A stretch of DNA of 31,575 bases from a virus. The stretch is from the IMG/VR virus record IMGVR_UViG_3300027852_000127, positions 1 through 31,575 of that record. One strand, written 5' to 3'. A program made the position numbers and the translations under genes. The notes under the pieces are model-generated. The model saw nothing but the letters and a program-made list of their open reading frames with translations, was not told the DNA's origin and searched no databases. Positions 1 to 31,575 of this stretch are shown one piece after another; positions within the stretch are counted from its first letter, which is position 1; each line of letters starts with the position of its first letter.

Positions 1-120
1 ATTGTTATGTCTCTAATTCGCTAAGGTTTTAAGCACGTTTGACTTGCTCTCACCCGATTTTTCAGCGATATCAGCCATGGTTAATCCATTAGCCTCAGAG
101 CCAATTAGAGACATAACAAT
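1..120. repeat. 18-bp perfect inverted repeat at the window edge
   Basis: Positions 1-18 (ATTGTTATGTCTCTAATT) are the exact reverse complement of 103-120. The arm at 103-120 lies inside the HTH gene, and the arm at 1-18 lies where that gene should continue but instead meets a stop codon. The repeat touches the window edge, so its true length is unknown. It could be a real small inversion or duplication, a fold-back assembly artefact at a contig end, or a transposition scar. Confidence 0.85.
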
Positions 121-165
121 AATGCTCATACGGTGTTGTGAACCACTAAAGTATTTATGACTCAT
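13..165 (-). CDS. IclR/MarR-type winged-helix HTH protein, apparently truncated
   Basis: The ORF starts at ATG 165 and gives 50 residues before a TAG at 13-15. Residues about 11-50 read like the N-terminal winged helix of IclR-type regulators (LTMADIAEKSGESKSNVLKTL, with the recognition helix ESKSNVLKTLAN). Such small HTH proteins are common in the early operons of Mu-like phages, where they would continue through a wing. Here the reading frame stops as it enters the 18-bp inverted repeat, so the protein is probably broken in this sequence. It is the fourth gene of the leftward early operon, about 120 bp downstream of the YmfL-like gene. It may be intact if the edge sequence is an artefact. 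Confidence 0.6.
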   Translation of the reverse strand: MSHKYFSGSQHRMSIIVMSLIGSEANGLTMADIAEKSGESKSNVLKTLAN

Positions 166-285
166 GATAAAACCGCCGTTTCAAGATAAAGAGCGAAGTA
201 GAAAACAACGAAAATACAAAGCGCCCCAACAGTATTAAAAATTAATTTAACTGCGTGCTGTAAAATCAAGTTTTTCAATGATTGT

Positions 286-771
286 TTAGGCATTATCGTT
301 CCCTAATACAAATTCATGCTGCGGTTGATCTGCAGACGAAACATTACCTTGATGAAAAGCCAGGTCTTCCATTAATTTCTTAATACCGTCAACGGTTTCT
401 TGACTGCTTGCTTTATCTTGGCTGTTACGCATTAGTAAGCCAGAAACCTCAATCATAAACGCTTGTAAATCAATTAAGTCTTTGTGCTCAGCTTTGCGGC
501 CTGTAGGCGCAGGCACCAATAAAAACCCTTGGCTATGTGCTAAGTATTGAGTAATAAAATTAATGCCACAGGCTTGTTCAAAGGCAATGACTTTATTTAC
601 TGGCATTTTCGCAGTCCCTAACCATTTGTAAATTAAATCACCTGTCTCACTTAAGTGATCGCCAATACGTTCAACACTCATATTTTTCTTTTCAATACCG
701 TGCTGTTTAGTCAGCTGCAAAGCATGCGGCATGCTGTGAGGAACAACCTTTTTCCAATAAGTTTTAGTCAT
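286..771 (-). CDS. YmfL/CII-like phage regulatory DNA-binding protein
   Basis: A 161-aa protein in the leftward early operon. I chose ATG 771 because AAGGAG lies about 9 nt upstream; the frame is open further upstream but has no ribosome site. The start overlaps the end of the preceding gene by 8 bp, which suggests translational coupling. Residues about 30-85 (MSVERIGDHLSETGDLIYKW, then MPVNKVIAFEQACGINFITQ, then YLAHSQGFLL) resemble the HTH of YmfL/CII-like phage regulators, where a helical DNA-binding unit is followed by an (F/Y)EQACG segment. Residues 95-161 look helical and may mediate oligomerisation. A role in the lysis-lysogeny switch or early control is inferred from family and place; the target is unknown. 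Confidence 0.5.
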   Translation of the reverse strand: MTKTYWKKVVPHSMPHALQLTKQHGIEKKNMSVERIGDHLSETGDLIYKWLGTAKMPVNKVIAFEQACGINFITQYLAHSQGFLLVPAPTGRKAEHKDLIDLQAFMIEVSGLLMRNSQDKASSQETVDGIKKLMEDLAFHQGNVSSADQPQHEFVLGNDNA

Positions 772-1012
772 TAGAAATAGCTCCTTGAATGTCTTTCCAA
801 ACAAGTAACTGGTTTGGAAATAACAGCTCATATACATTTGAATTCAGTTTTTTCTGCAACGGCGCAATAACATGAACACCATTTGGCAAACGCACATGAA
901 CCAGCATCGGCTTGAACAACTCTTGAAACAACTCTACTTGCGGGATCCAAGAACGATTAATAGGCTTTACATCAGTGGTTACGAGTGGCGTGTAGCTATA
1001 AGTACAAAGCAT
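764..1012 (-). CDS. hypothetical early phage protein, 82 aa
   Basis: I do not recognise this family. The 82-aa protein starts at ATG 1012 with an AAGGGA-like site about 10 nt upstream. It lies 12 bp after the Ner-like gene, and its 3' end overlaps the start of the YmfL-like gene. The sequence is mostly beta-prone (YSYTPLVTTDVKPINRSW, VHVRLPNGVHVIAPL) with a hydrophobic centre, has no signal peptide or clear membrane span, and ends in an acidic stretch. Tight packing between two regulatory genes supports a real gene of the early operon. Its function cannot be stated from sequence. Confidence 0.65.
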   Translation of the reverse strand: MLCTYSYTPLVTTDVKPINRSWIPQVELFQELFKPMLVHVRLPNGVHVIAPLQKKLNSNVYELLFPNQLLVWKDIQGAISND

Positions 1013-1024
1013 GGTGGAATCCCT

Positions 1025-1294
1025 TTAGCTAGCAAGACGTTGTTGCAACGCTTCAATACGCTGTTGTCTAGATGTAGAAAAATGTTGCACATCTGCGTAG
1101 CTAGGAATATCAGGGAATACTTCTTTAATCGGCAATTCAAGTGCTGTGGCGATGGCATTGGCTACTCGAAGGCTATGATTCAAACGCTTACAAACTTGTT
1201 GAATATTTGTTGGTGAACAGTCCAAAGCAGCAGCGATCATTGCTAGTGAATAGCCCTTTTTGCGTAATTCGCTTTTAATTGTTTCATGTTCCAT
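1025..1294 (-). CDS. Ner-like DNA-binding regulator (first gene of the leftward early operon)
   Basis: An 89-aa protein with a lambda-repressor-like HTH over residues about 3-75. The pattern KSELRKKGYSLAMIAAALDC, then SPTNIQQVCKRLNHSLRVAN, then AIATALELPIKEVFPD matches the Ner/Nlp family, whose members end the HTH with an E-(V/L)-(F/W)-P segment. In Mu, Ner binds between the early and repressor promoters and turns both down. This gene sits in the same place: immediately downstream of the strong leftward promoter at 1364-1393 and divergent from the repressor gene. Its leader (1295-1357) contains a CCTAG-N6-CTAGG dyad that could be its operator. Residues 76-89 are a short polar tail. Confidence 0.8.
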   Translation of the reverse strand: MEHETIKSELRKKGYSLAMIAAALDCSPTNIQQVCKRLNHSLRVANAIATALELPIKEVFPDIPSYADVQHFSTSRQQRIEALQQRLAS

Positions 1295-1314
1295 AGTAAA
1301 CTCTCTTGGTTATG

Positions 1315-1330
1315 CCTAGTTGGCGCTAGG
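1315..1330. promoter_or_regulatory. dyad CCTAG-N6-CTAGG, candidate Ner operator
   Basis: An inverted repeat with 5-bp arms (1315-1319 and 1326-1330) and a 6-bp centre lies in the early leader between the promoter and the Ner-like start. Ner-type proteins bind short dyads near the early promoter, so this is a plausible operator. Short dyads also occur by chance, so confidence is modest. Confidence 0.35.
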
Positions 1331-1363
1331 TGTTGTTTTAAAGGTTTTGTTAAGTTCAGGGGT

Positions 1364-1393
1364 AGTATAGGTTCGATATATCGAACCCGTCAA
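1364..1393 (-). promoter_or_regulatory. strong leftward early promoter
   Basis: On the minus strand, TTGACG (1393-1388) is followed by an 18-bp spacer and TATACT (1369-1364). This is a near-consensus sigma-70 promoter, with predicted transcription start near 1357. It leads straight into the Ner-like gene with an untranslated leader of about 60 nt. The whole spacer is the 18-bp palindrome listed separately, so repressor bound there would cover the -35/-10 interval. Confidence 0.75.
1370..1387. promoter_or_regulatory. 18-bp perfect palindrome, probable repressor operator
   Basis: GGTTCGATATATCGAACC is a perfect palindrome that exactly fills the spacer of the leftward early promoter and lies 16 bp upstream of the repressor start codon. 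A further half-site, ATCGAAC, occurs at 1411-1417 inside the first codons of the repressor gene. Both features are expected of an operator for the adjacent HTH repressor, blocking the early promoter and possibly adjusting its own expression. Confidence 0.75.
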
Positions 1394-1402
1394 TATATTT
1401 TT

Positions 1403-1825
1403 ATGGATAAATCGAACTTTTTAAAAGAAGAACGACAAAGACTCAATTTCCAACAGAAAGATTTGTTTGAAAATATAGGTGTAAATAAAGGCACTATAAT
1501 TAGATGGGAGGCAGGCGGAGCAATACCTTCCGACAAACTTACGCTGCTAGCTAATATGGGTTTTGATGTCCAATATATCTGTACCGGCATACGTTCAAAA
1601 AACTTAGCTGATATAGCTGAGCAGCCAGAAATGCCTCACTTTGATTTTGAAGGAAAGCTTTCGAGTATTGTAAAAGTGCTTGAAGAAGTGCTAATCGAAT
1701 CAAAAAAAAGCTTACCTGCTAAAGCTAAAGGCGAAGTTATTGAGGTTTTATTAATGCAAGCTATGCTAAAGCACAAAATGCCAACTAAGGAAGATATTTA
1801 TCCTTATCTAAAATTGATCGCATAA
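1403..1825 (+). CDS. phage HTH repressor without peptidase domain
   Basis: A 140-aa protein. I chose ATG 1403 because the HTH begins at once; the frame is open upstream to 1286 but that extension would run through the operator and early promoter. Residues about 5-60 form a Cro/CI-type HTH (LKEERQRLNFQQKDLFENIG, recognition helix around VNKGTIIRWEAGG, then DKLTLLANMGFDVQYICTG). The C-terminal half (about 80-140) is helical and probably dimerises. There is no Ser-Lys peptidase, so LexA-type self-cleavage is not expected and induction must work another way. No good Shine-Dalgarno precedes the ATG. It diverges from the Ner-like gene and very likely binds the palindrome at 1370-1387 to keep lysogeny. 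Confidence 0.8.
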   Translation: MDKSNFLKEERQRLNFQQKDLFENIGVNKGTIIRWEAGGAIPSDKLTLLANMGFDVQYICTGIRSKNLADIAEQPEMPHFDFEGKLSSIVKVLEEVLIESKKSLPAKAKGEVIEVLLMQAMLKHKMPTKEDIYPYLKLIA

Positions 1826-1848
1826 ATGTAAAATTATGGAGTATTTAC

Positions 1849-2028
1849 GTGTCTGATGAATTCGAAATAAAATTAAAAGAAAAGTTAGCTGCAACGCTAC
1901 AACAAACAGAAGAAGTTGTTGTGTCGTCTCAATCCATTACTGGTGATGGTAACACCCAAGTAAACAGCAGTGCTGCGACTTGTCAAAATATTACAGGGAA
2001 TAACAATACTCAGGTAGCTGGCAAATAA
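1849..2028 (+). CDS. 59-aa protein with G-x-x-N-x-Q repeats
   Basis: A short gene starting at GTG 1849, with GGAG 7 nt upstream, and ending 4 nt before the next gene. Residues 1-25 form an amphipathic helix (FEIKLKEKLAATLQQTEEVV). Residues about 29-58 carry two copies of a polar motif, ITGDGNTQVN and ITGNNNTQVA, separated by a cysteine-containing linker. The next protein starts with a related GNANHQTN. Such Asn/Gln/Gly repeats occur at the ends of various phage and signalling proteins and may form beta-arches or amyloid-like contacts; that reading is inference. The family is not recognised. Coupled translation with the neighbour suggests that the two proteins act together. Confidence 0.6.
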   Translation: MSDEFEIKLKEKLAATLQQTEEVVVSSQSITGDGNTQVNSSAATCQNITGNNNTQVAGK

Positions 2029-2032
2029 GTAC

Positions 2033-3082
2033 ATGGAACAACAAAAAATTAAAGGGAATGCTAATCATCAAACCAATGCTGAAGTAGTTAACAATTACCA
2101 TAGCCCAGTTCCTTTGCCACAAGAGCCTTGTATAACAGAATCGCAAGCCTTCCAATTAAGAAAGCTTGTCGATGAAATAGTTGAAAGTACTCATCCTCTT
2201 ACCCACCAAGATTCCAAAATTAGCTTATGGAATAAGTTGCATGACTATTGTGATACCGCCGTACCACTTGCCACTGATAGACGTAGTCGTTACCGTTTAA
2301 TTCCCCATACTAAGTTTTATAGAGCATTATCTTTTTTACAAGAAAAAAGAATCCGTGGTCTTCTTGATACGTCCAGTAGAGTAGAAAGTATAAATAAAAG
2401 TAATCAAGCAATGGCTGCAGTTTATAAAAGTGATCACCACAAAATTATAAGTAAACTTGAAACTAAAATAACAGCATTAACTGTAGAAAATCGTTCATTA
2501 CACGATGAATTAAACGATATAGCAATTCATCTTTCAAATAGCCAACACGGTGATAGCATCGGCGCATTAAATGAAAAAATAGAGGGTTTAATCGAGGAAC
2601 TTGTAAACCTGCATTTTGAAACACAAGATCTTAAATCATTGTCAAAGGGATATGACAGAATGGTTCGGCAATTAAGAGAACTTACTACAGAGTGTTCCCC
2701 CTTACCAGACTCAATTGGTAGCTCTGAAATAAGTCAAGTTAGTGTATGGAATAGTGTAAGTGGTACTAATGATTGTGCATCTATCGCTAGTGATGACGAA
2801 AGTGGTAATGATGCATATGCGAACATTGAAATAACAACATCATCCCCCGGTGGTATAGAGTTTTTTGTTGAAAAGCTAAACCCTAATGAAATAACCATTA
2901 CATGTACAGGTGAAGCAGAACGAAAAACATTAGCAATATTACTAGCACAAATAGCCCGAGAACTAAAAAAAACAAAAAAAGAATTAGGTGGTCACTACAG
3001 GTTTGATGCTTACCCTGAAGTTGACGAACAAGCTATAGCAGAATTTGAGCAACGTAAAATAAACTGTGAAAACGGCGATTAA
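2033..3082 (+). CDS. ORF6C-like domain plus coiled-coil protein, 349 aa
   Basis: Starts 4 nt after the preceding stop with no clear Shine-Dalgarno, so probably by coupling. Residues 5-20 hold a motif (KGNANHQTNAEVVNNY) related to the repeats of the 59-aa neighbour. Residues about 34-115 (SQAFQLRKLVDEIVEST, LWNKLHDYC, YRLIPHTKFYRALSFLQ) resemble the ORF6C domain found in phage antirepressor-type proteins. Residues about 125-225 are strongly coiled-coil (ISKLETKITALTVENRSLHD). An acidic, Ser-rich linker leads to a separate C-terminal alpha/beta unit (about 265-345) containing ITITCTGEAERKTLAILL. There is no enzyme motif. A regulatory, sensor or exclusion role is possible; its place right after the repressor suggests expression in the lysogen. 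Confidence 0.6.
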   Translation: MEQQKIKGNANHQTNAEVVNNYHSPVPLPQEPCITESQAFQLRKLVDEIVESTHPLTHQDSKISLWNKLHDYCDTAVPLATDRRSRYRLIPHTKFYRALSFLQEKRIRGLLDTSSRVESINKSNQAMAAVYKSDHHKIISKLETKITALTVENRSLHDELNDIAIHLSNSQHGDSIGALNEKIEGLIEELVNLHFETQDLKSLSKGYDRMVRQLRELTTECSPLPDSIGSSEISQVSVWNSVSGTNDCASIASDDESGNDAYANIEITTSSPGGIEFFVEKLNPNEITITCTGEAERKTLAILLAQIARELKKTKKELGGHYRFDAYPEVDEQAIAEFEQRKINCENGD

Positions 3083-3106
3083 TATAAAAACAACAAAAGG
3101 ACTTAC

Positions 3107-3133
3107 TATGAAAAATTACATGTTAGCTTTATT
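3107..3133 (+). repeat. 27-bp direct repeat, copy 1 (second copy 3557-3583)
   Basis: The 27 bases from one base before the start codon through codon 8 and part of codon 9 (MKNYMLAL plus two bases) are identical in the two successive lipoprotein genes. Beyond them the mature proteins show no evident similarity. This suggests a duplicated or recombined signal-peptide cassette. Confidence 0.9.
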
Positions 3134-3539
3134 GGGACTTGGATTGATGGGTTGTGCATCAACAGAAGAAGTATACAAAAAAACAAGCTTATTACGCTAT
3201 GAAGTGCAGCCACTACAAGATGAAATACTACGTAAAGCTAAACCAATAATACAAGCTCAGCTAAAAGATCCTGATTCACTTAAAAACCTTACCGTAGCTA
3301 CATCTTATAAATGTTATGCCTCAAAAATGAAAATGGCTGACAATGTAAGTCCTAAATATGATTACGGCTATTGGTGTTATAACTTCTCTTATCAAGCCAC
3401 TAACACCTACGGTGGTTATGTACCCGGTAAAAGTACCGCTGTGTATTACCAAGGCCAACTTCATAGTGTAAATGAGTTAAAAGAAACCATAAGAAAATTT
3501 AATGATATTGGTGTATGGCATTCACCTTCAACTTTATAG
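3108..3539 (+). CDS. small outer-membrane lipoprotein (copy 1 of twin signal peptide)
   Basis: A 143-aa protein. ATG 3108 is chosen because it opens a type II signal peptide with lipobox LMGC, lipidation at Cys16 and Ala-Ser next to it, which favours the outer membrane. An AAAGG site sits about 8 nt upstream. After the lipobox, residues 28-60 include a K-A-K-P-I-I-x-A-Q-L-K-D-P-D-S-L pattern seen in short enterobacterial-type lipoproteins, then Tyr/Cys-rich beta segments with a Cys pair (YKCYA and YWCYN) that could form a disulfide. The function is unknown. The first 27 bp around the start are identical to those of the next gene. As a prophage lipoprotein it could alter the lysogen surface or exclude related phages. 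Confidence 0.75.
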   Translation: MKNYMLALLGLGLMGCASTEEVYKKTSLLRYEVQPLQDEILRKAKPIIQAQLKDPDSLKNLTVATSYKCYASKMKMADNVSPKYDYGYWCYNFSYQATNTYGGYVPGKSTAVYYQGQLHSVNELKETIRKFNDIGVWHSPSTL

Positions 3540-3557
3540 GTGAGGAAAGGAAGTATT

Positions 3558-4205
3558 ATGAAAAATTACATGTTAGCTTTATTCAGTATTGGCTTAGTGG
3601 GCTGTGCGTCAACAACAGCACCGAAAGTTGAATGGGTCGCTAGTACTGAATTCGACCGTTTCACCGACATAACTACCTGTTCAGTGTCTACAGGAAGTTT
3701 ATATACCCATTCAAATGTTTACACCTATAGCAATCGTTTATACCCATTTATTCAAGTGGTGAATAATGAATTACAGGTAGGCGTAAAAAGTGGCGGTAAA
3801 TACAAAGTACCTGTTGGTGATGTTCAGCTTCGTATTGACAGTAACAAAGCCTGGATAATATCAATGAGTGAAACCCCAGTGAACACTAAGCCTGATGCTC
3901 CGGTAAATGCTCAATTAGACCTTATGACCGAATACGCCAAAAACTTACCAGCTGAACAGCAAAAGCTAATTGCAGATTCTTACAAAACTGCATTGAACTC
4001 CACAGGTCAAATGCTATCTCCTTTCACTGTTGCTACTGGTGACAAAGCAACAGCGATATTAAATGAAATGCTCAACGGTAAAACTTTAATTTACAGAACG
4101 CTTGGCTTTGGTCCTATGGTGCCTAATACCGGAGGAACCACAGGTGAGTTTATGCTGGATGGTTCATTAAAAATTGCGTTAGATAAGTGTCAGATAAAAA
4201 CTTAA
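3558..4205 (+). CDS. lipoprotein (copy 2 of twin signal peptide), 215 aa
   Basis: ATG 3558 follows GGAAGG and sits 18 bp after the stop of the previous lipoprotein. The signal peptide MKNYMLALFSIGLVGC has its lipobox LVGC with Cys16, followed by Ala-Ser as in copy 1. The mature part (residues 17-215) contains a Thr/Ser/Tyr-rich beta region (FDRFTDITTCSVSTGSLY), a central section with VGDVQLRIDSNKAWIIS, a helical Lys/Gln-rich stretch at about 115-145 and a Gly-rich end. No family is recognised. It probably forms an operon with copy 1 and is followed by a hairpin that may end the transcript. Exclusion or a surface function is inference. Confidence 0.75.
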   Translation: MKNYMLALFSIGLVGCASTTAPKVEWVASTEFDRFTDITTCSVSTGSLYTHSNVYTYSNRLYPFIQVVNNELQVGVKSGGKYKVPVGDVQLRIDSNKAWIISMSETPVNTKPDAPVNAQLDLMTEYAKNLPAEQQKLIADSYKTALNSTGQMLSPFTVATGDKATAILNEMLNGKTLIYRTLGFGPMVPNTGGTTGEFMLDGSLKIALDKCQIKT

Positions 4206-4228
4206 ATTAACACCCATGGTGAATTTAA
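4202..4228 (+). terminator. candidate hairpin terminator after the lipoprotein pair
   Basis: TTAAATT(aa)CACC - CAT - GGTG AATTTAA forms an 11-bp stem with a 2-nt bulge and 3-nt loop, overlapping the stop codon of the second lipoprotein gene. No long U-tract follows, so termination efficiency is uncertain. It separates the lipoproteins from the SLATT-like cluster. Confidence 0.4.
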
Positions 4229-4286
4229 TATGACTTTACCAATATTGAAATAATTAAAATAACAACTAAATTTAAGGGTAGCTACA

Positions 4287-4478
4287 ATGACTAAAAAACA
4301 AGATAAGAAAGTAATTTTCCGTGATTCAGGCGAAAGCTTGGTCGAAATTGGAAAGCATAATAAAAGTGAGAGTGGCCGTTTCCACTTTGGTAATGAATCA
4401 AGAAGCGACACTATTACAACGCATTTTGCGACACCACCAAATCCTGATAAAGTTTCAAGGGATAAAACCAAAAAATAG
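4287..4478 (+). CDS. 63-aa charged protein preceding the SLATT-like gene
   Basis: A small, very basic and polar protein. Lys-rich ends (MTKKQDKK and SRDKTKK) surround a central part reading VIFRDSGESLVEIGKHNKSE and SGRFHFGNESRSD. It has no membrane segment or signal peptide. AAGGG lies about 10 nt before the ATG, and the gene ends 8 bp before the two-TM gene. From memory, short charged proteins commonly precede this type of two-TM gene in prophages, but I do not know a function. A plausible inference is a partner or regulator of the membrane protein next door, as in two-component exclusion or toxin-antitoxin pairs. Confidence 0.6.
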   Translation: MTKKQDKKVIFRDSGESLVEIGKHNKSESGRFHFGNESRSDTITTHFATPPNPDKVSRDKTKK

Positions 4479-4486
4479 GAAGTGCT

Positions 4487-5002
4487 ATGACGTCAAATGA
4501 ACAAGTGTTTCAGTGTCAATTCCAACTTGGAATAGGCTCTTATTATCATATGTTACGCCAAAGTTATTTTAATGCTTGGCATCGCTTTGTCAGTGCTTTT
4601 TCCCTTATATTTTCAACATCAGCAGTAGCGATAATAAGTTCAAAGTTAGAAATAGGTATTTTTTGTGCAGCTATTGTTGCTGTATTACAAGCTGTAGATT
4701 TAATTATCGACACGCGTGGGCAAGGCTCTCTTCATAATGACTTGCGTAATAAATACCTTATGCTTGAACATGAGCTTTTAAATTATGGCTCATCACTTAC
4801 AGAGCTCCAATTTAATGACCTGCAAATGAAGATTAAATCAATTGAATTACAGGAGCCTCCTGTTCGTAAATTGTTATTAGAGGTTTGTCATGATGATATC
4901 GCCCGACGCTTAAAAGTTGATAAAGCACACTTTCACAATGTTCATTGGTTTAAAGCGAATACGGCCAACATGTTTAATTGGCCATCTGTAATAAAGGATT
5001 AA
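4487..5002 (+). CDS. SLATT-like two-TM membrane protein
   Basis: A 171-aa protein. A basic/aromatic N-terminal helix (YYHMLRQSYFNAWHRFVSAF) leads into two hydrophobic segments at about 36-52 (SLIFSTSAVAIISS) and 56-74 (IGIFCAAIVAVLQAVDLIID), separated by a very short turn. A helical cytosolic part follows (RGQGSLHNDLRNKYLMLEHE, then QEPPVRKLLLEVCHDDIARR). The layout of a 2TM hairpin followed by H-x-x-L-x-x-x-Y-x-x-L-E helices matches the SLATT effector fold, which is proposed to form pores that kill or arrest the cell in nucleotide-signalled defence. The assignment to SLATT rests on pattern only. No nucleotide cyclase or SLOG sensor is adjacent. Superinfection exclusion or abortive infection is the likely role. 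Confidence 0.55.
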   Translation: MTSNEQVFQCQFQLGIGSYYHMLRQSYFNAWHRFVSAFSLIFSTSAVAIISSKLEIGIFCAAIVAVLQAVDLIIDTRGQGSLHNDLRNKYLMLEHELLNYGSSLTELQFNDLQMKIKSIELQEPPVRKLLLEVCHDDIARRLKVDKAHFHNVHWFKANTANMFNWPSVIKD

Positions 5003-5006
5003 ATAA

Positions 5007-5426
5007 ATGAAAGATCATGAAGTTAAAAATGCTCATGAAAGTTATTCAAATAGACTAAATGACTATCAAAATAATATTATTGATAAATTAATAGCTTATA
5101 AAGAAAATTACCATGACGGCTTAAAAATGAGTATTGCTTCTGACGAAGATATTTCTCCTACCGCTTATATAATGACTGTGCTTGGTTTTGATGTTCTTTT
5201 GGATTTTACTATTGCACCGTGCGCTAGACGAACAGATATATATTATGGAAGAGTAAATTGTTATTTAGACATAAACAAAGATTCAATATTACATTCTTTT
5301 TACTTTGATCATTATGGGAGCATTTTTTCTAAACACCCTGATGAAGAAGATCATGAAGAGATCACATTTAATGTTGAGAATAAAATTATCATCGTAATAT
5401 CAAAAGCAATAATCAAACAACTTTAG
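5007..5426 (+). CDS. hypothetical protein, 139 aa (last gene of the accessory island)
   Basis: Begins 4 nt after the previous stop with AAGGA upstream, so it is co-transcribed with the SLATT-like gene. The N-terminal 35 residues are helical and charged (SYSNRLNDYQNNIIDKLIAY). The middle is beta-rich with aromatic residues (IYYGRVNCYLDI, ILHSFYFDHYGSIF), followed by an acidic loop HPDEEDHEEI and a hydrophobic C-terminal strand-helix (IIIVISKAIIKQL). No signal peptide is evident. The family is unrecognised. Its A/T-rich codon use differs from the late genes that follow, in line with an acquired accessory gene. Confidence 0.6.
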   Translation: MKDHEVKNAHESYSNRLNDYQNNIIDKLIAYKENYHDGLKMSIASDEDISPTAYIMTVLGFDVLLDFTIAPCARRTDIYYGRVNCYLDINKDSILHSFYFDHYGSIFSKHPDEEDHEEITFNVENKIIIVISKAIIKQL

Positions 5427-5438
5427 TAGCTTCTTAAT

Positions 5439-5462
5439 TTACTAATACAGGTTATTACTAAC
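5439..5462 (+). promoter_or_regulatory. candidate late promoter for the lysis/head operon (Plys position)
   Basis: TTACTAATACAG followed by the dyad GTTATTACTAAC (5451-5462). The same element recurs at 14511-14534 before the protease gene. TATTAC at 5453-5458 could serve as a -10 box, which would put the transcript start near 5465, just before the hairpin. Mu has C-activated late promoters at exactly these two operon starts, so the dyad may be the activator site. This is inference from position and repetition. Confidence 0.55.
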
Positions 5463-5468
5463 CCCTTC

Positions 5469-5495
5469 AACATGCTGACAAACTGTCAGCATGTT
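5469..5495 (+). promoter_or_regulatory. 12-bp stem-loop at the start of the lysis operon
   Basis: AACATGCTGACA - AAC - TGTCAGCATGTT is a perfect 12-bp stem with a 3-nt loop, followed by TCGTTTTG. The homologous hairpin at 14543-14565 has a compensatory change (A-T here, C-G there), showing selection for the RNA stem. It could be a 5'-end stabilising structure or control translation. It could also act as a terminator for the accessory island, although the following T-tract is weak. Confidence 0.65.
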
Positions 5496-5515
5496 TCGTT
5501 TTGGGCGTTAGTGCT

Positions 5516-6106
5516 GTGTCAGAATTTACCTTAATTATTGTTGAAAATATTCCTCCCGCTGCTTTACAAGCCATACATCGTGTTATTGGGTTGGAAGGCG
5601 GTTATGTTCATGATGCTGCCGACAGAGGTGGTAAAACTAATTTTGGTATTTCAGACCTACGCGATGGTGTAGCTGATGGCCTAATTGATATTAACCTTGA
5701 CGGCCTTGGTGATATCACCCCCGAAAACCTTACCTACGAACAAGCCGTTAGTATTTACTACAAAGAATACTGGCTAGCGAATCAATGCCACGAACTGCCC
5801 ACTTATATCGCTGTCATGGTGTTTGACGTTGCCGTAAACCAAGGCGGCAAGTTTGCGCGTAAAACCTTACAAGGCGCAGCTGGTGTTAACACCGACGGTA
5901 TTATCGGCGGTAAAACATTAGCCGCAGTAAACCAATGTACTGAATTACAGCTACTGCACGAATATACCCAATTACGAGTATGTCGTTATGCCAGCATAGT
6001 TAAACGTGATGTTACTCAACTTAAGTTTCTCAAAGGTTGGTTGAACCGCGCTTTTGATGTATTGAAAGAGTGCCAAATGATATGGCTATTTGGCGGGCAT
6101 GCCTAA
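5516..6106 (+). CDS. GH108-family phage muramidase (endolysin)
   Basis: A peptidoglycan hydrolase that lyses the host wall at the end of infection. From GTG 5516 it has 196 aa. Glu27 in VIGLEGGYVHDAADRGGKTN is the expected catalytic acid of GH108 N-acetylmuramidases (E-G-G-Y...D-x-G-G-x-T-x-x-G-I-S), and GISDLRDG follows. A second conserved block is AVMVFDVAVNQGG. The C-terminal half (about 115-190) fits the peptidoglycan-binding helical part. There is no signal peptide, so a holin should release it. A TTG at 5501 would add 5 residues. The six-codon ORF MFRFGR (5491-5511) ends 4 nt before GTG 5516 and might couple translation. It is the first gene of the late operon. Confidence 0.88.
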   Translation: MSEFTLIIVENIPPAALQAIHRVIGLEGGYVHDAADRGGKTNFGISDLRDGVADGLIDINLDGLGDITPENLTYEQAVSIYYKEYWLANQCHELPTYIAVMVFDVAVNQGGKFARKTLQGAAGVNTDGIIGGKTLAAVNQCTELQLLHEYTQLRVCRYASIVKRDVTQLKFLKGWLNRAFDVLKECQMIWLFGGHA

Positions 6107-6348
6107 TGGGTGCCTTACATTACACCGCTTTTGTATTTCTCATCATGCTCATTATTACTGCCATTATTGGGCAAATAACCGCGTGGGCTGAACGTTCATT
6201 TGACATCGAAACCCAAATTATTGAAGAAGCTCGTGGTCGTCCATCAAATGCTTATTTGTTTATTGCCAGTGCGTTTTTCATCATTGTTTTTGCTATAGAA
6301 GCACTTGCGCTGGTTATCTACTTGCTTGAATTGGCGGGCTGGTTATGA
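6106..6348 (+). CDS. two-TM holin-like membrane protein
   Basis: An 80-aa protein from ATG 6106, which overlaps the muramidase stop as TAATG. In-frame GTG 6070 and ATG 6082 would lengthen it by up to 12 residues but lie inside the muramidase gene. Two membrane spans are clear: residues about 5-28 (YTAFVFLIMLIITAIIGQIT) and 46-76 (YLFIASAFFIIVFAIEALAL), joined by a charged loop with ERSFDIETQIIEEARGR. Position between the endolysin and a second holin-type gene suggests a role in membrane permeabilisation, possibly as holin partner or antiholin. No specific family is recognised. Confidence 0.7.
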   Translation: MGALHYTAFVFLIMLIITAIIGQITAWAERSFDIETQIIEEARGRPSNAYLFIASAFFIIVFAIEALALVIYLLELAGWL

Positions 6349-6584
6349 CCAAAGCAGATGAACGTTTTCAGGAAGGACGTAATAAACGTCTTGGTGCTGA
6401 AGTAAACAAGCAAATGCACAACTTGCCTGTGCAATACAGCTGCATTTACCGTCGTACTGAGCAAGCCAGTCAATATAAGCGCGGTTGGCATTCTGTTAGC
6501 CAAATAGATATTGATGTGGCCATAAAGCTTGCTACCGGCACTGAACAATTCTTATCAACAATTATTAAGGGGACCAACCCATGA
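6345..6584 (+). CDS. 79-aa protein with weak similarity to ribosome modulation factor
   Basis: Overlaps the holin-like gene by ATGA and ends in an overlap with the next gene. It is basic and soluble. The N-terminus MTKADERFQEGRNKRLG and the segment TEQASQYKRGWHSVSQIDID resemble the G-x-x-A-x-x-x-G ... W-x-x-G-W layout of RMF-like small proteins found in phages, but the match is weak and the first glycine/aromatic part is not convincing. The C-terminal 20 residues form a hydrophobic helix (IDVAIKLATGTEQFLSTIIK). Treat it as hypothetical. Its tight packing in the lysis operon makes it a genuine gene. Confidence 0.55.
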   Translation: MTKADERFQEGRNKRLGAEVNKQMHNLPVQYSCIYRRTEQASQYKRGWHSVSQIDIDVAIKLATGTEQFLSTIIKGTNP

Positions 6585-7117
6585 GCATTACTGCCGCATT
6601 AGCTATTGCCAAAGCTACCGGGTTAAGTGATTGGATAACTGAAAAACTAAGCGATTCAGACTCTGGGGCAGCCAAGCTTGCTGGCCGAGTAATTGAGTAC
6701 GCCGCTGACTCTACAGGTTACACCACTATCGATACAGCATTAGAAAAGCTAAAAGCTGATCCCGTTGCTATGCAAGCCTTTAAAGATAAGGTGTTAGGAA
6801 ACGAACACGAGCTTAAAAGGTTAGCCTTTGCTGACAAGCAAAACGCCCGTCAAATGTACCAGGTACATCACAATCAAGCTGACATCATTGCTGACCGTAT
6901 AATGAAGTACAACCCCTTATACATCGGTATGTGCTTAGTTATTCAGGCATGTGCTTTGTATTTTTTACAAGGCAACGCATCACTTTTATCACTCATTACC
7001 TCTATTTTAACCATGGCCATCAAATCGCTTTTTGATGAACGTAAAGAAGTAAACGGTTTTTTCTTTGGTTCAAGCATGGGCAGTAAACAAAAAGACCAAA
7101 ACAAGGACACGTTGTAA
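6581..7117 (+). CDS. GTA_holin_3TM-type phage holin
   Basis: A 178-aa protein. Residues 1-110 are an amphipathic helical region (AALAIAKATGLSDWITEKLS through NARQMYQVHHNQADIIADRI). Two adjacent hydrophobic segments follow at about 110-150 (YNPLYIGMCLVIQACALYFL, ASLLSLITSILTMAIKSLF). The C-terminus FFFGSSMGSKQKDQ matches the F-G-S-S-x-G-S-x-x-K signature of the holin family first described in gene-transfer agents. It would form membrane lesions for endolysin release. It overlaps both neighbours by 1-4 bp, so the lysis genes are translated as one coupled unit. Confidence 0.8.
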   Translation: MSITAALAIAKATGLSDWITEKLSDSDSGAAKLAGRVIEYAADSTGYTTIDTALEKLKADPVAMQAFKDKVLGNEHELKRLAFADKQNARQMYQVHHNQADIIADRIMKYNPLYIGMCLVIQACALYFLQGNASLLSLITSILTMAIKSLFDERKEVNGFFFGSSMGSKQKDQNKDTL

Positions 7118-7344
7118 TGAGCGACCCAATCGATCGTGCAAACGAAATTGCAGAGCAAAACCGAATTCAAGCATTAAAGCAACAACGCAATAATCAAGAG
7201 CAGCCATGCATAGTTGACGGTGTGCGAGTTTGTTTAGACTGCGACTACCCCGTATCGCTAAAACGCATTAAAGCGGTAAATTCGGTGCGCTGTCTTGAAT
7301 GCCAAACACTTGAAGAAATTAGAACAAAACAAGGCCGAGGTTAA
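7117..7344 (+). CDS. TraR/DksA-type C4 zinc-finger protein
   Basis: A 75-aa protein overlapping the holin stop by one base. Residues 1-30 form a charged helix (IDRANEIAEQNRIQALKQQR). The zinc finger uses Cys39, Cys42, Cys59 and Cys62 (VCLDC ... RCLEC), with the I-x-x-x-R-x-x-A-V-N-S-V-R-C spacing typical of TraR/DksA. TraR-like proteins enter the RNA polymerase secondary channel and mimic DksA/ppGpp effects on host promoters. The N-terminal helix has the acidic D-I-D-R-A-N-E-I-A pattern expected at the channel tip. A late-operon TraR homologue is common in Mu-like phages. Its targets are not known from sequence. Confidence 0.85.
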   Translation: MSDPIDRANEIAEQNRIQALKQQRNNQEQPCIVDGVRVCLDCDYPVSLKRIKAVNSVRCLECQTLEEIRTKQGRG

Positions 7345-7347
7345 GCC

Positions 7348-7707
7348 ATGGAATTTATCAACGAATACTTCAAAGTCATTCAATTTCTACTGTGGGCCAT
7401 TTTTGCCATTGTTGTTTTTGTGCTTACCGCCACGTTTCCAAAGAAGAAAGACCATGCTGAGCTAAAAGATCGCGTAAAAACCATTGAAGACACCTATAAC
7501 ACGTCTGTAGCTCATACCCAGCTTGAAACAAAGGTAACAACGATACAGGCGCAAATTAAAAGCATTCCATCCAATGAAACTATTCATGGCCTTGAAAAAG
7601 AAATGGGCGAAATGAAAGGCAGTGTTGACGGCATGAAGGACCTACTTAAAAACATCAATAACCACGTAAATATGCTCGTTGAAAACGAAATTAAAGGAAG
7701 CAAATAA
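7348..7707 (+). CDS. DUF2730-like membrane-anchored coiled-coil protein
   Basis: A 119-aa protein with one N-terminal membrane span (residues about 9-30, VIQFLLWAIFAIVVFVLTAT), a basic stop-transfer KKKD and then about 80 residues of coiled coil with heptads (LKDRVKTIEDTYNTSVAHTQ, LEKEMGEMKGSVDGMKDLLK). This is the architecture of DUF2730 proteins of Mu-like phages. By layout and place it may be an Rz-like spanin or holin accessory protein, but no outer-membrane partner (Rz1) gene is visible inside or beside it. It starts 4 nt after the zinc-finger gene and overlaps the next by one base. Confidence 0.65.
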   Translation: MEFINEYFKVIQFLLWAIFAIVVFVLTATFPKKKDHAELKDRVKTIEDTYNTSVAHTQLETKVTTIQAQIKSIPSNETIHGLEKEMGEMKGSVDGMKDLLKNINNHVNMLVENEIKGSK

Positions 7708-7994
7708 TGGCACTTCAAAACATTCAAAATCAGCATCATCGCCTGTCAATTTTACGGGCTTTAGAAGCGCTTGGTTACAAAAGTAACGACAGCATGATCC
7801 AAGACTCTTGTGCCGCTTTTCACAACGTAATGAGCCGTGACCAGGTACGCACAAACTTAGGCTGGCTAGCCGAGCAAGGTTTAGTGTCTATCGAAAAAGT
7901 AGGCGACATTATGAATGCCACTTTGCTTAGTCGTGGGCAAGACGTAGCACAAGGCCGAAGCTTTGTAGATGGCGTTAAACGCCCAAGAGCATAA
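7707..7994 (+). CDS. VpaChn25_0724-family phage winged-helix protein
   Basis: A 95-aa protein with a winged-helix fold: helices in ILRALEALGYKSNDSMIQDS and MSRDQVRTNLGWLAEQGLVS, wing in IEKVGDIMNATLLSRGQDVA. The end, GQDVAQGRSFVDGVKRPRA, matches the G-x-D-V-A-x-G-R-x-x-V-x-G-V-K-R-P signature I associate with this Mu-phage family. Members occur just upstream of the terminase genes. A DNA-binding role in packaging or late regulation is likely but unproven. Confidence 0.75.
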   Translation: MALQNIQNQHHRLSILRALEALGYKSNDSMIQDSCAAFHNVMSRDQVRTNLGWLAEQGLVSIEKVGDIMNATLLSRGQDVAQGRSFVDGVKRPRA

Positions 7995-8006
7995 CGGAGC
8001 TGAATC

Positions 8007-8273
8007 ATGACTAATAAAGTAAAGCCTTATAACGCGGCTGAAAAACGAATGGTGTCTGCATTTGCTCGCTTCATTGTGTTAGCAGAAATTGAAAAGCAAT
8101 GCATAAAGCCGGCTTTTGAAGAAGCTAACCCAGGAGAAGCCTTTGTTGCTGAAAGTTGGGTTAATAAAGTGTTTGAAAGTGACCCTGAAGCCAAGCGCGC
8201 TTTAGCCGCTATACGTCGTGAAGTGCCTAAAATCCGTAAAGGCTATCTGCAACAACTGGGTGCCAAATCATGA
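8007..8273 (+). CDS. small helical phage protein, 88 aa
   Basis: Starts 12 nt after the winged-helix gene with GGAG upstream and overlaps the next start by ATGA. It is predicted all-helical and basic (YNAAEKRMVSAFARFIVLAE, KRALAAIRREVPKIRKGYLQ). No family is recognised. Its position immediately before the gp27-like gene suggests a packaging-linked or regulatory role; nothing more specific can be said. Confidence 0.65.
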   Translation: MTNKVKPYNAAEKRMVSAFARFIVLAEIEKQCIKPAFEEANPGEAFVAESWVNKVFESDPEAKRALAAIRREVPKIRKGYLQQLGAKS

Positions 8274-8842
8274 GCAATGTAAAAAAGCGTGGCAAGGCGT
8301 CTAAAATCGATTTGCTGCCACCAAAATTAAAAGCCGAACTCGATACTTTACTTCGTGATAAAAGCCACACACAGGCCGATATACTTGCCGCAATTAACGA
8401 GCTTATTGAACAAGCTGGCCTTGCCGAGCAAAAAATAAGTAAATCAGGTTTAAGCCGTTATAGCGTTGAAATGGAAACCGTTGGCCAAGAAATTCGCGCT
8501 ATGCGTGAGTCAACCGAAATGTGGGTGGCGCAATTTGGCAGTAAGCCAACGGGTGAAACCACGCAGCTGCTACTTGAAATGTTGAAAACCCAGCACTTTA
8601 AATTGCTGATGAATGCCAATGCAGATCCTGAAAGTTTACTTGATGCTAAAACCATCTACACCTTAGCAAGAACATTAAAAAACTTAGAAGATGCGGCTTC
8701 AGCGAATATGAAGCGAGAGAAAGAAGCGCGCAAAGTCTTTGCAGAAGAAATGGCTGAAAAAGTCGATTCAACCGCTAAGCAAGCTGGTTTAACAACCGAT
8801 GGCGCAAACTTAATTAAGCAACAAATTTTAGGTCTTGCCTAA
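8270..8842 (+). CDS. DUF3486 protein (Mu gp27-like), probable terminase small subunit
   Basis: A 190-aa protein. The N-terminus KRGKASKIDLLPPKLKAELD is the R-G-x-x-S-x-I-x-x-L-P signature of DUF3486. Residues 30-75 make an HTH-like unit (HTQADILAAINELIEQAGLA, ISKSGLSRYSVEME) and 75-190 a long helical oligomerisation region (TVGQEIRAMRESTEMWV). In Mu-like phages this gene directly precedes the large terminase gp28 and is taken as the DNA-recognition subunit. It overlaps gp28 by one base (TAATG), so the two subunits are coupled. Confidence 0.85.
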   Translation: MSNVKKRGKASKIDLLPPKLKAELDTLLRDKSHTQADILAAINELIEQAGLAEQKISKSGLSRYSVEMETVGQEIRAMRESTEMWVAQFGSKPTGETTQLLLEMLKTQHFKLLMNANADPESLLDAKTIYTLARTLKNLEDAASANMKREKEARKVFAEEMAEKVDSTAKQAGLTTDGANLIKQQILGLA

Positions 8843-10470
8843 TGAAATTACCTCCACAGCCTGAAGTAGAGCTAATAAAACCAGAGCTAAAGCTTTCACC
8901 TTACCAGGAAGCGATCAATAGTTGTGACAACATTGAAAAACGCTTTGGCTTACCTGTGTTCATTCCTTTTGATCCCGATGAAGTTTTACTCGGCTATCAA
9001 AAACGTTGGATGGCTGACGACTCCATTCTAAAAATTGCTGAAAAGTCTCGTCGAACTGGTTTAACCTGGGCTGAAGCCGCTGACGCCGTGTTAGAAGCCA
9101 GTAAAAGTAAAGTTGCTTTTGGTACCGACCATTTCTATGTTGGCTCAACCAAAGACATGGCGCGCGAGTTTATTGACGCGTGTGCCATGTGGGCTATGGC
9201 GTTTGATAAAGCTGCAGGTGATATTCAAGAAGAGATATTTGTTGATGAAGGTCAAGCAGGTAAAGAAATCCTTACCTTCACCATCAACTTTGCCAGTGGC
9301 TATAAAATACAGGCGCTTAGCTCTAATCCATCAAACTTACGTGGTATGCAAGGTAACGTCACCATTGACGAAGCGGCCTTTCATGACCGTTTAGCGGAAG
9401 TACTTAAAGCTGCTAGTGCATTGACCATGTGGGGCGCTAAAGTCCGTTTAATTAGCACACATAACGGCACCGACAATTTATTTAATACCCTTATTCAAGA
9501 TAGCCGCGCAGGTAAAAAAGCCTATTCCGTACATCGTATTACCCTTGACGATGCCTGTAACGAAGGGCTTTATAAACGTATCAGCCAAACACGCCGCAAA
9601 GCATGGACTCAAGAAGTTGAGGATATGTGGAAAGCGGCGCTATTAAACCAAACCGCTACCGAAGAAGATGCCTTAGAAGAATATTCATGCGTACCTAAGC
9701 AAGGCGGCGGTGTTTATATCAAACGTGTGCTTGTTGACCAAGCCATGAAAAAAGATATTCCCATCATCAGGTTTACCGCCCCTAAAGACTTTTTGGAATG
9801 GTCAGCCCGACATAAAGAAATTCAAATAAAAGAATGGCAAGACGAATTAAAGCCTCACTTAGCCAAGCTTAATAAAGATTTAAATCATGCCTTTGGTGAA
9901 GATTTTGCCCGCAAAGGTGATTTATCAGTATTTGTGCCCCTGCAGATAAATAAAGACTTAACCAAGCGCGTACCGTTCTTGCTCGAAATGAGCAACCTAA
10001 CTTATGACGCGCAAAAAGAAATACTATTTTATTTATGTGACCGACTACCGCGCTTACAAGGTTTAGCGTTTGATGCTACAGGCAATGGTGGTTACTTAGC
10101 TGAAGCCGCCGCAGAGCGTTACGGCACCGAAATGGTTGAACAAATAATGCTGACTGAACGTTGGTATATGGAATGGATGCCCAAGCTTAAAGCAGAATTT
10201 GAAGATTTAAATTTAGAAATACCACGCCACCAAGATGTACAAGACGATATGGGACAAATAAAAGTTATCAACGGTGTTCCTAAAATTGACAAAGGTAGCT
10301 CCAAAGGCACCGATGGCCGACAACGCCATGGCGATGTAGCTGTAGGTCTTGCTATGGCCGTTAGAGCCAGTTGGATGGACGGCGGCGTTATTGAATTCAC
10401 CCCATTGCCCGATAAAAACCGTGATGAAGACGATGACGATTTTTCTATTAATCAAAAAGGAGCATTCTAG
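8842..10470 (+). CDS. Mu gp28-like large terminase
   Basis: A 542-aa ATPase-nuclease that packages DNA headful-wise into proheads. The ATPase part has a deviant Walker A around residues 68-76 (EKSRRTGLTW, with R-R-T-G-L-T as in the gp28 family) and Walker B at about 173-178 (VTIDEAA, Asp176-Glu177). The coupling region includes IQALSSNPSNLRG and LISTHNGTDN. The nuclease half contains GEDFARKGDLSVFVPL and LAFDATGNGGYLAEAA, in line with the RNase H-like acidic residues of terminases, and an end region with HGDVAVGLAMAV. Length is normal for the family. It is followed after 2 bp by the portal gene. Confidence 0.92.
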   Translation: MKLPPQPEVELIKPELKLSPYQEAINSCDNIEKRFGLPVFIPFDPDEVLLGYQKRWMADDSILKIAEKSRRTGLTWAEAADAVLEASKSKVAFGTDHFYVGSTKDMAREFIDACAMWAMAFDKAAGDIQEEIFVDEGQAGKEILTFTINFASGYKIQALSSNPSNLRGMQGNVTIDEAAFHDRLAEVLKAASALTMWGAKVRLISTHNGTDNLFNTLIQDSRAGKKAYSVHRITLDDACNEGLYKRISQTRRKAWTQEVEDMWKAALLNQTATEEDALEEYSCVPKQGGGVYIKRVLVDQAMKKDIPIIRFTAPKDFLEWSARHKEIQIKEWQDELKPHLAKLNKDLNHAFGEDFARKGDLSVFVPLQINKDLTKRVPFLLEMSNLTYDAQKEILFYLCDRLPRLQGLAFDATGNGGYLAEAAAERYGTEMVEQIMLTERWYMEWMPKLKAEFEDLNLEIPRHQDVQDDMGQIKVINGVPKIDKGSSKGTDGRQRHGDVAVGLAMAVRASWMDGGVIEFTPLPDKNRDEDDDDFSINQKGAF

Positions 10471-10472
10471 TA

Positions 10473-12113
10473 ATGTCTCAATTAGTTGACCAATATGGCC
10501 ACCCACTTCGAAAAGAAGACTTAACCACCCCGCAGACCGACGATGCTAGGTTAGGCCATTTACATAAACATTATGCTGAACACCCAAGTAAGGGCTTATC
10601 CCCTGCTAAATTGGGCGGTATTTTATTACGTGCTGAGCAAGGCGACATTATTGCGCAATGTGAATTGGCCGAAGACATGGAAGAAAAAGACACACATCTG
10701 TTTTCTGAATTACAAAAGCGCCGCTTGTGTATGAAGTCTGTGCCTTGGAAGTTAGTACCGCCGCGTAATGCCAGTGCTGCAGAGTTGCGCGACACTGAAA
10801 TGCTGCAAGAGCTGTTTGAAGACATGCTCTTTTTGCAAGATACCTTTTTCGATATGTCTGACGCTATTTTAAAAGGCTTTTCTCACAGTGAAATAACCTG
10901 GCAACAAGAAGAAAAACTATGGGTACCACATGCAATAGACTTTAAAGATCCTGCTTGGTTTATGGTTAACGCTGATAATCGCAATGAACTCCGCTTACGT
11001 GATAACAGTATCGACGGCGAAGCACTAAATCCCTTCGGCTGGATCCAACATATTCATAAAACAAAATCGGGCTATGTTTCACGTAATGGTTTAGCGCGCG
11101 TATTAGCATGGCCGTACATTTTTAAAAACTTTTCAATTCGTGATTTAGCCGAGTTTAATGAAATCTATGGTTTACCGCTGCGCGTGGGTAAATATTCTAC
11201 GGGTGCCACACCAACCGAAAAGCGCACACTTTTACAGGCCGTTATGGGGATAGGTCATAACGCAGGTGGCATTATTCCTAAAGGCATGGAAATTGAATTT
11301 AATGAAGCCGCCAAAGGTAGTGAAAAACCCTTTGCGTACATGATGGAGTTTATGGAAAAAGCCATGAGCAAAGCCATATTAGGCGGCACGCTTACAAGCC
11401 AAGCAGATGGAAAAAGCTCAACCAATGCTTTGGGTAACGTACACGATGAAGTTCGCGGCGAATTACGCGATAGCGACCTTATTCAAATCGCTAGCACAAC
11501 AACCCGTGACTTAGTGCTGCCTATGTACATGTTCAATGGCAAAAGCTTCTCTAAACCTTCACGTTCGCCAAGATTAGAATTTGACACCACCGAAGCTGAA
11601 GATTTAAAAGAATTCAGTGAATCTTTACCAGGCTTAGTTGGCTTGGGTTTTCAAATACCATTGCGATGGGCACAGGATAAAGTGCAAATACCTGAGCCTA
11701 AAGACGGTGAAACAGTGTTAGGCATGGTCGCCCCAGAAAAAGTTCCGACTAAAGAAATCGATACCTTACCTGGTAAAGATGCACCTAAAGACAAACCAAC
11801 AACCAAAGCGCAAACCAAGCTAAAAAATATGGCCATAACCAAGCTTGTTGCATTAAAAGCTAAAGCTGAAGCGGTGCCAGAAAAAGACACAGCTGAATTG
11901 TTTGCTCAGCAATTGGCCGAAGGTTTTAGCCCTATATTGCAAGGTTTTAATGATGACATTGAAGAGCTGATCAACAACGCAACCTCACTTGAAGAGCTGC
12001 AAACCCAACTTAACGGCATGAATTTGTCCATTGATGAAGCCAGTGAAGTAATGCAGCTGGCACTTGTCGCGGCAGAACTTGGCGGCATGGCAGACGTAGA
12101 GGATGGTGAGTAA
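10473..12113 (+). CDS. DUF935 portal protein (Mu gp29-like)
   Basis: A 546-aa portal that forms the DNA channel at the head vertex. Family traits are an N-terminus with YGHPLRKEDLTTPQTDDARL, then DIIAQCELAEDMEEKDTHLF followed by SELQKRRLCMKSVPWKLVPP, FSHSEITWQQEEKLWVP, and a core with LARVLAWPYIFKNFSIRDLA then EFNEIYGLPLRVGKYSTGAT. A Lys/Pro-rich linker (about 420-455) precedes a helical C-terminal extension of about 90 residues (LFAQQLAEGFSPILQGFNDD). AAGGAG lies about 10 nt before ATG 10473. The stop overlaps the start of a 24-codon ORF that bridges to the MuF gene. Confidence 0.93.
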   Translation: MSQLVDQYGHPLRKEDLTTPQTDDARLGHLHKHYAEHPSKGLSPAKLGGILLRAEQGDIIAQCELAEDMEEKDTHLFSELQKRRLCMKSVPWKLVPPRNASAAELRDTEMLQELFEDMLFLQDTFFDMSDAILKGFSHSEITWQQEEKLWVPHAIDFKDPAWFMVNADNRNELRLRDNSIDGEALNPFGWIQHIHKTKSGYVSRNGLARVLAWPYIFKNFSIRDLAEFNEIYGLPLRVGKYSTGATPTEKRTLLQAVMGIGHNAGGIIPKGMEIEFNEAAKGSEKPFAYMMEFMEKAMSKAILGGTLTSQADGKSSTNALGNVHDEVRGELRDSDLIQIASTTTRDLVLPMYMFNGKSFSKPSRSPRLEFDTTEAEDLKEFSESLPGLVGLGFQIPLRWAQDKVQIPEPKDGETVLGMVAPEKVPTKEIDTLPGKDAPKDKPTTKAQTKLKNMAITKLVALKAKAEAVPEKDTAELFAQQLAEGFSPILQGFNDDIEELINNATSLEELQTQLNGMNLSIDEASEVMQLALVAAELGGMADVEDGE

Positions 12114-12187
12114 TGTTGAGCAAATTTCTTAAACGCTATCAGCGATGGTGCAAGCACATAACTAGTAAGCGAGTAAAAAGTGCCTGA
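12113..12187 (+). CDS. 24-residue basic micro-ORF bridging portal and MuF genes
   Basis: ATG 12113 overlaps the portal stop (TAATG), and the ORF encodes a 24-residue peptide (MLSKFLKRYQRWCKHITSKR plus VKSA) that stops at 12185-12187, just inside the MuF gene, which starts at GTG 12180. Start overlap and basic amphipathic composition suggest that it is translated, either as a tiny protein or to carry ribosomes to the weak GTG start of MuF. There is no comparative evidence, so it is tentative. Confidence 0.35.
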   Translation: MLSKFLKRYQRWCKHITSKRVKSA

Positions 12188-13616
12188 AGTCCGTTATGGT
12201 TCGCTACCGTTTCAAGAGTCGATAGATTTTTTCAGAAATAAACTAAACATTTCTACTGAGCGTTGGAATGATGTTTGGCGAAATGGTCACAACAACGGCT
12301 TTATGATAGCCGGAGCCATGAAGGATGATTTGCTGAATGACTTCAGGAAAATGGTTGATAGCGCCATTAGCGAAGGTAAATCAATCGGCTGGCTGAAAAA
12401 AAACTTTAAAGAAATACGAGCAAAGCATGGTTGGGATCATACAGGTTCAAGTGCCTGGCGTAGTCGTGTAATTTACGACACTAACATGCGACAAAGCTAT
12501 AACGCTGGGCGCTATGAACAGTTGCAGCACTTTGATGTTTGGGAATATCAGCACGGTGATAGTTTGCACCCGCGCGAATTACATTTGTCCTGGCATACAC
12601 TGCGCTTACCCAAAACCGATAAATTTTGGTTAACGCATTTCCCGCAAAATGGTTGGGGCTGTAAATGTAAAGTACGTGGTAGAACAAAAGCATGGTTAGC
12701 ACGCCATGGCCATGTAATCGACTTAGCACCAAAAGATGGTTCATGGGAATGGGTAGACAAAGTAACGGGCGAAGCCCATGTAATACCAAAAGGTATTGAC
12801 CCTGGCTTTGACTATGCCCCACGAAAGCAAGCCGTATCGAAAAATTTAAAACAACTGGCTGATAAAAAAGCAAAACCATTTACGCCACCCCCACGTGTCG
12901 CTAAAACGGCATTTAGTACCGTACCAGGTGCAGATGTGCATAGCTTGAACAAAGTACTAAATGAACTAAAAACAACAAGCGCTGCGCCTGAAATAGCGCT
13001 GCTTGAAAAGTTTTTAACTCAACATGAGACTAAAACGCTCTTTCTTCAACAAAAAGAAATGAACCCCAAAGCGATAGCAGCGACTAAAGTGGTTAATGAT
13101 ATTGAAGCGTATTTAGGCAAGCATCCTCGATACAGCACCATATCGTTATTCACCGACAGAGGCTATTTACGCGCCGAAGGTTTTACCTCAAGCGCATTTG
13201 AACACGTCGTGCTTAAAGGTATTGGTAAGCTTTCAAAGGTTGATTTCAACGAGGTTAAGCATGCGATACAAGCAGGTATACTGCTTAAAGAAGCAAATAA
13301 AAGCGCGCTCACGTTCTCTGAAATACTTAAGCAGCATGGCCTCAATGGCGAAAATGGTGCTATGCTGACAAATTGGATACATGAGATCGGCCATCAAATT
13401 CATTTTAAAGCGGGTTCGCCATACAAGCCTTTATTTAAAACGGCAACGAGTGGCAGTACCATTACTCGTTATGCTCAGCAAAACCATTATGAATGGCATG
13501 CTGAAATGTTTGTTGCTTGGTTGTTGGACCGCAAAGCATTAGCAAACTGGAATGAAGAAATAACGGCCTACATGGACAACTTAGTAAACAATGCAATTAA
13601 CAAAGGTAATAAGTAA
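12180..13616 (+). CDS. MuF head-morphogenesis protein with C-terminal HEIGH zincin-like domain
   Basis: A 478-aa protein from GTG 12180; the first residues PEVRYGSLPFQESIDFFRNK match the usual MuF start. Residues 1-215 are the phage minor head (Mu gpF) domain: DTNMRQSYNAGRYEQLQ, HGDSLHPRELHLSWHTLRLP, FWLTHFPQNGWGCKCKVRGR. A linker rich in Lys/Pro follows. Residues about 270-478 form a separate domain with H401-E-I-G-H405 (WIHEIGHQIHF) and downstream E438/E442 (NHYEWHAEMFVAWLLD), the HExxH+E layout of zinc metallopeptidases. MuF proteins with variable toxic C-termini are a known class of phage polymorphic toxins. The enzyme could also act during head assembly. The 90-aa next gene may be its immunity protein. 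Confidence 0.85.
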   Translation: MPEVRYGSLPFQESIDFFRNKLNISTERWNDVWRNGHNNGFMIAGAMKDDLLNDFRKMVDSAISEGKSIGWLKKNFKEIRAKHGWDHTGSSAWRSRVIYDTNMRQSYNAGRYEQLQHFDVWEYQHGDSLHPRELHLSWHTLRLPKTDKFWLTHFPQNGWGCKCKVRGRTKAWLARHGHVIDLAPKDGSWEWVDKVTGEAHVIPKGIDPGFDYAPRKQAVSKNLKQLADKKAKPFTPPPRVAKTAFSTVPGADVHSLNKVLNELKTTSAAPEIALLEKFLTQHETKTLFLQQKEMNPKAIAATKVVNDIEAYLGKHPRYSTISLFTDRGYLRAEGFTSSAFEHVVLKGIGKLSKVDFNEVKHAIQAGILLKEANKSALTFSEILKQHGLNGENGAMLTNWIHEIGHQIHFKAGSPYKPLFKTATSGSTITRYAQQNHYEWHAEMFVAWLLDRKALANWNEEITAYMDNLVNNAINKGNK

Positions 13617-13888
13617 TGGCTGATTTATTAGCAACAATTCAACAAGGTTTAGCGAAAGGCACCATTGCCGAACAAGCTAGCCCAATTGTCGATGAAGCGC
13701 TAAAGCTTGTTTCTAATACGGAAATACCGTTTCAAGAACGCCTACCTAAAATTTATGTGTTAGTAGATAAAGCCGCAGCAGCTGGTGGTGTTGAAAAAGA
13801 GCGCTGTGGTTATGTGATTGAAAGTTTATATGCCCAAGCCAGTGAAACTGAACTTGATTTGCTAAACGCATACCAGGACAAAGCGTAA
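13616..13888 (+). CDS. 90-aa acidic helical protein after MuF (immunity candidate)
   Basis: Overlaps the MuF stop by one base (TAATG) and the next gene by one base. The protein is acidic and all-helical (ATIQQGLAKGTIAEQASPIV, EALKLVSNTEIPFQERLPKI, RCGYVIESLYAQASETELDL), with no signal or membrane segment. I do not recognise it. In polymorphic toxin loci the gene directly after the toxin domain often encodes immunity, and size, charge and coupling fit that. The alternative is a small structural or assembly protein of this phage lineage. Confidence 0.7.
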   Translation: MADLLATIQQGLAKGTIAEQASPIVDEALKLVSNTEIPFQERLPKIYVLVDKAAAAGGVEKERCGYVIESLYAQASETELDLLNAYQDKA

Positions 13889-14334
13889 TGGCGGGGTCGT
13901 TTGTCTCAATCGATTTACTGGGTGATGAAGCCATTACCAAAGCGTTAAACACAATGCTTGCCCGTGGTTTAGATCTCGCTCCTGCGTTTTATGAAATGGG
14001 TGAGCACATATTAGAATCAACGCAAGATAGAATGAGCCAAGAACTAAGCCCTGATGGCACGCCATGGGAGCCGCTTAGTATCAACACCATTGAGCAAAAA
14101 GATTTAACTAACCAATCAGAGAAGATTTTACGTGGCTACGGCACATTAGCTGATACGCTCAGTTATCAAGTAAATAGTAACCAATTAATGTTTGGTTCAA
14201 ATTTAGAGTATGCGGCAACACATCAATTTGGACGAGACAAAGCAAACATTCCCGCAAGACCTTTCTTAGGCGTCAGCGGTGAAGACGAAACCGAAATACT
14301 CGACATATTGCGCTCACACCTTTCAGGCTCCTAA
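13888..14334 (+). CDS. phage virion morphogenesis protein (Mu gpG-like)
   Basis: A 148-aa protein of the Mu gpG/tail-completion family: helical N-terminus, then DRMSQELSPDGTPWEPLSIN with the conserved F/L-x-x-x-x-x-P-D-G-x-x-W-x-P-L, a KILRGYGTLADTLSYQV segment, and the hallmark YAATHQFGRDKANIPARPFL plus LG. This family works at the head-tail joining stage. The start overlaps the previous stop. It is the last gene of the first late operon: 228 bp without a gene follow, holding A/T-rich DNA and the second promoter-hairpin module. Confidence 0.9.
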   Translation: MAGSFVSIDLLGDEAITKALNTMLARGLDLAPAFYEMGEHILESTQDRMSQELSPDGTPWEPLSINTIEQKDLTNQSEKILRGYGTLADTLSYQVNSNQLMFGSNLEYAATHQFGRDKANIPARPFLGVSGEDETEILDILRSHLSGS

Positions 14335-14510
14335 AACGCGATTTAAGCAGCTTAATACTGTTTTGGTTACATTGGCTCGTTTACATTTGTTTAATGGCTA
14401 TAAATCGCTTGTAAATCATTTATAAATAACTTGGCTTGCTTGGTTTCGTTGTTGTTTGCATATCTCACGTAAAAAGCCTTATTTATCCGCTCATTTACCT
14501 ACAAGAACAA

Positions 14511-14534
14511 TTACTAATACAAGTTATTATTAAC
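14511..14534 (+). promoter_or_regulatory. candidate late promoter for the protease/capsid operon (PI position)
   Basis: TTACTAATACAA followed by the dyad GTTATTATTAAC (14523-14534). It is nearly identical to the element before the muramidase gene. TATTAT at 14525-14530 is a good -10 box, giving a start near 14537, a few bases before the hairpin. No obvious -35 box is present, as expected for an activator-dependent late promoter. It lies where Mu has its PI promoter. Confidence 0.6.
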
Positions 14535-14542
14535 ACCTAAGA

Positions 14543-14565
14543 CATGCTGCCATTCTGGCAGCATG
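14543..14565 (+). promoter_or_regulatory. stem-loop enclosing the protease start codon
   Basis: CATGCTGCCA - TTC - TGGCAGCATG is a perfect 10-bp stem with a 3-nt loop. The last ATG (14563-14565) is the start codon of the protease gene and pairs with CAT 14543-14545. Compared with 5471-5493, one base pair changes from A-T to C-G, so pairing is conserved. No Shine-Dalgarno lies between hairpin and start, so the structure may itself govern initiation. Confidence 0.7.
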
Positions 14566-15735
14566 AAAATTAAAAACTCTACTATCGCCATTTCGGCGTT
14601 AACAAATAAAAACAACACAGCCTTAGCTGTGTTGAGTTTTTCGGTCGGCTCACTTGATAATGCGCAAAACAATCGAGTGCAATTATTACCTAGTGGTCAG
14701 TTTTCATCTAAAGATGGACGCCCTCACGATGTTGATGGTGGTAAGTGGTTAATGGACAAAGAAGCCTTTGCTATTTTAAAAGCAAATGCTGCTTTGCGTA
14801 CAAACGACTACCACTTTGATTACGAACACCAAACCATGTACACCGAAGAAAATGGTAAGCCTGCACCTGCAGCAGCTTGGTTTGAAGACTTTGAATACAT
14901 TGAAGGCGAAGGTTTATTTGCCTTAAATGTTAATTGGACACCCGATGGCCAAAAAGCGGTAGATGACAAAGAGTATCGTTATACCTCTGCAGTTTTCTCA
15001 TACGACACTAAAACAGGCCGCCCCACCAGTTTAATGCACGTTGCTTTAACCAATGACCCTGCGGTTGATGGCATGAAAGCTATTGCTGCTTTAAAAGCAA
15101 ACCCTCATTCACCCGATAAAACTAACCCTACTGGAGAAAACCACATGCCTGAACTACTGAAGGTATTGCTTGGCAAAATTGGTATTGAAATCCCTGCAGA
15201 TTTTGACACCAGTGCTGCCGCATTGAAAAAAGTTGAAGCCGATGCTGTAACCGCAATTGCCGCTTTAAAAACTAAAGGCGATAAGTCTGGCCAATTAGAA
15301 AAGGATTTAAACATTGCTCAACAAAATGTTGCTTCGCTAAAAGCTGGGGGCGCAAAAGGCGTTGACCCAACTAAGTTTGTGCCTGTTGAGACTTATAACA
15401 CGGTAAATGCTGAGTTAGCGGCATTAAAAAACGGTACTGATGAAAACTCAGTTGACCAATTGTTAAAAGACAATGCGGCCAAAATTACCGGCCAAGCAGA
15501 CCGTGATTATTTACAAAGCGTAGGCCAAAGCCAAGGCTCAGCCGCATTAAAAGCCATGCTTGAGCCACGAATTGCCATTGCCGCATTAACAACCACTCAA
15601 ACCCAAGGTAAAGAAAAGCCTAAAAATAAAGATTCGGGTGAAAACTTAAGCACTGAGCAAATTGCCATGTGTAAAAACATGGCGCTTTCTCAAGAAGAAT
15701 TTAAAGCAGAAATAGCCAAAGGCACAGGAGAATAA
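14563..15735 (+). CDS. Mu I-like prohead protease/scaffold
   Basis: A 390-aa protein matching Mu-like prophage I protein. Its N-terminal protease half (residues about 20-190) has VQLLPSGQFSSKDGRPHDVD, HFDYEHQTMY (His-containing active-site region), PAAAWFEDFEYIEGEGLFAL, WTPDGQKAVDDKEYRYTSAV and MHVALTNDPAVDGM. The C-terminal half (about 195-390) is an Ala/Lys-rich coiled scaffold. In Mu, I matures the head and releases a scaffold encoded in the same frame. The chosen ATG lies inside a hairpin and has no Shine-Dalgarno; ATG/GTG alternatives downstream would cut into the conserved region only after residue 25 or so, so the true start might be a little later. Confidence 0.88.
   Translation: MKIKNSTIAISALTNKNNTALAVLSFSVGSLDNAQNNRVQLLPSGQFSSKDGRPHDVDGGKWLMDKEAFAILKANAALRTNDYHFDYEHQTMYTEENGKPAPAAAWFEDFEYIEGEGLFALNVNWTPDGQKAVDDKEYRYTSAVFSYDTKTGRPTSLMHVALTNDPAVDGMKAIAALKANPHSPDKTNPTGENHMPELLKVLLGKIGIEIPADFDTSAAALKKVEADAVTAIAALKTKGDKSGQLEKDLNIAQQNVASLKAGGAKGVDPTKFVPVETYNTVNAELAALKNGTDENSVDQLLKDNAAKITGQADRDYLQSVGQSQGSAALKAMLEPRIAIAALTTTQTQGKEKPKNKDSGENLSTEQIAMCKNMALSQEEFKAEIAKGTGE
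15145..15735 (+). CDS. nested in-frame scaffold protein (Mu Z-like internal start)
   Basis: Inside the protease gene, ATG 15145 is in frame (codon 195) and is preceded by GGAGA with 7 nt spacing, the best ribosome site in the gene. Initiation here would give a 196-aa scaffold (MPELLKVLLGKIGIEIPADF onward) without the protease domain. Mu and lambda both make their scaffold from such an internal start, so this is likely functional. Confidence 0.7.
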   Translation: MPELLKVLLGKIGIEIPADFDTSAAALKKVEADAVTAIAALKTKGDKSGQLEKDLNIAQQNVASLKAGGAKGVDPTKFVPVETYNTVNAELAALKNGTDENSVDQLLKDNAAKITGQADRDYLQSVGQSQGSAALKAMLEPRIAIAALTTTQTQGKEKPKNKDSGENLSTEQIAMCKNMALSQEEFKAEIAKGTGE

Positions 15736-15737
15736 TC

Positions 15738-16148
15738 ATGGCGTTATCTAAAGATAAAGGCACCTTACAAAAAGGTGGCAATTTACTTGTGCTTGCCCTA
15801 GCTGCAGGTGCAGTTATTCACGGCGGAGCCATTGTAGTCATTGATGCAGGTTACGCCAATAAAGCCACCACAAAAGTGGGCTTGAAATTTGGTGGTATTG
15901 CAGAAGAAGCGGTTGACAATTCTGCAGGTGGCAATGGCGAAAAAAGTATTGAAGTGCGTCGTGAACGCTTGTTTTTTGCTAAGAACAGTTCGGGTGATTC
16001 GATTGCTCAAGCTGATTTATTTAATCAATGCTATTTGGAAGACGACGAAACCGTTGCCAAAACCAATGGCGGTAATACACGTTCATTAGCAGGTCGCATT
16101 ATGCAAGTCGACAGCAATGGCATTTGGGTAAAAGGAGAACTAGCATGA
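15738..16148 (+). CDS. capsid decoration/stabilisation protein
   Basis: A 136-aa beta-rich protein placed between scaffold and major capsid, the usual place of head decoration (gpD/DUF2190-type) proteins. Gly/Ala-rich strands (LLVLALAAGAVIHGGAIVVI, VGLKFGGIAEEAVDN), an ERLFFAKNSSG segment and a C-terminal LAGRIMQVDSNGIWVK fit the DUF2190-like beta-tulip fold, in which D-x-x-G-V/I-W-V ends the domain. It overlaps the capsid start by ATGA. The family call rests on pattern and synteny. Confidence 0.7.
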   Translation: MALSKDKGTLQKGGNLLVLALAAGAVIHGGAIVVIDAGYANKATTKVGLKFGGIAEEAVDNSAGGNGEKSIEVRRERLFFAKNSSGDSIAQADLFNQCYLEDDETVAKTNGGNTRSLAGRIMQVDSNGIWVKGELA

Positions 16149-17071
16149 TTGTAAATAAAGCCGCTATTCAAGCAGCATTCATGGCCATTAAAACGATTTT
16201 CAACAAAACGTTTGAAGCCCACGAATCGCAATATGAGAAAACAACTACGGTAGTGCCGTCATCAACAAAAACTGAAGATTATACGTGGTTTGGTAGCTTT
16301 CCTCGTATGCGTAAATGGATTGGCGAAAAAGTACTAAATCGTTTATCTGCCTCTAAATATTCATTAACCAATGAAGATTTTGAAGTCACCATTGAAGTTG
16401 ATCGTAACGACATCGAAGATGACAAAATGGGCCAGTACTCCATTCAAGCGCGTGATGGTGGCCAAGCCGCTAAAGAGTTACCTGATGACTTGATTAATGA
16501 AGCCAAAGACAAAGCGTTCACGACTTTGTGTTATGACAATCAGTTTTTCTACGACACTGACCACCCTGTTTTTAACCCAGTTACACAAGAAGATGAAAGC
16601 GTTTCTAACAAATTAACAGCGCCGTTAAGTTGGGAAAACAAAGCTGAAGCAGATGCCTCTATCGGTGCTGCAATTCTTATGATGACTGGCCTTAAAGATG
16701 AACATGGCCGTAAGCTAAAAATTGTGCCTGACACGCTTGAAGTATCAAGAGCATCTGCAACAGCGGCCCGTATGTTAGCAACCAGTAAAAAGTTTGCCGA
16801 TGGAACTGTAAACCCATATTTCGGTGAAATTACCAACATCATTGTTAATCCAGGGCTAACCAGTAATACCCAGTGGATGTTGCATTGTACTTCACGTCCT
16901 ATCAAGCCTTTCTTGTATCAAAACCGCAAAGCGCCTGTGTTTGTTAGTCAAACTGACTTAAATAGCGATGACGTGTTTAGCAAGAAAAAATTGAAGTTTG
17001 GTGCTGAAGCACGTGCAGTAGCTGGTTATACCTTATGGCAGTTGTCAGTGGGTTCAACGGGTACAGGTTAA
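16145..17071 (+). CDS. major capsid protein (Mu gpT-like)
   Basis: A 308-aa HK97-fold major head subunit of the Mu gpT family. ATG 16145 overlaps the decoration gene stop and has GGAG about 7 nt upstream. Recognisable blocks are AAFMAIKTIFNKTFE, YTWFGSFPRMRKWIGEKVLN, KYSLTNEDFEVTIEVDRNDI, YDNQFFYDTDHPVFNP and the C-terminal GAEARAVAGYTLWQLSVGS. It would assemble hexamers and pentons of the icosahedral head. A hairpin terminator follows 22 bp after its stop, so capsid mRNA may be partly insulated from the tail genes. Confidence 0.95.
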   Translation: MIVNKAAIQAAFMAIKTIFNKTFEAHESQYEKTTTVVPSSTKTEDYTWFGSFPRMRKWIGEKVLNRLSASKYSLTNEDFEVTIEVDRNDIEDDKMGQYSIQARDGGQAAKELPDDLINEAKDKAFTTLCYDNQFFYDTDHPVFNPVTQEDESVSNKLTAPLSWENKAEADASIGAAILMMTGLKDEHGRKLKIVPDTLEVSRASATAARMLATSKKFADGTVNPYFGEITNIIVNPGLTSNTQWMLHCTSRPIKPFLYQNRKAPVFVSQTDLNSDDVFSKKKLKFGAEARAVAGYTLWQLSVGSTGTG

Positions 17072-17093
17072 CCGTTAATCGTTCTTCCTAGTT

Positions 17094-17124
17094 AAGCCAC
17101 TAACAGGAGTGGTGGCTTATTTTT
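17094..17124 (+). terminator. rho-independent terminator after the capsid gene
   Basis: AAGCCAC (17094-17100) pairs with GTGGCTT (17112-17118); an alternative pairing GCCACT/AGTGG(T)GGC closes a smaller loop. It is followed by ATTTTTTAT. It probably attenuates read-through into the connector and tail genes. Confidence 0.7.
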
Positions 17125-17157
17125 TATCTTCTTTTCAAAAAATAAAGAGCCAATAAA

Positions 17158-17799
17158 ATGAAAAAATCACTTATCGCTATTACCGTATTAAGCGCTATGG
17201 CATCAGGTTACCGTCGAGCGGGGTTTTCTTTAGATAAAGGTGAAAACGAGCTTGAAGCAACCGAAGAACAAATTCAGTTGTTATCTGCAGATGGAAACGT
17301 GAAGGTTGTTGCTGAGCTGGAAAACCAAGCTGAAATTGAACCACATATTAAATCTGAACGTATTTTACAAACCAACGTTGTAGATCTACGTAATGATAAT
17401 GAAAGGCTTAAAGGCCGTATTGAAGAGTTAGTAAATCAATGCAGTGAGCAACAAGAAACTATTTCATTACTTGAAATAGAAATAGCAAACCCTCCTAAGT
17501 ATGTGCATGAAGACACACTTGCCGATTTAGGTAATTGCGCGCTTGAACCTGGCGAATTTGATTACTCTTTAGCACCACAAGAGCTTCACCATTGGATTGT
17601 CGTTATCGACGGCTTAAACAAAGAAGCACCATTAACCAAAAAGCCTAATTGTGATCAGTTAACCGTTACGGCTAACAATGAAGAACACACACCTACAGGC
17701 GCAGAACGTGACGCCGCATGGGCTTGGTATCAAGAAAACGTAAAGGTTGTTGAAGTTGACGACGCTAACAGTAATTCAAATACTGAAGCCGAGGCATAA
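17158..17799 (+). CDS. Mu gp35-like (HI1506-related) protein
   Basis: A 213-aa protein. Residues about 17-55 (GYRRAGFSLDKGENELEATE, QIQLLSADGNVKVVAE) are the Mu gp35/HI1506 signature, a small unit expected near the head-tail connector. A coiled coil follows (VVDLRNDNERLKGRIEELVN), then a charged helical C-terminal domain with GAERDAAWAWYQENV. It is much longer than the minimal family, so the C-terminal 150 residues are an extension. It is the first gene after the capsid terminator. Confidence 0.75.
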   Translation: MKKSLIAITVLSAMASGYRRAGFSLDKGENELEATEEQIQLLSADGNVKVVAELENQAEIEPHIKSERILQTNVVDLRNDNERLKGRIEELVNQCSEQQETISLLEIEIANPPKYVHEDTLADLGNCALEPGEFDYSLAPQELHHWIVVIDGLNKEAPLTKKPNCDQLTVTANNEEHTPTGAERDAAWAWYQENVKVVEVDDANSNSNTEAEA

Positions 17800-17801
17800 C
17801 A

Positions 17802-18221
17802 ATGTTGTATTGCAGCAAGCAAAGCTTAATTGACCGCTTTAGTGAAGATGAATTAATTCAACTTACTGATCGTAACAACTTAGGCGTTATCGACGATAAC
17901 GTGCTTAATCGTGCGATAGAAGATGCCAGCACTGAAATGGATGGATATTTATCACGTTTTAATTACACAGCTGACACGTTGCCTGAGTCACTTGAGCCGC
18001 TTGCTTGCAATATTGCGCGTTACTACTTATATGACGATGCCCCTAGCGACCACATCACTACTCGCTATAACAATGCCATTAAGTACTTAGAAAAAGTAAA
18101 TAAAGGCACGTTAACCATAGGTAAAACCGAACAAGGTGTTGAAGTTGCCAGTGTTGACTTACCTGAAATGCAAAGTGGCGGTACGGTATTTGGCCGCGAT
18201 AAATCAAAGAGCTTTATTTAA
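17802..18221 (+). CDS. DUF1320 head-tail connector protein (Mu gp36-like)
   Basis: A 139-aa protein. The start LYCSKQSLIDRFSEDELIQL, then AIEDASTEMDGYLSRF and LACNIARYYLYDD, are hallmarks of DUF1320, a mostly helical adaptor that docks on the portal at the head-tail joint. It begins 2 nt after the gp35-like gene and overlaps the next by one base. Length is normal. Confidence 0.9.
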   Translation: MLYCSKQSLIDRFSEDELIQLTDRNNLGVIDDNVLNRAIEDASTEMDGYLSRFNYTADTLPESLEPLACNIARYYLYDDAPSDHITTRYNNAIKYLEKVNKGTLTIGKTEQGVEVASVDLPEMQSGGTVFGRDKSKSFI

Positions 18222-18661
18222 TGATTAATTCAATTATCAAACAACTGGCCAATGCTGAGCTCAATGGTAAAAAGCTTTTTAATGTGGTTGAAGAAGGAGT
18301 TGATTTAGGTGCTGCTTTAAAAAGCAAATTAAACCAATCACCGGTTGCTTACGTGATTGAAGTTAGCCGCAAGCCTGGTGGTAATGCTCGTGACATGGGC
18401 ATGCCTTTACAAAATGTAAAAACCATTATCGGCGTTGTTATTGGTATTAAAAAAGTAAACGACTTATCAGGCAGTAAAGCCCTAAATTCTGCTTATGCGG
18501 TGACAAAAAAAACCCGAGAACAATTATTTGGTTTTACACCAACTGCAGAGCATAGCGCTTTGTTACTTGACGCATCAAGAACCATTGGTGCAAACGATCA
18601 TGCTCTTTGGAAATTAGAGCAGTTTTCAACCGAGCATTTAGAGGAAGCATCCAATGTCTAA
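18221..18661 (+). CDS. DUF1834 protein (Mu gp37-like), probable tail terminator
   Basis: A 146-aa protein. The N-terminal INSIIKQLANAELNGKKLFN, a central VIGVVIGIKKVNDLSG strand region, LNSAYAVTKKTREQLFGFTP and the end LWKLEQFSTEHLEE fit DUF1834, which occupies the tail-terminator place in Mu-like phages. It overlaps both neighbours, so translation is coupled. Confidence 0.85.
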   Translation: MINSIIKQLANAELNGKKLFNVVEEGVDLGAALKSKLNQSPVAYVIEVSRKPGGNARDMGMPLQNVKTIIGVVIGIKKVNDLSGSKALNSAYAVTKKTREQLFGFTPTAEHSALLLDASRTIGANDHALWKLEQFSTEHLEEASNV

Positions 18662-18821
18662 AACAGCAAAAGTAAAAGCGGAACCAGCGCTAAACAAAAC
18701 ACCGGGCGGCAGTTTTTCCAAAGACCCAGTAACCGGCAAGTTAACCCGTATTGAAAGTACTAAGCGAGTCGAACCTAAAGCCACCGCAGCTGAAAAAGCT
18801 GTTGAAAAAGTTAAGGAATAG
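18654..18821 (+). CDS. 55-aa basic protein between gp37-like and tail-tube genes
   Basis: ATG 18654 overlaps the end of the gp37-like gene by 8 bp, with GAGGAAG upstream; it stops 5 bp before the tube gene. The peptide is Lys-rich and has PGGSFSKDPVTGKLTRIE in the middle and an Ala/Lys-rich helix at the end. The D-P-x-T-G-x-L core resembles the start of DUF2635 (Mu gp38-like) proteins found at this place, but the rest of that family's motif is absent. Its role is unknown. Confidence 0.65.
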   Translation: MSKTAKVKAEPALNKTPGGSFSKDPVTGKLTRIESTKRVEPKATAAEKAVEKVKE

Positions 18822-18826
18822 CCCCT

Positions 18827-19750
18827 ATGAAATTTGATAAAAAACTGTTGTTGATAAAGCTAGAAGCCACTTACGGCACTGACGCTAATCCAACGGGTTT
18901 AGCCAATGCGATCTTAAGTAAAGACGTTGGAATAACCCCGCTTGAAGCTGAAGCACTAGAGCGTGGCTTAGTTAAGCCTTATTTGGGTGCTGACGAAGAT
19001 ATTTTAGTGGGCGAGCATATTTTGCTGACCGCAAAAGCCGAATTGCAAGGCAGTGGTGTTGCAGGTACTGCGCCAGGGCTTGGCGTAATATTGCGCTCAT
19101 CGGGCTTTGCTGAAGTTATTGTAGCCGGCACAAGTGTCGAATATGTTTTAGCAGCGCAAGACTATGAAAGCGCGACGGTACACTTTTACCAGGGCGACAC
19201 TTTGCATGCAATGCGCGGCGCTATGGCTAGCGTAAAAGTTATGCTAGAAAAAGGTATTCCCTACCTTGAATTTAACTACATTGGCTTGTGGGTTGACCCT
19301 GCTAAAGTGGTTGCGCCTACGTCAGACTTTTCCGTTTGGCAAAAACCAACACCAACCGGTGCCACCCGAACCTCGGGCTTTATGCTAAATGGTTTTGCTG
19401 CTGAGCCAACCAAGCTTAACTTAGATGTTGGCCAAGAAGTTAAGTACATAGAAAGCTTAACCACCGCGAAAATTGACATTACCAAGCGTAGTGCCAGTGG
19501 CTCAACCACTATTTTGGCGCCAGAGTTAGATCAACATAACTACTTTGACGATGCTAAAAACAGTGTGACTGGCCCATTAACGATCACCCACGGTAATACG
19601 GCGGGTAAAATTGTCACGATTGATTGTCCTAAAGTACAAGCCAAAGCGCCTAAATATAGCGACTTTGAAGGTCAAGCCGCATTAGATATGGATTTAAAGC
19701 TTATTCCGACCAGTGCCGGCAACGACGAAATAAAAATGACTTTTACATAG
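18827..19750 (+). CDS. major tail tube protein (siphovirus type)
   Basis: A 307-aa protein encoding the ring that stacks to form the non-contractile tail tube. The start FDKKLLLIKLEATYGTDANP plus TGLANAIL is typical of tail-tube proteins of D3112-like and related siphophages, followed by LERGLVKPYLGADE, an IPYLEFNYIGLW block and a C-terminal Ig-like beta region (GPLTITHGNTAGKIVTIDCP, KVQAKAPKYSDFEGQAALDM). No sheath gene precedes it, which marks a siphovirus. A 123-bp gap follows (19751-19873); it holds no convincing gene, only a T-run at 19824-19830 and short inverted repeats. Confidence 0.85.
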   Translation: MKFDKKLLLIKLEATYGTDANPTGLANAILSKDVGITPLEAEALERGLVKPYLGADEDILVGEHILLTAKAELQGSGVAGTAPGLGVILRSSGFAEVIVAGTSVEYVLAAQDYESATVHFYQGDTLHAMRGAMASVKVMLEKGIPYLEFNYIGLWVDPAKVVAPTSDFSVWQKPTPTGATRTSGFMLNGFAAEPTKLNLDVGQEVKYIESLTTAKIDITKRSASGSTTILAPELDQHNYFDDAKNSVTGPLTITHGNTAGKIVTIDCPKVQAKAPKYSDFEGQAALDMDLKLIPTSAGNDEIKMTFT

Positions 19751-19873
19751 TAAAAATTAAAACCAACTTCCTGGTGGGTGTTGACGTTGAAAGCACAAGA
19801 CGAGCTTGAGTCGCCACGGATGGTTTTTTTACCCACTAATGCATAAACCCAATTGACCAGAAGAAGAAAAAAT

Positions 19874-20197
19874 ATGTATCAACTACAAGATGAATTATTT
19901 GTGTGGTGGCCGGTAACGATTTCAGTGCCGGTTGACGGCGGCAAGGTGTCTGAGCATGAAATTGACGTGCAGTTTGAATTAATTGAAGACACACAATACC
20001 AATGCGCCGCACAAGATAGCGACTTAGCAGTGCTTAAATTAATTGTTAAAGACTGGAAAGGCATTAAAACTCCCGACAATAAAGACCTAACATTTAGCAT
20101 TGAAAACTTAGTCGCCTTAGCGAAAAGAAGCTATGTACGTAGAGCCATTATATTTGCTTATTTAAAGGCTGAGCAAGGCGCACCGGTAAAAAACTAA
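19874..20197 (+). CDS. tail assembly chaperone (lambda G-like)
   Basis: A 107-aa protein. ATG 19874 is preceded by an AGAAGAAG purine run; the frame is open slightly upstream but without a better start. The beta-rich N-terminal half (YQLQDELFVWWPVTISVPVD) and helical C-terminal half (FSIENLVALAKRSYVRRAII) fit short chaperones that coat the tape measure. The last three codons GTA AAA AAC before TAA form a slippery heptamer, so part of the ribosomes should enter the downstream frame and make the longer GT form, as in lambda and many other siphophages. Confidence 0.8.
   Translation: MYQLQDELFVWWPVTISVPVDGGKVSEHEIDVQFELIEDTQYQCAAQDSDLAVLKLIVKDWKGIKTPDNKDLTFSIENLVALAKRSYVRRAIIFAYLKAEQGAPVKN
20188..20194 (+). 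promoter_or_regulatory. A AAA AAC slippery site for -1 ribosomal frameshifting
   Basis: The heptamer A-AAA-AAC fits X-XXY-YYZ in the zero frame of the G-like gene, directly before its TAA (20195-20197). The -1 frame is open from here to 20532. A AAA AAC is among the known efficient -1 shift heptamers; stop-codon pausing or a downstream structure could raise efficiency. Confidence 0.85.
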
Positions 20198-20532
20198 AAG
20201 ATGCTGCGCAAGGATGGGCAGCTCCGCCATTGGTTGATGGAGAAACCGAGAAAGACTTAAAACGAGCACTCGCACCGCAACATATTTTAGACGAGTTAAA
20301 CGAAAGCAAAGTGATCATGATAATGCCGAAAAACTGGCCCATTGTAATTTGGTTTAACCAGGTATGTGACTTAATGCGATACCGCGCCAGTGACGGTGCT
20401 TGTTTAGGGCTTGATTTAGTACAAATAGAAACTGAGGCAAGTATGAGTGAACGTAACTATACAGCGGCACAATTTAACGGTTTACGCGTAATGAGCACAG
20501 CAGCTGCTCGCGCCATTAACAAAATAAAATAA
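20194..20532 (+). CDS. T extension of the tail assembly chaperone, made by -1 frameshift
   Basis: The -1 frame continues without stop from the slippery site (LKDAAQGWAAPPLVDGETEK onward) for 112 residues and gives a GT fusion of about 219 aa. The only initiator in this frame near its beginning is TTG 20230, which has no ribosome site, so independent translation is unlikely. The part is mostly helical (LAPQHILDELNESKVIMIMP, WPIVIWFNQVCDLMRYRASD) as expected for the T domain that binds the tail tube while G binds the tape measure. It lies between G and the tape-measure gene, the standard place. Confidence 0.82.
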   Translation, partial: LKDAAQGWAAPPLVDGETEKDLKRALAPQHILDELNESKVIMIMPKNWPIVIWFNQVCDLMRYRASDGACLGLDLVQIETEASMSERNYTAAQFNGLRVMSTAAARAINKIK

Positions 20533-20545
20533 CGTAGGTTGACGT

Positions 20546-23476
20546 ATGAGTGTGATGAAGCTAGGTATTGTTTTTGATGTTAAAAATGACAAATTTAAAA
20601 GTGAGGTTAAAGAAAGTACTGTCGCTATTGAAAACTTTAGTAGAAGCGCGAAAGGTGCAGGCTCGGCTACGTTACGCTTAAGTAATAACACTCAAAGAGC
20701 AGATGTCCAAAATCAACAATTTGCTAAATCATTAAATACTAGTAGCACCGCTTTAGCTACAACAACAAAACACGCTCATGCCGCACACGGCTCAATTACT
20801 GATATGGTTAAATCTATGATGATCATGTCAGCAGTAATGGGAACCGTAGGCTTAGGTGCTAAACTTGTAACAGATTTAGCAACGTTTCAAGACTTGCGCG
20901 TACGCTTACGTGGCCTGAGTGACAGTACTGTTGATTACGCTGACAAAGAAAGTTTTTTAATTAGCTTGGCAAAAGAACATCATAAAGAGCTAACCGGCTT
21001 AGCCAGTGGTTATGCAGGTTTATCGGTAATGGTTAAAGAAAACATTATTAATGATGAACAAGCAAGGTTAATGCTCGAAGGTTTATCAAATGCCGCATCA
21101 GAAACGGGCGCAGATGCGGCTAATTTAAAACAGGTGCTTTACGGCTTGAATCAGGTGCTAGGCCAAGGCACAGTGCAAGCTCAAGAATTAAGCCAAGTGG
21201 TTGAGCCAATGCCAGGGTTGCTAAGTAAATTAGCACGTGCTGCGGGGCAAGAAACTGGCGCAGCTTTTAGAAAATTAGTAGGTGAGGGGAAAGTCACTAG
21301 CGAAATGTTCGCTAAATATATGGTAACTGCGCTAAACGAATATGATGGCGCAGCAGCAAAGACAGCAAATAATATTAATGCAAAGTTTGCTAACGTAAGC
21401 ACAGCTTATTTATTGCTTGCTAAAAATCTAGAACAACCCATTAATAATGCCTTATTGCCGGTACTTGATGTTTTGACCGCCGGCTTAATTTCACTTAGTG
21501 AAAATACTGATACCGTAAGCAATGTAGTATTTGGTAGCTTTGCGCTTGCTATGGCTCATGCTGTTAATGCCTTGTCGAATAAAGCCGCTGCTATTGTAAA
21601 AGACACGGTAGCGACTAGAGCATCTAACCAAGCAAATCTCATGCTAACAAAATCTGAGTTAGCTCAAGCACAGCTAGCAAATCAACGTGCGATTCAAGAG
21701 CAAGCAGCCGCACAACGCATGCTTAAGAATGCTCAGAATACAACCATTAGATCTAAAGCGATAACAAATTTAGCAAGAGCAAATGGACAGTTAGCAGCAA
21801 GTGAAAAACTTGTTGCCCTTGCAACGAATAATGTAGCGATAGCTACAAATAAAGCAAACACTGCCCGAAGAGCTGGTGCTGCGGCATTGGGATTGTTGGG
21901 TGGTCCTGCAGGTGTTGCTATGCTTGCCGCTTACGCGATTGGTAGCTATGCCATGAGCGCCGCTGATGCAGCCAGAGAAAGTGTGAATTTAGCTGAAAAA
22001 ATAGGATTGGCAGATAAAAAACTGACAGAGCTAACTACAAAACAACTTAGTTTGAGACTGTTTAACTTAGAAAATGATCCCGCTGCAGAAATAGATAAAG
22101 CTCGCTTAAGAACCCTAAAAGCACAAGAAGAATACAACAGAGTGCAAGCAGCTAGAGGCTTTAAAAACCCTAATAAAGAAACAGATAAAACGGTTTTAAA
22201 TCGCGATGTAGAAATTGAAGCATTGGAAGCAAAGTTTGCAAAAACTAAAGAGCTTAAAGATAAAATAAATGAACTACTTGCTGCTCCCGTAAGTTCTGAG
22301 CCAAAACCAAAGGCAGGACAAGACAACAATTCACTCGATGTTTTTGCACAACAAGAAGAAGCCTTAAGCCGCCAACTTGCTTTGCTGGGCGAAACAACAC
22401 AATTAGCCAACGCGGAGTATGAAACCACATTAGGCAAGTACAAAGATTTATTGCCAGGGCAAAAAGCCTCGCTGCTTAATTTGGCGCAAGAAATTGACGC
22501 TAAGAATAAAGCGCTAACTGCAGACAAAGAATCGGTTAATCAAGCAAAAGAGCTTAAAAGCACGGCAGACAGTTATGCTAACTCACTGCAAAGAAAAGCA
22601 GAACTAACTAGCGAGTCAAGCAATGTTGCTCAACTTAATTATGAAATTGAACACGGCAGTTTAAAAGGCATTAATGACGAGTTAAGAACTCAGTTAGAGC
22701 TTTTGGCACAAAAAGCTGATGCTACGGCAGCATTGGGCGAACAGCAGTTGCCATTTTGGCAGCAAATGAAAGAACACATTAGCTCTACGTCGCAAGATTT
22801 TGACACTATGTGGGGTAATACCTTTAACAGCTTTGCCCAAAATATGGGTGACGCAGTTAGTACGTCAATCATGGAAGGACAAAACTTTGGCGACACCATG
22901 AGAAACATTGCTCGTTCGGCGATAAAAGAAGTGATCTCAGGTTTAGTGCAGATTGGTGTTAAAAAGCTAGCCCTTTCTGCTATTGAAAAAGTAATAGGCA
23001 CAACAGGTGCAGCAACGAATGTGGCTTTAGCAGCTACAACAGGTACGGCCATGGCTGCAAGTTATGCCCCAGCGGCTGCTTTTGCGTCGTTAGCCAGTTT
23101 TGGTGCTAACGCCGTGCCAGCCTCAGCAGGTATTGCCACCACGTTTGCCTTAACCGAAGGCTTAGCGTTAGCGGGTATGGCACATGACGGTATCGATGAA
23201 ATACCGTCAGAAGGTACGTGGTTACTCGACAAAGGTGAACGTGTTGTAGACAACAGAACGAACCAAGACTTAAAACAATACCTGAACAATAGCCAGTCTG
23301 GTGGCTCAGCCCCCATTATTTATCTCACCAATAAAATTACCATTGAAGGCAACGGTAACAGTAACGCTGATATTGAAAGCGCCATTAACTTATCAACCGA
23401 AAAAATGCGTGCTGATTTATATGAAGACTTTTCCACCAATGGCGCACTTACGCAACAACTTAAGGCAGCAATGTAA
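20546..23476 (+). CDS. tape measure protein
   Basis: A 976-aa protein that sets tail length and is ejected with the DNA. The N-terminal tape-measure domain (residues about 85-270) has FQDLRVRLRGLSDSTVDYAD, LTGLASGYAGLSVMV, LKQVLYGLNQVLGQGTVQAQ and ELSQVVEPMPGLLSKLARAA. Helical and Ala-rich regions follow, with hydrophobic spans near 445-470 (AALGLLGGPAGVAMLAAYAI). Coiled coil runs from about 510 to 720. A lambda-type C-terminal segment contains TSQDFDTMWGNTFNSFAQNM and GDTMRNIARSAIKEVISGLV. By the usual 0.15 nm per residue the tail would be roughly 145 nm long. It overlaps the next gene by one base. Confidence 0.93.
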   Translation: MSVMKLGIVFDVKNDKFKSEVKESTVAIENFSRSAKGAGSATLRLSNNTQRADVQNQQFAKSLNTSSTALATTTKHAHAAHGSITDMVKSMMIMSAVMGTVGLGAKLVTDLATFQDLRVRLRGLSDSTVDYADKESFLISLAKEHHKELTGLASGYAGLSVMVKENIINDEQARLMLEGLSNAASETGADAANLKQVLYGLNQVLGQGTVQAQELSQVVEPMPGLLSKLARAAGQETGAAFRKLVGEGKVTSEMFAKYMVTALNEYDGAAAKTANNINAKFANVSTAYLLLAKNLEQPINNALLPVLDVLTAGLISLSENTDTVSNVVFGSFALAMAHAVNALSNKAAAIVKDTVATRASNQANLMLTKSELAQAQLANQRAIQEQAAAQRMLKNAQNTTIRSKAITNLARANGQLAASEKLVALATNNVAIATNKANTARRAGAAALGLLGGPAGVAMLAAYAIGSYAMSAADAARESVNLAEKIGLADKKLTELTTKQLSLRLFNLENDPAAEIDKARLRTLKAQEEYNRVQAARGFKNPNKETDKTVLNRDVEIEALEAKFAKTKELKDKINELLAAPVSSEPKPKAGQDNNSLDVFAQQEEALSRQLALLGETTQLANAEYETTLGKYKDLLPGQKASLLNLAQEIDAKNKALTADKESVNQAKELKSTADSYANSLQRKAELTSESSNVAQLNYEIEHGSLKGINDELRTQLELLAQKADATAALGEQQLPFWQQMKEHISSTSQDFDTMWGNTFNSFAQNMGDAVSTSIMEGQNFGDTMRNIARSAIKEVISGLVQIGVKKLALSAIEKVIGTTGAATNVALAATTGTAMAASYAPAAAFASLASFGANAVPASAGIATTFALTEGLALAGMAHDGIDEIPSEGTWLLDKGERVVDNRTNQDLKQYLNNSQSGGSAPIIYLTNKITIEGNGNSNADIESAINLSTEKMRADLYEDFSTNGALTQQLKAAM

Positions 23477-24075
23477 TGACTATTATTGATTTACCCGCCA
23501 TTGACCCAAGCGCTAGCAGCTTTATGGTGATCCCGGCGAGCACGGCTGATTTTAATCCGTATTCGCAAATAGAACAGGTAGCAGAAGAGCCTGGCGACAA
23601 ATGGCAGGCAAAAATAACCTGGACCAACTTACCGCACATGCTAGGCCGCGACATTCGTGGCGCGTTAATGGGCTTGCGTGGGCAAGTAAACCAATTGCGC
23701 GCAAAAGATTTTGCTCACCAAAACTTAGGCAGCTGGGCTGGCACTGCGCGGGTAAAAGGCAGCGGCCAATACGGTATTGCTTTAACGGTAGACGGTTTAG
23801 CCGTTAACGGCCTAGTGGGTAAAATTGGTGACCGGTTTCAGCTGGGTAAACGCTTGCATGAGCTAACCCAAGATGCAACAACCAATGCGCTGGGTGAAGT
23901 TACCTTGAAATTTGTACCTGAAATTATCACTCCACCCGCTGACAATACGCTGCTTATTGTAACCGAGCCAACGGGCTTGTTTATGTTAGAAGACCCAAAA
24001 CAAATTCCAGACTTTTCTCATTCGCCCCGGGTGTTTAAAAGTATTTCAATAACATTAATAGAGAGCTTACGTTAA
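23476..24075 (+). CDS. distal minor tail protein
   Basis: A 199-aa beta-rich protein directly after the tape measure and therefore likely to form the ring that closes the tail tube at its tip. It has KWQAKITWTNLPHMLGRDIR, GALMGLRGQVNQLRAKDF and an OB/galectin-like repeat region (LTVDGLAVNGLVGKIGDRFQ, LGEVTLKFVPEIITPPADN). This spacing (a G-L-R-G-x-x-x-x-L/F segment followed by a barrel) is common among tail proteins that come before the DUF2163-type hub. It overlaps both neighbours by one base. Confidence 0.75.
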   Translation: MTIIDLPAIDPSASSFMVIPASTADFNPYSQIEQVAEEPGDKWQAKITWTNLPHMLGRDIRGALMGLRGQVNQLRAKDFAHQNLGSWAGTARVKGSGQYGIALTVDGLAVNGLVGKIGDRFQLGKRLHELTQDATTNALGEVTLKFVPEIITPPADNTLLIVTEPTGLFMLEDPKQIPDFSHSPRVFKSISITLIESLR

Positions 24076-24704
24076 TGCGATTTTCAACGGTAATTCAAAA
24101 TGCCATTTTAAGCGACCAGCCACAGCGCATTCGTTATTTTTTAAAGCTGCAATGGCCCAGTGGTTGGTTATATGTGCACAGTGGTTTGGGCGAGCGCGTT
24201 TACAAAGGCAATACCTATTTGGGCGTTGGCGAACTTGGCAGTATTGGTCAAGTGCAAGAAGACGGCAAAGGTAATGCTAAGCGCTTGTCTATTTCGTTGT
24301 CGATAACCGACCCCGCGTTAGTGCGTGATGTGTTAGCTGATGATCCGATTGGCAATAATGCAGAGCTTGACATTGTTGTGCTTGATGAAAACTTAAAAAT
24401 ACTAGATGGTGATTTGCTATTTAGCGGCACCATTGGCGATTTAGATGTTGTTAAAAGTGGCATTGCTAAGGTAACAGTTAGCCTGGTCGATTGGCTAGAA
24501 ATTTGGAATAGCCCGATTGAAAATAATATGTATTCTGATGCCGCCCAACAAGCGCTTTACCCGGGAGATAAATTTTTCAATCAAGTGGAATTGTTGGCGT
24601 CAAAGCCGCTGAATTCTGGCGTTGCTGGCACACCTGTAGGAGGTGTAAGTAGCGGCTACAGCGGCGGTGGCGGAAATAGTGTAAGTAGGAAAAGATTAAG
24701 ATGA
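24075..24704 (+). CDS. minor tail/hub protein (DUF2163-like position)
   Basis: A 209-aa protein. The beta-rich core begins YFLKLQWPSGWLYVHSGLGE and includes VYKGNTYLGVGELGSIG, RLSISLSITDPALVRDVLAD, LDGDLLFSGTIGDLDVVK and VSLVDWLEIWNSP, as in baseplate hub or DUF2163-like proteins that link the distal ring to the tip. The last 25 residues change to a Gly/Ser-rich flexible tail ending in basic SVSRKRLR. The stop overlaps the NlpC-like gene by ATGA. Confidence 0.72.
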   Translation: MRFSTVIQNAILSDQPQRIRYFLKLQWPSGWLYVHSGLGERVYKGNTYLGVGELGSIGQVQEDGKGNAKRLSISLSITDPALVRDVLADDPIGNNAELDIVVLDENLKILDGDLLFSGTIGDLDVVKSGIAKVTVSLVDWLEIWNSPIENNMYSDAAQQALYPGDKFFNQVELLASKPLNSGVAGTPVGGVSSGYSGGGGNSVSRKRLR

Positions 24705-25099
24705 GTTTAGCTATTATTAAAGCATTTATTCAAGCGCATAAAAACAAGCCCTTTGTTTGGGGCGAAAACGATTGCTGTTTATTTGCAGCCAATGCGGTGC
24801 TTGCCGTAACAAGTGTTGATTTAGCCCCAGAGTTTCGTGGTAAATACCGCACTGAACTTGGTGCTGCACGCGCGTTGAAAAAACACGGTTACACGTCAAT
24901 TGAGATGTTGCTTAATGCCAAGTTAGGCCAAGCTATAGCACCGTTAAGTGCCAAAAATGGTGACGTGGCGTTGGTAAAGAATCATCAAGGGCAATTAGCC
25001 GCAGGGGTTATTTTTAGAAGTAGTGTTTATTGCGTTAGCCCCACGGGCTTAAGTCAGTTGCCTTTGGCCAGTATTATAAATGTATGGAGGGTTAAATAA
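24701..25099 (+). CDS. NlpC/P60-like tail peptidase (DUF6950 type)
   Basis: A 132-aa protein. FVWGENDCCLFAANAVLAV places a Cys (Cys25 after Asp24) in the W-G-x-N-D-C pattern of DUF6950/NlpC-P60-like phage proteins, and NGDVALVKNHQGQLAAGVIF plus SPTGLSQLPL match the later strand-His region (the likely His is in KNHQG). It corresponds to lambda K by position, and may trim peptidoglycan during DNA injection or assist tip assembly. The second Cys (26) is unusual but does not change the pattern. Confidence 0.8.
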   Translation: MSLAIIKAFIQAHKNKPFVWGENDCCLFAANAVLAVTSVDLAPEFRGKYRTELGAARALKKHGYTSIEMLLNAKLGQAIAPLSAKNGDVALVKNHQGQLAAGVIFRSSVYCVSPTGLSQLPLASIINVWRVK

Positions 25100-28000
25100 T
25101 GCCACCAGTCGTTATTGGCGTTGTTGCTTATGCAGGTGCCACTGCCGCCGGTTATGCCGTAGCATCAGCAGTAGCTATTGGTATTGGCGCGGCGATAGCC
25201 ACGTATGCTGTAACTGAGGCCATGACTCCTGAGCTTGGCGATATGGGTGAAGGTGCTGGTGGCGACCAAAACCTAACGGTTGGCGGTGTTCAAGCTCGCC
25301 GCCTTGTTTACGGTGAAGCCGTGATCAGTGGCGGTATTGTGGGCTATGGCACCTATACCGACAATGAAAGCGACAAGTGGCATGTAATGACCATTGCTAT
25401 TGCAGATCACGAATGTGAAAGCATTGCCTTGTACGATATTGAAGGCAAGCTGCATGATGAGCCTGGCATGAGCAGCCGCTTTAAAATGGCTACTCACCTG
25501 GGCGACCAAACCACCGTTTGCCCCGTAGCTAAGCGTTATTGCGACGGCTGGACCAATGACCATATAGGTTTTGGCTTAAGTTACGTTACCTTAGAGGTTA
25601 AAATTGACCCTGATTTTTTCCCTAACGGCATTAATGCTGTGCGCTTTAAGGTAAAGGGTAAGCGTATTTACGATGTGCGAAAAGACGGGTCTATGGGCGG
25701 CTTGGGTAGTCACAGGTTTAACGATGCTACAACGTGGGAGCATTCAGCTAATCCTATTCTAGCGGCCGCTGACTTTGCCCGTTTTGGCGGCTACAAAGAG
25801 CAACCCAGCAATCGATTTGACTGGCCCGACATTGCTGCTCAAGCAAATGCTTGTGACGAAGTGGTTAATTTCACCGACAGCAACGGCCTTGCAGCTACTG
25901 AAAATCGCTTTACGTGTAACGGTACTTTATTAAAAAGCCAAAGTCCGAGTGCCGGTATGCAACATTTGTTGTCGGCTTGTGCCGGTAAAATGTATAACGT
26001 TGCAGGTAAAATTTACCTTAAAGCCGGTGTTTACCAAGGCGCACCTACCATGGTGCTAGATAAAAGCCATGCTGCAGCTGACATAAGCTATAAACCCCAT
26101 ACGCCGATAAAAGAGCGAACCAATACGGTGCGTACGTCGTTTGTTAATCCTAAAAAGTATTACCAGTTAACGGATGCACCGCCGACTGAAAACGCTATTT
26201 ATAAAGCCGCTGACGGTATGAAGCTTGAGCAAAGCGTTGAGCTGAAAATGACTAACTCTGAAACTATGTGCCAGCGCATTGGTAAGAATCAGTTAGAGCA
26301 AAATCGCTCAGGGTTTTCATTACGTTTTCCAATGTTTGCCATTGGCTTATTAGTGATGCCAGGCCAAGCGGTTACCATAAACCTACCAGAAGACGGCATT
26401 GTTAATGCGGAGTTTAAATGTGTTGACTGGGCGTGGGACAGCAAAAAACGCACGGCAGTACTTACGTTCGGCAAAGACGATGACAGCTTATATTCTGACA
26501 GTTTTCAGCCCAACGAAGCCGCGCTGATTGGCAATGACTTTGTTGACCATTTTGAAATGCTCGAATTTGTCGCAAATGCTATTACCTGGACTGACGCCGC
26601 TGGCATACGTGACAACCAAGGCCGATTGTCGTGGGTTTATGACGAAAACAATGCCGAAATTGAATATAGCGTACAGTTACGCACGATAAACCCAGGCTTT
26701 ATTAGTTATGACGACCCACGGCTAGACCCTGACGACCCAATATATGATCCTTTATTGTCAGCGACAAATAAATACACCTCGCATTATCGTAAAACAACGC
26801 CTGAGCAGTTTATCGACATTAACAGCCTGCCAGCGGCTACTTATGAAGTAAAAGTGGTGGCGCGTAACCGCATGAACCGCACGGTGTTTCAAACCGATAC
26901 CATTGTTATTAGCAAAGAACCTGCAGGCATTAAAGACATGGCCGGTTGGGACGTTTTGCCAAGCTCAGGCGCTGATGTAACTGATTACGATGATAGCCGC
27001 ATAAGTAATGCAGAAATTACAGGTTTTGTTACCGACTCGTTATATGCTAGCGAGAAAGCCGTGTTACAAGCACAAATTGACAAGTCAATAACCACTTGGT
27101 TTTTAGATAATGCCCCTGCTTTAAGTAACGAGCCCGCGGTAAATTGGAAGACTGCAGACGATAAAAACATTCATTTAGGTGATTTGTATTACGACAATTT
27201 AACTGGTTATTCCTACCGTTTCATGGTTAACCTTGGTGTGTATCAGTGGACGAAAGTTAGCGACAGCGATGTGACTAAAGCCTTAGCTGATGCTGCACAA
27301 GCACAAGATACTGCTGACAGTAAACGCCGAGTATTTGTTGCTCAGCCGGTAACGCCTTACGACATTGGCGATTTATGGGATACAGGCGCAGGCATAATGC
27401 GCAGCACTATTAATAGAGCAACAGGTAGTTTTGTTAGTACTGATTGGACTTTGGTGGGTGATGTAACTGATTATAATTTATCAACATCGCTTTCACTAAT
27501 TTCATCATCGGGCATACAGGTAAAAGGTGCCACGGCTAAAATGACAAGTGGCACAGTTTGGACTGAGCAAGTTTATTCAAAAGAGGCTTATTCAGGTGGC
27601 GCTTATGCTAGCGCGATAATAGACCAAGCCAATGCGTATCTCATGTTTGGTTTAAATAGCGACCCGACTTATAACACAAATTATAATTCAATCGATTATG
27701 CAATATATGCCAAAGCTGGTGGTTGGCTCGCTGTATATGAAAATGGTGAAAATAAAGTGTTAGACTCTGTACAAAACTATGTTGCAGGTGATCATTTAGC
27801 CGTGGTATATGACGGCGTTAATGTTATCTATTACAAAAACGGCAGTGCAATTAGAACTGTTGCTGCGACAGCAAATAAAGTATTGAGCTTTGATTCAAGT
27901 TTTTACAACATTGGTAGTTCTATTAGCTCAATTCAATTTAGTACTTATGCAAATTTAAACAATGCCGCAATCGCTGCCCAAGCCCAAGCAGATTTAGCCG

Positions 28001-29325
28001 AAACCACGGCTAAAGCTTATGCCGACGGCATTGTAACAGCAGAGGAAGCCAGAGCCATAGCTGACGCACAGGCTAAAGCCGATGCGGCGCGGTTAACGCA
28101 GTCAAACCTAACGCTACATAGCTGGAATGGCTTAGCGCCCCATGTTATGCCCGCTGGCTCGCCTCTAGCGCTTGGTTTTAGTACTACCGAGTATATAGAT
28201 CATTACTCTGATTATGTTCCTGTTAAAAAAGGCGAAACATTGCACTGGGAAATGTGGGCCAAACAAACCGGCACCACTGTGCGCGCATACATGGGTATTG
28301 AACGTTATGATCGCAATAAAAAGTACATTGGTATCAATGCTGGTATAATTTATGGTGGTTTACATAATACTTTATTGCCGACTAGCTGGACTAAATTCAC
28401 TTTTTCTCACGCTTTGCCAGAAGCCCATACCCCCTATAATGGTTCAGACGGTAACGAAGTTTGTTTTGTTCGAACGATAGTTTTAATGAATTATTACACT
28501 ACAGGCCAAGCCTATTACAGCGGTTATCGTTTATACCGCGTTCCCGACCAACAATACATGCCGAACTTAGTGTCGGCGGGTGCCGGCACAGCACTAAACA
28601 TTAACCCGTTGACGTCTCAAGACAACGGCAGTACTGCGAAAATCACAATTGCAAGTCACACCCGCCAATACGGTTTTGGCTTGCTCTCGCTCAATGCCGG
28701 TTCAATCACAGGACTATCATTTAACACTAAATATTATGTGTTTTACGACGATCCAACGTATAGCGGTGGCGCTGTAACTTATCAAGTAACGACAACGCTA
28801 CAGACTATTGCTGCTAGTAACCACCGCATTTTTGTATCGAGCATTACCACTGCAACTGATGGTGGAGGTACTACTAATCCCCCGCCAGATGATTGCGTTG
28901 CGTTAGACATGTATTTAACTGAAAAGTTAAAAGCGAATAACGTTAAAGCAGGCGATACGCTTGATTTATGGTGGCAAGGCAAAAAATCGGTCAAAGGCAA
29001 GGTTTTACAAGCGAAAAAGCTTGAACAAAAACACGTTGTCTATGAAATAGAAACAAGCTCCGGTGCTATTGTTAGGGTGAGCGAAAGCACGCCGCTTGAA
29101 TTTGAAAACCATGTGATCATTACTCCGAAAGAGTTGGTTGTTGGCCAAGATAAACTTGCCACCTTAAAAGATAGTGATCAAACGCTTAATTGGGAAACGG
29201 TAACGCGATGTGAAATTGTCGGCGAACAAGCGGTAATGCACATATCAGTGGGGAATGGCAGCTTTGCCGCTGGCATTAACCCTAATAACCGTATTATTAC
29301 CCATAACGCACAGTATAAGCCGTAA
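25099..29325 (+). CDS. tail tip attachment protein (lambda J-like) with C-terminal Hint domain
   Basis: A 1408-aa central tip protein for receptor binding. The N-terminal 45 residues are hydrophobic and Ala/Gly-rich; then comes the J-like core (NLTVGGVQARRLVYGEAVIS, KWHVMTIAIADHECESIALY, FARFGGYKEQPSNRFDWPDI). A fibronectin-like module lies near 515-610. Two Gly/Tyr-rich lectin-like modules lie at about 807-950 and 1005-1150, joined by an Ala-rich helical linker (AQAQADLAETTAKAYADGIV). A beta module (SITGLSFNTKYYVFYDD) follows, then a Hint/intein-like domain from Cys1266 (DDCVALDMYL) to His1402-Asn1403 (RIITHN) with five residues after it. The block-B T-x-x-H is replaced by S-E-S-T. The C-terminal modules are the likely host-range part. 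Confidence 0.88.
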   Translation: MPPVVIGVVAYAGATAAGYAVASAVAIGIGAAIATYAVTEAMTPELGDMGEGAGGDQNLTVGGVQARRLVYGEAVISGGIVGYGTYTDNESDKWHVMTIAIADHECESIALYDIEGKLHDEPGMSSRFKMATHLGDQTTVCPVAKRYCDGWTNDHIGFGLSYVTLEVKIDPDFFPNGINAVRFKVKGKRIYDVRKDGSMGGLGSHRFNDATTWEHSANPILAAADFARFGGYKEQPSNRFDWPDIAAQANACDEVVNFTDSNGLAATENRFTCNGTLLKSQSPSAGMQHLLSACAGKMYNVAGKIYLKAGVYQGAPTMVLDKSHAAADISYKPHTPIKERTNTVRTSFVNPKKYYQLTDAPPTENAIYKAADGMKLEQSVELKMTNSETMCQRIGKNQLEQNRSGFSLRFPMFAIGLLVMPGQAVTINLPEDGIVNAEFKCVDWAWDSKKRTAVLTFGKDDDSLYSDSFQPNEAALIGNDFVDHFEMLEFVANAITWTDAAGIRDNQGRLSWVYDENNAEIEYSVQLRTINPGFISYDDPRLDPDDPIYDPLLSATNKYTSHYRKTTPEQFIDINSLPAATYEVKVVARNRMNRTVFQTDTIVISKEPAGIKDMAGWDVLPSSGADVTDYDDSRISNAEITGFVTDSLYASEKAVLQAQIDKSITTWFLDNAPALSNEPAVNWKTADDKNIHLGDLYYDNLTGYSYRFMVNLGVYQWTKVSDSDVTKALADAAQAQDTADSKRRVFVAQPVTPYDIGDLWDTGAGIMRSTINRATGSFVSTDWTLVGDVTDYNLSTSLSLISSSGIQVKGATAKMTSGTVWTEQVYSKEAYSGGAYASAIIDQANAYLMFGLNSDPTYNTNYNSIDYAIYAKAGGWLAVYENGENKVLDSVQNYVAGDHLAVVYDGVNVIYYKNGSAIRTVAATANKVLSFDSSFYNIGSSISSIQFSTYANLNNAAIAAQAQADLAETTAKAYADGIVTAEEARAIADAQAKADAARLTQSNLTLHSWNGLAPHVMPAGSPLALGFSTTEYIDHYSDYVPVKKGETLHWEMWAKQTGTTVRAYMGIERYDRNKKYIGINAGIIYGGLHNTLLPTSWTKFTFSHALPEAHTPYNGSDGNEVCFVRTIVLMNYYTTGQAYYSGYRLYRVPDQQYMPNLVSAGAGTALNINPLTSQDNGSTAKITIASHTRQYGFGLLSLNAGSITGLSFNTKYYVFYDDPTYSGGAVTYQVTTTLQTIAASNHRIFVSSITTATDGGGTTNPPPDDCVALDMYLTEKLKANNVKAGDTLDLWWQGKKSVKGKVLQAKKLEQKHVVYEIETSSGAIVRVSESTPLEFENHVIITPKELVVGQDKLATLKDSDQTLNWETVTRCEIVGEQAVMHISVGNGSFAAGINPNNRIITHNAQYKP

Positions 29326-29337
29326 GTTATTATTAAT
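29326..29337 (+). promoter_or_regulatory. weak third copy of the late dyad
   Basis: GTTATTATTAAT matches 11 of 12 bases of the 14523-14534 dyad, and 29324-29336 is identical to 14521-14533 over 13 bases. It lies just upstream of the last phage gene and overlaps its leader. No hairpin follows. In A/T-rich DNA a chance match is possible. Confidence 0.3.
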
Positions 29338-29347
29338 AGGAATTAAC

Positions 29348-29746
29348 ATGCAAATAACCCCAACAGATTTAACAACTTTAACTTTTACACCGCTTAAAAA
29401 CTCTAATGTAACCCAGCGGGTTTTTAATGTAGTCAATATTGTTAACAGTATTGAAGAACTGCACTTAGTGCTAGTGCATATTGATAAAAAGCACAACGAC
29501 ACAGATGGTGATGGCACACCGGACACACTTGACGCTAAGTTTGGTTTATCTCTGATCAAGAAAGACGGCACATCGGCTTTATTGAATGACAAAGAAGTGA
29601 AAATATCACAAGTACACAGCTTAAATATTGCAAAAATAAGCGACGGTACTATCGACATAGTCGACTGGATAGCTGATATAAGTAATCAGCTAATACCCGT
29701 TGTTGTTAATAAAAAATCTGCATTAACAAGCTGGGGCGGGATTTAG
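29348..29746 (+). CDS. small protein with Ca-binding loop, last phage gene
   Basis: A 132-aa protein. ATG 29348 has AGGA about 8 nt upstream, 22 bp after the tip gene. The sequence is beta-rich at the start (LTTLTFTPLKNSNVTQRVFN, IEELHLVLVHIDKKH) and holds a single DTDGDGTPDTLD loop, the D-x-D-x-D-G-x-x-D pattern of thrombospondin-type-3/dockerin calcium sites. The rest is Leu/Ile/Val-rich (ISDGTIDIVDWIADI). I do not recognise the family. Placed right after a Hint-tailed tip protein, it may be a partner or cap of the fibre; that is inference. Confidence 0.7.
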   Translation: MQITPTDLTTLTFTPLKNSNVTQRVFNVVNIVNSIEELHLVLVHIDKKHNDTDGDGTPDTLDAKFGLSLIKKDGTSALLNDKEVKISQVHSLNIAKISDGTIDIVDWIADISNQLIPVVVNKKSALTSWGGI

Positions 29747-29850
29747 CTTATTAGCTCCAATACCATTCAAGACTTTTGCACTGCAATTCATGAATGCCCG
29801 CCAAGAGCTTTTTAAGTAGCCCAACAAAAATCTCTTAATATCTATAAACC

Positions 29851-29887
29851 ATTTCAATAATAGAAATAGCTTTTCTATTATTGAAAT
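29851..29887 (+). terminator. 16-bp perfect hairpin at the end of the late operon
   Basis: ATTTCAATAATAGAAA (29851-29866), loop TAGCT, then its exact reverse complement (29872-29887). This A/T-rich palindrome lies about 105 bp after the last phage gene and just inside the right-end repeats. It can end transcription from the phage into the host gene and, being symmetric, from either side. Its TTTCA...GAAA content may also contribute to transposase binding. Confidence 0.7.
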
Positions 29888-29891
29888 CTAT

Positions 29892-29951
29892 ACTTTTCGC
29901 AGTTTTCGCAGTTTTCGCAGTTTTCGCCAATACTTTTCGCGCGCGGCATCA
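29892..29951. repeat. phage right end: five TTTTCGC repeats and terminal ...GGCATCA
   Basis: TTTTCGC occurs at 29894, 29903, 29912 and 29921 (exactly 9 bp apart) and again at 29934, directly before GCGCGGCATCA, which ends at 29951. Read inward from the end, the DNA starts TGATGCCGCGCGCGAAAA. From memory the Mu right end starts TGAAGCGGCGCACGAAAA, giving 15 of 18 identical bases. GCGAAAA is the conserved half of MuA-binding sites, so the array is the likely transposase-binding region. The end could alternatively be placed at 29948, another CA. Confidence 0.85.
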
Positions 29952-30800
29952 GCACAGCATCATTAAACTGATTGTTTCATCTAAAAATAATGTTCCCCAT
30001 AAAATGCCAAAAACTGGAATTAAATAGGTAACAGATATAGCTTTTGCGGGGCCTAATTCAGCGATAAGACGAAAAAATATAATATAGGCAACACCGGTAC
30101 AAATAACGCCAATAAGTATCACCGAGCCAATGGCTTTTGCACTGGGTAATGTTTCAGGGATAAAAAATAAGCTCATTGGTAACAGTATGGCACTAGCCGT
30201 AATTTGACTGCCGGCAGCTAAAGCTAATGGCTTGATATCGGTTAAATATTTTTTGGTATAATTTGCTGAAATACCGTAACAAAGTGCAGCTAACATTGCC
30301 GCTAACGTTGGCAATACCACATCCTTATCATTAAAAAATGCACTGTTATTACTGTCAAAGTGCCCATTTTCAGATACCAGTAAATATACCCCTAAAAAAC
30401 CAATAAAGAGTCCTAATGTCGCGCTTGGTGTTAATTTATCTTTTAACCAGAAATATGCCACGATAGCACCAAACATAGGTGTTGTTGCGTTCAATACTGA
30501 AGTTGTTCCTGCGGTTAACGTTAGTGTGGCATAACCAAAAAGAGCAAAAGGCATTGCGGTATTTAATGCCCCGACAACAAATATCCTTCGCCAACGTCCA
30601 TTGAGTGCTTTGGTTTGTTTAAATAAAACTAAGCAGCTAAACAAGAATATAGCGCCAATGCTAGCACGCAATGTAGTGAACAATATCGGACCAAATTCAG
30701 GTGCGCCAATGCGCATAAACATGAATGAAGCACCCCAAATGCTCGCTAACAGTAGTAATTCTATCGTGGCTTTATAGTTTTTAAGGTTAAAGGTATTCAA
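29949..30800 (-). CDS. EamA/DMT-family permease, 3' end cut off by the prophage
   Basis: A host inner-membrane transporter of the drug/metabolite superfamily. The 283 residues start MNTFNLKNYKATIELLLLAS with IWGASFMFMRIG, the typical EamA first helix, and contain two EamA repeats (first about 15-145, second about 160-283; VTYLIPVFGILWGTLFLDE is the conserved helix 9 region). The family normally has a tenth helix after L-D-E-x-I-S-x-x-M-L-x-G. Here the frame ends MMLC then TGA, where TGA (29951-29949) is the first three bases of the phage. The transporter thus lacks its last helix and is probably inactive; the missing piece should lie left of the prophage. Substrate unknown. Confidence 0.88.
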   Translation of the reverse strand: MNTFNLKNYKATIELLLLASIWGASFMFMRIGAPEFGPILFTTLRASIGAIFLFSCLVLFKQTKALNGRWRRIFVVGALNTAMPFALFGYATLTLTAGTTSVLNATTPMFGAIVAYFWLKDKLTPSATLGLFIGFLGVYLLVSENGHFDSNNSAFFNDKDVVLPTLAAMLAALCYGISANYTKKYLTDIKPLALAAGSQITASAILLPMSLFFIPETLPSAKAIGSVILIGVICTGVAYIIFFRLIAELGPAKAISVTYLIPVFGILWGTLFLDETISLMMLC

Positions 30801-30910
30801 TCGCTTCTCTTGTGAATGCTGATATTGATGAGCTTTGCTAGCAGTTTAGCGTTTAACGTTATCTGTACTCGCGATAATCGGGCGATTGATATAAATAATC
30901 TCAGCGGAGA

Positions 30911-31575
30911 TCAAACAGGTGAAGGCTTGTTTATTTCAACAGAGATGACCCTAATGGTATGGCTACCATCGAATTGCCACTGAATATTAAATTCATACAA
31001 GCTCATACCGTAGATTTTATTGTCAGCATGTTTTTGTTTATAAGCCGGGCGAGGGTCTTGGCTTAGTACCTGCTCAATGAGTTGACGTAGTTTTGGGTAT
31101 GATGATGAATATTCATCAATAACTGTTACTGCAGCTGCAGTAAATATGATGCTAAGGTCATTCGTTGGTTGCTGATGGGCATATCCGCCTTGGGCATCAG
31201 CAATAATATCGGCATAGGGAACATAAGGCTTAATATCGACTATCGGGGTGCCATCAAGTAAATCAAATTCACTTATATGCAAAATAACCTGCGAGCCTTG
31301 ATGCTCGGCTTGTAGCTCTATTTCGTCGAGCTTTACCACCGACATGCCAATAGGATTGGGTCTAAACGTTGAGCGTGTTGCCAATACGCCGAGCTTTTTA
31401 TTACCGCCTAAGCGTGGTGGGCGTACTAAGGGTTTCCAACCTTGTGCTAGGGTGCCATGAAAAACAAATATTAGCCAAATATGGCTAAACTGCGCTAAAC
31501 CTCTGACCAATTCAGCATTATTGGCCGTTCCTGTTAGGCGTATTTGCCCTTGTGCTGCGGTGACAATGCCGGGTT
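30911..31575 (-). CDS. trmO: tRNA (adenine37-N6)-methyltransferase TrmO, 5' end outside window
   Basis: A host enzyme that uses SAM to methylate N6 of t6A37 in tRNA-Thr(GGU). The frame is open to the right edge, where PGIVTAAQGQIRLTG and LVRGLAQFSHIWLIFVFHG match the TsaA/TrmO N-terminal part; the first 20-30 residues are missing. Later hallmarks are LGVLATRSTFRPNPIGMSVV, HISEFDLLDGTPIVDIKPYV plus PYADII, and DPRPAYK with YGMSLYEFNIQW near the C-terminus. Stop near 30911. It reads in the same direction as EamA with 110 bp between, and is unrelated to the phage. Confidence 0.92.
   Translation of the reverse strand, partial: PGIVTAAQGQIRLTGTANNAELVRGLAQFSHIWLIFVFHGTLAQGWKPLVRPPRLGGNKKLGVLATRSTFRPNPIGMSVVKLDEIELQAEHQGSQVILHISEFDLLDGTPIVDIKPYVPYADIIADAQGGYAHQQPTNDLSIIFTAAAVTVIDEYSSSYPKLRQLIEQVLSQDPRPAYKQKHADNKIYGMSLYEFNIQWQFDGSHTIRVISVEINKPSPV

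What the first reader, a model, noticed from the sequence alone, without database searches (positions are those of the whole stretch)
12900..13888. MuF head protein carries an HEIGH metallopeptidase domain, followed by a candidate immunity gene
The gpF domain ends near residue 215; residues 270-478 add a separate domain with H401-E-I-G-H405 and downstream Glu438/Glu442, a zincin layout. MuF proteins with toxic C-termini are a described class of temperate-phage polymorphic toxins that can travel with the virion. The next gene (90 aa, acidic, one-base overlap) is in the classic immunity position. A protease delivered with the DNA or acting in head maturation would be noteworthy.
Basis: partly seen in the sequence, partly recalled or inferred. 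Interest (0 to 1): 0.72.

Follow-up and report, generated by a model that had tools for sequence, protein, structure and literature searches.

The report
Phage head protein with protease-partner cassette
A Mu-like marine phage carries, on the tail end of a head protein that sits with its DNA, a zinc-protease domain of the same structural family as anthrax lethal factor and PPEP-1, always followed by a gene for a small acidic protein that evolves in step with it and probably keeps it in check; host bacteria also carry stand-alone copies of that small gene.

Summary
The 478-aa MuF protein (12180-13616) has a head domain (PF04233) and a separate C-terminal domain (residues 241-478) with H401-E-I-G-H405, Y431, E438 and E442. 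The motif is intact in 100 of 100 complete relatives. AlphaFold (pLDDT 95) and Foldseek place it with M34-type gluzincins (lethal factor catalytic domain, PPEP-1).

The 90-aa ORF overlapping the stop codon belongs to a small acidic helical family (phrog_18304, function unknown). It is present behind 44 of 44 distinct zincin-MuFs and behind none of 11 MuFs lacking the domain. Relatives with head domains up to 75% identical carry either a PBECR2 nuclease domain or nothing there, and then lack the small gene too. Partner distances track the protease domain (partial r 0.58), not the head domain or the downstream neighbour. A second MuF backbone carries the same pair, and 19 of 37 Aeromonas genomes have stand-alone copies of the partner.

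Best reading: a MuF polymorphic-toxin-type effector protease packaged in the virion, with a cognate inhibitor/immunity protein. Structure and pairing are shown; toxicity, injection and inhibition are inferred. MuF metallopeptidase toxins are a known class; this pair and its host orphans are a new variant.

The parts
12180..12824 (+). MuF head domain of the minor head protein (residues 1-215; PF04233 core 54-165)
   Evidence: Pfam E 3e-11; phrog_220 minor head protein E 2e-77; alignment A5
12825..12899 (+). Linker, residues 216-240, Pro/Lys-rich, variable
   Evidence: linkers listed (Pro-Pro in 59 of 102, so not universal)
12900..13613 (+). C-terminal M34-like gluzincin domain (residues 241-478), pI about 9.1
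   Evidence: alignment A3; AF2 pLDDT 95.4, pTM 0.93; Foldseek; pI
13380..13394 (+). H401-E402-I-G-H405: zinc-binding His pair and catalytic Glu
   Evidence: invariant in A3; 100/100
13470..13472 (+). Tyr431, position expected for the transition-state Tyr of M34 enzymes (Y-x6-E spacing)
   Evidence: invariant in A3; role by analogy with M34 enzymes (own knowledge; Y178 is mutated in PPEP-1 entries listed)
13491..13505 (+). E438 (expected third zinc ligand) to E442 (second shell), E-xx-AE
   Evidence: invariant in A3; roles by analogy
13616..13888 (+). Partner gene: 90-aa acidic, predicted all-helical protein, candidate inhibitor/immunity protein, overlapping the MuF stop by one base
   Evidence: (phrog_18304 in 21 of 32 family members)
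10473..12113 (+). Mu-like portal protein gene, upstream neighbour
   Evidence: PF06074 E 2e-97
13888..14334 (+). gpG-like virion morphogenesis / neck protein, downstream neighbour
   Evidence: PF05069 E 8e-34
14563..15735 (+). Dedicated Mu-I head maturation protease/scaffold gene (argues against the zincin being the maturase)
   Evidence: PF10123 E 8e-85
16124..17071 (+). Mu gpT-like major capsid protein
   Evidence: PF10124 E 2e-77

Best explanation
The MuF protein is a two-part virion effector. Its head domain places a few copies inside the capsid near the portal. Its C-terminal domain is an active M34-like zinc endopeptidase that leaves with the DNA and cuts one or more host proteins at infection, either to poison or take over the cell or to blunt a defence. 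The co-translated 90-aa acidic protein binds this basic protease domain and holds it inactive in the producing cell. It acts as an immunity protein in the MuF polymorphic-toxin sense. Stand-alone chromosomal copies in Aeromonas are probably orphan immunity genes. Shown here: the domain, its fold class, intact active site, cassette behaviour, co-evolution and orphans. Inferred: packaging and injection (from the MuF class), proteolysis, toxicity, binding and inhibition. Unknown: the substrate.
For: Active site invariant in 100/100 complete relatives. AF2 pLDDT 95.4; Foldseek best matches are lethal-factor catalytic domains (prob 1.00) and PPEP-1 (up to 0.98). Partner behind 44/44 distinct zincin-MuFs and 0/11 without, 10/10 in a 296-genome scan and 5/5 in Aeromonas. 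C-terminus swapped: L086 head domain 75% identical to zincin type but PBECR2 and no partner; L073, L141, L144 have neither. Partial correlation zincin-partner 0.58, against head domain-partner 0.05 and gpG-partner -0.05. Opposite charge, median pI 9.4 and 4.4. A second, SPP1-gp7-like MuF backbone carries the same pair (L182, L184). Orphans in 19/37 Aeromonas genomes, dN/dS 0.15. Precedents tested by others: Apk2/IapK (PMC12226406) and Bxa/Bsi (PMC11699363).
Against: No direct evidence of proteolysis, toxicity, virion packaging, injection or partner binding. Most zincin-MuFs keep the same C-domain type over long evolutionary distances, so swaps are fewer than in classic polymorphic toxins. The partner has no promoter-like site before it, so a silent prophage would probably not make it and it may not protect lysogens. 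The PBECR2 relatives have no small gene, so not every MuF effector in these phages needs one. Foldseek TM-scores to PDB are modest (about 0.46).
Confidence: 0.68

Rival explanations
1. The zincin acts inside the phage: it processes MuF itself or another head protein during assembly, and the small protein is an assembly chaperone or timed inhibitor, not an immunity protein.
For: The pair sits in the late operon, with no separate promoter seen. MPTase domains of polyvalent phage proteins are suspected of autoprocessing (PMC5512222). The linker is often Pro-Pro containing (59 of 102), which is the kind of bond PPEP-type M34 enzymes cut (own knowledge).
Against: A dedicated Mu-I maturation protease is encoded. 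Close relatives manage without the domain or with a nuclease in its place, so assembly does not need it. No Pro-Pro site is universal in the linker. Stand-alone chromosomal partner homologues make little sense as assembly factors.
Confidence: 0.14
2. The small protein is a helper that the protease needs (folding chaperone, loader into the head, or substrate adaptor), and its host homologues are unrelated in role or are the protease's targets.
For: Strict co-occurrence and co-evolution fit any obligate partner, not only an inhibitor. A host homologue could be a substrate mimicked by the phage protein.
Against: MuF toxins with a non-enzymatic neighbour tested in the papers read are neutralised by it (PMC12226406, PMC11699363). 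The acidic partner and basic enzyme suggest active-site blocking. Orphans lie, with low support, inside the phage-borne diversity next to Aeromonas phage copies, as expected if they were captured.
Confidence: 0.13
3. The C-terminal domain is an inactive structural relic and the small ORF a passenger.
For: No activity data exist; the window protein has no Pfam hit in this domain.
Against: All catalytic positions conserved in 100/100; joint gain and loss as a cassette.
Confidence: 0.03

Closest known systems
MuF polymorphic toxins of temperate phages (Jamet et al. 2017, PMC5576092)
   Same: MuF N-domain in the packaging module, variable C-terminal effector, small downstream ORF; 20% of their 191 MuF toxins had a metallopeptidase domain and 89.4% were followed by a small ORF.
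   Different: Their toxin domains are enriched in Firmicutes, while many proteobacterial extensions were left without a known domain. The C-domain here has no Pfam or NCBIfam model and the partner family is unnamed. Whether their metallopeptidases include this subfamily could not be checked (supplement tables not available).
Apk2/IapK/Aph1 and Bxa/BAH/Bsi prophage MuF toxin-immunity loci (PMC12226406, PMC11699363)
   Same: MuF head protein with an enzymatic C-terminus and an adjacent small non-enzymatic protein that, for IapK and Bsi, blocks the enzyme by binding.
   Different: There the enzymes are (p)ppApp synthetase and ADP-ribosyltransferase, with experiments; here a zinc protease, one partner gene, and no experiment.
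M34-type gluzincins: lethal-factor catalytic domain (PF07737 ATLF), PPEP-1/Zmp1
   Same: Fold and active-site layout HExxH...Y-x6-E-x3-E. Weak profile matches: ATLF in 9 of 30 members, best E 0.002; PDB profile search best E 3e-4.
   Different: About 15% identity, TM about 0.46, below Pfam's cut-off. No cell-targeting parts; sits on a phage head protein.
MPTase domains of polyvalent proteins (Iyer et al. 2017, PMC5512222)
   Same: Zincin domains on virion-delivered phage proteins, proposed as effectors or autoprocessing enzymes.
   Different: No polyvalent MPTase model appeared in the Pfam scans of the window protein or of the alignment members; two-domain MuF architecture; a dedicated partner gene.
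PHROG 241 head morphogenesis and PHROG 18304
   Same: PHROG 241 ends in a domain matching this one (best E 1e-6, 12 of 30 members); PHROG 18304 is the partner family (best E 1.5e-35, 21 of 32).
   Different: PHROG 18304 has no function assigned; neither entry records the pairing.

Membership tests
MuF polymorphic toxins | N-terminal MuF domain | tested here: met
   PF04233 E 3e-11, residues 54-165
MuF polymorphic toxins | Gene in the head/packaging module of a temperate phage | tested here: met
   Terminase, Mu portal, gpG, Mu-I protease and gpT neighbours; relatives lie in bacterial chromosomes as prophages
MuF polymorphic toxins | C-terminal domain exchanged among relatives with similar N-domains | tested here: met
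   L086 head domain 75% identical but PBECR2 C-terminus; L073, L141, L144 no C-domain
MuF polymorphic toxins | Small ORF immediately downstream, tied to the toxin domain | tested here: met
   44/44 with zincin, 0/11 without (L016 set aside as frameshifted)
MuF polymorphic toxins | C-terminal domain is toxic and neutralised by the small protein | not testable with these tools
   Needs expression and neutralisation assays
M34-type gluzincins (ATLF/PPEP) | HExxH, downstream Tyr and Glu at Y-x6-E spacing | tested here: met
   Invariant; spacing compared from own knowledge of M34
M34-type gluzincins (ATLF/PPEP) | Fold of the M34 catalytic domain | tested here: met
   AF2 model, Foldseek prob 1.00 to lethal factor, up to 0.98 to PPEP-1; TM to the query mostly 0.42-0.47
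M34-type gluzincins (ATLF/PPEP) | Passes the curated Pfam PF07737 cut-off | tested here: not met
   Window: no match; 9 of 30 members match weakly, best E 0.002. Hence 'M34-like', not filed as a member of ATLF
Phage head maturation proteases | The phage's only head protease, conserved with the capsid genes | tested here: not met
   Separate PF10123 protease at 14563-15735; zincin absent from close relatives
Polyvalent-protein MPTase | Matches a polyvalent MPTase model | tested here: not met
   No such family in Pfam scans of the window or of 30 members (top 25 of 36 families shown)
Orphan immunity genes | Stand-alone homologues of the immunity gene in host chromosomes, expressed and protective | tested here: inconclusive
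   Stand-alone homologues in 19/37 Aeromonas genomes, dN/dS 0.15, 14/18 next to an EamA transporter; protection untested

The most novel reading that the evidence does not exclude
Host bacteria have captured the partner gene and keep it as a standing shield against a protease that phages inject. The phage head-protease and the chromosomal orphan partners would then be an arms race over an injected protease, with the orphan acting as a single-gene anti-phage defence that is not in current catalogues.
Probability: 0.25. Interest if true: 0.78.

Novelty: new variant of a known kind. Interest (0 to 1): 0.56.

Why it matters
Metallopeptidase MuF proteins have been predicted to be virion-delivered toxins, and none of the papers found here tested one. 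This family gives a clean system: intact active sites, a one-gene partner, natural swaps to a nuclease or to nothing on a similar head domain, and named phages (Pseudoalteromonas HS6, Vibrio ZX4290). It also gives a function hypothesis for the unnamed PHROG 18304 and for a small chromosomal gene of Aeromonas.

Tried and rejected
1) Single-sequence searches with the C-domain found only a copy of the same phage in IMG/VR and nothing in genomes; the three-sequence profile was needed. 2) Pairwise BLAST between small ORFs gave nothing for the window protein, so homology rests on the family profile. 3) Autoprocessing at a Pro-Pro linker: not universal (59 of 102). 4) Apparent 'zincin without small ORF' loci were artefacts of start-codon choice; stop-to-stop reading removed all of them. 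5) Apparent 'no zincin' locus L016 is a frameshifted zincin-MuF with the partner present, excluded from the counts. 6) Motif count of 66 came from a pattern too strict on spacing; corrected. 7) PDB fold search with the partner model: no significant match. 8) phrog_241 in four host genomes: no hit. 9) Weak A4 hits inside large proteins (L167, L168) ignored as noise.

Full report
What is there. The window is an IMG/VR virus record of 31,575 bases with the late genes of a Mu-like transposable phage: terminase small (PF11985) and large subunit, Mu portal (PF06074), MuF, a 90-aa ORF, gpG (PF05069), Mu-I protease (PF10123) and gpT capsid (PF10124). The MuF gene runs 12180-13616 and the small ORF 13616-13888, sharing one base.

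The domain. Only the N-terminal part matches PF04233 (residues 54-165). Searches with the C-terminal part alone found two annotated phages, Vibrio ZX4290 and Pseudoalteromonas HS6, at 33-35% identity. A profile of these then found 29 loci in IMG/VR and 26 in bacterial genomes, mostly marine Gammaproteobacteria: Colwellia, Shewanella, Pseudoalteromonas, Idiomarina, Rheinheimera, Aeromonas. In 30 aligned domains the invariant columns include H161, E162, G164, H165, Q166, Y191, E198 and E202 of the domain, that is H401, E402, G404, H405, Q406, Y431, E438 and E442. The full motif is intact in 100 of 100 complete unique relatives. The AlphaFold model has mean pLDDT 95.4 and pTM 0.93. Foldseek against the PDB returns lethal-factor catalytic domains (E from 4.5e-4, prob 1.00) and PPEP-1/Zmp1 (prob up to 0.98); nothing else is close. 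Sequence profiles agree weakly: ATLF in 9 of 30 members, best E 0.002; PDB profile search best E 3e-4. The Tyr to Glu spacing (Y-x6-E) is the M34 layout (own knowledge). I therefore call it M34-like; it fails the Pfam ATLF cut-off and is not filed as ATLF.

The partner. The 90-aa protein is acidic (pI 4.45, net -6), predicted all-helical (pLDDT 81), and belongs to a divergent family of which 21 of 32 aligned members match PHROG 18304, function unknown. Pairwise BLAST does not link the window copy to the copies in ZX4290 or HS6, but a family profile does. With stop-to-stop reading, every zincin-MuF with enough downstream sequence has the partner: 120 of 120, or 44 of 44 after collapsing at 90% head-domain identity. 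It is absent from all 12 MuFs scored as lacking the zincin. One of those 12, L016, is a frameshifted zincin-MuF whose partner lies further on, so the fair figure is 0 of 11. These loci are related by descent, so the Fisher value should not be read as a true probability.

Cassette behaviour. L086 has a head domain up to 75% identical to zincin-type MuFs but a PBECR2 nuclease domain and no partner. L073 (head domain 74% identical to a zincin type), L141 and L144 (62%) stop after the head domain and run straight into gpG. Phages UMP151, B3, phiSHP3, AFS-2018a and RR1-B have other C-termini and no partner, and YPCBV-1 has neither. In a scan of 296 genomes, all 10 strong zincin hits had the partner next door, and 5 of 5 did in Aeromonas. 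Distant members of the domain sit on a different, SPP1-gp7-like MuF backbone (L182, L184), again followed by a partner-family ORF (E about 1e-5).

Co-evolution. Across 55 representatives the mean identity is 62% for the head domain, 39% for the zincin, 27% for the partner and 47% for gpG. Partial correlations of pairwise distances given all other genes are 0.58 for zincin-partner, 0.05 for head domain-partner and -0.05 for gpG-partner, although gpG is the partner's other neighbour (partial Mantel p 0.0005). This is what a specific functional pair predicts. It does not prove contact. Median pI is 9.4 for the zincin and 4.4 for the partner.

Stand-alone copies. Partner homologues without a zincin occur in 19 of 37 Aeromonas genomes. 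In 14 of the 18 genomes where the EamA transporter was found at the cut-off used, the copy lies directly downstream of it. They are under purifying selection (median dN/dS 0.15). In a low-support tree they group beside the Aeromonas phage copies. Such orphans are typical of immunity genes in polymorphic toxin systems (polyimmunity loci are discussed in PMC11699363).

Mechanism. Most likely (0.68) the domain is an effector protease carried in the virion by the MuF head domain, and the partner is its inhibitor in the producing cell. The fold, active site, cassette and co-evolution are shown. Packaging, injection, proteolysis, toxicity and inhibition are inferred, partly from tested MuF toxins with other enzymes: Apk2/IapK (PMC12226406) and Bxa/Bsi (PMC11699363). 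In those reports the adjacent non-enzymatic protein blocks the enzyme. Head maturation is unlikely, because the phage has its own Mu-I protease and relatives assemble without the zincin. Because the pair sits in the late operon without a visible promoter of its own, the partner more likely protects the cell during assembly than a silent lysogen; standing protection would need something like the chromosomal orphans.

Novelty. MuF toxins with metallopeptidase domains and downstream small ORFs are a described class: 20% of 191 toxins had such a domain and 89.4% were followed by a small ORF (PMC5576092). New here are this M34-like subfamily in Mu-like phages (no Pfam or NCBIfam model for the C-domain), its dedicated partner family with a function hypothesis, the swap with PBECR2, and the host orphans. 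I could not check whether the metallopeptidases of that paper include this subfamily.

Noticed in passing
window 29949-31510, - strand: EamA transporter and TrmO genes on the opposite strand after the tail genes: probably host chromosome at the right end of an integrated prophage. No partner-family ORF lies beside this EamA gene.
   Followed up: partly
L016:3258-4660: Relative of Vibrio phage ZX4290 (99% identical head domain) in which a frameshift in the linker splits MuF into a 222-aa head part and a 237-aa zincin part; partner intact.
   Followed up: partly
L143:5431-6183: Zincin-MuF whose partner ORF is displaced 560 bases downstream with no ORF of 30 aa or more between on the same strand; possible insertion or decay.
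   Followed up: no
L222:526-2201: A more distant zincin-MuF (504 aa) followed by an unrelated 54-aa Cys-containing ORF instead of the partner family, then gpG: perhaps a different inhibitor for a different protease type.
   Followed up: no
L171:1495-1988 (- strand): Two tandem divergent stand-alone copies of the partner family between a glycosidase-like gene and a PAS-domain-like gene.
   Followed up: no
L183:1204-1728; L187:1249-1728: Short stand-alone chromosomal proteins (174 and 159 aa) with the same HE-x-G-H...E core, not next to phage head genes in the stretch read.
   Followed up: no
L004:6700-7154 (Pseudoalteromonas phage HS6): gpG is split into two annotated genes (80 and 67 aa) where the relative L021 has one 150-aa ORF; likely a frameshift or sequencing error in the record.
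   Followed up: no
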